Assembly (NCBI GenBank): GCA_027067055.1
Contig: JAMOMK010000022.1
Location: forward strand, 1 to 52,101
DNA: 52,101 nt
Reading direction: 5' to 3'
DNA from: Lysobacterales bacterium
Lineage (GTDB): Bacteria > Pseudomonadota > Gammaproteobacteria > Xanthomonadales > Marinicellaceae
The translations under genes were made by a program, and so were the position numbers. The number at the start of each line of letters is the position of its first letter. Position 1 is the stretch's first letter. Positions 1 to 52,101 of the stretch are shown piece after piece. Under the pieces are notes generated by a model, which searched no databases, was not told the origin of the DNA, and saw nothing but the letters and a program-made list of their open reading frames with translations.

Positions 1-120
1 CGATAGCAGGCATTCATATTAGAATACAAGGTATTATCAGAACAGTTTTCAGCAAGTTGGAAATATTGAGATTTTAACTAAAAACCATGTCAAGAAATAT
101 CTTTTATATTCGCTGAATAG

Positions 121-396
121 TTACGAATATAGTTTGTTTTTGAATCTGAAACCATGGCCTTTAGTCATACCTTGGCATTTGAATAATAGCTTTCCAAATA
201 GTTCTTCATACATTTTATATGGCTTGTCTTTATTTATTCTACTGAAATTTGATTTTGATAATGAGCCAACACCAAGGTGATATAATCTATGGGCTTGAGC
301 TTTCATATTTTCAACGATGTCTCGAAGGCTTTGGCGACCTGATAGTTGAGCTAAGACTATAGCAGTAAATTGACTCCAGCGATCGCTTGTACTCAT
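121..396 (-). pseudogene. IS4-family transposase fragment
   Basis: The 91-residue frame contains RWSQFTAIVLAQLSGRQSLR (residues 6-25) and a following NFSRINKDKP-type stretch, which I recognise as the N-terminal region of IS4-family (DUF4372-type) transposases. The usual 25-30 residues before this motif are missing, because a stop codon directly precedes the ATG. Everything after KLYS is also missing: the frame ends at 121 and the next 120 bases do not resemble the rest of the family. The DDE catalytic core is therefore absent and the gene cannot be functional. It looks like a remnant of an old insertion. Confidence 0.8.
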
Positions 397-433
397 TTAT
401 CTACCTGTTTATCATCATTTATTAAAACTCATA

Positions 434-514
434 GTCTTATCCACATTCCACGAGCGAAAGAAGAAACCTTCTGGGCTATTTCGAGAATGAGCGAAACTGG
501 ATTGTGGATAAGAC
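434..514. repeat. 81-bp inverted-repeat element with two DnaA-box-like cores
   Basis: The arms at 434-450 and 498-514 are inverted copies matching at 16 of 17 bases. Each contains TTATCCACA (437-445 on the plus strand, 503-511 on the minus strand), which fits the consensus DnaA box TTATNCACA. The interior holds a small AGAAG/CTTCT hairpin. It lies just upstream of the IS4 fragment, so the arms may instead be the end of that or another element. No target duplication is evident. Confidence 0.5.
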
Positions 515-564
515 GGTCAGTGTTTCATCTCTGATTTCATTTGGCTAATCTTAAATCTCATTCA

Positions 565-3500
565 TCAATTGTTTTTCTTACATGTTGTTTGGTAAACTTT
601 TGGCGACATTCCATAGTTCGCTTTAAAACATTGCGAAAAGTATGTGACAGAACTAAACCCACATTCATCGGATGTAATTCCAACTTGATAGCCATCTTTA
701 AGCATAGTAGCTGACTGTTTAAGTCGAAATTCTCGCAATAAATCCATTGGATTTATGTCTATTAATGCTTTTAATTTCCTTTGTAACTGCCTTTCACTTA
801 TTGCCATGTCACTAGCCATTTGAGGGCGAAGATAATTTGGATTTTTGTATTTGTTAATTATCAACTTATTTAGTTTATCTACAAATTGTTTATCCTTGAG
901 AGGCATATCTATTCGATTTGAGTTCCCTCTTTCGTCAAAGGTTTTTCCTGCTTTCTTTTTAAGAATGTTACGAATAACTAAGATGTTTTCTAATTGCAAC
1001 AAAAGCTCTTGCACATCAAAAGGCTTAGTTAAATAAACGTCAACGTGTTCACGCCAGCCTCTGATTCTACTTTCTCTGTCATCAAGTGCCGTTAATAACA
1101 TCAAAGGAATGTGTGAAGTCCTCCCATCTGAACGTAAAATACGCGACACATGAAAGCCATCCATTTCGGGCATCATCACATCACAAATTATAACATCTGG
1201 AACATGCTCTATTGCAAGAGCAACACCTTTTTTACCTCGGTCAGCGAGTAAACAATAATAGTGTTGTTTGAGTGAATCAGCAATATGGGCGCGCATATCA
1301 TGATTGTCTTCGATGATTAGTATGGTGTCATTGCGTTTATTACCAATTTTTTCAATGGCTTGCTCAACTTCTTGTGTTTGTTTAGCTTCGTAACTAAGTT
1401 GCTTTACCAATAGATTTGAAGTATTAGCATCAGTTTCCGCCACCTCTTCCTCACTGCAATAAAAAGTTACCGCAAAAACACTCCCTGCACCCAACTGGCT
1501 AGTGATTTCAATAGTTGCATTATTAACTTTTAATAGCTCCTCAACAACACTTAAACCTATTCCAATACCTTCAATATTTTGGTGTAAATCCAAGCGCTTA
1601 AAGCGGTTGAATATTTCTTTCTGTTGCTTTTCATCTAACCCACAACCTGAGTCTTTAACATTTAAATGGAATTGATTATTTGCTTTTGTTGCATTAATTT
1701 CTATAGAACCACCTCTTGGTGTGTACTTAATGGCATTTGACAACAAATTACTCAAAATAATATCAAGTGCATCTTTGCTTACCTTTATATTAGCATTATC
1801 ATTATCATTGAGCTTAAGGTCAATTCTTTTTTCTTTGGCACTATCGGTGAAAGATGCAACGATGTCTCTCACGTGTTTTTGTGTATTTATGGTTTGGAAT
1901 TTGATTTTATCAAAATCTGAAATCTTGGCAATTTGCAATATCTGTTCTATCATGGTTAATAAACGGTTGGCATTTCTATTGACCATTTTAAGAGCATTGA
2001 TATCTGAGTGTGGAAGGTGTGAATTAAGTAATTTATTAACAGGTCCAAGAATTAAGGTTAAGGGTGTGCGAAACTCATGAGAAACATTAGCGAATAGTTC
2101 ATTTTTTTTGGCAAGCAATGTTTCTACTGTTTGTTTTTGCACTTGCAGTTCTTTGGTTTGCTTTTTAACCTCATATTTGAGCATGTTGGTGATACGTAGG
2201 TTAGCTTGGTCTTTTCTTTTTAGAAACCAAAGAGTTACACAAAGAGTAAACAAAGCATAAAGCAAATAAGCCCACCAACTTAACCAAGGAGCAGGTTTGA
2301 CAATGATTTTTAATGACTTGCCTTGCTGGTTCCAAACACCATCTTTATTCGAGCCTTTAACTCTAAAAGTGTATTCGCCAGAAGATAGATTTGTATAACT
2401 TATTTGTCGATTATCAGCATTCACATAAGTCCAGTCGGGGTTTAGCCCCTCCATCTTGTAAGCGTATTTATTTCGAGAAGGATCTGAATAATCTAATGCA
2501 GCAAACTCAAAGCCAATGACATAGTCCTTGTGACCAAGGGTTAGTTCTTCAAGTTGATTAATATCTTTTTCCAAAATAAAGTCATCTAGTTCTTTTCCAA
2601 TTTCAACGGATTGTCCAAACCGTGTAAAGTCGGTTAAGACTATATTTGGTGGTGTTTTATTTATCTTAATATCTTTGGGGTAAAAAGCATTATAACCATT
2701 AGAGCCACCAAAATAGAGCTTGCCTTTCTGATCCTTATAGGCAGAGTTGAGGTAAAAAAAATCGCTTTGCAAGCCATCACTTTCATGGAATACATGTGTT
2801 TTTGAATTCGAATCTATTCTTAAAAGACCATCACTTGTTCCTACCCATATATTGTTGATATCATCTTCCAGTATGCTATTAAACGTACTGTCTTTTGGCA
2901 TTCCTTTAATATCAACAAATTTCTTTATAAGTTTGTCATCTTCATTGAACTGAAATAATCCGTAGCCATTGGTCCCAACCCACAAATCCCCCTGTGAACT
3001 AATATAAATAGACACAGTATCTTTGGTTGGGAGTTGATCTTGAATTGTTGTGTTCAAAGTGAATTGTTGCTCATTATCTAAAAAACCAATACCGCAATTG
3101 GTAGCAAAATAATAAGTGTTGTTATTGTTTTTCCATATAGAGTGAAAATAGTATTTTTCATCAGCAATTCTTTTTTTTGTTCTCTTGTCTACATCAAAAA
3201 GAAATAAACCTCTTTTTGTTCCTACTAACAACAAATTATCAGTCACGTTATGAGTGAATCTTGTTATGCTACTAATCTGTTTCTGATAAGAGGTGTCAAT
3301 AGCATTGGTTGATAAATTAAATTTATTCAATCCATTTGTTGTTGATAGCCAAATGTTTTCATTGGATGAATAGTTGGCAGAATATAAAAAATTAGTTGAT
3401 GGGTTGTTATTTCCATCTAAAAAGTGAAATTCACAACTTCCATTCACTTTATTGTACTCAATTAATCCCTTCAATGTTGTTATCCATAAACTCTGGTTTC

Positions 3501-4590
3501 GGTAGCTAAAACCTAAAACATCAGATACGCCTCCACATATTGACGATAGTTCACTATGACTTACCTTTCCAAAGCTTATGCTGTTTTTGTTAACAAAGTT
3601 AAGACCTCCTCTAAACGTGTTGACCCAAATATTGTTATAAGAATCTTTAACTAATGTAATGACACTATTGTCTGATAGAGAGGATGGATTATTTGGATTG
3701 TGAGTATATTTGACTAGCTTACGGTTATTTTTTGACAATTTAAACAAACCATCTTTAAGCGACCCAAACCAAATAGACTCTTTTTCAACAACAATACTGG
3801 TAATAGAGACAAACAATAGTTCTGGCATAAAGGCAATAAACTCAGAAGAGCCATGTTTTTTTAAAAAAACCCCTTTATCTGAAGCAACCCAGATGTTTTT
3901 ATCAAGACCCTCTACCAAATTAAAGATGACAATTTCACTATTGCTTTCTTCCAATAACTTAATCTGAATAAATGACTTAGTAGATTTGTTAAATTCAAAC
4001 AAAGCTTTTTTTGTTGCTATTAACAGCTTGCCCTGTGAAATATTTAAAATGGAAGTAATGTATATATCACTTAGATTGCCGTTACTGTCAACATAAGGAT
4101 AATTTGTAATAACATTGTTTTTTGTAACGTAATTTAATCCATTGCTTGTGCCAACCCACATTCCATTACTATCACCATCAGCTAACGACGACACTAAATT
4201 ACTACTTAAAGGACTATTCTTTTTTGTAAGAAAAAGACTCTCCTTTACATCTAGTTTAATCAAACCACTGTGTTGAGTGCCGATCCAAAGCTTGCCGCTT
4301 TTATCAAAATGTAGTTTCTTAATTTTTTTTATATGCAATGGTAATAAGTGTTGATAAGGTTTTAACTTAAAACCATCAAAAGACCATAAGTTGGATTTTG
4401 ACGCCAACCAGAGCAGGCCTTTTTTATCAAAAGCTATTGAGCTAATGACTTTGTTCGATGGGAAGGTTTTAGAATGTATTTTTTTAAAATTAATATTACT
4501 AGCAAAAGCATTAAAACCTATGAGACAAAGACAGGCAACTATAAATATATCATACTTTATTTGATAGAACTTTTGAAAAACTAAAATCAT
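565..4590 (-). CDS. Hybrid two-component sensor kinase / AraC-type regulator (HTCS)
   Basis: A one-protein signalling system of about 1340 residues. In order: an N-terminal signal/anchor segment; a long run of Reg_prop beta-propeller repeats (motifs such as LWIGTQHSGLIKL and MWVGTSNGLNY) to about residue 690; a Y_Y_Y-like domain; a membrane segment near 767-788; HisKA with NVSHEFRTPL (phosphoacceptor His838); HATPase with NLLSNAIKYTPRGG and GIGIGLS; a receiver with CDVMMPEMDG (Asp1137) and YLTKPF; and a C-terminal AraC HTH. The periplasmic propeller should sense a ligand and the AraC domain should bind DNA. I chose the ATG at 4590 because it has AAGG six bases upstream and precedes the hydrophobic segment. 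An ATG at 4611 is in frame but lies inside a terminator hairpin. HTCS proteins are best known from Bacteroidetes; no obvious target operon is adjacent. Confidence 0.93.
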   Translation of the reverse strand: MILVFQKFYQIKYDIFIVACLCLIGFNAFASNINFKKIHSKTFPSNKVISSIAFDKKGLLWLASKSNLWSFDGFKLKPYQHLLPLHIKKIKKLHFDKSGKLWIGTQHSGLIKLDVKESLFLTKKNSPLSSNLVSSLADGDSNGMWVGTSNGLNYVTKNNVITNYPYVDSNGNLSDIYITSILNISQGKLLIATKKALFEFNKSTKSFIQIKLLEESNSEIVIFNLVEGLDKNIWVASDKGVFLKKHGSSEFIAFMPELLFVSITSIVVEKESIWFGSLKDGLFKLSKNNRKLVKYTHNPNNPSSLSDNSVITLVKDSYNNIWVNTFRGGLNFVNKNSISFGKVSHSELSSICGGVSDVLGFSYRNQSLWITTLKGLIEYNKVNGSCEFHFLDGNNNPSTNFLYSANYSSNENIWLSTTNGLNKFNLSTNAIDTSYQKQISSITRFTHNVTDNLLLVGTKRGLFLFDVDKRTKKRIADEKYYFHSIWKNNNNTYYFATNCGIGFLDNEQQFTLNTTIQDQLPTKDTVSIYISSQGDLWVGTNGYGLFQFNEDDKLIKKFVDIKGMPKDSTFNSILEDDINNIWVGTSDGLLRIDSNSKTHVFHESDGLQSDFFYLNSAYKDQKGKLYFGGSNGYNAFYPKDIKINKTPPNIVLTDFTRFGQSVEIGKELDDFILEKDINQLEELTLGHKDYVIGFEFAALDYSDPSRNKYAYKMEGLNPDWTYVNADNRQISYTNLSSGEYTFRVKGSNKDGVWNQQGKSLKIIVKPAPWLSWWAYLLYALFTLCVTLWFLKRKDQANLRITNMLKYEVKKQTKELQVQKQTVETLLAKKNELFANVSHEFRTPLTLILGPVNKLLNSHLPHSDINALKMVNRNANRLLTMIEQILQIAKISDFDKIKFQTINTQKHVRDIVASFTDSAKEKRIDLKLNDNDNANIKVSKDALDIILSNLLSNAIKYTPRGGSIEINATKANNQFHLNVKDSGCGLDEKQQKEIFNRFKRLDLHQNIEGIGIGLSVVEELLKVNNATIEITSQLGAGSVFAVTFYCSEEEVAETDANTSNLLVKQLSYEAKQTQEVEQAIEKIGNKRNDTILIIEDNHDMRAHIADSLKQHYYCLLADRGKKGVALAIEHVPDVIICDVMMPEMDGFHVSRILRSDGRTSHIPLMLLTALDDRESRIRGWREHVDVYLTKPFDVQELLLQLENILVIRNILKKKAGKTFDERGNSNRIDMPLKDKQFVDKLNKLIINKYKNPNYLRPQMASDMAISERQLQRKLKALIDINPMDLLREFRLKQSATMLKDGYQVGITSDECGFSSVTYFSQCFKANYGMSPKVYQTTCKKNN

Positions 4591-4594
4591 AAAA

Positions 4595-4630
4595 AACCTT
4601 AAATGAGACATTATACTCTCATTTAAGGTT
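4595..4630 (-). terminator. Rho-independent terminator of the small secreted gene
   Basis: A perfect 14-bp inverted repeat (4595-4608 with 4617-4630, 8-nt loop) is followed on the minus strand by a T-run. It lies directly after the gene ending at 4643. The hairpin overlaps the upstream candidate start codon (4609-4611) of the two-component gene, and its distal arm supplies the AAGG in front of the 4590 start. Confidence 0.75.
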
Positions 4631-4642
4631 GTTTAAGGATGT

Positions 4643-4978
4643 TTATTGACCTATAGGCATCTTATTAAGAATACAGTCTGGATCTCCTCTCACCGTTTTG
4701 CTAGGAGGTGCAGGGGTAACCATATAAGAATTTAAATGTTTTGATTGAAACGGCACAAGAGGTACCGTACCTGTTGCATTATAATGAAAAGTATGCAAAT
4801 TCTTAACATGGGTGTGTGGAGACAATGATGGGCAAGTATTATTCAACTGTGTTGTTGAATATAGAACACCGTTGTGAAAACAACCATGGAGTGAATTGGC
4901 TCCAGTCCCATGATTTTCTGACAGTGCATTTGTAGTCAAAAAAGGTAACAGTATTAAACTACTTAAAAATAATTTCAT
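4643..4978 (-). CDS. Small secreted protein of unknown function
   Basis: A 111-residue protein beginning MKLFLSSLILLPFLTTNALS, a clear Sec signal peptide, leaving a mature part of about 90 residues rich in His, Thr, Pro and Ser. It has three cysteines, in GCFHNG, NTCPSL and PDCILN contexts. The start at 4978 (rather than an in-frame codon at 5041) is chosen because it begins the signal peptide. No family recognised. It is divergent from another small secreted Cys-containing protein at 5238 and lies upstream of the large sensor gene, separated from it by a terminator. Confidence 0.7.
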   Translation of the reverse strand: MKLFLSSLILLPFLTTNALSENHGTGANSLHGCFHNGVLYSTTQLNNTCPSLSPHTHVKNLHTFHYNATGTVPLVPFQSKHLNSYMVTPAPPSKTVRGDPDCILNKMPIGQ

Positions 4979-5130
4979 GTTTTTCTCTAAATGTGTAAAT
5001 GAACAACTAGAGTAAACAGCACCTATCACCTCGTCAACCACTTGTCCTAAATCCTATTTTTTTAGTCCGAAAACCTAAGCAATCAGTGTGTTTCAAATAA
5101 TTTTTTGTCTTTTAATTGGTCACTTACATT

Positions 5131-5178
5131 AATCAAACTACTTAAAATACACCCTGTGTTTATCGAAGTAGTTTGATT
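5131..5178. promoter_or_regulatory. 13-bp inverted repeat in divergent promoter region
   Basis: AATCAAACTACTT (5131-5143) is repeated in inverse as AAGTAGTTTGATT (5166-5178), a perfect 13-bp match across 22 bases. It sits 60 bp upstream of the small peptide gene at 5238 and includes a TTAAAAT -10-like element. No T-run follows, so an operator or structured leader is more likely than a terminator. Confidence 0.45.
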
Positions 5179-5237
5179 TGCACATACAAGGACTTTTAAT
5201 AAAAGGACTTTTTTATTACTTTAAAGAGGAAATTCTT

Positions 5238-5504
5238 ATGAAAAAATTATTATTAACTTTGAGCTTATTAGTTTTGATTGGATCTGCAACAGCAAGCACA
5301 CAATCAGATGTATCACAAGTTGGGTCTGCAACAGCAAGCGCAAAATTAAATGTTTCAGAAATACAGAGGAATTTAGATAATCAATTGTTAAAAAAACCAG
5401 TTGTTGAATTTGATTTATTATTAAACAGTACAGTACCACAAGCTTGTACTATTTCAGGTAATTGCGTTACTTGTTTTGGTAGAACATTTTGTGTAGAGAA
5501 GTAA
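5238..5504 (+). CDS. Small secreted four-cysteine peptide, unknown function
   Basis: An 88-residue product with signal peptide MKKLLLTLSLLVLIG. Start chosen at 5238, with AGAGG upstream. After the signal there is a 14-residue tandem duplication (IGSATASTQSDVSQ then VGSATASAKLNVSE), visible as a 42-bp DNA repeat. The C-terminus holds a symmetric cysteine cluster, C-x5-C-x2-C-x5-C, in PQACTISGNCVTCFGRTFC. That layout suggests two disulfides or a metal site. A peptide toxin or modified-peptide precursor is possible, but no modification or export genes are adjacent. Not recognised from any named family. Confidence 0.7.
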   Translation: MKKLLLTLSLLVLIGSATASTQSDVSQVGSATASAKLNVSEIQRNLDNQLLKKPVVEFDLLLNSTVPQACTISGNCVTCFGRTFCVEK

Positions 5505-5547
5505 AATATAGTTTTGCATGGTGTTCTCTTAAGGGCGCCATGCAAAT

Positions 5548-6276
5548 TCACATATGCAAACTTCTTCCGCCATCCACTTTAATAATTTCTCCAGTCATGT
5601 AATCATTTTCCATCAAAAATTTTATTCCGTGGTATAAGTTGTGTTCACTGCCCTGCCTACCTAATGCGGTTCGGTTAATTATTTCGTCCTTATCATAACA
5701 AGCACTTCCGTCCAGCGGCATAAGGATACAGCCAGGTGATATGCCATTAACACGTACATCAGGCGCAAACTCTTTTGCCAACGCCTTGACCATCATTTTG
5801 TTGGCAGCTTTTGCCATCGAGTAAACGGGATAGTTTTTTAAGGGCTTGTCGGCATGAATATCGACCATGTTGATAATAGAACCTTTTGATTGCTTTAATA
5901 AGGGATAACAGGCTTGCGATAAAAACAAAGGACCTTTGACATTGCTGTTAAAAAGTTTATTGTATTCTGTTTCGTTCAATTTATCCAAATCGGTAGGAAA
6001 AAAATCTGAGGCATTGTTGATAAGGACATCTAAGCGACCAAAGTGTACATCAATGGTTTTTATTATATCGTTAAAATCCGTCTGTTTATCAAAATCTGCT
6101 TGCGCACTGATACATGACTTTGGGCGAATTTGGTTGAGTTTGTTTTGCAAATCTTGCGTTTGTGCCTTCGAATACCGATAATGCATAACGATATTATAAC
6201 CCTCTTTATGGGCAGCTTGTGCGATGTATGCACCAATTCTCACTGCTGCACCTGTAATTAACATAACTTTATTCAT
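5548..6276 (-). CDS. Pteridine reductase-like SDR (FolM/PTR1 type)
   Basis: A 242-residue short-chain dehydrogenase. The N-terminal ITGAAVRIG is the NAD(P)-binding glycine motif, NNASDFFPTDL is the pteridine-reductase variant of NNAG, and MVDIHADKPLKNYPVYSMAK carries the catalytic Tyr-x3-Lys with Asp in place of the usual Ser. The family reduces dihydromonapterin/dihydrofolate with NADPH in the cytoplasm. It ends in the usual MTGEIIKVDGG. The start is only 11 bp from that of the divergent methyltransferase gene, so the promoters must overlap coding sequence. Confidence 0.85.
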   Translation of the reverse strand: MNKVMLITGAAVRIGAYIAQAAHKEGYNIVMHYRYSKAQTQDLQNKLNQIRPKSCISAQADFDKQTDFNDIIKTIDVHFGRLDVLINNASDFFPTDLDKLNETEYNKLFNSNVKGPLFLSQACYPLLKQSKGSIINMVDIHADKPLKNYPVYSMAKAANKMMVKALAKEFAPDVRVNGISPGCILMPLDGSACYDKDEIINRTALGRQGSEHNLYHGIKFLMENDYMTGEIIKVDGGRSLHM

Positions 6277-6287
6277 TAGCTTATTTT

Positions 6288-7424
6288 ATGCCTCAATCCG
6301 ATTTAGAACAACACTCTTTAGCCCTGCAAAAGATAATTAAAGACAAAATCAGTAAAACAGGCAGCATTAGTTTTGCTGAATTTATGCACATGTCTTTGTA
6401 TCAACCAGGTTTTGGCTATTATTCATCGGGTCACCATAAATTTGGAAAAGATGGTGATTTTGTTACGTCACCAGAGTTAGGTTGTTTGTTTGCCAAGAGC
6501 CTAGCATTGCAATTTTCACAAGTGATAAAGAGCCTTGATAACCCTATTATTCTAGAACTCGGTGCTGGAACAGGTCAGTTTGCTTTCGATTGTTTGTTGG
6601 AATTAGAAAAACTAAACTCTTTACCAGAAAAATATTATATTTTAGAAGTCAGTGCAGATTTACAACAAAGACAGAGTGAATTGTTGCAAATCCTACCTAA
6701 ACATTTAAGTGAACTTGTCGAATGGATTACACAACCTTTAGCGAAGAAATTTAACGGTGTTGTTTTTGCCAATGAAGTGGTGGATGCCTTGCCTGTTGAG
6801 GTTTTTCGTTATCATGACAATGAATTTCAACAAAAGCGAGTGACTTGGGATGAAGGTTTTAAAAAAATATGGGGTGAGTTTCCTGAAAAGTTACTCAAAC
6901 AGATAGAAGATAAAAACTTACAACTAAACGAAGGTTATATTTCGGAGTTTATCCCGCATTTAAACAGTTGGTTAAATTCTATTACGCAAAACCTCAATCA
7001 TGGTGTGGTAATTTTTGTTGATTATGGCTACGAACGCAATGCTTATTATCACCCTCATCGTAGTGATGGTACATTAATATGCTTTTACCAACACCAAGCT
7101 AATTTTGATTACTTTAACAATATTGGCATTCAAGACATGACTGCTTTTGTGGATTTTACTGCACTGGCAGAAGCAGGCGATAGTTGTGGTCTGGGTGTTG
7201 ATGGGTTCACCACACAAGCCCATTTTTTGATGTCTCTTGGTATTCAAAACCACCTAGGAGATAGTCAAAATGATTACAAAAGCTATTATCAAAATACCAC
7301 CCAAATGAAAAAGCTCACCATGCCAAATGAAATGGGTGAAAAGTTTAAAGTCATCGCCTTTACTAAAAATTATGCCGATGAACTCATCGGTTTTACCTTA
7401 AGCAATCAATTGCATTTATTATGA
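6288..7424 (+). CDS. MidA/NDUFAF7-family SAM-dependent methyltransferase (DUF185)
   Basis: A 378-residue protein. Near the N-terminus GFGYYSSGHHKFGKDGDFVT and SPELG are the family signature, followed by the SAM-binding ILELGAGTGQFAFD (about residues 88-100) and FANEVVDALPVEVF. The mitochondrial homologue methylates an arginine of complex I subunit NDUFS2. The bacterial role is less clear, though a similar substrate is plausible. Begins 11 bp from the divergent pteridine reductase and overlaps the next gene by 4 bp (ATGA), so the two are translationally coupled. Confidence 0.88.
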   Translation: MPQSDLEQHSLALQKIIKDKISKTGSISFAEFMHMSLYQPGFGYYSSGHHKFGKDGDFVTSPELGCLFAKSLALQFSQVIKSLDNPIILELGAGTGQFAFDCLLELEKLNSLPEKYYILEVSADLQQRQSELLQILPKHLSELVEWITQPLAKKFNGVVFANEVVDALPVEVFRYHDNEFQQKRVTWDEGFKKIWGEFPEKLLKQIEDKNLQLNEGYISEFIPHLNSWLNSITQNLNHGVVIFVDYGYERNAYYHPHRSDGTLICFYQHQANFDYFNNIGIQDMTAFVDFTALAEAGDSCGLGVDGFTTQAHFLMSLGIQNHLGDSQNDYKSYYQNTTQMKKLTMPNEMGEKFKVIAFTKNYADELIGFTLSNQLHLL

Positions 7425-7792
7425 ACATACCTAGAAAATATTTAGTGTTAATCGGTTGGCTACTTGTTGCCACCGTTGTGACTTTATCATTGGTCAAAAT
7501 TGGGGCTGTTATGCCAGATGTCAAAAATGGTGACAAAGTTGGACATTTCATTGCTTATTTTTCATTAATGATTTGGTTTGCATGGCTGTATCCAAAACCT
7601 TGGGTTCGAAACATTTATGCAATAGGTTTTATTTTTATGGGCGGTGCAATGGAAGTGTTACAATCCATGACCACTTACCGTTCGGCAGATATTGAAGACT
7701 TTCATGTCAATACCATTGGTGTGATTGTTGGATTTATATTTGCGGTTTTGCTTGGCAATATTCCTATTGTGAAGAAAACTTTTAAATTATGA
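7421..7792 (+). CDS. VanZ-like small membrane protein
   Basis: A 123-residue protein with about four hydrophobic segments. DKVGHFIAYFSLMIWFAW followed by GGAMEVLQ and RSADIEDFHVNTIGV is the pattern of the VanZ-like family, in which a His and an acidic residue face the membrane interface. Function in non-resistance contexts is unknown. Overlaps the MidA-like gene by 4 bp and lies 24 bp before fieF, so the three probably form one transcript. Confidence 0.8.
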   Translation: MNIPRKYLVLIGWLLVATVVTLSLVKIGAVMPDVKNGDKVGHFIAYFSLMIWFAWLYPKPWVRNIYAIGFIFMGGAMEVLQSMTTYRSADIEDFHVNTIGVIVGFIFAVLLGNIPIVKKTFKL

Positions 7793-7816
7793 TTGGTTAT
7801 TTGTTAGGATAAGGCT

Positions 7817-8683
7817 ATGTCAAATCATGCTCAATTACTAAAACGTGTTACCTATGCCTCGGTTGCAACAGCTATTATTCTCATAATTGCAAAAGCAATT
7901 GCTTGGTATATGTCTGGTTCCATTGGAATACTTGCTTCTTTAATTGATTCGCTAATGGATTCTTTTGCATCCATTATTAACCTTTTTGCTGTTCGATATG
8001 CTTTGCAACCAGCCGATGATGATCATCACTTTGGTCATGGTAAAGCTGAACCGTTAGCAGGGTTGGCACAAGCTAGTTTTATTGCGGGATCAGCAGTTTT
8101 TCTTATTTTTAATGCCATACAACGTTTGCAAAACCCACAAGAATTAAGTAATAGTTCTATTGGTATTGCTGTCATGGTCTTTTCAATCATTGTCACTGTC
8201 TTTTTAGTCTTGTACCAAAGACATGTGGTGAAGGTAACTAATAATTTAGCGATAAAAGCTGATTCATTGCATTATTTAACCGATTTATTAACAAATGTAA
8301 GTATTTTAATTGCCTTGTATTTAACGGCTCTTGGCTATTTGTGGGCAGATGCGGCATTCGCTATTGCTATTGCTTTGTATATTTTTAAAAGTGCCATTGA
8401 AATTGGTCAAGATGCCTTTGCACATTTAATGGATAAAAAACTAGATGAAGAAACAGAAAAACTGATTATCAAAACAATAAAAGAGGCACAAGGCGCATTA
8501 GGCTTTCATGATTTGCGCACGCGCCAGTCGGGTAAAGATAAATTTATTCAATTTCACCTAGAGCTAGATGATAGGCTTTCATTGATTGATGCCCATGCGA
8601 TTGCTGATGGTCTAGAAAAGAAATTAATGGCATTGATTCCTGATGCCGAGGTGATGATTCATGAAGATCCAACGAAGGCATAA
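7817..8683 (+). CDS. fieF: Cation diffusion facilitator FieF (Fe2+/Zn2+ efflux)
   Basis: A 288-residue CDF transporter of the usual FieF/YiiP length. SLIDSLMDSF (TM2) and ADSLHYLTDLLTN (TM5) supply the Asp/His residues of the transport site. DDHHFGHGKAEPLAGLAQA is the FieF signature loop, and the C-terminal cytoplasmic domain ends with HAHAIADGL-like and VMIHEDP metal-binding stretches (seen as IDAHAIADGL and VMIHEDPTKA). It exports divalent metal in exchange for protons across the inner membrane. A bidirectional terminator follows. Confidence 0.92.
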   Translation: MSNHAQLLKRVTYASVATAIILIIAKAIAWYMSGSIGILASLIDSLMDSFASIINLFAVRYALQPADDDHHFGHGKAEPLAGLAQASFIAGSAVFLIFNAIQRLQNPQELSNSSIGIAVMVFSIIVTVFLVLYQRHVVKVTNNLAIKADSLHYLTDLLTNVSILIALYLTALGYLWADAAFAIAIALYIFKSAIEIGQDAFAHLMDKKLDEETEKLIIKTIKEAQGALGFHDLRTRQSGKDKFIQFHLELDDRLSLIDAHAIADGLEKKLMALIPDAEVMIHEDPTKA

Positions 8684-8703
8684 CCGTTTAATTGGAGCAT
8701 AAA

Positions 8704-8733
8704 AAAATGGCAGGGTTTAAATTCTGCCATTTT
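8704..8733. terminator. Bidirectional rho-independent terminator
   Basis: AAAATGGCAG (8704-8713) pairs perfectly with CTGCCATTTT (8724-8733) over a 10-nt loop, with T-rich sequence on either strand. It lies between the convergent fieF and the gene ending at 8755 and can serve both. Confidence 0.8.
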
Positions 8734-8754
8734 CTTTCTTAAAGTTTCCTTAAC

Positions 8755-9759
8755 TTATCTTGCTCTTTTACTTGCTCTCATTTTGTCGAATATTTCATGG
8801 CGTTTATTCATCTCAAGCTGCTTTTCTTTACTCAAGCTTGATAAATCTTTGCTTGGTAGCTCAATATTAAGCATAGAAAATAATCCACGAACCTCACTGG
8901 CTACTTTTTTGGTAGATTGTGTTGTTTTTGCTGGACCAACACCTGTTTCCACAAATGAACGGCTTGCAGTTCTAAACCCTCTTACTGGATAAAAAATATT
9001 TGTATAAAAGCCGTCTTCATGTACCTCCACATCACCAACAAAGTGGTCAAGTCCGACAGATAGGACATAATCAAATATTAAATATGTTCCATTTGTTTGC
9101 CCATCTTCTACGGTTACATATAATCGATCTGTAGAATAATCATAATGTGCTGTAATATTGTGGTTATTAAGAGCAAAGTTAGTGCAGAAGCCATCAATAG
9201 TGTTTTCTGGTCTACAGCCATCAACAAATTTTATACCATCGGCAATAAAAGTATCTCTAAATAACATCACGTCACCTATAAAGGGTTGAGCGACACCAGT
9301 ATCAGAAAAATCTAACACCATTTGCCATTCACCTAACATTTTATCAGCTTCATCACCCAATAAAAAATTAAAGCGTTCGATATTTTTTACTGCTCCTTCA
9401 AATTGAATAGTAGCGGTTGACTCAGTTCGAAAATGTATTGTTATTGGACCGCGTTGACCGACTATAACTAGCGGTTCTGTATAAGTACAATCGATACAAG
9501 TTCCATTATAATTGTAATTTAAATTACTATCAAATAAGGCATTACCTTCCAAAAATGTACCTGCGGTATACCATGTTGGGTTGCCAGCGTCATCATAAAC
9601 ATAAAGAGCAACAAACAAGAAGTTGTCTTGGATTTCAATGGCATAACCTGAACCTGATTCATTGGGGTTCCACCAAATACCAGACTCTGGAGTAAAGGCT
9701 TGTGCCTGTGCCGTTAGGAATAATGTTGCCGCTAGTGCTAGTTTTTGAAAAATTCGCAT
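8755..9759 (-). CDS. Secreted protein of unknown function
   Basis: A 334-residue protein with signal peptide ending AQAQA near residue 21. The mature part opens with SGIWWNPNESGSGYAIEIQD followed by FLFVALYVYDDAGNPTWYT, a beta-rich motif I associate with uncharacterised secreted proteins of Marinicella- and Lysobacter-like bacteria, where it can occur in tandem. Two cysteine pairs (GTCIDCTY and GCRPENTIDGFC) may form disulfides. The C-terminal 70 residues are basic and low in hydrophobics. The ATG at 9759 has GGAG-like sequence upstream. No enzyme motif seen. Confidence 0.7.
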   Translation of the reverse strand: MRIFQKLALAATLFLTAQAQAFTPESGIWWNPNESGSGYAIEIQDNFLFVALYVYDDAGNPTWYTAGTFLEGNALFDSNLNYNYNGTCIDCTYTEPLVIVGQRGPITIHFRTESTATIQFEGAVKNIERFNFLLGDEADKMLGEWQMVLDFSDTGVAQPFIGDVMLFRDTFIADGIKFVDGCRPENTIDGFCTNFALNNHNITAHYDYSTDRLYVTVEDGQTNGTYLIFDYVLSVGLDHFVGDVEVHEDGFYTNIFYPVRGFRTASRSFVETGVGPAKTTQSTKKVASEVRGLFSMLNIELPSKDLSSLSKEKQLEMNKRHEIFDKMRASKRAR

Positions 9760-9825
9760 GATTTTTCTCCGTTTAATTAACTTGTTGGTATATTATGCCA
9801 TTTTTGCTGAATGAAGAATGAATAA

Positions 9826-10599
9826 ATGATTGATATTGGTGCAAATTTAACACATGACAGTTTTAATAAGGATAGAAAACAGGTTGTAGATAACGCAATT
9901 GATGCTGGTGTAACCACCATGATTGTAACAGGCTCGAATCAAGAGTGTTCGCAAAAGGCTTTTGAATTAACTCAAGAATATTCTGAGAGTCTATATTCAA
10001 CAGTTGGCTTTCACCCGCACCATGCCAGTGAATATACAGGTGAAAGTGAGGACTTGATTTTAGAACTCATTAAACACGATAAAGTGGTTGCCATTGGCGA
10101 AACGGGCTTGGATTATTTTCGTGATATCTCACCACGTGAAGCCCAGGTGTTTTCTTTTGAACAACATATTAAGCTTGCCATTGAGACGGGAGCGCCGTTA
10201 TTTTTGCACCAACGTGATGCTCATGAAGATTTTTATGCCATCATCAAGGAAAATCGTGACAAAATTTCCAATCTAGTTGTGCACTGTTTTACCGACAACA
10301 AAAAGGCCTTGTTTGATTATATTGACCTTGATTGTCATATTGGCATAACGGGATGGATATGCGATGAAAGACGTGGATTGCATCTGCGTGAATTGGTTAA
10401 AAATATACCAGATAACAGGTTGATGATAGAAACGGATTCACCTTACTTAATTCCTCGTGATTTAAAATTAAAAACGCGCCGAAACGAACCTAAAAATTTA
10501 CCACATATTGCACAAGTCATCTCAAAGCTGCGAGAGACCAACCTAGATGAGTTTATCAATCAAACTAGCTTGGTATCTCACAAGTTTTTTAATCTTTAA
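9826..10599 (+). CDS. tatD: TatD-family metal-dependent DNase
   Basis: A 257-residue TIM-barrel hydrolase of typical TatD length. MIDIGANLTH replaces the common DxHxH start, with further metal ligands in VGFHPHH, AIGETGLDYFRD, PLFLHQRDAHEDF and VVHCFTD, and the closing MIETDSPYL. The family removes nucleotides 3' to 5' from DNA in repair and DNA degradation. It stands alone, with its 3' end overlapping the convergent SDR gene by 4 bp. Confidence 0.9.
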   Translation: MIDIGANLTHDSFNKDRKQVVDNAIDAGVTTMIVTGSNQECSQKAFELTQEYSESLYSTVGFHPHHASEYTGESEDLILELIKHDKVVAIGETGLDYFRDISPREAQVFSFEQHIKLAIETGAPLFLHQRDAHEDFYAIIKENRDKISNLVVHCFTDNKKALFDYIDLDCHIGITGWICDERRGLHLRELVKNIPDNRLMIETDSPYLIPRDLKLKTRRNEPKNLPHIAQVISKLRETNLDEFINQTSLVSHKFFNL

Positions 10600-11348
10600 A
10601 TCAACAACCCTCCATCAACAGGAATATTAACACCTGTAATATAACTAGCAGCCGGTGAGGCTAAAAATAAGAAAGTTGGTGCTATTTCTTCAGGTTGTGC
10701 CATGCGATTCATCGGTATCATTGGCATAATTTGTTTGAGCATTCGTTCATTGCTGGTAAGAGCTGAGGCGAATTTAGTGTCAGTTAAGCCAGGTAATACC
10801 GCATTGACACGAATATTTTGTGGGGCACATTCTTTGGCAAAAGACTTGGTCATGGAGATAATTGCCGCTTTTGTTACTGAATATATACCTTGCATTGGAC
10901 CTGGGGTTATACCATTAACTGATGCGGTATTGATAATACAACCGCCACCAGTATCACGCATCATTTGACCTGCTAATTGGCTCATTAAAAAATAGCCTTC
11001 AATATTGACCTCAACAGTTTTGCGTAATGCTGATAATGGTGTATCTAAAATATGCCCAAAATAAGGATTGGCTGCTGCATTGTTAACCAAAATATCTAAT
11101 CTACCAAATTTGGATTTAATCTTTTCAATCAAGCCTTCAATAGCTCCTTGGTCACCAATGTGACAAGCAAATGCTGTTGCCATTCCACCGTCTGCCTTTA
11201 TTGCATTGGCAACTGCATCAACTCCTTCTTGTTTACGTGATGAAACAATGACATGAGCACCGGCTTTGGCATAAAGTTTTGCCACCTCTTTACCTATGCC
11301 ACGTGAAGCACCAGTTATCAATGCAATTTTATTTTTTAATGAAAACAT
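10596..11348 (-). CDS. SDR-family oxidoreductase (FabG-like)
   Basis: A 250-residue classical SDR. ITGASRGIGKEVAKLYAKAG is the cofactor motif, NNAAANPYFGH the family NNAG variant, NTASVNGITPGPMQGIYSVT with the following Lys gives Ser-Tyr-Lys, and PVDGGLLI closes the protein. I start it at 11348 (MFSLKNKIALITGASRG); an upstream in-frame extension to 11468 lacks SDR character and overlaps the divergent gene. The substrate cannot be told from sequence. Confidence 0.87.
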   Translation of the reverse strand: MFSLKNKIALITGASRGIGKEVAKLYAKAGAHVIVSSRKQEGVDAVANAIKADGGMATAFACHIGDQGAIEGLIEKIKSKFGRLDILVNNAAANPYFGHILDTPLSALRKTVEVNIEGYFLMSQLAGQMMRDTGGGCIINTASVNGITPGPMQGIYSVTKAAIISMTKSFAKECAPQNIRVNAVLPGLTDTKFASALTSNERMLKQIMPMIPMNRMAQPEEIAPTFLFLASPAASYITGVNIPVDGGLLI

Positions 11349-11410
11349 ATTTCTCTCAAGTAAAGTGTTAGTGCTATAGTATAACTTTAAATAGTAAAGT
11401 TGTCTTAGTA

Positions 11411-12355
11411 ATGTTTCAACAAATTTTAGATGCCACAAATCGGTTGCAGGGTTTTGTTCACCAGACACCTATTTTAAGTTCTCTCACACTCAACAAAATG
11501 ATTGGTGCCGAGGTCTATTTTAAATGCGAAAATTTTCAACGAATTGGTGCTTTTAAGTTTCGTGGTGCTTTTAACTGTATTTCACAACTTTCAGATACTG
11601 AAAAACAACGTGGAGTTATTGCTTTTTCATCAGGTAACCATGCCCAAGCAGTTGCGTTGGTAGCAAAGCTATTAGGCATTAAAGCCACCATTATAATGCC
11701 GAGCAATACGCCACAAGTAAAATTGGATGCAACGCGAGGTTATGGTGCCGAAATCGTTATTTATGACATTGAAACTGAAGATCGAGAAGAGGTAACGGCA
11801 AAAATTCAAAATAAACACGGTTATACCTTGATTGCCCCATTTAACAACACGCACGTTATTGCAGGGCAAGGCACTGTTGCTTATGAGTTTTTAGATAAAG
11901 TTCCTGACTTAACCACCTTGTTAGTGCCTTGCGGCGGCGGTGGTTTGTTGGCAGGCTCTGCTATTGCAGCAAAAGGCTTAAATTCAAGCATCCGTGTTAT
12001 TGGAGTCGAACCTGAACTTGCTGATGATGCTAAACAGTCTTTTGAATCAGGGAAAATAGTCACTGTTCCTGTTTCAAAAACCATAGCCGATGGCACTCGA
12101 ACAACAGCATTGGGCCACATGACTTTTCCACTTATTCAACAATATGTCGATGAAATTTGTACAACAACAGAACGAGCCATTATCGAAGCGGTCAAATTTC
12201 ACTTACTGCGCATGAAAATAGTGGTCGAGCCATCAGGTGCATTGGGATTAGCAGCGCTGTTATCAAAAAGCATAGAACCCAAAGGAAAAGTGGGGGTCAT
12301 TATTAGTGGTGGCAATATTGACCCGCCTGTATTACAAAACATACTAGGGGAATAG
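11411..12355 (+). CDS. PLP-dependent threonine/serine or hydroxyaspartate dehydratase
   Basis: A 314-residue fold-type II PLP enzyme without a C-terminal ACT domain, so catabolic rather than feedback-regulated. FKCENFQRIGAFKFRGAFN holds the PLP lysine, SSGNHAQA binds the phosphate side, and CGGGGLLAG is the glycine loop. The GAFKFRG context is shared with serine racemase and threo-3-hydroxyaspartate ammonia-lyase as well as threonine dehydratase. A GTG-started Asp/Glu racemase follows after a single base, favouring a hydroxyaspartate or D/L-amino-acid role. Confidence 0.85.
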   Translation: MFQQILDATNRLQGFVHQTPILSSLTLNKMIGAEVYFKCENFQRIGAFKFRGAFNCISQLSDTEKQRGVIAFSSGNHAQAVALVAKLLGIKATIIMPSNTPQVKLDATRGYGAEIVIYDIETEDREEVTAKIQNKHGYTLIAPFNNTHVIAGQGTVAYEFLDKVPDLTTLLVPCGGGGLLAGSAIAAKGLNSSIRVIGVEPELADDAKQSFESGKIVTVPVSKTIADGTRTTALGHMTFPLIQQYVDEICTTTERAIIEAVKFHLLRMKIVVEPSGALGLAALLSKSIEPKGKVGVIISGGNIDPPVLQNILGE

Positions 12356-12356
12356 A

Positions 12357-13049
12357 GTGAAAACAATCGGATTATTAGGCGGCATGAGCTGGGAAAGTAC
12401 GCAATGGTATTACCAAGCCATAAACCAAGGCGTAAAAAAGCAACTCGGTGGTTTGCACTCTGCCAAAATAGCATTGTACAGTGTTGATTTTGCTGAAATT
12501 GAAAAACTACAAATACAAGGTGACTGGCAAAAAGCAGGTGAGGTATTAGCTCAAGCTGCCCTTGGTGTCGAAAAGGCTGGTGCTGATTTTTTATTGATTT
12601 GCACCAATACTATGCACAAAGTAGCTTCCCAAATTCAAGCTAAACTCTCTATCCCTCTTTTGCATATAGCTGATGCCACAGCTGAAGAGCTCATCAAACA
12701 AGGTGTTTCTAAAGTGGGTTTGCTTGGTACTGCTTTCACCATGGAACAAGATTTTTACAAAGGGCGATTAGAGAACAAATATGGCTTAGAAGTTATTATC
12801 CCAAATCAAACCGATAGAAAAATTGTGCATAAAGTTATTTATGACGAATTGTGTTTAGGAAACATACAAGAGAGTTCAAAACAGGACTATTTAAAAATTA
12901 TTAACGGGCTTGCCAATCAAGGTGTTCAAGGCGTGATTTTAGGTTGTACAGAAATCGGTTTGTTGGTTAAGCAAACCGACACTTCTGTCAAATTATTCGA
13001 TACCACCTTTATTCATGCTGATGCAGCTATTAAAAAAGCATTGTTATAA
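12357..13049 (+). CDS. Aspartate/glutamate racemase family protein
   Basis: A 230-residue cofactor-independent racemase. GLLGGMSWEST at the N-terminus, LICTNTMHK (first catalytic Cys) and VILGCTEIGLL (second catalytic Cys) identify the YgeA-type family, so both catalytic cysteines are present. It starts with GTG one base after the dehydratase stop and is surely co-transcribed with it. Likely interconverts D- and L-aspartate or a related amino acid feeding the PLP enzyme. Confidence 0.87.
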   Translation: MKTIGLLGGMSWESTQWYYQAINQGVKKQLGGLHSAKIALYSVDFAEIEKLQIQGDWQKAGEVLAQAALGVEKAGADFLLICTNTMHKVASQIQAKLSIPLLHIADATAEELIKQGVSKVGLLGTAFTMEQDFYKGRLENKYGLEVIIPNQTDRKIVHKVIYDELCLGNIQESSKQDYLKIINGLANQGVQGVILGCTEIGLLVKQTDTSVKLFDTTFIHADAAIKKALL

Positions 13050-13373
13050 ATTTAGATGAGTATTATCGCAAAAAGGTTTCTGTTTTGACTCTTTACAGTT
13101 ACATAAACGTGTTTCACCACTTCGTTTTGCCTTAAATAAAACCGGCTTTATTTTTGAGCCGTGGTGAGAGCCATCACAAAACGGTTGAATTTGACTCATC
13201 CCGCACTGACACCATAAGTAAGACTTACCCTTCTCTAAATTCACCATTATTGGTTCTGGTTTTTTAGTTTCAATTTTAATAAATTTTTTTGATAACGGAC
13301 TGTTAGAGTCTTTGGATTTTATCAAAGGATACAAATACGAGGCATTCCATGCTTCGTTTGTATTCACTTGCAA
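13044..13373 (-). pseudogene. CDGSH iron-sulfur domain: 3' part of a broken desaturase fusion
   Basis: The 109-residue frame carries two CDGSH-type motifs: WCQCGMSQIQPFCDGSHHG, a perfect 2Fe-2S (Cys3-His) site, and LCNCKESKQKPFCDNTH, where Asn replaces Gly. The first 30 residues (NTNEAWNASYLYPLIKS) are not CDGSH-like and continue the C-terminus of a sterol desaturase. The frame is continuous with the desaturase frame at 13422-13880, interrupted only by one TAG at 13422-13424. It may still be translated from TTG at 13373, but there is no good ribosome site. Overlaps the convergent racemase gene by 6 bp. Confidence 0.7.
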
Positions 13374-13421
13374 TCCATATTCTGATGGAAATTGGCGAGA
13401 GAAGGTGGCAGAACCAAATAA

Positions 13422-13880
13422 CTAATCCAAAATCGAAAACATATTGCCAAAATTACCATTTGGGTCACTAATACCGTCTAATTTGGACTTGCCGTGATGT
13501 CCATGATGAAAGGCAGGTGTGATAATAATGAGCTGTTTAATGACTAGTCCAACTGCAACTGCAAAGCCTCCGCCTAAAAAAATCACAACGGCTAAGTACC
13601 AAAGGTTTGGCATCATGAGGTAATATAATGCTGCATTTCGGTAGGACACAAAAACCCCCATCTCCTGTGCTTGATGATGAGAACGGTGTAATTTCCATAA
13701 AAAATCGTACTCATGACCACTGCGGTGATACCAGTATTGCATTAAATCATCAATGAAGATGTACACAGGTAAAACAATCCAAATACTTGTATTGGCAAAA
13801 TACCCTTGAGCACTGGGAAATAGTTTTGAACCTAATGTGATAACACTGATAACAATTAGTGGCTTTATTAATAGAGACAA
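13422..13880 (-). pseudogene. Sterol desaturase/fatty acid hydroxylase family, 5' part, amber-truncated
   Basis: A membrane di-iron hydroxylase fragment: HRSGHEYDFLWKLHRSHHQA holds two histidine clusters and FHHGHHGK a third, between hydrophobic segments. The frame stops at TAG after NMFSILD, but reading through gives LFGSATFSRQFPSEYGL, the usual end of this family, and then the CDGSH domain. The front is also damaged: the open frame runs back to 13934 with SGWVQEAGGFFVLSLLIKP, which looks native, but has no ATG, and the ATG five bases after the aldehyde dehydrogenase stop leads to TAG at codon 4. The best remaining start is TTG at 13880. Confidence 0.72.
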
Positions 13881-13942
13881 AACAAAAAATCCACCAGCTT
13901 CTTGAACCCAACCACTAAAATTTCGTCTAGATGCTCATTAAG

Positions 13943-15370
13943 TTAAGATTTAAACTTTGCCATAAAGTTTATCGCTTTATTAGCAAAATCACCGTACGGA
14001 GGCATGAGGTATTTCATGGTGGTAAAATTAGCTTGGTAAAAAATAGGGCGTAATTTAGAGAAGGTTAAAAACCCCTCATAACCATGGTAATGCCCCATGC
14101 CACTAGCACCAACGCCACCAAAGGGTAAATCATGTTGGGCCACATGGAATAAAGCATCATTGACAGTAACACCACCAGACATGGTGTTTTCAATATAGGT
14201 ATTGAGTAATTTTTTGTTTTTGCTAAAAGGATAAAGTGCTAATGGACGGTCTTTTGCATTAATATAATCAATAACTTCTTGTGGTTCTTTATAGCTTTTG
14301 ACCATCAAAATAGGCCCAAATGTTTCTCTTTGACAAATAATCATGTCATCGGTAGTGTTGAGTACCAACGTGATGGGGAATTTTTTATTTTCAATCTGTG
14401 GTAGTTGTTCATTGAGGTTAATCACGCGGGCACCTTTTTCTTCGGCATCTTTGATAACACCTTGCAAACGAATAAACGAGCGCTCATCTATTATTGATGT
14501 ATAGTCATTGGTATTAATATCTGGTACATGCTGTTTAACCCATTTTTTTGTCTCAGATATAAAGTTCTCAATCAGTTTCTCATGCACAAAAACATAATCC
14601 ACCGTCGTGCAAATCTGCCCTGCATTAAATTGTTTGACAAACAGTATGCGTTCCACTGCTTTTTCAAGTGAATATTCTGGGTCAATTATGGCTGGTGATT
14701 TACCACCCAACTCTAGGGTCACAGGCGTGAGGTTTTTTGCAGCAGCAGCCATAACTTTTTTGCCTGTAGCACCAGAGCCAGTAAACATGAGGTGATCAAA
14801 GGGAATTTGTGAAAACTCGATACCAACGGAGCCAGTTTCTTCAAAAAACTGAAGTTTTTCAGGTTTAAAATACTTGGGTGTTAATTCAATTAATAAGCGT
14901 GTCAGATTTATTGAATTCTCTGACATCTTAACCATGGCACGGTTTCCCGCAGCAAATACAGCCGATAGACCAGAAAAAGACAGGTTGATTGGGAAATTCC
15001 ATGGAATAATCAAACCAACAACGCCTAAGGGTTGCGGGATAACACGGTTTTTCGCACCAAAATAAATGGTTTTGTCCACGTGTCTGCGCTGAACTTTCAT
15101 CCATTTCTTTAGTTTCTTAATTGCCGAATTGATATCATCCGTAACAACTACAATTTCTGCAAATAGAGTCTCAAATTTTGACCTGTTTCCATAATCCTTG
15201 CAAATTGCATCGACTATGGCATCACGATTTTCAGTTAATAACAGTTTTAGATTGGTTAAGTATTGTTTTCTTTCTTGTCTGGATTCAATTTGGCTATTAA
15301 GAAAACTTTCACGTTGCAGGTTAAAAGCTTCTTGCAATTGCTGCTTAATTGGATTGTGTTGCTCTGTCAT
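13943..15370 (-). CDS. Aldehyde dehydrogenase (coniferyl-aldehyde dehydrogenase type)
   Basis: A 475-residue NAD(P)-dependent aldehyde dehydrogenase. IIPWNFPINL is the cofactor-site motif, FTGSGATGKKV the Rossmann turn, TLELGGKSPAII contains the general-base Glu, and FNAGQICTT the catalytic Cys. The ERETFGPI-like element is QRETFGPILMV. The shortish length and C-terminal extension resemble CalB-type and long-chain fatty aldehyde enzymes. Immediately upstream of the decayed membrane hydroxylase, suggesting a former lipid/fatty-aldehyde pathway. Confidence 0.88.
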   Translation of the reverse strand: MTEQHNPIKQQLQEAFNLQRESFLNSQIESRQERKQYLTNLKLLLTENRDAIVDAICKDYGNRSKFETLFAEIVVVTDDINSAIKKLKKWMKVQRRHVDKTIYFGAKNRVIPQPLGVVGLIIPWNFPINLSFSGLSAVFAAGNRAMVKMSENSINLTRLLIELTPKYFKPEKLQFFEETGSVGIEFSQIPFDHLMFTGSGATGKKVMAAAAKNLTPVTLELGGKSPAIIDPEYSLEKAVERILFVKQFNAGQICTTVDYVFVHEKLIENFISETKKWVKQHVPDINTNDYTSIIDERSFIRLQGVIKDAEEKGARVINLNEQLPQIENKKFPITLVLNTTDDMIICQRETFGPILMVKSYKEPQEVIDYINAKDRPLALYPFSKNKKLLNTYIENTMSGGVTVNDALFHVAQHDLPFGGVGASGMGHYHGYEGFLTFSKLRPIFYQANFTTMKYLMPPYGDFANKAINFMAKFKS

Positions 15371-15395
15371 GGTTTACTCAAATGTCTTATACTTT

Positions 15396-16781
15396 CTATT
15401 TTACACCTGTTTTGACTTTAAACAAAGCAATTCCAAGATAACCAAAGACGATGGCAAGTAATGGGTTGATAAAATTTAATAAGGCATAAGGCGCATAATC
15501 TAGGGTTTGTATACCCAAAGTTGCGACGTAGAAAACTGCCGTATTGTTCCATGGAATCAGAGCTGTTGTTAAGGTTGAGCCTTCTTCGACACTGCGCGAT
15601 AACACTGATCTATCCACACCCTTTTCATCGTAGGCTTTTTGATACAATTGGCCGTTGAGAATAATAACAATATAGGTGTCGCCCATGGAAAGGTTGCCGA
15701 TAAAAGAAGTGGCAATGGTAGAAGCAACCAAAGAACCAGCACGCTTAATACGCTTAATGATGCCTTGCAGTAACACTGTCAAAAAACCTGCACCATGTAA
15801 AATGCCTCCCATTGCAATGGCTATTATTGATAATAACAAGGTAAATGCCATTGAAAACAATCCACCTCGACCAAGCAAGTTATCAATCATTGGCGTTCCG
15901 GTATCTGCGGGTTTATTTTGCCACAAGGCATTGGCAACTTCGGTAACCGAATGTCCCTGGTATAAAACAGCAATTAAACAGGCAACAATAATACTAGCAG
16001 TCATAGTGACTTCAGGAGCATACTTTTTGACACTCATCACTAACATCACAACTAAAGGTGCCAATGTGATAAGGAAATTAAGCTTATAATGTTGCGCTAA
16101 AACGTCTTGAATGGTGGTTATTTCAGCAAAAGAGGAGGTGTTGCTCGTTTGATAACCCATATAGGCATAGATAATAATAACAATGAGATAAGAAGGGATG
16201 GTGGTGTAAAGCATGGATTTAATGTGGTCATATAAACCTGTTCCCGCACTCATGGAAGCTAAGTTTGTGGTATCTGAAACTGGAGAAAGTTTATCACCAA
16301 AGGTCGCGCCAGAGATTACCATACCAGCAACCAAAGGCAATGGCACATTAAGCACGGTACCGATGCCCATAAAAACAACACCTAGCGTGCCAACAGTTCC
16401 CCATGAGGTGCCAATTGAAATAGACATAATGGAACACAAAATTAATCCAATGGGCAAAAACCATTGGGCAGTAATCCAGTTAAGGCCATAATAAATCAAG
16501 GCAACGACTGTGCCAGAATGCATAAAAGAGGCAATGACTATGCCGATTAAACAAAATATGTAAATAGCGGACAAGGAGCGAGACAAGCTATCACTCATCA
16601 TTTGTCGTATTTGTTCAAAGTTATAACCTAATAAGCGGGCGTTTAATGCTACCCAAATCATGACAAAAAATAGGATAATGTGCAAAGAGATATCCATCTT
16701 GAATAAACCAAGAGAAATCATCAAAATCAAAACAGTAAAAACGGATATGGCGTGAAGTAAAGAACTGGTTTTTGCTGGCAT
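15396..16781 (-). CDS. nhaC: NhaC-family Na+/H+ antiporter
   Basis: A 461-residue inner-membrane protein with about 11-12 hydrophobic segments. GTSWGTVGTLGVVFMGIG, MVISGATFGDKLSPVSDTTN and GNLSMGDTYIVIILNG are NhaC landmarks with the conserved Asp, Thr and Asn residues. It exchanges internal sodium for protons (or related coupled exchange) and suits a marine organism. Ends 25 bp before the aldehyde dehydrogenase start; co-transcription is possible but unproven. Confidence 0.9.
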   Translation of the reverse strand: MPAKTSSLLHAISVFTVLILMISLGLFKMDISLHIILFFVMIWVALNARLLGYNFEQIRQMMSDSLSRSLSAIYIFCLIGIVIASFMHSGTVVALIYYGLNWITAQWFLPIGLILCSIMSISIGTSWGTVGTLGVVFMGIGTVLNVPLPLVAGMVISGATFGDKLSPVSDTTNLASMSAGTGLYDHIKSMLYTTIPSYLIVIIIYAYMGYQTSNTSSFAEITTIQDVLAQHYKLNFLITLAPLVVMLVMSVKKYAPEVTMTASIIVACLIAVLYQGHSVTEVANALWQNKPADTGTPMIDNLLGRGGLFSMAFTLLLSIIAIAMGGILHGAGFLTVLLQGIIKRIKRAGSLVASTIATSFIGNLSMGDTYIVIILNGQLYQKAYDEKGVDRSVLSRSVEEGSTLTTALIPWNNTAVFYVATLGIQTLDYAPYALLNFINPLLAIVFGYLGIALFKVKTGVK

Positions 16782-16869
16782 AGTGACCTATTGAAATATG
16801 ATTGTTGAATATCATATCCTTTTTATATCTATTATGCAAAGACCTTATTGTTAGGTTATAATTCCAGCC

Positions 16870-17823
16870 ATGAAAAAATTACAAATAATCGTTCCAGTCT
16901 TTAATGAGCAAGAAGTTGTGGATGTGTTTTATGAAAAAATGAAACAAATCCTCGTTACCTGTCAGGTGGATTGGACCATTTTATTTGTAGATGATGGCTC
17001 TGTTGATGGCACGGTTCAACACATCGAGTTTTTGCACCATAAGGACCCACGCGTTGGGCTCATTAGTTTAAGCCGTAATTTTGGCAAAGAATATGCCCTA
17101 ACAGCTGGTCTTGATCACGCCGATGCCGATGCAGTGGTGGTTATTGATGTCGATTTACAAGACCCGCCTGAGCTGATTCCACAAATGTTGGAAGAGTGGC
17201 AAAAGGGTTATGATGTTATTTATGCCACTAGGCGAAAGCGTGAAGGCGAAACTTATCTTAAAAAAGCAACCGCTTCATGGTTTTATAAGATTATCAACAA
17301 AATGAGCAAAATTTCCATTCCAAAAGATACTGGTGATTATCGACTAATGGATATAAAGGCTGTTAGAGCAGTTAATAAACTGCGTGAAAGCAACCGATTT
17401 ATGAAAGGAATATTTGCCTGGGTGGGTTATAAGCAAAAGGCAATTTATTTCGATCGAAAAGAACGCTTTGCCGGTGATACCAAGTTTAATATGCGCAAAT
17501 TGTTTTCGTTTGCTATGGATGGCATTACTTCATTTTCATATGTTCCACTTAAATTTGCCACGTGGATTGGTACTGTCGTTGCCTTATTCTCTTTTTTGTA
17601 TGGCATAAAGGTTATATTAAAAGCCTTAATTTTTGGCGGAGACCCACAAGGATACCCAACAATGATGGTGGTGATATTATTCTTGGGCGGTATTCAATTG
17701 ATGGCTCTGGGTATTATTGGTGAATACTTGGGACGTTTATTTGAAGAAAACAAACAACGCCCCTTGTATTTGATTGATAAATATCACCCACCTAAGACGA
17801 AGACGGCTGATAAAGAAGATTAG
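16870..17823 (+). CDS. GtrB/DPM1-like family 2 glycosyltransferase
   Basis: A 317-residue protein. The cytoplasmic GT-A domain shows FVDDGSVDGT and VIDVDLQDPPELIPQM (metal-binding DxD region) and GDYRLMD, and two C-terminal hydrophobic segments (about 235-258 and 270-292) anchor it. This architecture fits polyprenyl-phosphate sugar transferases such as GtrB, which load glucose or a similar sugar on undecaprenyl phosphate for envelope glycan modification. No flippase or GtrC-type partner lies next to it. Confidence 0.88.
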   Translation: MKKLQIIVPVFNEQEVVDVFYEKMKQILVTCQVDWTILFVDDGSVDGTVQHIEFLHHKDPRVGLISLSRNFGKEYALTAGLDHADADAVVVIDVDLQDPPELIPQMLEEWQKGYDVIYATRRKREGETYLKKATASWFYKIINKMSKISIPKDTGDYRLMDIKAVRAVNKLRESNRFMKGIFAWVGYKQKAIYFDRKERFAGDTKFNMRKLFSFAMDGITSFSYVPLKFATWIGTVVALFSFLYGIKVILKALIFGGDPQGYPTMMVVILFLGGIQLMALGIIGEYLGRLFEENKQRPLYLIDKYHPPKTKTADKED

Positions 17824-17829
17824 TTTTTG

Positions 17830-18585
17830 TTATTTTTTTACCTTTACAAATTTCAAAGTAAATCTGTCGGTATTTCCTGTGACTGTTTTTCTTCCTACTT
17901 CGTAACGCAATTCGTCATCAAGTCGGTAATGAAGTGTGCTGTAATCAACCAACTTAAAACCAGCATCTTGTATTTCTTTAATGGCTAAAACAGGATCAAA
18001 TCGTCTGCGATTTTCATCATTGTCACCTTGCATGTGTCGGCGAGTATGATCTACCACTCCGTATATTCCACCTTTTTTCAAGGCTTTAAAAGCGGCATCA
18101 TTCATGGCTTTTCTGCCTTCAAAATCAAAATTGTGGTAATTTCTAAAGGTTAAAACCATATCGGCCTTTTTAGTGTCTAAGTCTGTATTCTCTATGGAAT
18201 AAAATCTAGCACCATCTTTACGAAACATCTTATTGTTTTTTGCTAAAACCTTAACTTTCTTAAAATCATCTGTATTTAACAAAGATTTTTCGATTCGTGA
18301 AGTGCCATAAGCAACAGCAAAATCGCCCTTTTCTTTTAACGTAGGCGCTAATAATTTTGTATACCAACCGCCACCAGGAATAAGCTCGACAACTTTCATG
18401 TCGTCACGGAGACCAAAAAACTTCAATGTACTTATTGGGCGACGGTTTCCGTCACGTTGTTTTTCTTTGTCTGTGCGGATAGATGATTCCATAGCAGAAA
18501 TCAACTTATCCTCTGTGGTTTTAAAATCATCGGCAAAAGTTGCATAAGTTGCAAAACTCATGACTAAAAGTAATAATGTTTTCAT
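17830..18585 (-). CDS. Exported methyltransferase-like protein (COG4798 type)
   Basis: A 251-residue protein with signal peptide MKTLLLLVMSFATYATFA, start taken at 18585 with AGAGAG upstream. The mature part resembles class I SAM methyltransferases: VVELIPGGGWYTKLLAP is the motif I region, MVLTFRNYHNF the motif II-like strand and ALKKGGIYGVVDHT a later strand. An exported methyltransferase is odd because SAM is cytoplasmic, yet this signal-bearing family is widespread. Its true activity is unknown. Divergent from recQ. Confidence 0.75.
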   Translation of the reverse strand: MKTLLLLVMSFATYATFADDFKTTEDKLISAMESSIRTDKEKQRDGNRRPISTLKFFGLRDDMKVVELIPGGGWYTKLLAPTLKEKGDFAVAYGTSRIEKSLLNTDDFKKVKVLAKNNKMFRKDGARFYSIENTDLDTKKADMVLTFRNYHNFDFEGRKAMNDAAFKALKKGGIYGVVDHTRRHMQGDNDENRRRFDPVLAIKEIQDAGFKLVDYSTLHYRLDDELRYEVGRKTVTGNTDRFTLKFVKVKK

Positions 18586-18664
18586 GTGCTGGCTCTCTTT
18601 TTTATTTAGGTTAATTAAGTTAGACAGTTTTATGTTAAATTGTTCCAAATTAAAGTGAAAAATA

Positions 18665-20581
18665 ATGAGTTTAAAAAATTTACAGGGTGTTTTTGGGTTT
18701 GAGGGGTTTAAAACAGGTCAAGAACAAGTCATAAAAAAAGTCCTAGCAGGTAAATCGTGTGCCGCAATTTTCCCTACAGGTTCAGGTAAATCCTTGTGTT
18801 ATCAATTACCCGCTTTGCAATTGCCAGGTCTTACATTGGTCGTTTCCCCTTTATTATCCTTGATGAAAGATCAGTTGGATTTTTTATTATCACACAACAT
18901 TTCTGCTGCTCGACTGGATTCTTCTTTAGAACGAGATGAATACAATGATGTTTTGCAAAGAGCCAAGAGCAACCAACTAAAAATACTAATGATTTCGGTT
19001 GAACGTTTTAAAAATGAGCGATTTCGTGCTCAACTACAGCGCATGAATGTATCATTAATGGTTATAGATGAAGCGCATTGTATTTCCGAATGGGGACATA
19101 ATTTCCGCCCAGATTATTTGAAATTACCACACTATCAACAGGAATTTGCCATACCTGCTGTTTTATTATTAACGGCAACGGCAACCAAGCAAGTGGTTGA
19201 GGATATGCAAACAAAATTTGCGATTGCTCTAGAAAATGTCATCATAACAGGGTTTTATCGCGACAATCTCTTTTTGCAAATGCAGCCAACTCCGGTTGAA
19301 AATCGTCAACAAGCCCTATTTGAGACATTATTTAAAAAACCAGATTTACCTTCTATTGTCTATGTCACCTTACAAAAAACTGCTTATGAAATTGCAGAAT
19401 GTTTAAGAAATAAGGGTATCAATGCCCAGCATTACCATGCAGGAATGAAAATGCAAGAGCGTGAATTCATTCAAAACCAATTCATGCAAGGGCAAATAAA
19501 TTGCATCGTTGCCACCATTGCTTTTGGCATGGGCATTGATAAAAAAGATGTGAGGCGTGTGATTCATTATGATTTGCCCAAGTCTATTGAAAATTATAGC
19601 CAAGAAATTGGTCGTTCAGGTCGTGATGGTAGAAAGTCATTGTGTCAAATTCTTGCCAACAGTGACAACATAACCGTACAAGAAAATTTTGTCTATGGCG
19701 ATACACCCGATTTCAAGGGTATTAAATTACTGTTAGAACAAATACAAAATAGCCAAGAACCCTTTTGGGAAACCAAAATTATCACCCTGTCCAATGAATT
19801 GAATATCAAAGTGTTGCCATTAAAGACTTTGTTGGTTTATCTAGAAATGCGTGAAATCATCAAACCAAAGTTTACCTATTTTGAAGAATACTCGTTTAAA
19901 AATTGTGATACCGATGCGCTAATTAATCGATTTCAGGCTGAGCGAAAAGAATTTATAGCCGCTATTTTCAACAACTGTGTGAAGAAAAAAATGTGGACTT
20001 ATGTAGATATTCAGGCAATTATGGATAACTACGCAACTGACAGAGCGCGCATAATTGTGGCACTGGAATATTTTGAACAGCAAGGTTTGCTGGAGTTACA
20101 AGCCAAGCAATCGGTAGAACGCTTTGATATTGTTACTCGTGAGTTTGATGCTTCGCAATTAGCAAAAGAATTGTTTAATGTCTTCTTGAAAAAGGAACAA
20201 ACCGAAGTGCAACGCATTCATAATATGATTGCCTTATTTGAATCAGATACCTGTTTGAGTAAAGAGTTGGCGCACTATTTTGGAGAAGAGTTAGATTTTG
20301 AAAAATGTGGGCATTGTTCGCATTGTTTAACAGGCCAAGCGAATTTTAAAAGCCTGAATGAATTAGCTGAAATCGAAACACACAACTTTGAGCAACTCAC
20401 CGCAGAATTTATCCACGCCACAGGCGATGCCTTTAGTGCAAACAATTTGGTTAAATACCTGTGCGGAATCTCCACACCCATATTCAGAAAATACAAAGTC
20501 AGAGCCTTACCCTATTTTGCCTACCTTGAAAAATATCCCTATGCCCAAGTCAAAACCTGGGTGTTATCGCATTTGAATTAA
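18665..20581 (+). CDS. recQ: RecQ-family ATP-dependent DNA helicase
   Basis: A 638-residue superfamily 2 helicase. FPTGSGKSLCYQLPA is Walker A, VIDEAHCISEWGHNFRPDY Walker B with the RecQ aromatic loop, and IGRSGRDGR motif VI. The zinc-binding region shows CLSKELAHYFGEELDFEKC followed by GHCSHC (four Cys near residues 535-560). A typical C-terminal HRDC domain is not obvious. The enzyme unwinds DNA 3' to 5' during recombination and fork repair. Single gene with a short divergent promoter region. Confidence 0.93.
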   Translation: MSLKNLQGVFGFEGFKTGQEQVIKKVLAGKSCAAIFPTGSGKSLCYQLPALQLPGLTLVVSPLLSLMKDQLDFLLSHNISAARLDSSLERDEYNDVLQRAKSNQLKILMISVERFKNERFRAQLQRMNVSLMVIDEAHCISEWGHNFRPDYLKLPHYQQEFAIPAVLLLTATATKQVVEDMQTKFAIALENVIITGFYRDNLFLQMQPTPVENRQQALFETLFKKPDLPSIVYVTLQKTAYEIAECLRNKGINAQHYHAGMKMQEREFIQNQFMQGQINCIVATIAFGMGIDKKDVRRVIHYDLPKSIENYSQEIGRSGRDGRKSLCQILANSDNITVQENFVYGDTPDFKGIKLLLEQIQNSQEPFWETKIITLSNELNIKVLPLKTLLVYLEMREIIKPKFTYFEEYSFKNCDTDALINRFQAERKEFIAAIFNNCVKKKMWTYVDIQAIMDNYATDRARIIVALEYFEQQGLLELQAKQSVERFDIVTREFDASQLAKELFNVFLKKEQTEVQRIHNMIALFESDTCLSKELAHYFGEELDFEKCGHCSHCLTGQANFKSLNELAEIETHNFEQLTAEFIHATGDAFSANNLVKYLCGISTPIFRKYKVRALPYFAYLEKYPYAQVKTWVLSHLN

Positions 20582-20602
20582 ACGTTAATATGAGAGAACA
20601 GT

Positions 20603-20737
20603 ATGAAAGATAAAGAGGGCAGAAGGTTTTTGATGATGTTACGATTAACTTTAGGTTTTATTTCAACTTATCTTGTAATAAATTCATTGTCCTATTATTC
20701 AGAACCATTTGGCGGTTGTGAAAAAAAGGACTCTTAA
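20603..20737 (+). CDS. Membrane protein, 5' reading frame ending after a slippery heptamer
   Basis: A 44-codon frame (MKDKEGRRFLMMLRLTLGF then a hydrophobic stretch and GGCEKKDS) with AGAGA upstream of its ATG. Its codons GAA AAA AAG contain A_AAA_AAG (20722-20728), the classic -1 slippery heptamer. After slippage, reading continues as GLLTLVSGCSSWQYFG, straight into the membrane protein frame ending at 21021. The combined product would be about 139 residues with four membrane segments. The alternatives are a one-base loss in the A-run, or two separate small genes. Confidence 0.5.
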   Translation: MKDKEGRRFLMMLRLTLGFISTYLVINSLSYYSEPFGGCEKKDS

Positions 20738-20742
20738 CTTTA

Positions 20743-21021
20743 GTGTCAGGTTGTTCTTCTTGGCAGTATTTCGGTATGGGAATTGCTATAGTGTTTTTAT
20801 TTTGGGTTATAAACCCTAAATCTCTAGCTTTGAAGTATTGGGGGTTTTTACTTGTTGTATTGTTAGCATTGCTTGGACGCCCTGAGGCGCTCGGTAATGG
20901 TATATTGTACAGCTCAACCAATATGATGTACTATTGGCGTAACTATGGGTTGGTCATATTATTTGGTGGTATGGTTGGTATTGCTATATCGGTAATTTTG
21001 GAAAGATGCCTGAAACCGTAA
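20743..21021 (+). CDS. Small membrane protein, 3' frame of the split gene
   Basis: A 92-codon frame from a GTG at 20743 with three hydrophobic segments (FGMGIAIVFLFWVI, YWGFLLVVLLALL and LVILFGGMVGIAISVIL) and a short basic tail. No ribosome site precedes the GTG, and the frame is open back to 20722, which supports its being the -1 continuation of the 20603 frame. Function unknown. The stop codon lies inside the left arm of a REP-like repeat (21016-21039). Confidence 0.55.
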   Translation: MSGCSSWQYFGMGIAIVFLFWVINPKSLALKYWGFLLVVLLALLGRPEALGNGILYSSTNMMYYWRNYGLVILFGGMVGIAISVILERCLKP

Positions 21022-21103
21022 GGTGGGCTTGCCCACCAAATTTAATACTCTTCTGATAATCGAGGCAACATAAACACTGTTGGTGGGCAAGCCCACCTTA
21101 CGG
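21016..21103. repeat. Inverted pair of REP-like palindromes
   Basis: A 24-bp sequence at 21016-21039 recurs in perfect inverse at 21080-21103. Each copy is itself a hairpin, GGTGGGC-TT-GCCCACC on one side and the complement on the other, flanked by CCGTAA/TTACGG. This is the layout of a BIME (paired REP sequences). It starts within the preceding gene's stop codon and may protect or end that transcript. Confidence 0.85.
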
Positions 21104-21218
21104 AAAATAGGTAAGTTTAAACTTATTGAAATGGCGCTGGCTTTATTATATTTTATCAATGTTGAACTAATCTTTTCTAATCGATGTCACATTTATACTC
21201 ATTAATAAAGAGGTAATT

Positions 21219-21614
21219 ATGGCAACACGGACTTTTAGAAACAAAGATGAAGCGGAAATTAACATCACGCCAATGTTAGATGTGGTGTTTATTATGCTAA
21301 TATTTTTTATTGTGACGACAACTTTTAACAAAGAAACGGGTTTGCGAATTTTTGGCGCCAATAGCAGCACGATTAATTCGGATAAAGTAAAGGTCGCAAC
21401 AATTAAGTTAGATACTAACTACAATTACACGGTTAATGGTGTTGCAACAACTTTGGATGGTATTGAATCATTGCTTGCTAACCTAAAAGCGGCTAATCCT
21501 GAGATCAAAGCACAAATTATTTCATCAAAAGAAGTCAAAACAGGTGAGTTGGTCAGTGCTATTGCCCAAATAAAGCAAAATGGCATCCAGCAGTATACCG
21601 TTAGTTCGTTTTAA
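21219..21614 (+). CDS. ExbD/TolR-family biopolymer transport protein
   Basis: A 131-residue protein. EINITPMLDVVFIMLIFFIV is the single N-terminal membrane helix with the essential Asp of ExbD/TolR proton-channel subunits, followed by a periplasmic domain of usual size. Such proteins work with ExbB and TonB to energise outer-membrane transport, or with TolQ. No exbB or tonB is nearby, so it is an orphan here and must pair with a partner encoded elsewhere. AGAGG ribosome site upstream. Confidence 0.88.
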   Translation: MATRTFRNKDEAEINITPMLDVVFIMLIFFIVTTTFNKETGLRIFGANSSTINSDKVKVATIKLDTNYNYTVNGVATTLDGIESLLANLKAANPEIKAQIISSKEVKTGELVSAIAQIKQNGIQQYTVSSF

Positions 21615-21807
21615 ATTTCGTCCAATAAGCGGATTCTTAACCGTTAGGCACACTTTACTGCAGGTTTATTTTGAAAGTATATTTTTTCACCTAACTATGA
21701 GCATTACTAACCAACTGATGTACTGAGGATGGGCTTCTTTTATAATAAAATCTCTTCAATAAAATTATGCAAGGAGCCCACAAGGGACTCCACTACTTTG
21801 GATTTTT

Positions 21808-23019
21808 CTACTTCCTCACATCCGCACTTTCCTGATGAAACACCAAGCCTTCTGCTTCTGCCAAAATACTTGAGGTTTTCGCTAATTCAACTCGGCCTTT
21901 GTCATTCACTTTTTGGGTGGATAACACTTTTAAAAATTGATGGACGCTTAAGCCACCTGAGTTTTTTCCTGCGCCATTGGTTGGTAGGGTGTGGTTTGGA
22001 CCGGCGCAATAATCGCCAAAGGCAACCGCTGAGTTTTCGCCGATAAAAAGGGAACCGTAATTGGTGAATAAATTCATATCACATTCGGTATCTGTTACCA
22101 GCAAATGTTCGGGGGCGTAATCGTTGATTAACTCTATGGCTTGGGTTTGGTTTTCGCATTTGATAAAGATAATTTGTTCCTTTTCAATCAAACCTTGTCC
22201 CGCCTCGCTTGCGTTTGTACGGGTGTAAAGATTTTCTAACAGTTGTTGTGATGTACTGACAACCAATGAAATAGCATTGGGATCATGCTCGGCTTGTGCC
22301 AAGGCATCGTACATAATCCAATCGGGATTTTGTAGGTTTTCAGTGTAAATTAATAGCTCACTTGGACCTGCCAAAGTATCAATTTTAGTGCAGTGTTGCA
22401 CCTGGGCTTTGGCGGAATTAACATAGGCATTGCCTGGGCCAACAATCATATTAACTGCATCAATTTCACCATAACCATAACTCAACGCGCCAATGGCTTG
22501 TGCGCCACCCAAATGCAAAAACTGCGTTGCACCAGCTAGTGAAGCTGCCGCTAGTAATGCTGGGTGATTTGATGGGGAGCAAGCAATAATATCAGCACAA
22601 CCCGCTACTTGAGCTGGTGTTATGGTCATTAAAGAGGTGGAAATTAATGGAAATCGTCCACCAGGAATATAAGCACCAATTCGCTGGATTGGTTGATAAA
22701 TGTAACCAAAATCGCCAAGTCCATCGTTAAAAGAGTCATTTTTGAGGTCTTTTGCCTGAAACTTACAAAAAGCTTTAATGCGTTGATAAGCAATTTTAAT
22801 TGCTTCAGCTAGTTCTGGTTTTAGTCCGTATTCTTCAAAAGCTTTAAGTATTATGAGTTTGCCTTTTTGCCCATCAATTTTCTGACTCCAGCTGTCGACT
22901 GCGCTATCGCCATTTATACGAATATCGCTTAAAATTTCGGCAACCGTGTCTTCAATTTGCTGGTTATCTTTTAACTCAGCACGTTGGTAGTCTTTTGCTA
23001 AAATGATTTTATCGTTCAT
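21808..23019 (-). CDS. hisD: Histidinol dehydrogenase
   Basis: A 403-residue enzyme doing the last two oxidations, histidinol to histidine, with NAD and Zn. Visible: GAYIPGGRFPL, MIVGPGNAYVN, GPSELLIYT, DALAQAEHDPNA and GPNHTLPTNG (zinc and catalytic His/Glu regions). It is slightly shorter than many homologues (about 430). The start at 23019 has GGAG upstream, and earlier in-frame codons are non-homologous. It is the last gene of the operon, with its start inside the end of hisA/I/E (11-bp overlap). In enteric operons hisD is second, so this order is different. Confidence 0.93.
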   Translation of the reverse strand: MNDKIILAKDYQRAELKDNQQIEDTVAEILSDIRINGDSAVDSWSQKIDGQKGKLIILKAFEEYGLKPELAEAIKIAYQRIKAFCKFQAKDLKNDSFNDGLGDFGYIYQPIQRIGAYIPGGRFPLISTSLMTITPAQVAGCADIIACSPSNHPALLAAASLAGATQFLHLGGAQAIGALSYGYGEIDAVNMIVGPGNAYVNSAKAQVQHCTKIDTLAGPSELLIYTENLQNPDWIMYDALAQAEHDPNAISLVVSTSQQLLENLYTRTNASEAGQGLIEKEQIIFIKCENQTQAIELINDYAPEHLLVTDTECDMNLFTNYGSLFIGENSAVAFGDYCAGPNHTLPTNGAGKNSGGLSVHQFLKVLSTQKVNDKGRVELAKTSSILAEAEGLVFHQESADVRK

Positions 23020-24253
23020 TGTTTCTGCTCCGTAAATCACTAACAATCTCAGTGATGCTGACACCTTTGGCTTTCGCCATAACCAATGTAAAGAACAATA
23101 AATCAGCCGCTTCCCAGCGCACATGATTGTGTTCGGTTGCTTCTATCAGCTCTTGGCATTCTTCTTCTAGTTTTTCGATTTGCAATTCTTGACTGGCAAA
23201 TAGTTGTTGGGTGAATGAAGGCTTATCACCGACTTCGGCAAGGCGTGTTTCAAATATTTCGTCCAAATAATTCAGTGAGTAATTTTTGGTCTGACTGGCA
23301 AAACAACTGTAGCGTTCAAAGTGACAGGCATTGCCACCTTGTTCTACTTGGAACAATATCGTATCGCCATCGCAATCAACATCAATATGCACTAATTTTT
23401 GTGTATTGCCGCTGGTTAAACCCTTGGTCCACAACTCTTGGCGTGAACGTGAAAAGTAGGTGCCTGTTCTTTGCGACAATGCTAACTGCAAAGACTCTTT
23501 ACTGGAATAAGCCATCATTAAGACTTTGCCTGTTTTGGCATCTTGCGTGATAGTGGGAATCAAATCCATTTTGCTAAAATCAACCAATGACATAAAGGCT
23601 TTATCTAATTGCATGGCACCTGAGTAAATCGCCATGCCAATTTGTGAATTGGCTCCCTTGTTATTTATCCATTGCAAATCTTCATAACTGGAAATACCAC
23701 CAGCAACAGTAACTGGAATTGGCGATGCCTTAATGACTTGTTCAATTCTTACCTTGTCAATACCGCCCATCATGCCTTCATTTTTGACTTGGGTGTAGAG
23801 AAACTCACCACAGTTTTTGGCTAGTTCAGGAATAATATCAACAATTTTTGTATCAGCTGTTTGTTGCCAACCATGGGTCGTAAGGTAATCGCCCTTGGCA
23901 TCAATAGCAAATATCAGTGAGTTCTTTGGCAGCTTCTTAACAAAATCGGCACTTGCCGAAGTACCTAAAATAATCTTGGTCGCTCCTGCGGCTAAATAGG
24001 CTTTAGCGGTCTTTAAATCACGTATTCCGCCACCGACTCGGCAAGGTTTTTTGCGTAGCATTTGTTCAATCAGCTCTTGATTGCTGCCCGTGTCCATGGC
24101 GGCATTTAAATCAATGATTGCCACTTCGCCATAAAGCGAAAATTCTTCTAATAAAGCAAAAACATCGTCTTTTTCGACTATCTTTTTATCGGCTTGTCCT
24201 TGTTGTAATTGTACGGCTTTGCCGTCTAGTAAATCAATGGATGGGATTAACAT
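23009..24253 (-). CDS. hisAIE: HisA-HisI-HisE triple fusion
   Basis: One 414-residue protein carries three consecutive histidine enzymes. Residues 1-225 are HisA (PSIDLLDGKAVQLQQG, RVGGGIRDL, VAGGISSYEDL), the ProFAR isomerase (step 4). Residues 228-325 are HisI, PR-AMP cyclohydrolase (step 3), with DVDCDGDTILFQVEQGGNAC and RYSCF. Residues 330-414 are HisE, PR-ATP pyrophosphatase (step 2), with EECQELIEA and EAADLLFFTLV. HisIE fusions are common; a HisA-HisIE fusion is not something I know from standard operons. HisA is slightly short at its end but its key Asp residues appear intact. Sits between hisF (2-bp gap) and hisD (overlap). Confidence 0.92.
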   Translation of the reverse strand: MLIPSIDLLDGKAVQLQQGQADKKIVEKDDVFALLEEFSLYGEVAIIDLNAAMDTGSNQELIEQMLRKKPCRVGGGIRDLKTAKAYLAAGATKIILGTSASADFVKKLPKNSLIFAIDAKGDYLTTHGWQQTADTKIVDIIPELAKNCGEFLYTQVKNEGMMGGIDKVRIEQVIKASPIPVTVAGGISSYEDLQWINNKGANSQIGMAIYSGAMQLDKAFMSLVDFSKMDLIPTITQDAKTGKVLMMAYSSKESLQLALSQRTGTYFSRSRQELWTKGLTSGNTQKLVHIDVDCDGDTILFQVEQGGNACHFERYSCFASQTKNYSLNYLDEIFETRLAEVGDKPSFTQQLFASQELQIEKLEEECQELIEATEHNHVRWEAADLLFFTLVMAKAKGVSITEIVSDLRSRNNER

Positions 24254-24255
24254 GG

Positions 24256-25008
24256 CTATATTCTCATTTTAATGTTATTGTTTATTAGGTAATTTTTTAC
24301 ATCAGCTACGCTATATTCATCGCGGTGAAAAATACCAGCAGCCAATACCGCATCAGCTCCTGCTTTAATGGCATCTAAAAAGTCTTCAGGCTTTTTAGCA
24401 CCACCGGATGCAATAATGGGTAAGGAGTACTGCTGTTCTGATAATAGTTTCAAATCAAAACCACTGCCTGTGCCATCCTTATGCATGGCATTTATCATCA
24501 CTTCTCCTGCGCCGCGCTGAATAATTTCAGCCATCCATTGTGAATAGTGTTTTGTGACTCTTTGACTTCCGCCATGAGTGTATAAAACTAACTCGCCGTT
24601 AACTTCAAGATTGACATCAACTGCGATTATTAGGCTTTGCGAGCCGTATTTACTGGCTATTTGTGAAACCAGTTCAGGGTTTTCAACTGCTGCGGTATTG
24701 AGTGTGACCTTATCAGCACCAGCCTCAAAAAATTTATCAACATCAGTTAATTGTTTAATGCCACCACCAACAGTAAAAGGAATCGACAAAGTCATGGCGA
24801 CTTTTTTAATCATGGCAAGGGCAGATGCTTGTTTATCGACACTGGCTTTTATATCCAAAAATACGATTTCATCTGCGCCTTGTTTCTCGTATTTCAACGC
24901 CAATTCGATTGGATCGCCCATATCGAGTAATTGTTTAAAGTTTGTGCCTTTGACTACGCGACCGTTGGCAACGTCTAGACAGGGGATAATTCGAGGAACT
25001 AGAGACAT
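24256..25008 (-). CDS. hisF: Imidazole glycerol phosphate synthase, cyclase subunit
   Basis: A 250-residue (beta/alpha)8 barrel: MSLVPRIIPCLDVANGRVVK at the start, PFTVGGGIKQ and ASGGAKKPEDF phosphate-binding loops, and AVDVN with the catalytic Asp. It uses ammonia supplied by HisH to close the imidazole ring, making IGP and AICAR. The start is set at 25008, with GGAG nearby. An in-frame upstream extension would run into the REP-like repeat at 25022-25078. Two bp before hisA/I/E. Confidence 0.95.
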   Translation of the reverse strand: MSLVPRIIPCLDVANGRVVKGTNFKQLLDMGDPIELALKYEKQGADEIVFLDIKASVDKQASALAMIKKVAMTLSIPFTVGGGIKQLTDVDKFFEAGADKVTLNTAAVENPELVSQIASKYGSQSLIIAVDVNLEVNGELVLYTHGGSQRVTKHYSQWMAEIIQRGAGEVMINAMHKDGTGSGFDLKLLSEQQYSLPIIASGGAKKPEDFLDAIKAGADAVLAAGIFHRDEYSVADVKNYLINNNIKMRI

Positions 25009-25021
25009 GATAGCACTCCAC

Positions 25022-25078
25022 GGGGTGTGGACTTTAGTCCGCAAAACAGGGAAAACCATGGACTAAAGTCCATGCCCC
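25022..25078. repeat. Inverted REP-like pair between hisH and hisF
   Basis: Arms 25022-25040 and 25060-25078 are inverted copies matching at 17 of 19 bases. Each contains GGACT-TT-AGTCC or its complement, a small hairpin. The unit sits in the only sizeable gap inside the his operon, directly upstream of the hisF ribosome site. It could tune hisF expression or mRNA stability. Confidence 0.75.
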
Positions 25079-25084
25079 AACTCG

Positions 25085-25651
25085 TTATTTTAAACACCTT
25101 TTCAAAACCTCCAAGCCGTATTGACCCGATTTTTCAGGGTGAAACTGAAAGCCTGTGACATTATCTTTTTGTACGATGGCACAAAATTGTTCGCCATAAT
25201 TAACAGATGCCACACAATACTGGCTTTGTGGTAGACCATAGGAGTTTACAAAATAGACAAATTGATTTTGATAAAATTCATCTTTTGAATCTAATTGTGC
25301 CCAACCGACCATTGGTGTTTTTGGATGTTTAAGCTTTTCAATCAAACCTTTAAAAACCGCTAAACCTTTGGCTTGCGCATCTTCTGAACTGGATTCAAAT
25401 AACACCTGCATACCAACACAAATACCGACAAATTTTTTGCCCCGGGCTATCCAATCAAGGATAAATTCACGCCAGTTGTTACTTTCCAATTGTTGCGCAA
25501 CAAAGCCAAAGCGTCCTTGTCCTGGCATCACCAAAACATCAAAGCCTTTTTGTGGTTTGTTGATTACTGTTGTTTCGAACCCACATTTTTCAACGGCTGA
25601 AACAATACTCAATAAATTGCCTGAGTTTAAATTGATTATTCCTGCTTTCAC
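25085..25651 (-). CDS. hisH: Imidazole glycerol phosphate synthase, glutaminase subunit
   Basis: A 188-residue class I glutamine amidotransferase. VGICVGMQVLFESS holds the nucleophile Cys, PMVGWAQL is the HisH signature, and QFHPEKSG the His-Glu of the triad. It delivers ammonia to HisF. The glycine before the active Cys context is as usual, and the length is typical. Overlaps hisB by 4 bp (ATGA) and is followed by a REP-like pair before hisF, its partner. Confidence 0.95.
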   Translation of the reverse strand: MKAGIINLNSGNLLSIVSAVEKCGFETTVINKPQKGFDVLVMPGQGRFGFVAQQLESNNWREFILDWIARGKKFVGICVGMQVLFESSSEDAQAKGLAVFKGLIEKLKHPKTPMVGWAQLDSKDEFYQNQFVYFVNSYGLPQSQYCVASVNYGEQFCAIVQKDNVTGFQFHPEKSGQYGLEVLKRCLK

Positions 25652-26217
25652 AGCACACCTTTGGTTGTTGTGCTTATGTTTGTTGAAGTAAGTGCTTCTT
25701 TTAAAGCATAGGCTACCCCTTTAAAAGCACCTTCAATTAAGTGGTGGTTGTTTTTGAAATAGCGGTTGTCAATATGCAAATTGATTTGCGCATTAATAGC
25801 AAAAGTGTAGAAAAAGTGTTCCCACATTTCGGTACTAATGCCACCTAGCTGCTCCATAGTGAAAGGCAAATTAGTCACGCTGTAACCGCGCCCGCATAAA
25901 TCCACCGCCACCATGGTTAGACTTTCATCCATTGGCAATAAGCGTTGACCATAGCGTTTGTTGCTTTGTGCTTTCCATGCTTGCTGCAATGCCTGTCCCA
26001 AACAAATGGCGACATCTTCGATGCCGTGGTGGTCATCCACTTTTAAATCAGCAGTCATTTTTAAGTTTAAATCCCAACCACCATGCGATGCCAGTTGATC
26101 CAACATGTGATCAAAAAATGGCAAGCCTGTATCAATAGTGACTTGCGGTTTTTGGCTGTTGACTTTTAGTGTCAGTTCAATAGTTGTTTCTTTAGTTTTA
26201 CGATTAATCGTTATCAT
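25648..26217 (-). CDS. hisB: Imidazoleglycerol-phosphate dehydratase, monofunctional
   Basis: A 189-residue enzyme with the metal-binding motifs DHHGIEDVAICLGQALQQA and NHHLIEGAFKGVAYAL and the DTGLPFFDHMLDQLA N-terminal motif. Unlike the enteric bifunctional HisB it has no N-terminal histidinol-phosphatase, so that step must come from another protein, apparently the HAD domain fused to HisC just upstream. Overlaps both neighbours by 4 bp. Confidence 0.95.
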   Translation of the reverse strand: MITINRKTKETTIELTLKVNSQKPQVTIDTGLPFFDHMLDQLASHGGWDLNLKMTADLKVDDHHGIEDVAICLGQALQQAWKAQSNKRYGQRLLPMDESLTMVAVDLCGRGYSVTNLPFTMEQLGGISTEMWEHFFYTFAINAQINLHIDNRYFKNNHHLIEGAFKGVAYALKEALTSTNISTTTKGVL

Positions 26218-27800
26218 AACAGTTCTTCGAGTTGGTTTATGTTTTCAAGGACAATATCAGCACCGGCTGCATAGAGGTTTTCGGCATCTGTGCCAATACC
26301 AATGCACAGGCAGTCACCTGCCATGCCTGCTTGCATATCATCGACGGTATCGCCACAAAACCACATGCGTGATTTTTTGGTTTCCTTTTTTAACCAGTTA
26401 ATGCCTTCAGGTGAAGGTTTTTGCTGACTGACATCATCAGCTGAGATAATGTAATCAGGTTTAATAGCCAGTTGTTTTATACCATCATGTGCTTCAATCT
26501 TTGGCCTGCCTGTGATGATGGCAGTTGTGTAGTCTTTATTGAACAATTTATAATCCTGTAATAAATTGACTTCGTTATTCTTATAGATTTGGTAATATTC
26601 TTGAAATTTTTCAATAACTTTACCTAATTTACTATCAAACCCTAACTGATCAATCAGTCCTTGAGTTAAATCCCAATCATTATTAAACCCGCCTTTTGAG
26701 CGAAGTTCGGCTATGTTGTTTGCATTTACCCTGTTTTTAGTAAAATACTTAACCGTTTCAATAATGCACTGATCATAAGATCCAGATGTATCAATCAATA
26801 CACCATCCATATCAAAACCGATCAATTCGGGTTTAAAAACAGTCTGTAAAGCATCAAATAACAGCGTAATATTTTCAGGAATGGTGATGCGAACATAATC
26901 GGGTAAATCATCAACGTTGGTTTTGATTTGTATACCTAATTTGCCAAGATATAAACTCAGTAATATCTTTTTCTTAGGTGGTAATTTAAATAATAAAAAG
27001 TTGCCTTTGCCATCAAAAACATCGATGCCACAGGATTTGAGAAAGCCATAAACCAGTTGCCTATTAATGGCAATCACTTTGCAGTAACGTGCCACTTCAT
27101 TGGTGTTTTTTAAAGCATGTTTCGCCATTTGCAAACTTAATTGGTTGACATTAAAGGGTGATGCTATTTTTTTAAAATGATTGATTAAATCGCTGTTACC
27201 AACCAAGTATCCTAAACGCGCACCTGCCAAACCATAGGCTTTTGAGAATGTGCGCAGGGAAATAACATTATCGTAGTTTAAGGCGTAGTTAAGCTTTGAG
27301 TTCTCTAGGAAAAATTCTATATAAGCTTCATCCAAAAAGACATTAGTGCCGATGGTTTGTGCAATTTCAATTAAATTGATTAGGTTGTCTTCGCTGATGC
27401 ATTCGCCTGTTGGGTTATTGGGACGTGTAATTACCAACCACTGATTGGGCTTCATGTTTTGTGCCGTTTTTTCTAAATCAATGGACAAATCATCACAGCT
27501 TTCTATGATTGTGTGTTCAATCTCCCAAATACGTAACTGATGTGTGTATTGGCTAAAAACAGGTGTTGGCAAAAGGATGGATTGCTTATTTAATTTACAC
27601 ATTTTAAACAGCAAGTCGATGGATTCATCTCCACCATTAGATAAGAAGATATTATTCTTCTGGCAGTTTAAATTTTGTGCGATCAACTCTTCCACTTCGA
27701 CTCGATTAGGATACTTCCACAACTGCGATGTATCCACGCTAAAGTCCTTTAACCAGTTAGGAATTGAATCGGCTCGCTCATTGAAATCTAGTTTTAACAT
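26214..27800 (-). CDS. hisC: Histidinol-phosphate aminotransferase fused to a HAD phosphatase domain
   Basis: A 528-residue fusion. Residues 1-335 are HisC, a fold-type I PLP aminotransferase (LDFNERADSIP, ITRPNNPTGE, DEAYIEF, RTFSKAYGLAGARLGYL with the PLP lysine). Residues 338-528 are a HAD-superfamily phosphatase: GFDMDGVLIDTS (motif I, nucleophile and general acid Asp), ITGRPKIEA (motif II), KPSPEG (motif III Lys) and CGDTVDDMQAG (motif IV). Because HisB here lacks a phosphatase, the HAD domain is the natural candidate for histidinol-phosphate phosphatase, so one protein would do transamination and then dephosphorylation. The phosphatase assignment is inference. Overlaps hisB by 4 bp. Confidence 0.9.
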   Translation of the reverse strand: MLKLDFNERADSIPNWLKDFSVDTSQLWKYPNRVEVEELIAQNLNCQKNNIFLSNGGDESIDLLFKMCKLNKQSILLPTPVFSQYTHQLRIWEIEHTIIESCDDLSIDLEKTAQNMKPNQWLVITRPNNPTGECISEDNLINLIEIAQTIGTNVFLDEAYIEFFLENSKLNYALNYDNVISLRTFSKAYGLAGARLGYLVGNSDLINHFKKIASPFNVNQLSLQMAKHALKNTNEVARYCKVIAINRQLVYGFLKSCGIDVFDGKGNFLLFKLPPKKKILLSLYLGKLGIQIKTNVDDLPDYVRITIPENITLLFDALQTVFKPELIGFDMDGVLIDTSGSYDQCIIETVKYFTKNRVNANNIAELRSKGGFNNDWDLTQGLIDQLGFDSKLGKVIEKFQEYYQIYKNNEVNLLQDYKLFNKDYTTAIITGRPKIEAHDGIKQLAIKPDYIISADDVSQQKPSPEGINWLKKETKKSRMWFCGDTVDDMQAGMAGDCLCIGIGTDAENLYAAGADIVLENINQLEELL

Positions 27801-27819
27801 CGCATCATTACCTAAAAAG

Positions 27820-28668
27820 CTATATCGCCTTGCGAATGGGAATTTCTAAAATATCAATCGCTCCAGCCTTTATTAATTGTGGTATCAATGATTTAACTTC
27901 GCTCATTTTGACTGCAGCTCTTACGGCATAATCCTTGCTATTATAAAGTTTAGCAACCGTAGGTGCGCGCATGGCAGGCAATAAATTAACCACTTGATCG
28001 ATATTTGCCTCATCGCAATTCATTTCAAGTAAAACACGCTTGCGGCCATTCAGCACACCATTCATTAACACCAACATATCATCAATCACAGCTTTTTTCT
28101 CTGGGTCATCTAAACAAGATTGATTGGCAAAAAATTGGGTATTACTAGTGTAAACTGTATCGACAATTTTTAAGTGGTTGGCTAAGATGGTTGTGCCTGT
28201 GCTGGTGTTGTCAATAATCATATCAGCATCTTCTGGTGGAAACACCTCGGTTGCACCATAAGAACGAATTAATTGGTAATCAAAGCCATTTTCACTTAAG
28301 AATTTATCGCTCAAAGTTTTATATTCGGTAGCAACAATGATTTTACGCTTCTTCAAATCAGCATAGTCCCAATTGTCAGGAATACATGCGACAATTTCAA
28401 CGGGATTAAAGCCCAAAGACTTCAGCACCTTCACATCAGCCTTTTGCTCAGCAATCCAGTCAAGCCCAGCAAAACCTATATCGTGTTGCTCCAGTTCAAC
28501 CAATTTTGGAATGTTTTGCGATTTCAGCAATTTAATCTCAAAACGCGAATCTGAACAAATAGGCCGGTAGTTACGCTCGTTGCTTTTAAAAGACAAGCCG
28601 ACTTCTTCAAGCAATTTTACAATCTCAACCTGCAGCTTACCTTTTGGTATTGCCATTTTTATTTTCAT
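27820..28668 (-). CDS. hisG: ATP phosphoribosyltransferase, long form
   Basis: A 282-residue enzyme committing PRPP and ATP to histidine. MAIPKGKL at the start, IAEQKADVKVLKSLGF, the PRPP loop DMIIDNTSTGTT and a C-terminal region (about 210-282) with MRAPTVAKLYNSKDYAVRAA identify the long form, whose PII-like ACT domain gives histidine feedback inhibition. GGAG lies 8 bases before the ATG at 28668; ATG at 28656 is an alternative. First structural gene after the attenuator. Confidence 0.94.
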   Translation of the reverse strand: MKIKMAIPKGKLQVEIVKLLEEVGLSFKSNERNYRPICSDSRFEIKLLKSQNIPKLVELEQHDIGFAGLDWIAEQKADVKVLKSLGFNPVEIVACIPDNWDYADLKKRKIIVATEYKTLSDKFLSENGFDYQLIRSYGATEVFPPEDADMIIDNTSTGTTILANHLKIVDTVYTSNTQFFANQSCLDDPEKKAVIDDMLVLMNGVLNGRKRVLLEMNCDEANIDQVVNLLPAMRAPTVAKLYNSKDYAVRAAVKMSEVKSLIPQLIKAGAIDILEIPIRKAI

Positions 28669-28684
28669 ATTTTAGTACTCCGTC

Positions 28685-28704
28685 ATTCCTGCGAAGGCAG
28701 GAAT
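28685..28704. repeat. Short REP-like palindrome in the his leader
   Basis: ATTCCTGC (28685-28692) and GCAGGAAT (28697-28704) pair around GAAG. It resembles the widespread ATTCC(C/T)GC...GGAAT dispersed palindromes of proteobacteria. It lies between the attenuator terminator and the hisG ribosome site, so its hairpin forms in every full-length his transcript. Confidence 0.6.
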
Positions 28705-28726
28705 CTCATTATTTTTCAGTTATAAA

Positions 28727-28761
28727 AAAAGCCCCGTTGATGTTACTCTAACGGGGCTTTT
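28727..28761 (-). terminator. his attenuator terminator
   Basis: AAAAGCCCCGTT and AACGGGGCTTTT form a perfect 12-bp stem (28750-28761 with 28727-28738), followed on the minus strand by a T7 run ending at 28724. It lies about 33 nt beyond the leader-peptide stop and 60 nt before hisG, exactly where an attenuation terminator belongs. Confidence 0.92.
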
Positions 28762-28794
28762 ATAATTTTGTTTAAATGGTTTGTTTAACGCATA

Positions 28795-28854
28795 TTAGCA
28801 AGCACCGTCCAAATGAGAATGGCGGTGATGATGGCGGATAGCTGTTAAAATCAT
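28795..28854 (-). CDS. hisL: his operon leader peptide
   Basis: A 19-residue peptide MILTAIRHHHRHSHLDGAC with five His in seven codons (residues 8-14), preceded by AAGGAG seven bases from its ATG and followed by TAA and a rho-independent terminator. This is the classic his attenuator: with ample His-tRNA the ribosome clears the His codons and the terminator forms; when starved it stalls and an antiterminator forms. I did not fold the alternative pairing. Confidence 0.93.
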   Translation of the reverse strand: MILTAIRHHHRHSHLDGAC

Positions 28855-28867
28855 ATTCACGCTCCTT

Positions 28868-28895
28868 ATATTAGTTAAGTTTAATATGATGTCAA
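28868..28895 (-). promoter_or_regulatory. Probable his operon promoter
   Basis: On the minus strand TTGACA (28895-28890) is followed after 16 bases by TAATAT (28873-28868), just upstream of hisL. The start site would fall very close to the leader ribosome site. A second, weaker option (TTGTGA-N17-TATTAA) lies about 20 bases upstream and would leave a longer leader. Confidence 0.5.
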
Positions 28896-28960
28896 TTAAA
28901 TAATCACAATTTATAGTATTTAACCAATAATTTCTTCGCTAACTATTTCAACAAACATAA

Positions 28961-29127
28961 TACCCAAATCCCGATATAGAAATGCGTTTGAGAGTGCAAG
29001 TAACTGATGTGCATAGGAAATCAAGAAAAACTAAAGTCACCTCATTGGTGATGAAGCTTTTTCTGGGTTTTCTAGGTGCATTAAGGGCTTGTGCTATCAT
29101 CGTACTTTCTATATCGGGATTTGGGTA
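28961..29127. mobile_element. 167-bp MITE-like element
   Basis: Perfect 22-bp terminal inverted repeats (TACCCAAATCCCGATATAGA plus AA at 28961-28982; inverse at 29106-29127). The inside is also an imperfect palindrome with the apex TCACC-TCATT-GGTGA, so the whole unit can fold as one hairpin. No coding capacity. The outermost TA on each side could be a TA target duplication, as made by IS630/Tc1-mariner transposases. It sits next to a decayed gene. Confidence 0.8.
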
Positions 29128-29211
29128 ATAGTAAAAAGCTTAGTATTTTGGCATACTCAATTTATATGAGTGAAACAACTATTGCACGTAAGCTGTTAAT
29201 TCCATGAACCC

Positions 29212-29365
29212 TTAATTTTTGTCGACAATGGTCACGGTCAAATCATCATTGACTATTTTGTTTGTTCCTACAGGGTGGTAAATGGTTTCAACTTTGTTGC
29301 GAATAAATGACTTTATTTCAAAATCTCTTTGGTTTTGTATTCGGATAGATTAAACTCAGGGAGAT
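29212..29365 (-). pseudogene. Remnant of a GMC oxidoreductase C-terminus
   Basis: On the minus strand the translation contains KSFIRNKVETIYHPVGTNKI followed by NDDLTVTIVDKN and a stop. IRxxxETIYHPVGTxK is the conserved C-terminal motif of choline-dehydrogenase/GMC flavoenzymes. The preceding LPEFNLSEYKTKEILK lies in another frame, so a one-base shift separates the two, and after the stop a GFMELT-like stretch hints at the lost end. The rest of the gene is gone. The MITE-like element lies about 85 bp downstream. Confidence 0.5.
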
Positions 29366-29417
29366 AATTTCGAAAATTTATAAACAAAAAAACATATCAT
29401 ATTAACCTGAATCTAAA

Positions 29418-29458
29418 TTGACTTTGGTCAAGATTGATTTTTAATTTTACATTATAGT
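29418..29458 (+). promoter_or_regulatory. FNR/CRP-superfamily site and promoter of nrdDG
   Basis: The perfect palindrome TTGACTTTGGTCAA (29418-29431, centre 29424.5) resembles the FNR consensus TTGATNNNNATCAA with a symmetric T to C change. TATAGT (29453-29458) is a good -10, putting the start site near 29465 and the palindrome at about -41, the class II activator position. Same arrangement as in front of ubiU. Confidence 0.75.
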
Positions 29459-29490
29459 AAGTTTATTATTTTTTATTTCATCTACTATTC

Positions 29491-31509
29491 ATGCCTACTT
29501 CAAATATTGAAAAACCTTTGTATCCAAGCAAGGTGATAAAAAGAGATTTAACCGAGGTTAAATTCGATACAAAAAAGATTTTTAATGCCTTATTGTTGGC
29601 AGGACAATCAACCCTCGAATTTTCTGAGGTTGGTGCATACAAATTAACAGAGCAAGTGCAAGATGTCTTGGCATTTCGGTTCGGTAATTTAACCGTTCCT
29701 ACCGTTGAAAAAGTCCAAGACATTGTCGAGCATTGTTTAGCGGTAAACAAATATTTTCAAACAGCAAAAGCTTACATTTTATACCGAGAGAAACATAAAC
29801 AAATTCGTGAAAATAATAAAACTTTATTAGATGTGACAGAATCTATAGAAGAATACCTTTCTCAATCAGATTGGCGAGTGAAAGCAAATGCCAATCAAGG
29901 TTTTTCTTTAGGCGGATTAATATTAAATGTTTCTGGTAAAGTTATTGCCAATTATTGGTTGAATCATATTTACAGCCCAGAAATTGGGCAAGCACATCGA
30001 AATGCTGATTTACATATTCATGATTTAGATATGCTTGCAGGTTATTGTGCAGGTTGGTCATTGAAAACCTTATTGCATGAAGGTTTGAATGGTGTGCCTG
30101 GTAAAATTGAATCGGCTCCACCTAAACATTTAACCAGTGCTATTGGACAAATGGTAAATTTTTTAGGTACTTTACAAAACGAATGGGCAGGAGCTCAAGC
30201 CTTTAGTTCTTTTGATACCTATTTAGCTCCTTATGTACGTGTAGACAAATTGTCATTTAAAGAAGTAAAACAATGTATTCAAGAATTTATTTATAATCTT
30301 AATGTACCATCACGCTGGGGAACACAAACTCCTTTTACCAATATTACCTTTGATTGGGTTTGTCCTGAAGATTTAAAACAACAAGTACCCATAATTGCGG
30401 GCAAAGAAATGCCTTTTTGCTATGGTGACTTGCAGGTAGAAATGGATTTAATCAATAAAGCTTATATTGAAGTCATGAGTGAAGGTGACGCCAAGGGAAG
30501 AATTTTTACTTTTCCAATCCCAACTTATAATATGACCCCTGAGTTTAATTGGGATTCGGAAAATGCTCATTTATTATTCGAAATGACGGCAAAGTATGGT
30601 TTACCCTATTTTCAAAATTTTATCAATTCTGAATTGTCACCAAACATGGTTCGCTCAATGTGTTGTCGCCTACAGCTGGATTTAAGAGAATTGTTAAAAA
30701 GAGGCAATGGACTTTTTGGTTCTGCTGAACAAACAGGGTCATTGGGTGTTGTTACCATTAATTGTGCTCGTTTAGGATATCTTTATAAAAATGATAGTGA
30801 TGCATTGTACAGTCGACTTGATGAGCTAATGGATATGGCAAAGGACTCGCTTGAAAGTAAACGTAAAATTATTCAACGTTATATTGATAATGGATTATTC
30901 CCTTATACAAAAAGATATTTAGGCTCTTTACGCAATCATTTTTCTACCATTGGTGTTAATGGCATTAATGAGATGATTCGTAATTTCTCTGATGATAAAT
31001 ACGATATAAGTTCTACAAAAGGAAAATCATTAGCTTTAGATATGTTAGATCATATTCGTGAGACTATGGTTAAGTACCAACAAGAAACGGGACACCTTTA
31101 CAATCTTGAGGCAACACCAGCAGAAGGCACGACTTATCGTTTTGCTAAAGAAGACAAAAAAAGATACACAAATATTCTGCAAGCTGGTTACGAAGATGCT
31201 CCCTATTATACAAATTCATCACAAATCCCTGTGGGTTTTACCGATGATGCCTTTGAAGCATTAGAAATGCAAGATGAATTACAATGCAAGTATACTGGCG
31301 GCACTGTTCTACACTTATACATGGGTGAAAGAATTTCAAGTGCTAAAGCCTGTATGAAAATGGTTAAAACAACATTAACTAATTTTAAATTACCTTACAT
31401 CACCATTACACCAACATTTTCAATCTGTCCTATGCATGGTTATTTACAAGGCGAACATGAATATTGTCCCAAATGTGATGATGAAATATTATTAAAAAAA
31501 CAAGCATAA
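29491..31509 (+). CDS. nrdD: Anaerobic (class III) ribonucleoside-triphosphate reductase, large part
   Basis: A 672-residue protein. Residues 8-100 form an ATP-cone allosteric domain (KVIKRDLTEVKFDTKKIFNA). The catalytic barrel follows, with DLHIHDLDML and GSLGVVTINCARLGY (active Cys) characteristic of NrdD. The C-terminus has the zinc-binding pairs SICPMHGYLQGEHEYCPKC. The expected glycyl-radical segment (RVxGYxRP) is absent; the protein stops at 31509 and a separate 50-residue gene supplies it. It makes dNTPs from NTPs without oxygen, with formate as usual reductant. Promoter carries an FNR-like site. Confidence 0.93.
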   Translation: MPTSNIEKPLYPSKVIKRDLTEVKFDTKKIFNALLLAGQSTLEFSEVGAYKLTEQVQDVLAFRFGNLTVPTVEKVQDIVEHCLAVNKYFQTAKAYILYREKHKQIRENNKTLLDVTESIEEYLSQSDWRVKANANQGFSLGGLILNVSGKVIANYWLNHIYSPEIGQAHRNADLHIHDLDMLAGYCAGWSLKTLLHEGLNGVPGKIESAPPKHLTSAIGQMVNFLGTLQNEWAGAQAFSSFDTYLAPYVRVDKLSFKEVKQCIQEFIYNLNVPSRWGTQTPFTNITFDWVCPEDLKQQVPIIAGKEMPFCYGDLQVEMDLINKAYIEVMSEGDAKGRIFTFPIPTYNMTPEFNWDSENAHLLFEMTAKYGLPYFQNFINSELSPNMVRSMCCRLQLDLRELLKRGNGLFGSAEQTGSLGVVTINCARLGYLYKNDSDALYSRLDELMDMAKDSLESKRKIIQRYIDNGLFPYTKRYLGSLRNHFSTIGVNGINEMIRNFSDDKYDISSTKGKSLALDMLDHIRETMVKYQQETGHLYNLEATPAEGTTYRFAKEDKKRYTNILQAGYEDAPYYTNSSQIPVGFTDDAFEALEMQDELQCKYTGGTVLHLYMGERISSAKACMKMVKTTLTNFKLPYITITPTFSICPMHGYLQGEHEYCPKCDDEILLKKQA

Positions 31510-31523
31510 TTTTGGAGACTAAA

Positions 31524-31676
31524 ATGACAACTGTAACAAAATTAAACAACAAAGAACGTCAAAAATGTGAAGTTTGGACACGCGTGATGGGCTATCACCG
31601 TCCTGTGTCTGAGTTTAACAAAGGCAAAAAATCAGAACATATAGAACGTTTACATTTTAAAGAAAAACAAGCCTAA
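31524..31676 (+). CDS. Detached glycyl-radical peptide of class III RNR
   Basis: A 50-residue gene with its own GGAG ribosome site, 14 bp after nrdD. CEVWTRVMGYHRPVSEFNKG matches the glycyl-radical segment at the C-terminus of ordinary NrdD proteins, with the Gly of RVMGYH as the radical carrier. It is followed by KKSEHIERLHF. Since the long NrdD lacks this region, the two must act together, the peptide being activated by NrdG encoded next. An N-terminal extension MTTVTKLNNKERQK has no counterpart I recognise. Confidence 0.85.
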   Translation: MTTVTKLNNKERQKCEVWTRVMGYHRPVSEFNKGKKSEHIERLHFKEKQA

Positions 31677-31683
31677 GATTAAA

Positions 31684-32382
31684 TTGGATTTATTGAAAAT
31701 TGGTGGATTAACACCATTGACGACAATAGATTATCCTGACCATTTGTCTTGTGTAATTTACTGCCAAGGTTGTTCTTGGCGTTGCCGATATTGCCACAAT
31801 CCAGATTTGTTAGACATAAACACTGCCGCCAATTTTTCTTGGAAAAAGCTAGTTAGCTTTTTAAAAAAGAGAAAAAACTTATTGGAAGCAGTCGTTTTTA
31901 GTGGTGGAGAACCGTTATTACAGAAAAACTTGGTTCAAGCAATGATGCAAATTAAAAACTTGGGTTTTAAAATTGGTTTACATACAGCAGGGGCTCTTCC
32001 TAAGCGTTTTAAACAGGTCTTGCCTTTAGTTAATTGGGTTGGGTTTGATGTAAAAGACTTAAGCTCTTATGTCGATAGCATCACACAAGTTAAAACTTCA
32101 GGTGTTAAAAATTGGCAGAGTCTCAAATTGCTCCTTAAAAGCAATGTAACTTATCAGTGTAGAACAACTGTTCATTGGCAATTAATTGATGAAGCTCGTT
32201 TATTTAAACTCACTCATACAATGAAAGCAATAGGTGTAGATAATTATTGTGTGCAATTTTCAAGAATAACAAAAATGTTAGATTCAAATCTCAGATATTC
32301 AGTTAAAGCAAAGCAAGAGTTATCTAAATTAAAAAATGAGCTTAGAGGAATTATGCCTAGTATTACATTTTCGTCTGAATAA
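31684..32382 (+). CDS. nrdG: Anaerobic RNR-activating radical SAM enzyme
   Basis: A 232-residue radical SAM protein. CQGCSWRCRYCHNPDLL contains the C-x3-C-x2-C cluster motif, and AVVFSGGEPLLQ the GGE SAM-binding loop. The IDYPDHLSCVIYCQGC opening is that of the NrdG2-type activases, which generate the glycyl radical. The start is uncertain: TTG at 31684, eight bases after the glycyl peptide, has no strong ribosome site, so coupling to the upstream gene is likely. Confidence 0.9.
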   Translation: MDLLKIGGLTPLTTIDYPDHLSCVIYCQGCSWRCRYCHNPDLLDINTAANFSWKKLVSFLKKRKNLLEAVVFSGGEPLLQKNLVQAMMQIKNLGFKIGLHTAGALPKRFKQVLPLVNWVGFDVKDLSSYVDSITQVKTSGVKNWQSLKLLLKSNVTYQCRTTVHWQLIDEARLFKLTHTMKAIGVDNYCVQFSRITKMLDSNLRYSVKAKQELSKLKNELRGIMPSITFSSE

Positions 32383-32383
32383 C

Positions 32384-32426
32384 TTGACCGTAGTCAATTT
32401 CAAACAAGGTCATACTTGATTAAAAT
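32384..32426 (+). promoter_or_regulatory. FNR/CRP-superfamily site and promoter of ubiUVTD
   Basis: TTGACCGTAGTCAA (32384-32397, centre 32390.5) is a palindrome of the same TTGAC-N4-GTCAA form as the nrdD site. TAAAAT (32421-32426) is a plausible -10, so the start site near 32432 puts the palindrome at about -41.5. This supports joint anaerobic activation with nrdDG. Confidence 0.78.
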
Positions 32427-32464
32427 ACTGCGTTCTATTTAGAAACCATATTGGAGAAATAATT

Positions 32465-33463
32465 GTGGAATTGGTTTGCCCAGCAGGTAATCTACCATCA
32501 CTAAAAGCCGCTGTTGATAATGGCGCAAATGCTGTCTATATTGGTTTTCAAGATGATACCAATGCACGTCATTTTGCAGGTTTAAATTTTAATGACAAAC
32601 GAGCACAAGCTGGTCTTAGCTATGCCAAAGAACGTGGTGTTAAAATTTTTGCAGCAATCAATACCTATGCACAAACCTCAGGGTTTGAACGTTGGAAAAA
32701 TGCGGTAGATCGTGCAGCTGATTTGCAACTAGATGTTTTGATTTTAGCAGATATTGGCGTCATGGATTATGCTTGTGAACGTTACCCTGAATTGCGCTTA
32801 CATTTATCGGTTCAAGCATCAGCCACCAATCCTGAGGCATTAAATTTTTATCATCGAAATTTCAAGATACAACGAGCCGTGTTACCACGCGTTTTGTCCA
32901 TCAAACAAGTTGAACAAGTGGCACAAGATTCTCCCGTTCCTATTGAAGTTTTTGGTTTTGGCAGTTTATGTGTAATGGTCGAAGGACGTTGTTTGTTGTC
33001 ATCCTATGCAACTGGAAAATCACCCAATACTTACGGAGCGTGCTCGCCTGGCAGTGATGTTCAATGGTTGGAAAAAGATGACGGAGTTTTAGAAACACGT
33101 TTGAATAATGTCTTGATTGATCGTTTTCAGGCAGGTGAAAAAGCTGGTTATCCAACATTATGTAAAGGGCGATTTGAGGTAAAAAACAACACTTATTATG
33201 CCCTAGAAGAGCCAACCAGCCTAAACACATTGTCGGTTTTACCACAATTACAAAAACTTGGTGTTACAGCGATTAAAATCGAAGGCCGACAAAGAAGCCC
33301 TGCCTATGTTGGGCATGTGACTAAAATATTACGCACGGCATTGGATTATTTACGATCAAATCCTGATGATTATTTGGCAAAAGAGGAATGGATGAATGCC
33401 TTATTAAAAGTTTCAGAAGGATCTCAAACCACTTTAGGTGCTTACCATCGACCTTGGCAATAA
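32465..33463 (+). CDS. ubiU: O2-independent ubiquinone biosynthesis protein UbiU
   Basis: A 332-residue U32-family protein. MELVCPAGNLPSLKAAVDNG opens it. The 4Fe-4S cysteines are in FGSLCVMVEGRCLLSS, YGACSPG and YPTLCKGRF; the first is residue 169, the same number I recall for the E. coli cluster ligand. UbiU and UbiV form a complex that hydroxylates the quinone ring without oxygen. Starts with GTG, GGAG upstream. Confidence 0.93.
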   Translation: MELVCPAGNLPSLKAAVDNGANAVYIGFQDDTNARHFAGLNFNDKRAQAGLSYAKERGVKIFAAINTYAQTSGFERWKNAVDRAADLQLDVLILADIGVMDYACERYPELRLHLSVQASATNPEALNFYHRNFKIQRAVLPRVLSIKQVEQVAQDSPVPIEVFGFGSLCVMVEGRCLLSSYATGKSPNTYGACSPGSDVQWLEKDDGVLETRLNNVLIDRFQAGEKAGYPTLCKGRFEVKNNTYYALEEPTSLNTLSVLPQLQKLGVTAIKIEGRQRSPAYVGHVTKILRTALDYLRSNPDDYLAKEEWMNALLKVSEGSQTTLGAYHRPWQ

Positions 33464-33465
33464 AT

Positions 33466-34416
33466 ATGAAAACAAAATTATCATTAGGACCAATAAGTTA
33501 TTATTGGTCAAAACAAAAAATATTCGATTTCTATGACGAAGTGGCAGATAGTGCGATAGATATTGTCTATTTGGGTGAAGTCGTATGTTCAAAACGTTTG
33601 GAAATGAAATTTAACGACTGGATTGAACTTGCAAGGAACTTAAAAAATCGCGGTAAGGTCGTCATTTTATCAACCATGACATTAATTGAGGCAGCATCTG
33701 AACGCTCACGTATGCGGCGTGTATGCGAACAAGATGAATTTTGTGTTGAAGCTAACGACTTTGGTGCGATTGAAATATTATCTCAAGCTGGTAAAAAATT
33801 TATCACAGGAGCTTCCATAAATATCTACAATCAAAGAAGTCTTGCGATTTTACATACTCAAGGAATGAAACGATGGAATCTTTCTGTAGAACTTGGCAAA
33901 AAACAATTAGGACTATTGCAATCAAAAAAAGAGAAGGATATTCAAAGTGAAGTGATGGTCTGGGGCAAAATGCCACTGGCTTATTCAGCTAGATGTTTTA
34001 CTGCTAGGTCACATAATTTACCCAAAGATAATTGTCAGTTTAAATGTATTGATGATGCAGATGGATTGATAATGAAAACTCGTGAAGGGCAAGATTTTTT
34101 GTGTATAAACGGCATACAAACACAATCAGCACTCACTTGTAATCTGATTGACGAAATTAAAACCATGCAACAGTTGAATGTTGATGTGTTACGAATCAGC
34201 CCACAGTCACAACACACCCTCAAAATTATAAATATATTCTCTCAAGCACTTAAAGCCAACAATCAAATCAGGGGCGAGGACAGGGAAAATTTAGATAAAT
34301 TAGCTCCAACTGGTGTCTGTAATGGTTATTGGTTTGGTCAAGCAGGCATGGAAAATACGGTTAAAAACAAAGCAAATCCAATTCCATTAGTTCAAGTTGA
34401 AGCGAGTAAAGTATGA
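33466..34416 (+). CDS. ubiV: O2-independent ubiquinone biosynthesis protein UbiV
   Basis: A 316-residue U32-family partner of UbiU. LSLGPISYYWSKQKIFDFYD at the start and cysteines in GEVVCSKRLEM, YSARCFTAR and DNCQFKCID supply the 4Fe-4S cluster. The ATG at 33466 lies two bases after the ubiU stop; an upstream in-frame extension overlaps ubiU and is non-homologous. Acts with UbiU in anaerobic ring hydroxylation. Overlaps ubiT by 4 bp. Confidence 0.93.
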   Translation: MKTKLSLGPISYYWSKQKIFDFYDEVADSAIDIVYLGEVVCSKRLEMKFNDWIELARNLKNRGKVVILSTMTLIEAASERSRMRRVCEQDEFCVEANDFGAIEILSQAGKKFITGASINIYNQRSLAILHTQGMKRWNLSVELGKKQLGLLQSKKEKDIQSEVMVWGKMPLAYSARCFTARSHNLPKDNCQFKCIDDADGLIMKTREGQDFLCINGIQTQSALTCNLIDEIKTMQQLNVDVLRISPQSQHTLKIINIFSQALKANNQIRGEDRENLDKLAPTGVCNGYWFGQAGMENTVKNKANPIPLVQVEASKV

Positions 34417-34922
34417 ATAACCCAATGATGAATAGTCACCACACTACAAGCAATGGTAATCAACACCTCTTACCAAGTTTACTAGCCAAACCAATCGAAC
34501 TCATCCCTGAAAAAATTCACAGCTCAGTCATTATCAAAGTGTTAAATAAATTGTTGGAACAGGCATTAAAAGACGGTGAGTTAGATTTTCTTGAACAACA
34601 AAGCATTTCGGTTGAAGTTTCTGATTTAAAATTAAAATTTGCTCTTGGCTTAAGCAATGAAAAACTGGTAACAAGCAGATGGAAAAAACAAGATAAACTC
34701 AACTTGTCGGGCAATTTATATGATTTTATGTTGCTTGCCAGCCGTAAAGAAGATTCTGACACCTTGTTTTTTCAACGCCGTTTAAAAATGCAAGGCGATA
34801 CCGATTTGGGCTTGTATGTAAAAAATCTACTCGATGGTATGGATATGGATTCTTTCAAATACCACAAACAATTAGATAGCGTTTTGCATCATGGCATTAA
34901 TTTTTTTGAGAGGTTTTTTTAG
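34413..34922 (+). CDS. ubiT: Ubiquinone biosynthesis accessory factor UbiT (SCP2 domain)
   Basis: A 169-residue protein with an SCP2 lipid-binding fold. Residues 65-150 contain the pattern [20 protein letters not shown] and [20 protein letters not shown] typical of UbiT/YhbT, which carries hydrophobic quinone intermediates in the O2-independent pathway. Coupled to ubiV (ATGA overlap) and ubiD (TAGTG). A short polar N-terminal tail is extra. Confidence 0.9.
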
Positions 34923-36397
34923 TGAATTACAAAAGCCTTAGAGAATTTATTGCAGCTTTGGAACAAATAGGAGAATTAAAACGGGTAAAACAAGAAGTCA
35001 ATCCCAAATTAGAAATGACAGAGTTATGTTACCGAAGCCGTAAAGCAAAAGGACCTGCATTGTTTTTTGAAAATCCAAAAGGTTATAAAATACCCATGAT
35101 AGGCAACCTCTATGGAACAGGAAAAAGAGTAGCGATAGCATTGGGTCAAAAGGAAGTTAAAGACTTGCGTAAAATAGGAGAAGTTTTAGCCTATTTAAAA
35201 ACACCTGCATTACCTAATAACTTGTCAGATGCCTTAAAAGTTTTACCAAAATTCAGAAAACTAGCCCACGTCAATCCAAAAGTTATCACTCAACCCAAAT
35301 GCCAACAAAACATTATTCAAGCCCAAGATGTTGACCTTAATAAATTTCCAATTCAAACGTGTTGGCCAAAAGATGCTGGTAAATTAATAACTTATGGATT
35401 AGTCATTAGCAAAGGACCGCTCAAACAAAGGCAAAATATAGGCATTTACCGAATGCAAGTCATAGCTAAAAATAAAGTCATCATGCGGTGGTTACAACAT
35501 CGAGGAGGTGCATTAGACTTTGCAGAATTTAAACAAAAATACCCTAATAAAAGATTTCCCGTTGTTGTTGCCATTGGCACTGACCCAGCAACACATTTAG
35601 CCGCCGTTTCTCCAATTCCTGATACCATTAGTGAGTACCAGTTTGCAGGACTTATTCGAGGAGCAAAAACCGAAGTTGCTAAAAGTTTACTCCATAGTGA
35701 TTTACATGTGCCAGCACGAGCAGAAATTGTTTTGGAAGGTTATATTGAGCCTGAGGAAACAGCTCTTGAAGGTCCTTTTGGTGACCATACGGGTTATTAT
35801 AATGCTCAAGATTATTATCCTGTTTTTACTATCGAGCGAATTACCCATCGCGATAATCCAATTTACATAAGTGCTTATATGGGCAGACCTCCACATGATG
35901 AGCCTTCAGCCATGGCAGCAGCTTTAAATGAAATGTTTGTGCCTTTACTGCAAGAACAATTTCCTGAGATTGTTGATTTTTATTTGCCTCCAGAGGCTTG
36001 TTCTTACCGCATGGCAGTTGTCAGTATTAAAAAAGCCTATCCAGGACATGCCAAACGCATCATGTTTGGCATATGGTCTTTTCTTAGACAATTTACCTAC
36101 ACAAAATTTATCATCATTACAGATGATGATATTGATGTACGTCAGTGGGATCAAGTGATTTGGGCAATAACTACAAGGACAGATCCAAAAAGAGACAGTA
36201 CAATAATTGAAAATACACCCATTGATTATCTTGATTTTGCCTCACCTATTGCGAGCCTCGGCTCGAAAATGGGTATTGATGCAACCAATAAAGATTCATC
36301 CGAAACAAATCGTGTTTGGGGAGAACCTATTGTAATGAGTACAACGGTCAAAAATAAGATGGATGCTCTTTGGACAGACCTTCAAGAAGATTGTTAA
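34922..36397 (+). CDS. ubiD: 4-hydroxy-3-polyprenylbenzoate decarboxylase UbiD
   Basis: A 491-residue prFMN-dependent decarboxylase of normal length. [27 protein letters not shown], the E-x-R-type ligands in [11 protein letters not shown] and [13 protein letters not shown] are UbiD landmarks. It removes the carboxylate of the polyprenylated ring. The GTG start shares a base with the ubiT stop. Having ubiD in one operon with ubiUVT is not the E. coli layout. The ubiX needed for the cofactor is not in this window. Confidence 0.94.
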
Positions 36398-36956
36398 AGA
36401 GTTCCTAAAAAATAGAGACAATTCAGTAAGTCATAAAGCGTGTATCTGCTAGTAAAAATTTAAATTAATAAATGTTATTAATAATTTTTTTCTAGTTTCA
36501 TACCTTCCTCTGCGTAGCATACATATAGCTTAACTTTCTATTCTTTGAATCATGTTAAACCGTGTTAACTATTTTTAGGTGGTTGGTTAAAATTATTTTA
36601 TCTAATGTTAGAATTGTCACTAATCATTCAAGTGGAAACACTGCGGTTGTAAAAGACTCTGTTTTTCTCAAAACCAATAACACAACACTATCCTTAACAA
36701 AAAACTTTGGTTATTGATGTGAGAATTTTTTGTTCTCCTAATGACTAAAATTATTCTGTAGGATTAATATGATACAATGCAATTTAATAAGAGCATAAAA
36801 AAAGCCAAACATTTTAATGTTCGGCTTCAAATTGAGGTAATATTTTATTATTATTATCAAAGGGCATTTTTAACTTGGAATAACAATAACATAGAGAACA
36901 TTGTTAAAGCAAGAAATTAACTAATAAAATACAAATATAATTCAAGAATACTAAAT
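36398..36956. other. Gene-free region between ubiD and trmH
   Basis: About 560 bp, very AT-rich, with no convincing frame. The only clear structure is a hairpin at 36802-36827 (11-bp stem with one mismatch, TTTA loop). On the minus strand it is followed by a T6 run, so it would terminate leftward transcripts although no minus-strand gene ends here. Weaker inverted bits (CCAATAAC/GTTATTG and GAGAA/TTCTC) lie near 36680-36740. A small minus-strand RNA ending at about 36795 is possible. Confidence 0.4.
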
Positions 36957-37604
36957 ATGACACCCGAAAGATATAATAAAATTAAGCAAGTGCTGCAAAA
37001 TCGACAAATGGATTTAACAGTGATTATGGACAATATTCATAAACCACACAACTTCAATGCCATCGTAAGAACCTGTGATGCAGTTGGAATTCAAGACGTT
37101 CAGTACATCCCTGTAACTAAAGGGTATCGGCAATTAAACTATTATGCCAAAGGTTCGCAAAAATGGGTTAAAGCACATAAGCATAACACTTTTCCTGCTG
37201 TTGCTGGCAAATTTAAAGACAAAGGTTATCAACTACTTGCCGCTCATTTTTCAGATGAAGCGGTTGATTACCGACAAATTAACTACACTATTCCTACTGC
37301 CATTGTTATGGGGACAGAGCTAAAAGGCATTAACGATGAAACAGCAAGCATTGTAGATAAACACATCACTATTCCCATGCATGGAATGATTGCTTCGTTA
37401 AATGTATCTGTTGCCTGTGCGGTGATACTGTTTGAAGCACAGCAACAAAGGTTGGCAGCTAATATGTATGGAAAACGGACAATGCTTGATGAACGTTATG
37501 ACAAATTACTTTTTGAATGGAGTTACCCCCGTATTGCGCGTATGTATCGAGAAAAAAATCAACCTTATCCGGTACTTGATGAAGAGGGATACTTTCAACA
37601 ATAA
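36957..37604 (+). CDS. trmH: tRNA (guanosine-18-2'-O)-methyltransferase
   Basis: A 215-residue SPOUT methyltransferase. MDNIHKPHNFNAIVRTCDAV, IVMGTELKGIND and IPMHGMIASLNVSVACAVIL are the three SPOUT motifs, and the C-terminal EWSYPRIARMYREKN resembles TrmH. It methylates G18 of tRNA D-loops. The 3' end overlaps the convergent gamma-glutamyltransferase gene by 10 bp. Confidence 0.93.
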   Translation: MTPERYNKIKQVLQNRQMDLTVIMDNIHKPHNFNAIVRTCDAVGIQDVQYIPVTKGYRQLNYYAKGSQKWVKAHKHNTFPAVAGKFKDKGYQLLAAHFSDEAVDYRQINYTIPTAIVMGTELKGINDETASIVDKHITIPMHGMIASLNVSVACAVILFEAQQQRLAANMYGKRTMLDERYDKLLFEWSYPRIARMYREKNQPYPVLDEEGYFQQ

Positions 37605-39034
37605 CTTTTGACTATTCCAAAACCATTTCGACGACTGTCACCAATAGCACTGCTCTTTGTTCCATGTTGTACAACATTAACACCACCAAAATAAAGACTT
37701 CGGTGCACCCACGAAACCGTATCATCGAAAGATAAATCCAAACCAGCTATTTCTTCCTTATTAATTCCATGTTCTATGTCTAAAACACCGTTCTCAAAAT
37801 GAAAACGAGCAGTGTTAATCGCTTGATCTAACGTTTGTTTATCTACAACGATATGCCATATCACTTGAAATAGAGCTGTTTTGATGCGGTTTGATCCACC
37901 TGTTCCTAAGGCAATTTTGTCTGTACTGTTGGATAAAATCGTGGGTGACATCATTGATGCCATTCTTGTATTTTCTTCAAAGTTAAAAAAACCTTTAGTA
38001 TTTATATCTTCTTCACCTAAAAAATTATTCAACATGAAACCACTATTTGGTACAACATATCCGCTGCCTTCTCCATTAGAAACCGTCATACAAGCCACAT
38101 TATTATTTGCATCTATAACACTCATGTGCGTTGTTCCCTTAGAGCTTTCAAAAGCCTCTTGGTTTTTAAATTTATCTGCATAAATCATTGCTTCAATAAT
38201 TTTTTGGTTAGTACTGGAAGCACAAGAGTTGAATGCATGTTTTAATTGTTCTGTGATGAGCTTTCCACCGGTTGTTGGCTGGGCATTGGTTAATATCTTC
38301 CATTTATTCAACTCAAGAGACAATGGCTCTCGCATGCACACTTCATAATTTTCAAAATCCTTTATGGTTAACAAACCATTATTGTGTTTCATGTCATTAA
38401 CAATGTCATAAGCCGGTGTATCAAAATAAAACCAATCCATTGGGTTGTTTGCAAGGCCTTCTAAAAAGGCTGCTAAGTGTTTATTACGTAGAATCTCACC
38501 TTCTTTCAGGAGTTGCTTTTGCTGGTTAGAGAATAATGCATTGGCATGACAGGAACTGGTTAAAATTGGATTTAGAATTTTAATCACCTCAGCACCAATG
38601 GCATTTACTTCTATACCTTCTCGTGCTTTTTTTATGGCTGGTTCTGCAATTTGTGCTAAAGCCATTGAGCCTAACTGGTTGTGTATGGCAAAGATTCCAG
38701 CTGGGATACCAGGGGTAGCAATCGAAGACATGCCAATATGAAACTCTTGTTGAGTTGCACCAAAATTACCAATAATCGGGTAAAAATCCTTATTTACAAC
38801 ATCTTTGTTAAATGGAGTTTGTGCAAAGAAATCAAAAACCTGCGCCTTGTTAGTATTGGATTGAGCTAATAAGTACCCCCCACCTCCAGGCGATGACAAC
38901 AAAGGCTCACTCACAAAGGACATGAATAGTGCGGCTAAAATTGCATCGTAAGCATTACCCCCATCATCTAAAATTTGGGCTGCCGCTTTGCTGGTAAATT
39001 CGTTTCCTGTAGCAATAGTATATGTTTTAAGCAT
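37595..39034 (-). CDS. Gamma-glutamyltransferase family protein
   Basis: A 479-residue Ntn-hydrolase, shorter than the usual 560-580 and without signal peptide. GGNAYDAILAAL and SSPGGGGYLL are the N-terminal family motifs. KGTTHMSVIDANNNV contains the Thr that becomes the nucleophile after self-cleavage, and SNGEGSGYVVPNSGFMLNN the downstream loop. Likely cytoplasmic and specialised rather than the periplasmic glutathione enzyme. Twelve bp downstream of dtd, probably co-transcribed. Confidence 0.85.
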   Translation of the reverse strand: MLKTYTIATGNEFTSKAAAQILDDGGNAYDAILAALFMSFVSEPLLSSPGGGGYLLAQSNTNKAQVFDFFAQTPFNKDVVNKDFYPIIGNFGATQQEFHIGMSSIATPGIPAGIFAIHNQLGSMALAQIAEPAIKKAREGIEVNAIGAEVIKILNPILTSSCHANALFSNQQKQLLKEGEILRNKHLAAFLEGLANNPMDWFYFDTPAYDIVNDMKHNNGLLTIKDFENYEVCMREPLSLELNKWKILTNAQPTTGGKLITEQLKHAFNSCASSTNQKIIEAMIYADKFKNQEAFESSKGTTHMSVIDANNNVACMTVSNGEGSGYVVPNSGFMLNNFLGEEDINTKGFFNFEENTRMASMMSPTILSNSTDKIALGTGGSNRIKTALFQVIWHIVVDKQTLDQAINTARFHFENGVLDIEHGINKEEIAGLDLSFDDTVSWVHRSLYFGGVNVVQHGTKSSAIGDSRRNGFGIVKSYC

Positions 39035-39045
39035 GGGTAAACTCT

Positions 39046-39483
39046 TTAGGAGTGTAGATTAAAGGTAACAGGGCCATCATTGGTTAAGGATACTTGCATG
39101 TCGGCGGCAAAAATCCCCGTTTGTACTTTAATCCCAAGGTCTTTGGCTTGTTGGATAATATAGTTGTACAAATTTTTACTTAATTCTGGATTAGCAGCAC
39201 TCGAAAAACTTGGCCGCAACCCTTTTTGAGTGTTTGCCACTAAGGTAAATTGTGAAACCAGAAGCAGTTCTGATTGAACATCAAGTAGTGATAGGTTCAT
39301 CTTACCTTGAGCATCAGAAAATATCCGATAGTTAACAATTTTTTGCAAAAGTCTATCTGCATTTTCTTCAGAATCATTTTTTTCAACCCCTATAAATGCT
39401 AATATGCCACCAGAAATTTTACCAACTACCTGATTGTTCACATTCACCTGTGCTTGAGAAACTCTTTGTACCAATGCTTTCAT
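39046..39483 (-). CDS. dtd: D-aminoacyl-tRNA deacylase
   Basis: A 145-residue protein of normal Dtd size. MKALVQRVSQAQVNVNNQVV opens it, SQFTLVANTQKG is the SQxT motif and NDGPVTFNLHS carries the NxGPVT motif; both line the active site that hydrolyses D-amino acids or glycine from tRNA. First of a two-gene unit with the gamma-glutamyltransferase. Confidence 0.95.
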   Translation of the reverse strand: MKALVQRVSQAQVNVNNQVVGKISGGILAFIGVEKNDSEENADRLLQKIVNYRIFSDAQGKMNLSLLDVQSELLLVSQFTLVANTQKGLRPSFSSAANPELSKNLYNYIIQQAKDLGIKVQTGIFAADMQVSLTNDGPVTFNLHS

Positions 39484-39515
39484 ACAGATTGTTGACTTAG
39501 TAAAATACTTATTAT

Positions 39516-39544
39516 AAAAAAAAATCTCGACAAGTGGGAGATTT
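39516..39544 (-). terminator. Minus-strand terminator upstream of dtd
   Basis: AAATCTC and GAGATTT (39522-39528, 39538-39544) form a 7-bp stem with a 9-nt loop, followed on the minus strand by a T9 run (39524-39516). It ends a leftward transcript arising from 39.55-39.7 kb, where no convincing gene is seen. Confidence 0.55.
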
Positions 39545-39590
39545 AATCAAATTAGACACTATATAGTTAGGAACACTTAATATAGTGCTT

Positions 39591-39640
39591 AAGGAGCCTC
39601 TGAAAAATAGAAAAATATCTACTTTTTTCAGTAACTCCTT
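39591..39640. repeat. 50-bp inverted-repeat footprint
   Basis: AAGGAG-CCT-CTGAAAAA (39591-39607) is the inverse of TTTTTCAG-TAA-CTCCTT (39624-39640) at 14 of 17 bases, with a 16-nt loop. GGAGNNNCTGAAAA resembles the ends of small insertion sequences, so it may be an internally deleted element. It could also be the body of a structured minus-strand RNA ending at 39516. Confidence 0.5.
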
Positions 39641-39730
39641 ATTTGACTGAGATAACTTTACTGCTACGTAGTAGGAAACAAGATAAATCATCTCTCTCAC
39701 ATACAATGATTTATTCTGTTTTATTTGGTG

Positions 39731-39760
39731 TTCCTACACTTTGTAGGAAATTTCCTACAA
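39731..39760 (+). promoter_or_regulatory. GacA/LetA-like upstream activating palindrome
   Basis: TTGTAGGAAATTTCCTACAA (39741-39760) is a perfect 20-bp palindrome fitting the GacA-type consensus TGTAAG-N6-CTTACA with a symmetric A to G change. A third half-site TTCCTACA at 39731-39738 overlaps in inverse. It lies about 50-60 bp upstream of the likely start of the GGA-rich RNA, the usual distance in rsmY/rsmZ-type genes. Confidence 0.72.
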
Positions 39761-39799
39761 ACAAAGAGTAATTTGCCGCTGTTATTATTTTTTAATAAA

Positions 39800-40001
39800 T
39801 GGATAATGGTTTTGTTAAAGGAAACAAATCGAAGGAAGGATTTGTAGTGTCAAACAAGGATAAATGGATGTTTTGTGCAAGACACCAAGTCTACCGCGTA
39901 GGATGGCAGTGATTTGACAAATGGATTTGTAATTCGGGGAAAAGGATATGGTCAGGAAGACCAAATTTTTAAACCGTCAGTTTATCTGACGGTTTTTTTT
40001 T
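39800..40001 (+). ncRNA. CsrB/RsmZ-type CsrA-sequestering small RNA (predicted)
   Basis: No convincing frame, yet eleven GGA motifs occur between 39801 and 39957 (at 39801, 39820, 39834, 39838, 39858, 39866, 39901, 39923, 39938, 39944 and 39955), mostly as AAGGA, ATGGA or CAGGA, the CsrA/RsmA binding core. A strong rho-independent terminator follows and a GacA-like palindrome precedes. TAATAA (39793-39798) or TATTAT (39783-39788) could be the -10. The RNA would be about 200 nt and would titrate CsrA. Family identity is inferred from architecture; the exact 5' end is unknown. Confidence 0.8.
39971..40001 (+). terminator. Terminator of the GGA-rich RNA
   Basis: AAACCGTCAG and CTGACGGTTT form a perfect 10-bp stem with loop TTTAT, followed by a run of T to about 40001. 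No plus-strand coding gene ends within 2 kb upstream, so it must serve a non-coding transcript. Confidence 0.9.
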
Positions 40002-40074
40002 GTAATAAAGCTTTTCAACTTCCAAAAACTTACAACTATCTATATTATTAAATTCTTTTCCGTTCTAAAACAAA

Positions 40075-40941
40075 TTGAAAGCTATTCTGTTTAATTTAAT
40101 TCTAAAATTGTCACAGCACATGTCGTTGGCTAAAAGCCGATCTTTGGCACGTTTTTTTGGCCGTCTTATGTGGAAATATTCAACAAAAAATAAGCATGTT
40201 ACTTTAACCAATATTCAAAAATGTTATCCCAAACTTTCATCCCAAGAACAAAATAAAAGAGCTCAACTCAGTATCAATGCAGCATTAATGAATTTTTTTG
40301 AATTGGGATGCTTATGGAAGAAGCAAACAAAAATTGAAAACCTTATAGGAAAAATTAATGGCATTAATGAGTTTCAACAAGCACTTGATGAAGGAAAAGG
40401 CTTATTGTTAGCTGCTCCACACATGGGTAACTGGGAGGTTTTGAACTTGGTTTTGGCTCGCTTTGACAAGTTTGCTTTTTTATATAAACCACCATCAGAT
40501 AAAAAAGTTGAGGATTTGTTAGTTAAATACCGAGGAAAGTCAAAAGCAGTACAAATTGAAGCCAATTTAAAAGGTGTGCGTAAAATAATGACCCACCTAA
40601 AAGATAAGGGGTTTATTGCCATTTTACCAGATCAACGCCCAAAATCTGGACAAGGAGAGTTTGCTGACTTTTACGGCATACCCACCTATACCATGACATT
40701 GTTTTCAAGGCTTGCAGCGAAAACAAAAGTACCTGTATTTTTTGCCTATGCACTACGAACACAAAACGGCTTTGAGGTCACTTTTGAAAAAAGCGATAAA
40801 GACATCTATGGAGATAGTAAAACCTCTGTTGCTTATATGAATAAAAAAATACAATCAATTGTTGATAAAGCACCAGAACAATACCAGTGGACTTATAAAC
40901 GGTTCAGTATTCAACCAGAAGGTGAATCTCATTTTTATTGA
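40075..40941 (+). CDS. LpxL/HtrB-family lysophospholipid (lipid A) acyltransferase
   Basis: A 288-residue membrane-associated acyltransferase. AAPHMGNWEVLN holds the HxxxxE catalytic motif, with FLYKPPSDKKVEDLL and AILPDQRPKSGQGEFADFYG as later family blocks. It adds a secondary acyl chain to lipid A or a related lipid at the inner membrane. The start is TTG at 40075, giving MKAILFNLILKL as in relatives; ATG at 40120 would cut off the first helix. Convergent overlap of 7 bp with the SEL1 gene. Confidence 0.87.
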   Translation: MKAILFNLILKLSQHMSLAKSRSLARFFGRLMWKYSTKNKHVTLTNIQKCYPKLSSQEQNKRAQLSINAALMNFFELGCLWKKQTKIENLIGKINGINEFQQALDEGKGLLLAAPHMGNWEVLNLVLARFDKFAFLYKPPSDKKVEDLLVKYRGKSKAVQIEANLKGVRKIMTHLKDKGFIAILPDQRPKSGQGEFADFYGIPTYTMTLFSRLAAKTKVPVFFAYALRTQNGFEVTFEKSDKDIYGDSKTSVAYMNKKIQSIVDKAPEQYQWTYKRFSIQPEGESHFY

Positions 40942-41531
40942 GTTTTAGAATTTTTGTTTATTAAAGACAATGTCTGTTTTGCTTGGGCATGATGGAGTTG
41001 AGCTGCGCTTTTTAACCATTTCATACCATTTTGCAAATCAACATTCCCTCCCTCTCCTTTAAGTAGCATAAGTGCTAAATTGAACTGGGCTTGACTATGT
41101 TCTTGTACAGCAGCTCTTCGATACCATTTGCGTGCTTGAGCCTTGTTTTTGAACGTACCCTTGCCTTGTTCAAATAAACTAGCAACTAAAAATTGTGCAT
41201 TGGCATTATTTTGTTCAGCTGCTTTTTGTGCCCAAAAAAATGCCTGAGGTAAATCTTGGCTAAAACTCTCATCAGAACTTAACAAAGCGGCTAAATTATA
41301 TTGGGCTGGTGCATAATTAAGTTCGGCTGATTTTTTATACCACTTTAAGGCTTTAATGTAATCTTGAGCCACCCCATGTCCATGTTGGTAGTTTTCAGCC
41401 AAGAAGCTCATTGCCACCTCATCATCACTTTCAGCGGCTTGTGTCAGTTTTTCAAAGCTCAACTCTCGGTAGCTTTCACAGTAAGTGGAAATAGAAAAAA
41501 GCAAACTTAAAATCCCAATAAAAATTTTCAT
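40935..41531 (-). CDS. Secreted SEL1-repeat protein
   Basis: A 198-residue protein with signal peptide MKIFIGILSLLFSISTYC, then about four to five SEL1 repeats (AMSFLAENYQHGHGVAQDYI, KALKWYKKSAELNYAPAQYN, AFFWAQKAAEQNNANAQFLV and ARKWYRRAAVQEHSQAQFNL). Such alpha/alpha solenoids mediate protein contacts. Partner and role unknown. Ends against the acyltransferase gene. Confidence 0.85.
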   Translation of the reverse strand: MKIFIGILSLLFSISTYCESYRELSFEKLTQAAESDDEVAMSFLAENYQHGHGVAQDYIKALKWYKKSAELNYAPAQYNLAALLSSDESFSQDLPQAFFWAQKAAEQNNANAQFLVASLFEQGKGTFKNKAQARKWYRRAAVQEHSQAQFNLALMLLKGEGGNVDLQNGMKWLKSAAQLHHAQAKQTLSLINKNSKTQ

Positions 41532-41629
41532 GACAGTCTTAACAGTAAAAGCTCCATGTTACTTAAAAAGTGCCTGAATTAGCAAATTCAATGTTAAATT
41601 TAGCAAATAAATACAAGAGTGTAGAGCAA

Positions 41630-41666
41630 AACCCTATAATGTAGGGTTAAAAGCCCATTCAGGCTT
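41630..41666 (+). promoter_or_regulatory. Two leader hairpins upstream of the DEAD-box helicase
   Basis: AACCCTA-TAATG-TAGGGTT (41630-41648) and AAGCC-CATTCA-GGCTT (41651-41666) lie 20-55 bp before the helicase start. The first contains a perfect TATAAT (41635-41640), so this may be promoter or structured leader. Which one cannot be told here. Confidence 0.35.
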
Positions 41667-41686
41667 AATTATTAAGAGAATAGAAA

Positions 41687-42937
41687 ATGAAATTTAACTC
41701 CATTGGTTTTGCCAATCAAATTCAACAAGCTATTGATGCCTGTGGATATACCAAAATGACGCCAGTACAAGAAAAGTCGATAGCCCTGGTAAGAAAAGGG
41801 CGTGACTTATTAGTCAATGCACAAACTGGCACCGGTAAAACTGCAGCCTTTGCTTTGCCACTTTTACAACGAATGTTGGATAAACCCACGGACAATTCAT
41901 TTGGGCATCCTCGGACTTTAATTTTGACTCCAACTCGTGAACTGGCTGAGCAATTAGCAACTATAATTAATCAATACGCACAATTTTTAGACTTTAACAT
42001 TATAGCGACCTATGGCGGTGTTAAATGTTCAGGGCAAGCGGCTAAGTTAAATGCAGGTGTTGATGTGTTAATTTCAACTCCTGGTCGTTTAATCGAGCAC
42101 CTTAATTTAAATAATGTCACCTTATCAGAGGTAGAGTTTTTAGTTTTAGATGAAGCCGACCGTATGCTAGATATGGGTTTTATCACCGATGTGTCAAAAA
42201 TCATTCATAAAACAAACCCCAAGCGCCAAACCTTGTTGTTTTCTGCCACCATGACACCTGCGTTAAATGAACTATCACACCAAGTATTGAGCAACCACCA
42301 AGAAATTCGGACTTCAAAAAAGGTCAACTCGACAGCTGACACAGTTGAACATGTAATCTATCCAGTTGATGAAGAACGTAAAATTAGTTTATTTATGGAT
42401 TTATTGCACCAGTACAATTGGTTTCAGGTATTGGTATTTACCAGCACCAAGCGACAGGCTGATGCACTACTGGAAACTCTAAAAAAGAAAAAAGTCAAAG
42501 CCGCGTTAGTGCATGGTGATAAATCACAAGGGTCTCGACGTCGCGCTTTAGCAGATTTTAAATCAGCAAAACTACAAGTACTTGTTTCTACCGAAATAGC
42601 TGCACGTGGCTTGGATATCGAAGGATTAGATTTTGTAGTGAATTATAACTTACCCTTCTTGGCAGAAGATTATGTTCATCGCATCGGCCGAACAGGACGT
42701 GCCGGCAACTCAGGGCAAGCCATTTCTTTTGTCTCACCAGAAGAAGAAAAAGCGGTTAGTCGAATTGAGCGAATTATTGGAACAAAAATTAAACGTGTCT
42801 TTAGACGTGGATACGAAGTCAGTCAACGCACTCGATTTATTAAAAATGCAAGTAAGAAGCCTAAACCTCAATTCTCTTCATTTAAAAAATTTAAAGGAAA
42901 ATCAAAAGGGAAAAAGCCTAGCACTAAGAAAAGATAA
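41687..42937 (+). CDS. DEAD-box RNA helicase, RhlE-like
   Basis: A 416-residue helicase. The Q-motif region is followed by AQTGTGKTAAF (motif I), PTRELAEQ (Ia), LDEADRMLDMGF (II), LFSATM (III) and YVHRIGRTGRAG (VI). The C-terminal 50 residues are very basic (KKPKPQFSSFKKFKGKSKGK) and low complexity, as in RhlE. Acts in rRNA maturation or RNA turnover. Short intergenic leader with two hairpins; a terminator follows. Confidence 0.93.
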   Translation: MKFNSIGFANQIQQAIDACGYTKMTPVQEKSIALVRKGRDLLVNAQTGTGKTAAFALPLLQRMLDKPTDNSFGHPRTLILTPTRELAEQLATIINQYAQFLDFNIIATYGGVKCSGQAAKLNAGVDVLISTPGRLIEHLNLNNVTLSEVEFLVLDEADRMLDMGFITDVSKIIHKTNPKRQTLLFSATMTPALNELSHQVLSNHQEIRTSKKVNSTADTVEHVIYPVDEERKISLFMDLLHQYNWFQVLVFTSTKRQADALLETLKKKKVKAALVHGDKSQGSRRRALADFKSAKLQVLVSTEIAARGLDIEGLDFVVNYNLPFLAEDYVHRIGRTGRAGNSGQAISFVSPEEEKAVSRIERIIGTKIKRVFRRGYEVSQRTRFIKNASKKPKPQFSSFKKFKGKSKGKKPSTKKR

Positions 42938-42986
42938 ACATTTATTTTCCTTGTTATCAGAAAACTAAATAGCACACTTTACAAAA

Positions 42987-43017
42987 AAAAATGGGTCGAA
43001 TAAGGTGACCCATTTTT
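42987..43017. terminator. Bidirectional terminator
   Basis: AAAAATGGGTC and GACCCATTTTT form a perfect 11-bp stem around a 9-nt loop between the convergent helicase and symporter genes. A-rich and T-rich flanks allow use in both directions. Confidence 0.85.
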
Positions 43018-43036
43018 ATTTCAAAGGTTTCTTTTA

Positions 43037-44560
43037 TTACCAGTTTGCCTTTATCTCACCTGATTTCAACTTTGCCATAAAGCTAACTAACTCGCGCTTA
43101 ACAACAGGTGCTAGTAAATACAAGCCAATAACATTTGGCAATGCCATTGCAAATAACATAGCATCTGAAAAGCTCAATACGGCACCAAGATTAACAGCAG
43201 ATCCGATAACAATAAAGATTAAAAATAATACTTTGTAAATGTTTTCTTGTACGGTCCCATGACCAAACAAATAAGTCCAAGCACGCATGCCGTAGTATGA
43301 CCATGAAATCATGGTAGAAAAAGCAAACAGTACAGCTGCAAATGTTAATACATAGGGAAACCACGAAATACCACTTTCAAAAGCTGAAGATGTTAAGGCA
43401 ATACCTTTAAGTCCTTCACCACCAGCTCCAACGCCGACACCGTCAACTCCAGAAATAATAATGACCAGTGCGGTCATAGTACAAACAACAACAGTATCAA
43501 TAAATGGCTCATATAAAGCCACCAAGCCTTCTGTTACAGGGTGGTTAGTCTTTACAGCAGAGTGTGCAATAGAGGCTGAACCAATACCCGCTTCATTCGA
43601 GAATCCAGCACGTTGGAAGCCAACAATTAAAACACCTACCAAGCCACCAAGCCCCGCTTTTGCATTAAATGCTCCTTCAAAAATTTGTACAAAGGCATGA
43701 CCTATATTACTGTAGTTTATAGCAATAATAAATAGACAACTAACCATATAAAGTATGCCCATGAAAGGCACTAATTTAGAGGTCACTTTTACGATACTCT
43801 TAATCCCGCCCAAAATGGAAACAGCAACAAAGATAGCCACAATAACACCAAAGACCCAACCATGTAGGTCAAAGAAACTACCTTGTCCACCAGTCATAAC
43901 GATGACTTGCTCCAATGATTGGTTAACTTGGTACATGTTTCCACCGCCCCAAGAGGCCCCAATACACATAATAGCAAAGAAGATGGCTAAGACTTTTCCA
44001 AGCCCACCCATACCACGCTCTGCGAAACCTTTGGATAAATAACGCATTGGCCCGCCATGAGCTGAGCCATCAGCAGCAATGTCACGGTATTTCACACCAA
44101 GAGTACATTCGACAAACTTTGAAGACATGCCAATAAACCCAGCCACAATCATCCAAAATGTAGCACCGGCTCCACCGAGTGAAACTGCTGTAGCAACTCC
44201 TGCAATATTGCCTAATCCAACAGTACCTGAAACTGCAGTGGCTAAAGCTTGAAAATGAGTGACCTCGCCTGGTGCCTCTTTTTCATTGTAACGCCCTTTA
44301 AGCAAATCATAACCGACCTTAAATGAACGAAGATTAATAAATTTAAAATAAATGGTGAAAAAAGTTGCAGCAACAATAAGCCAAGCTAATATAAAAGGTA
44401 TATGGCCATTAGTAAAAGGGATTGGTAATTGATAAAAAATAACTGAAAATACAGCATCTGAAATTGGCTGAACAAAAGCATTAATAGCTTCATCAATACT
44501 TGCATGACTTAAAAAAGGCAATAACATTAAAGTTATTGCCATAAGAATTCGTTTACTCAT
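43037..44560 (-). CDS. Sodium:alanine symporter (AGCS family)
   Basis: A 507-residue inner-membrane protein with about 11 hydrophobic segments after a hydrophobic N-terminus. [20 protein letters not shown] is the AGCS signature, with [14 protein letters not shown] and [14 protein letters not shown] as further family blocks. It imports alanine or glycine with sodium, fitting a marine setting and the NhaC elsewhere. A small TTGTAC/GTACAA inverted repeat lies upstream. Confidence 0.92.
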
Positions 44561-44595
44561 GAATGTTTCGCCCTCTAATTTTTTTATTGCGTTTG

Positions 44596-44616
44596 ATTGT
44601 ACCTTATTTGTACAAT
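44596..44616. promoter_or_regulatory. Inverted repeat upstream of the symporter gene
   Basis: ATTGTAC and GTACAAT are separated by 7 bases, 36 bp before the symporter ATG. Possible operator for amino-acid control. It matches no consensus I can name with confidence. Confidence 0.3.
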
Positions 44617-44649
44617 AATTAACAATTCAAAAGTTAGGGTTTAAAGGTT

Positions 44650-44946
44650 TCAGTCGATTAATCCCATTTTTGAAGCTTCCATTGTTGCCTCTGATCTGGA
44701 ATTAATATCTGGTTTCTGGTAAATGTCTTTAACATAGCCATAACACGTTGATTTTTTTATCTCCAACAAGTCGGCTGCTTCAGGAGCTTTTATTCCTTTG
44801 GCTATAGAAGGTGAGATTGGTAATTGTCCTTTTTCGATATTAATTAACATTTGCGCCAACTGATCTTTATCCTTATCTTTAAGAATATATCCACGAGCAC
44901 CTTTACGTAAGGCACTAAATACATGTTGGTCATCATCTTTTATTTC
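44650..44946 (-). pseudogene. Truncated NarL/LuxR-type response regulator
   Basis: The frame begins directly after a stop with EIKDDDQHVFSALRKGARGY, the last part of a receiver domain, and ends with GYVKDIYQKPDINSRSEATM and ASKMGLID, the end of a LuxR HTH. Between them LPISPSIA runs straight into KGIKAPEAADLLEIKKSTC. The usual 25-30 residues with the start of the HTH (LTPRE...) are missing, as if deleted between two IA(K) repeats. The first two thirds of the receiver with the phospho-Asp is absent, replaced by a 69-bp inverted-repeat element. Not functional. Confidence 0.75.
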
Positions 44947-44948
44947 TT

Positions 44949-45017
44949 AACCCGGCTCGTAATGCTTCTTCGGTTTTATACCTTAATTGCCTTGAGTTTT
45001 TTAGTACGGGCCGGGTT
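44949..45017. repeat. 69-bp inverted-repeat element at the regulator break
   Basis: AACCCGGCTCGTA (44949-44961) and TACGGGCCGGGTT (45005-45017) are inverse at 12 of 13 bases, separated by 43 AT-rich bases. On the minus strand AAG flanks both ends, a possible 3-bp duplication. It lies exactly between the DUF4124 gene stop and the truncated regulator. Confidence 0.55.
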
Positions 45018-45018
45018 C

Positions 45019-45543
45019 TTACTTTTTTGATTGTTGTTGTACATAAAACCGGACTTTTTTAGTGGTTTTTAAAACTTTTCTACTGCGTGCATTGATTATT
45101 TGTGCATAAATAAAATGTTCGCCTCTTTCAACATCTGCTATGAGCTGTGTATTAGATTTTACCCGACCATGAGGCTTACCATCAAGAAAAAATTTAATGC
45201 GGTATTTTCTTGGGATTTTTCCATCAAGATTAACGCTGGCTGTTACATTTCCGCCTGTACCCCAAAGCGATTCATCAACATCTGGTTTAGAAATTGCTAA
45301 ATTATCGTAATTAAACGGGGTTGTTTCTTTGCCTTTTGTTAGACGCTTCCAGTTTTTACGGGATTGTGTTTTGGTTGACTCAACAACAATGATTTTATCT
45401 GTTTTCACCTCTTGGGAACTGACATCTGGTTTAACATCTGTATAATGTATACTGCCATCAGGGGCAGTATACTTATATATTTTACCCGCACTAACTAGTG
45501 TAGACAAACCTAAGCTCAGAATAATTAAAATTGTTTTTTTCAT
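45019..45543 (-). CDS. DUF4124-domain periplasmic protein
   Basis: A 174-residue protein with signal peptide MKKTILIILSLGLSTLVSA, followed by GKIYKYTAPDGSIHYTDVKP, the DUF4124 motif common in gammaproteobacterial envelope proteins. The C-terminal half (NVTASVNLDGKIPRKYRIKF and later strands) looks like a beta-sandwich. Function unknown. Starts 2 bp after the ABC permease gene and may be its fourth co-transcribed gene. Confidence 0.82.
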   Translation of the reverse strand: MKKTILIILSLGLSTLVSAGKIYKYTAPDGSIHYTDVKPDVSSQEVKTDKIIVVESTKTQSRKNWKRLTKGKETTPFNYDNLAISKPDVDESLWGTGGNVTASVNLDGKIPRKYRIKFFLDGKPHGRVKSNTQLIADVERGEHFIYAQIINARSRKVLKTTKKVRFYVQQQSKK

Positions 45544-45545
45544 AA

Positions 45546-46727
45546 TTAATCAGAAAATAATAAACTTTCTCTGTTATACAGTTTTATTGCTAAAAGTGCA
45601 AGTAACACGCCAACTATTAACGATCCTACTGCCACAGCTATAAACCAAACCATACTAACAGGTTCACCTCTCAAAATTTGATTAATGGCTAAATTTTGCC
45701 CTAAAATTGGCACAAACATCATCCACAGTTTTTCTTTAACAGGGACCATCATTAATATAAGACTTGGAATCATTGGAATAAATATTAACAAACTGACATA
45801 AGTTTGGGCTTCTTTAAAAGATTTACTAAATGTTGCAATGATGGTTTGTAGAGATGCTGCCATTATAGATAATGGTGCAAGTAAAATGGCAAAAAGGACA
45901 ATGTTTTTAACACCAAAAGTAAAACTAATCCCCATACTTTCAAATGGCATGAAAGGCAGGGCAAACTTAAAAGTTAGTAATGTGGCAAACATGGTAACAA
46001 TGCCAAAACTGATGGTTGCTAATAGTTTGCCTGTTAATAAATGAGAACGTTTAATTGGATTCAGTAACAAGGACTCCAATGAGTTTCGTTCTTTTTCTCC
46101 TGCCATTGTGTCAATGGCAAGATACATACTGCCCATAAACAACCCCATGATTAAAAAATAGGGTAAAAAGGCTAGCGCTTTTGCTCCTTTTGATTCTGCG
46201 GTTGAGACATCATGGTCCTCGATAGTCACCGCTTGCAATAGTGAAGGGCTTATTCCACGCAATTGCAAGCGTGTCATTCCTATGGTGCGTGAATAGCCCT
46301 TTATTAAGGCTTTAATACGCTCTTGTGTAATATTTGTTGCTCCTTTTGCAGTGGCATCATAATAAAGCTGTATTACTGCAGGCAGACCAGATTCAAACTT
46401 TTTAGGAAAATCAGAGGGGATAACTAAGATTGCTTCTTTATCTTTATTCAGTATGGCTTTTTTGGCATTACCAGAAAACTCAACGACCTTAGCACCTTGT
46501 GATTGAACAAAAGTAATGAAGCTCTTAGCATTGTTCATTCCATCAACATGCAGCTCCAACTGCTTCTCTGATTTATCTTTCATCATGCCACTAACTGCAT
46601 TCATCATAACTACCAGTAAAACTGGACCGAAAATAGCCCCCATGAAAATTGAGGACATGACCGTTTTTTTATCACGAATATTGTCTTTTATTTCTTTGAA
46701 CATAACGGTTAGTATTTGCTTATTCAT
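45546..46727 (-). CDS. ABC-2 type permease, NatB-like
   Basis: A 393-residue membrane protein with one N-terminal helix, a large extracytoplasmic domain, then five or six C-terminal helices (FLPYFLIMGLFMGSMYLAID, GEKERNSLESLLLNPIKRSH). This is the NatB/ABC-2 architecture; NatAB exports sodium in Bacillus, though the substrate here is unproven. The start at 46727 has GGAGAAGG. It overlaps the ATPase gene by 8 bp. Confidence 0.87.
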   Translation of the reverse strand: MNKQILTVMFKEIKDNIRDKKTVMSSIFMGAIFGPVLLVVMMNAVSGMMKDKSEKQLELHVDGMNNAKSFITFVQSQGAKVVEFSGNAKKAILNKDKEAILVIPSDFPKKFESGLPAVIQLYYDATAKGATNITQERIKALIKGYSRTIGMTRLQLRGISPSLLQAVTIEDHDVSTAESKGAKALAFLPYFLIMGLFMGSMYLAIDTMAGEKERNSLESLLLNPIKRSHLLTGKLLATISFGIVTMFATLLTFKFALPFMPFESMGISFTFGVKNIVLFAILLAPLSIMAASLQTIIATFSKSFKEAQTYVSLLIFIPMIPSLILMMVPVKEKLWMMFVPILGQNLAINQILRGEPVSMVWFIAVAVGSLIVGVLLALLAIKLYNRESLLFSD

Positions 46728-47451
46728 GGCCTTCTCCATTGGTAACAATATACACAAAAGCATCTTCTAGATTATCTTTTCCCGTTTGTTGTTGCAGTTC
46801 TAGTTGAGTGCCTTTGGCAGTAATTGTACCATCATTGACAATTAGAATTTCATCACTCACAGCTGCCACTTCTTGCATCACATGGGATGAGAATAAAATG
46901 CATTTACCCCGTTGCTTTTCTTTATTAAGAAAACGTCTGACACCGCGCGTACTCATAACATCTAATCCATTTGTTGGCTCATCAAGGATTATGTTTTGTG
47001 GATCATGAACCAAGGCTCGAGCAATAGCGACTTTGACGCGTTGCCCTTGAGAAAAGCCATCGGTTTTACGGTCAATAAACTCCTGCATACGTAAATCTTC
47101 CACTAATGAATCTGTACGGCTTCTAATATCTGCATCATTCATTCCATGTAGCTTGCCAAAATATTCAATATTTTCTCGTGCTGTTAAGCGCTTGTACAAT
47201 CCACGTGTATCAGGTAAAACACCCAAGAGTTTACGTGCCTTTTCTGGCTCCTCTTTGGGGTTGATACCATCAATTAATATCTCGCCTGTTTGTGGAGTGA
47301 TTAATGCATAAATCATACGTAGTGTTGTTGTTTTGCCTGCGCCATTGGCACCCAACAGAGCGGTGACCTGGGAATCAGGTGCGGTAAAAGTAATTTCTTT
47401 TACGGCTTTAACATCGCCAAAACTCTTACTTACTGTTTTTACTTCTATCAT
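46720..47451 (-). CDS. ABC transporter ATP-binding protein, NatA-like
   Basis: A 243-residue ATPase. LLGANGAGKTTTLRMIYALI is Walker A, FSQGQRVKVAIARAL the signature (SQGQ variant of LSGGQ), NIILDEPTNGLDVMSTRGVR Walker B and D-loop, and LFSSHVMQEV the switch His. The LPDTRGLYKRLTARENIEYF Q-loop region matches NatA-type exporters. It pairs with the next permease and overlaps the upstream hydrolase gene by 4 bp. Confidence 0.9.
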   Translation of the reverse strand: MIEVKTVSKSFGDVKAVKEITFTAPDSQVTALLGANGAGKTTTLRMIYALITPQTGEILIDGINPKEEPEKARKLLGVLPDTRGLYKRLTARENIEYFGKLHGMNDADIRSRTDSLVEDLRMQEFIDRKTDGFSQGQRVKVAIARALVHDPQNIILDEPTNGLDVMSTRGVRRFLNKEKQRGKCILFSSHVMQEVAAVSDEILIVNDGTITAKGTQLELQQQTGKDNLEDAFVYIVTNGEGHE

Positions 47452-48881
47452 TGTTTTGGCCCCATCATGTTAATAAAAAATGGCTCATAATTAAAATCAT
47501 TCAAGCATTCTGTTTTCAGTTCATCCTCTGGGTCTTCAATGAATTGTGTGATAATTTTTGGCATACAGCCTTGTGGAAAAACATTGTGCCCTTGCCCTTT
47601 TGCAACAAGGTGTTGAGCATTGGATAAAGTTTCCATGGTTAATTCGGCAAACTCAGGAGGCGTGACTGGGTCAAGTTCTCCTGATAATAACAAGATTGGT
47701 AAATCAGAAACCACCGCTTCTTTAAAACTGGCATCACTATTGACATGAGGCCAAACATCACAACTTTTTTGAGTTTTGGCTAAAAAATCTTTACCAAAAA
47801 TATTATTATCGCTGGCAGAATTTATTGTATAAAAAGGCACATCTTCACCACAAACAATAGAAAGTTCAACATTACTCATGCCTTCTTGAAGCAATATTGC
47901 TATGGTGCTTGCCTGTGCTGCCAAAGTTTCGTATTGACCATGATTGGCTTTTGAAATCATTAAAGGTAAAAGTGCCATTGTTTTTGACGAATAAGAAAAC
48001 ATTCTGATGGCGATGCCCAGAGACTGTTTTGTTAAAGTAACCTCTTCGTAATCACCTGTCATATAATTTTGCAATTTTATGATGGGCTTATCTGCCTCAA
48101 CTTTTTCAAAAAGTTGCCACATCTGTTGTTCTACATCACCAAAGGCTTCATGACATGCTTCTTGTTTTTCACATTGTTCAAACTGTTTTCGCAATGCATT
48201 AATCAGGTTTTTTTCATGTGATTGAGCCAAAGGCTCTTGCTGTGGAACAACACCGTCGAGAATAACCGAACGAATAGCCTCTGGAAACATTTTGACATAG
48301 GTTAGGGCTTTACGAGTACCATAGGAAACACCTAGTAAATTCCATTGGGGAATCTCCAGTGTCTTTCTGACTTCTTCTAAATCTTTAATGGACTCAGGCG
48401 TGGTGTAAAACCGCGTATCCGCATCGAGTTTATCAACACATTCCATTAATGCAGGCAAGTATAATGACTCATCTTCTAACAACTTTTCTTGCAGGGATTC
48501 ATCAAATTCACATTTCAATGGGTTGGAATGACCTGTCCCACGTTGATCGACAAGAACGACATCGCGGTCTTTTAATATACCACGAAAAGCATGCGCAGTT
48601 GCTGGATAGGATTCAACAGCCGATTGACCTGGGCCACCTGCCAACATAATAACAGCATCTGGCTTTTTCTTAATTGACTTGCTGCGAATAATCGCAATGT
48701 TCAAGTCAATCATGCGAGATGGGCTTTCACGATTCTCTGCAACTGATAAGGTACCACACTCTGCTTTTATTTTATTGATACTGTTTACAGGACCAATTCG
48801 ACATTCTGCTAATTCAATGGCGCAGACCTGCATACCAAAAAAAACAGTGCTAATTGCAATAGCTAATTTAATTTTTTTCAT
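47448..48881 (-). CDS. Exported alpha/beta hydrolase (S33 peptidase type)
   Basis: A 477-residue protein with signal peptide MKKIKLAIAISTVFFGMQVC. The start at 48881 has AAGGGG. MLAGGPGQSAVESY gives the oxyanion region, VLVDQRGTGHS the family strand, LLGVSYGTRKAL the GxSxG nucleophile elbow, and LSGELDPVTPPEFA and GQGHNVFPQGC the acid and His. It resembles tripeptidyl/prolyl aminopeptidases. First gene of a coupled three-gene unit with the NatAB-like exporter, so its substrate may be related to the exporter's. Confidence 0.87.
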   Translation of the reverse strand: MKKIKLAIAISTVFFGMQVCAIELAECRIGPVNSINKIKAECGTLSVAENRESPSRMIDLNIAIIRSKSIKKKPDAVIMLAGGPGQSAVESYPATAHAFRGILKDRDVVLVDQRGTGHSNPLKCEFDESLQEKLLEDESLYLPALMECVDKLDADTRFYTTPESIKDLEEVRKTLEIPQWNLLGVSYGTRKALTYVKMFPEAIRSVILDGVVPQQEPLAQSHEKNLINALRKQFEQCEKQEACHEAFGDVEQQMWQLFEKVEADKPIIKLQNYMTGDYEEVTLTKQSLGIAIRMFSYSSKTMALLPLMISKANHGQYETLAAQASTIAILLQEGMSNVELSIVCGEDVPFYTINSASDNNIFGKDFLAKTQKSCDVWPHVNSDASFKEAVVSDLPILLLSGELDPVTPPEFAELTMETLSNAQHLVAKGQGHNVFPQGCMPKIITQFIEDPEDELKTECLNDFNYEPFFINMMGPKQ

Positions 48882-48956
48882 TTTCCCCTTACTTGGATTT
48901 TCACTCAGGGATATTATGCCAAATTTAAACAAACAAGACAGTGCTATTAGTCACTA

Positions 48957-48974
48957 TTTAGCACATGTGCTAAA
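48957..48974. promoter_or_regulatory. 18-bp perfect palindrome in the divergent modA region
   Basis: TTTAGCACATGTGCTAAA is self-complementary and lies 25 bp before modA and 76 bp before the divergent hydrolase gene. It looks like a dimer-binding operator. It does not resemble the longer ModE consensus that I know. Confidence 0.45.
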
Positions 48975-48998
48975 ATCATTAAATTTAATAACAGTTTA

Positions 48999-49748
48999 AT
49001 GGCATATAGTATTCGATATTTTCTACTGATTAGTTTTTTTATAAGTCTTAGCTCATGCAATAGTCAAAAAGAGGTTGCCAATATTGCTGTTGCCAGTAAT
49101 TTTGAAAAAACATTAAAAGTCATTGTCAAACGCTTTAAAAAAAAGCACCCCGAAAGTAATGTTAATATTATATCTGGTGCATCAGGAGTGCTCACCAATC
49201 AGATTTTAAATAAGGCGCCATTTGATTTGTTTTTGTCTGCGGATATTAAAAAGCCACAAATTATTTATAATAAAACACCCTCATTAATCAAACCAGTTGT
49301 TTATGCAGTAGGGCAATTGGCTTTGTGGATACCTGAGAGTAAGGAACGTAATCGTTGTATTAATGTATTGAGCAAGGTTGAAACTTTGGTTATAGCTAAC
49401 CCCAAAACTGCACCATATGGAGCAGTTTCAGAAAAGATACTAAGTAAGCATTCGATTAATATTGAAAAAACCATTCATGCTGCCAACATAGCTCAGTCTT
49501 TCCTCTATACAAAAAACAAGTTTGCCGAGGCCGGTTTTGTTGCCTACTCAATGCTTAAAGGAAATGGTGAAGGCTGCCAACAAATTTTTCAACACCGAGA
49601 ATTGAGTCAGTCAATGATATTACTAGATGAAAAAGCCAAAGATATTTATCATTTTATATTATCTGAAGAAATTCAAAAACTCATTGAAGAATCAGGCTAT
49701 AATACAATGACTTCAAAAGTGTTGGTTACTACTAAAATTAAGAAATGA
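48999..49748 (+). CDS. modA: Molybdate ABC transporter substrate-binding lipoprotein
   Basis: A 249-residue protein. The N-terminus ends in the lipobox LSSC (Cys20), so it is a lipoprotein rather than the free periplasmic form of E. coli. VAVASNFEKTLKVIV-like start (seen as IAVASNFEKTLKVIVKRFKK), SGASGVLTNQI and NPKTAPYGAVSEKIL are ModA family blocks that bind the oxyanion. Coupled to modB by a 4-bp overlap. Confidence 0.92.
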   Translation: MAYSIRYFLLISFFISLSSCNSQKEVANIAVASNFEKTLKVIVKRFKKKHPESNVNIISGASGVLTNQILNKAPFDLFLSADIKKPQIIYNKTPSLIKPVVYAVGQLALWIPESKERNRCINVLSKVETLVIANPKTAPYGAVSEKILSKHSINIEKTIHAANIAQSFLYTKNKFAEAGFVAYSMLKGNGEGCQQIFQHRELSQSMILLDEKAKDIYHFILSEEIQKLIEESGYNTMTSKVLVTTKIKK

Positions 49749-50419
49749 TATCCGTTGATTTAACCTCTTTATGGCTTAGTTTTAAACTAGCCACAATAAC
49801 TGTAATTATACTGCTTATTATTGGTATACCCTTGGCAAAATGGTTGGCATTTTCAAAACATAAATCAGTGCCATTTGTGACATCCGTTGTTGTTTTGCCT
49901 TTAGTATTACCGCCAACTGTCTTGGGTTTTTATTTATTGAGTGTCATGCGAAATGACTCATGGGTGGGTTCTTTATTTATTAAATTAACCGATTCACAAC
50001 TTATCTTTAGCTTTACTGGGCTGGTCATTGCATCTGTCGTTTATTCCTTACCTTTTGTGGTACAACCTATGGTCAACACCTTTAATAATATTGGTGAAGA
50101 TACGGTTAAAACAGCACAATCCATTGGTGCTGACAAACGCACAATCTTTTGGAAAATCATCCTGCCTTTATCAAAAAAAGGTGTTATCTCGGCATCCATA
50201 TTGGGTTTTGTACACACACTTGGGGAGTTTGGCGTAGTGTTAATGGTGGGCGGCAATATCCCCAGTCAAACCCGTGTGGTTTCAATTGAGATATTTAATC
50301 ATGTAGAAAATATGGAATTGCAACAAGCCAATCAACTATCGTTAATACTACTAGTTATTTCATTCGCTGTTATTTTTTGGATGAACTTTAACAACAAACA
50401 TTCACAAGTGCTGGTATGA
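49745..50419 (+). CDS. modB: Molybdate ABC transporter permease
   Basis: A 224-residue permease with five or six membrane helices. VLPPTVLGFYLLSVM and the EAA loop TAQSIGADKRTIFWKIILPL followed by GFVHTLGEFGVVLMVGGNIP are characteristic of ModB. Forms the inner-membrane pore with ModC as motor; overlaps both neighbours by 4 bp. Confidence 0.95.
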   Translation: MISVDLTSLWLSFKLATITVIILLIIGIPLAKWLAFSKHKSVPFVTSVVVLPLVLPPTVLGFYLLSVMRNDSWVGSLFIKLTDSQLIFSFTGLVIASVVYSLPFVVQPMVNTFNNIGEDTVKTAQSIGADKRTIFWKIILPLSKKGVISASILGFVHTLGEFGVVLMVGGNIPSQTRVVSIEIFNHVENMELQQANQLSLILLVISFAVIFWMNFNNKHSQVLV

Positions 50420-51345
50420 AAATCGCCATCTCCTCAAAACGTCCTTACTATAACTATCAGATTCAAACAGCAGACAGAGGTATTGTTGGCATTTATGGAA
50501 TCTCAGGCAGTGGAAAATCTAGTTTGCTTGATGCCATTGCAGGTTATCAAAGTGGTAATCAAGGCTATATTGAGTTTAATAATAAAAAACTCACAGGCAT
50601 TACTAAATGCAGCTATATGAATCAACATCCCATACTCTTCCCGCACTGGAGTGTAGAAGAAAATCTTGATTTTGCACTAACTCACGGGACTCAAAATAAA
50701 AACAACAGAGACCTGTTGTTACAACAACTTGATTGCACAAAACTAATGCAGATGTATCCCTGTCAACTTTCAGGTGGAGAAAAACAGCGCATCGCTTTTG
50801 TACGTGCATTATTGCAAATTGAAGAGGGTAGTTTAGTTATGCTTGATGAGCCTTTTTCTGCATTAGACCCCAAAATGCGAAAAACAGCGCTTGATTTACT
50901 TAAGCAATATAAAAAAACATGCTTGATTTTACTCGTAACACATGAAATTTCAGAACTGTATCGGTTTGCGGATGAGCTAATATTTTTAAAAGAAGGTGTT
51001 GTCAGCTACCAAAACAATATTGCAAAGGCAATGTCTAGCAATCATCAATCACTACCGATTGCCAGCAAAGTTACGATAGAACATCAACAGCTAATTGTTT
51101 ATGCCGAAGATGTCAGTATCTGGCTTAAGAAAAACAATGAGTCAAGTGTTTCTTATCAACTAGAAACCTGCATTGTTGATATTCAAAGCAATGCAAAAGT
51201 TACTATAGTTAAGTTACAGTATACAGACAATGATAATGAACAGTTTATTTATGCCCGACTAATGAACAATTCAATCACAAGACTTGATTTAGTCATAGGC
51301 AAGAAAGTGATTGCTTGCTTTAAGTGTTCAAATTTTTCTGATTAA
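50416..51345 (+). CDS. modC: Molybdate ABC transporter ATP-binding protein
   Basis: A 309-residue ATPase. IYGISGSGKSSLLDAIAG is Walker A, QLSGGEKQRIAFVRALL the signature, VMLDEPFSALDP Walker B. The C-terminal 70 residues (from YQLETCIVDI) form a Mop/TOBE-like oxyanion-binding domain. Slightly shorter than E. coli ModC. Ends abutting the convergent reductase gene. Confidence 0.92.
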   Translation: MKIAISSKRPYYNYQIQTADRGIVGIYGISGSGKSSLLDAIAGYQSGNQGYIEFNNKKLTGITKCSYMNQHPILFPHWSVEENLDFALTHGTQNKNNRDLLLQQLDCTKLMQMYPCQLSGGEKQRIAFVRALLQIEEGSLVMLDEPFSALDPKMRKTALDLLKQYKKTCLILLVTHEISELYRFADELIFLKEGVVSYQNNIAKAMSSNHQSLPIASKVTIEHQQLIVYAEDVSIWLKKNNESSVSYQLETCIVDIQSNAKVTIVKLQYTDNDNEQFIYARLMNNSITRLDLVIGKKVIACFKCSNFSD

Positions 51346-51954
51346 CTATTTTATTACAAATGCCGCTTTCTTTTTACGCACCGGTGGTGAAACGTATTTT
51401 TCACGTCTGATTTGCGACACTGGCATTCCAGCTTCTTTGAGTAACCCAAAAGCATCATCTACCATCGCTGGATTTCCACACAAATAGACCACATCATTTT
51501 CGGCATCAAATTTCACCATTTCAAGATAGCTTTGTACATGTCCTTCAAGGTCAAAGTCCGAAGGATTCTCTAACTTTACTCGACTCAAACAGCTGACATA
51601 ATGATAATCATCTATTTCTTTGGCATTTTTGCGAAACTCATTGGCATACAATAATCCTGACTCATCACGTGCTCCCATGATGATAAAAACCTCGGCATTA
51701 TCATTTTCTATTCGCATCATTAGTTCATTAGTCATAGCACGATAAGGCGTAACACCCGTACCAGTAGCTACCAAAAAATAACGCTTAAATTTATCATCGG
51801 TTAAACAAAATCGCCCATAAGGGGCGCTGGCTTGTATCACGTCACCAATTTTCATGGCTGATAAGCCAACTGTTGCCAATCCACCTTTGACCCAAGAAAC
51901 AGCTAATTCTATTGTGTTAATTGTACCACCGTTACTGTTTAAAGTATTTGCCAC
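51346..51954 (-). pseudogene. Ferredoxin/flavin reductase, 5'-truncated
   Basis: The 202-residue frame has SAPYGRFCL (flavin site), FLVATGTGVTPYRAM (NAD(P) glycine motif) and VVYLCGNPAMVDDAF, the FNR-superfamily reductase domain. Extending the frame upstream to 51987 gives QGYTQVFRSYSVANT, with the FAD-binding RSYS motif in front of the GTG start at 51954. Then a TGA intervenes, and the first 45-55 residues of the flavin domain are not present in frame. Without RSYS the protein would probably not hold FAD. Likely a truncated or frameshifted gene; a sequencing error is an alternative. Confidence 0.65.
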
Positions 51955-52000
51955 TGAATAACTGCGAAATACTTGGGTGTAGCCTTGTCACAATGTAATA

Positions 52001-52101
52001 TCATTTTAAATTAACCCCGTATCTATTTATCTTATCCCAAAACTGCTCCCACCGATTGCCTGACTGAACCAGAGCCCTTAATGTTAAAACAATGTGAGCC
52101 C
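52001..52101 (-). other. Possible 3' end of an unidentified gene at the window edge
   Basis: A minus-strand frame open from the window edge ends at TGA 52003-52001 and reads LVQSGNRWEQFWDKINRYGV near its end. It looks protein-like but is only 32 codons and matches no family I recognise. Could be a neighbour truncating the reductase gene, a decayed part of it, or chance. Confidence 0.2.

Follow-up and report, generated by a model that had tools for sequence, protein, structure and literature searches.

A candidate UvrY-activated, CsrA-sequestering small RNA between dtd and an acyltransferase gene in a member of the Lysobacterales

CsrA acts globally as a post-transcriptional switch; the sponge RNAs that bind it show where a lineage puts this switch under signal control. 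A 52,101-nucleotide stretch of DNA from a Lysobacterales bacterium (the window, meaning the whole stretch that was analysed) raises the question of whether one of its intergenic regions, at positions 39731–40001, encodes such an RNA. A first-pass annotation made from the letters alone had read this region as a CsrA-titrating RNA under GacA-type control. The analysis described here supports that reading by the conservation of the GGA motifs, the presence of CsrA and of a probable UvrY orthologue, and the fixed spacing of the −10 element. Judged from sequence, the locus is very probably a stand-alone gene for a UvrY-activated small RNA that sequesters CsrA.

The intergenic locus and its GGA motifs

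The region lies between dtd and an LpxL/HtrB-like acyltransferase gene, which are divergently oriented. No open reading frame of at least 60 amino acids was found within 39731–40001 on either strand, in keeping with the earlier remark that no coding gene precedes the terminator. The features of the locus are the following:

39046–39483, minus strand: dtd, D-aminoacyl-tRNA deacylase (TIGR00256, 200 bits, cut-off 101.5)
39731–39738, minus strand: half-site, TTCCTACA on the plus strand and TGTAGGAA on the minus strand (from the sequence), 3 bp upstream of the 18-bp inverted repeat
39741–39760, no strand: exact 20-bp palindrome TTGTAGGAAATTTCCTACAA, containing the 18-bp TGTAGG-N6-CCTACA; predicted UvrY/GacA-type upstream activating site
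39802–39807, plus strand: −10-like GATAAT; distance to the centre of the palindrome, 51 bp
39814–40001, plus strand: predicted non-coding RNA of about 185 nt with 10 GGA (GGA positions, genus counterparts, fold z-score)
39971–40001, plus strand: intrinsic terminator, 10-bp stem and T-run (sequence, fold)
40075–40941, plus strand: LpxL/HtrB-like acyltransferase (PF03279, 120 bits, cut-off 22.3)

The perfect 20-bp palindrome that had been reported is exact, and none of 100 shuffles produced one; the window's genome has a single exact copy, and three places that match with up to three mismatches. The 18-bp inverted repeat within it, TGTAGGAAATTTCCTACA, can be called a variant of the known consensus, since it agrees at 10 of the 12 specified bases with TGTAAGN6CTTACA, the UvrY site given in the available text of PMC4682653, and has the same 6-N6-6 architecture; its half-site reads TGTAGG where the consensus has TGTAAG. 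Control by UvrY/GacA is suggested by this similarity. A third half-site, previously described as overlapping the palindrome, is indeed present, but it does not overlap, being separated from the 18-bp repeat by 3 bp. Transcription of the candidate RNA would start at about 39814, and the stretch that follows GATAAT is G/A-rich and carries GGA motifs up to the terminator.

The motif GGA occurs at 39801, 39820, 39834, 39838, 39858, 39866, 39901, 39923, 39938, 39944 and 39955, that is 11 times in 157 nt, exactly as had been counted; given that the first of these overlaps the −10-like GATAAT, the predicted transcript has 10 and not 11. This is the densest such stretch in the window on both strands, the next best having 8, and the maximum count over 100 shuffles of the whole window was 10 on either strand. 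The window mean is 1.3 per 157 nt. The claim that about two GGA would be expected overstates how extreme the count is once the local G/A-rich composition is kept: when the surrounding 163 nt were shuffled with their dinucleotides preserved, the average was 5.6, and 3 of 5000 shuffles reached 11. The GGA density exceeds chance.

Ahead of dtd, the minus strand carries TATAAT and CTCCCACTT at 39511–39540, elements recognised by eye in 7 of the 11 genus loci. They probably make up a promoter for dtd that does not involve the palindrome. Elsewhere in the window, three successive plus-strand ORFs at 33388–36397 resemble, also by eye, ubiquinone genes (U32 peptidase-like, SCP2-like and UbiD-like).

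Conservation and structure of the RNA in the genus

When 61 genomes were searched with a 302-base query, the locus turned up in all 10 other genomes of the genus included in this set, so that each of the 11 genus genomes has the arrangement; a twelfth genome matching the query, G058, has the palindrome alone in common. In every genus locus dtd lies divergently upstream of the RNA, and this linkage was used as a marker of counterpart loci. On the other side, an acyltransferase gene stands 3' of the palindrome in the window and in nine of the ten named contigs whose acyltransferase is closely related to it (63–82% identical), at a distance of 309–552 bp from the palindrome in the named contigs. 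The tenth contig (L053) encodes an acyltransferase that is 67% identical, with no palindrome before it. In G002 the RNA is kept, and the next ORF is convergent instead of the acyltransferase.

The palindrome is intact in 10 of the 11 loci, the exception being that of G002, where the repeat has a 7-bp spacer. In all ten, [GC]ATAAT begins at a constant 51 bp from the centre of the palindrome (51.5 in G002), and TTCCTA exactly 11 bp upstream of the repeat. The latter count was read from the listed loci, a stricter scripted motif having flagged 7 of 10, and it omits two rows, one each for G005 and G048, that merely give the palindrome on the opposite strand. TTCCTA is absent from the G002 locus. 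With its degenerate palindrome and no UvrY found, G002 was considered as a case of natural loss, and was set aside as not decisive, given that the uvrY-neighbouring gene was likewise not found.

Conservation of the GGA motifs in relatives, on which the first-pass annotation had staked its reading, is clear: 8 of the 10 recur, with a tolerance of 4 columns, in no fewer than 9 of the 11 sequences, while the GGA at 39858 is kept in 7 and that at 39838 is present in the window's genome alone. Invariant columns amount to 17 of 30 for the GGA motifs versus 20 of 129 for the others (Fisher p 9e-6), a p value that is too optimistic because five of the sequences fall in two close clusters (G003, G004 and G009, 97–98% identical; G001 and G005, 93% identical).

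Folding of 39791–40001 gave a z-score of −2.77, and 3 of 200 shuffles were equally stable. In the minimum-free-energy fold of the window's RNA, hairpin loops fully enclose 5 of the 10 GGA, and one more is in open sequence; this agrees with the expectation that GGAs should be found in loops, but the number varies among the predicted folds of the relatives, several of which place GGAs in stems. The predicted hairpins, all on the plus strand, are:

39824–39845: hairpin A, GGA 39834 in the loop (minimum-free-energy fold)
39847–39885: hairpin B, GGA 39866 in the loop (minimum-free-energy fold)
39886–39916: hairpin C, CGTAGGA (CGUAGGA in RNA) in the loop (fold and alignment)
39917–39930: hairpin D, GGA 39923 in the loop (minimum-free-energy fold)
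39942–39970: hairpin E, GGA 39955 in the loop (fold and alignment)

Hairpin C shows changes on both sides in three of its four inner pairs. For hairpin E this is true of one of four, and two of the four are disrupted in G001 and G005 as aligned here. The strong terminator noted earlier was recovered as AAACCGTCAG-TTTAT-CTGACGGTTT followed by a T-run; its nine modelled pairs form in all 11 genus sequences, three of them with both-sided changes. Over the 3' part of the RNA, both-sided changes affect 7 of 17 consensus pairs, and 97.9% of the alignment cells pair, against at most 57% in slid versions, a test that favours the consensus structure since this was derived from the same alignment. The covariation score was reached by none of 500 shuffles, and another covariation measure, the number of further pair types, by 94 of 500. 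Within this model, hairpin C and the terminator are the best-supported structural elements.

The Rfam models gave no match to a Csr/Rsm family in the window at the gathering score. None of the 11 matches obtained at E values up to 10 for 39485–40130, nor of the six obtained at E up to 1 for 13 relative loci, came from such a family, and the weak matches at high E-value, belonging to unrelated families, were discarded. For this reason the earlier label, CsrB/RsmZ-type, is valid for the architecture alone, and by its sequence the predicted RNA is most likely a new family of a known kind. A covariance model (R1) of the 3' part of the RNA, with 115 positions and built from the 11 genus sequences themselves, was run on 33 family genomes; it scored 86–132 bits in 11 of 11 genus genomes, its own training sequences. 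Of its next 19 loci (L161–L179), 18 have no palindrome and show a terminator-like hairpin at the match, and one, L174, is the locus of G027, where the palindrome is present. The R1 match at the G016 locus was weak (21.7 bits). Since R1 fails to reach genus g3 reliably, the promoter pattern was searched instead.

Palindromes were also seen at other places in the genus. A near-palindrome, TGTAGGAAATTTCATACA, is located upstream of a gpmI-like (phosphoglycerate mutase) gene, identified by eye, in two genus genomes (G000:C131:33532–33551, L044; and L016 of G008), and the same regulator may thus act directly on this gene too. In G006 the palindrome is present in three further copies (L021, L024 and L227, on C94, C24 and C29), each with CATAAT at 51 bp and none accompanied by a GGA-rich terminated RNA; the copy on C24 is followed by a 109-residue ORF. 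It seems that in G006 the sponge promoter was copied to other genes.

Distribution beyond the genus

In g3, a genus of the same family, the promoter-pattern search found the palindrome together with a GGA-rich terminated stretch in 5 of 18 genomes, with 9–10 GGA each in G012, G014, G016 and G018 and 6 in G028; CATAAT at 52 bp is present in three of these five loci. The locus of G027 keeps the palindrome, CATAAT and the terminator, with 3 GGA, and in the remaining g3 genomes an exact match to the palindrome is missing or located elsewhere. In g4, of the same family, palindrome, GGA stretch and terminator occur together in two of three genomes (G013 and G015). The neighbourhood is partly retained: an acyltransferase gene lies 3' of the RNA in G012, and palindrome and RNA stand before dtd in G013, while in G015 the next ORF is convergent. 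The combination of palindrome, GGA stretch and terminator is also seen in family f7, where the stretches of G038 and G048, with 13 and 16 GGA per 160 nt, adjoin dtd, and that of G038 is followed by an acyltransferase gene.

A survey upstream of dtd covered 27 dtd loci in 30 genomes, dtd being placed by script in 18 loci and by match coordinates in 9. Palindrome and GGA-rich stretch were found together in three of the 27 (G013, G038 and G048). Two loci of family f5, L191 of G036 and L195 of G047, have 9 and 8 GGA per 160 nt; the repeat is not intact, and the half-sites TCCTACA and CTTACA remain. By eye, G047 has a GGA in the loop of a terminator-like hairpin. These two stretches are likely diverged counterparts of the RNA. 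The 8 and 7 GGA upstream of dtd in G034 and G043 were discounted, as they are apparently (by eye) inside an acyltransferase gene.

By a rule of our own, a GGA-rich stretch followed by a terminator was found at none of 12 further palindrome sites in g1 and 10 in g3. The site at G026:C133 has 8 GGA per 160 nt and no terminator. Across the order, the promoter pattern matched 45 of 398 genomes, and the reversed pattern, used as a control, gave 4 matches in 3 genomes. The follow-up comprised 32 loci from 31 matching genomes outside f1 and f7, with some second sites in G361, G306 and G223 left out. A simple rule, at least 4 GGA before a terminator, picked out 5 of the 32 loci (G306, G217, G235, G162 and G223); the same rule missed the visible terminator of G015. 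An open frame of at least 60 codons overlaps all five loci, so that they may be coding.

Some further sites were seen in family f12. Six loci (L258–L263, in g25 and g54) combine the palindrome with a conserved CTAGACT and GGA repeats, and in five of them a small ORF follows that, by eye, starts like a UbiK-type protein. No T-run terminator was found at L258–L263, hence these are perhaps CsrA-bound leaders. At L269 and L270 (g57) the palindrome is followed by a short stretch with 4 GGA, the last in the terminator loop, possibly a very short sponge RNA.

It is conceivable, at a little under even chances, that an unrecognised group of CsrA sponges spans the order of the organism, probably Lysobacterales/Xanthomonadales, mostly under UvrY-type sites, with a dtd-linked core in f1, f5 and f7. 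In this proposal, the occurrence of the dtd-linked type in these three families would make it older than them, and additional short types, part of them with a GGA in the loop of the terminator, may exist in f12 and f2.

Regulators, rival readings and known systems

The window's genome has one CsrA homologue, above the cut-off (118.7 versus 73 bits), as the earlier reading required; its gene adjoins an alaS-like ORF (by eye). A response regulator of the same genome matches the UvrY/SirA/GacA family (NF007018) with 256 bits, where the curated cut-off is 280 and the next family scores 150, and its gene adjoins, again by eye, a GAPDH-like gene. It is probably the UvrY orthologue. The sequences directly show the parts of the locus and how these are conserved, and they show that the genome encodes CsrA and this probable orthologue. 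Within the genus, CsrA was found in 8 of 11 genomes (not in G001, G006 and G007), and a UvrY match of at least 250 bits in 9 of 11, with no clear UvrY in G002 and G004. All five of these genomes are assemblies of 310–680 contigs, and in G004 a contig ends within the GAPDH-like gene, on the flank where uvrY would be expected. A hybrid kinase with HisKA, HATPase, receiver and Hpt domains is also present; it scores equally with TorS and is not assignable as BarA. G011, which belongs to another genus of the family and is assembled in 2 contigs, has neither the RNA nor dtd, and neither CsrA nor a clear UvrY; this joint absence, a single case, is consistent with the reading given here.

In the proposed mechanism, a hybrid sensor kinase would phosphorylate the UvrY/GacA-family response regulator. 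This regulator would occupy the 18-bp inverted repeat, whose centre lies some 63 bp before the transcription start, possibly together with the half-site next to it, and would activate the promoter with the −10 GATAAT. Transcription up to the intrinsic terminator would give an RNA of about 185 nt; with the GGAs in its hairpin loops, this RNA may bind several CsrA dimers and so draw CsrA away from its mRNA targets. We infer transcription, the binding of UvrY and of CsrA, and sequestration from the layout of the locus.

Other readings have to be considered. The same-strand acyltransferase gene downstream of the RNA, in the window and in nine of ten named contigs and likewise in G012 and, in another family, in G038, would fit a cis-acting 5' leader (attenuator) of the acyltransferase mRNA, regulated by CsrA, and not a free RNA. 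We consider this improbable, as a strong conserved terminator separates the two, the next ORF is convergent in G002, which keeps the RNA, and in G015, and the acyltransferase gene of L053 has no palindrome before it; in addition, a single CsrA-regulated leader usually has fewer than the ten GGA found here. That the stretch is simply purine-rich intergenic DNA with no RNA function is hardly credible: a few local shuffles do reach its GGA count (3 of 5000), but the conservation of the GGAs, the compensatory changes in the hairpins, the fixed promoter spacing, the terminator and the conserved neighbourhood all stand against it. A base-pairing (Hfq-type) small RNA in which the GGAs are incidental is very improbable; some base-pairing RNAs have GGAs and bind CsrA, according to the available text of PMC7652899, but the ten GGA, five of which lie in loops and whose columns are better conserved than the others, speak for CsrA as the binding partner.

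A small yet real chance remains that the RNA is a CsrA sponge and the palindrome is used by a regulator other than UvrY. The deviation of TGTAGG from TGTAAG, the failure to find UvrY in G002 and G004, and the many other response-regulator matches in these genomes would favour this. Against it are the shared 6-N6-6 architecture with 10 of 12 consensus bases, the mixed repeat sites that occur in g3, such as TGTAGGAAATTTCTTACA, and the contig end of G004, which cuts the uvrY-neighbouring gene on the uvrY side. The E. coli csrB promoter itself, as described in the available part of PMC4682653, has TGTAGGAGA beside its repeat. A UvrY-activated sponge of CsrA is the reading we retain.

The candidate RNA resembles RsmX, RsmY and RsmZ of Pseudomonas and CsrB and CsrC of Enterobacteria in its many GGAs, several in hairpin loops, in its intrinsic terminator, and in being an intergenic gene of its own with an 18-bp inverted repeat upstream; RsmZ and RsmY are the nearest to it in size and GGA number. 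It is distinguished from all of these by matching no Rfam model, by the half-site TGTAGG and by its dtd/acyltransferase neighbourhood. The predicted site is at about −63, in contrast with −183 in E. coli csrB (PMC4682653, available part). As in the csrB promoter, the inverted repeat is accompanied by an extra half-site; that of csrB is located 5 bp downstream of the repeat (same source), whereas here it is 3 bp upstream, on the minus strand, with the TTCCTA core kept.

Closer to the organism, RsmU of Xanthomonas campestris, whose genus is probably of the same order, is processed from an mRNA 3' end, and its long form has 4 GGA, as stated in the available text of PMC7694677. Like RsmU, the RNA described here is a small RNA outside Rfam, predicted to bind RsmA/CsrA; unlike it, it has a predicted separate promoter and 10 GGA. 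Among the papers listed by searches of the open-licence literature, none described the RNA, nor any Csr RNA driven by UvrY in the group of the organism. The candidate gains interest from the published search, reported in the available part of PMC7694677, that found no homologue of CsrB or RsmX/Y/Z in Xanthomonas. If the organism belongs, as is probable, to the same order as Xanthomonas, a sponge gene under a UvrY-type promoter would supply the missing Gac/Csr arm there. The locus also provides an alignment to seed new models, together with a promoter signature and a characteristic gene neighbourhood, with which RNAs that sequence models miss can be found.
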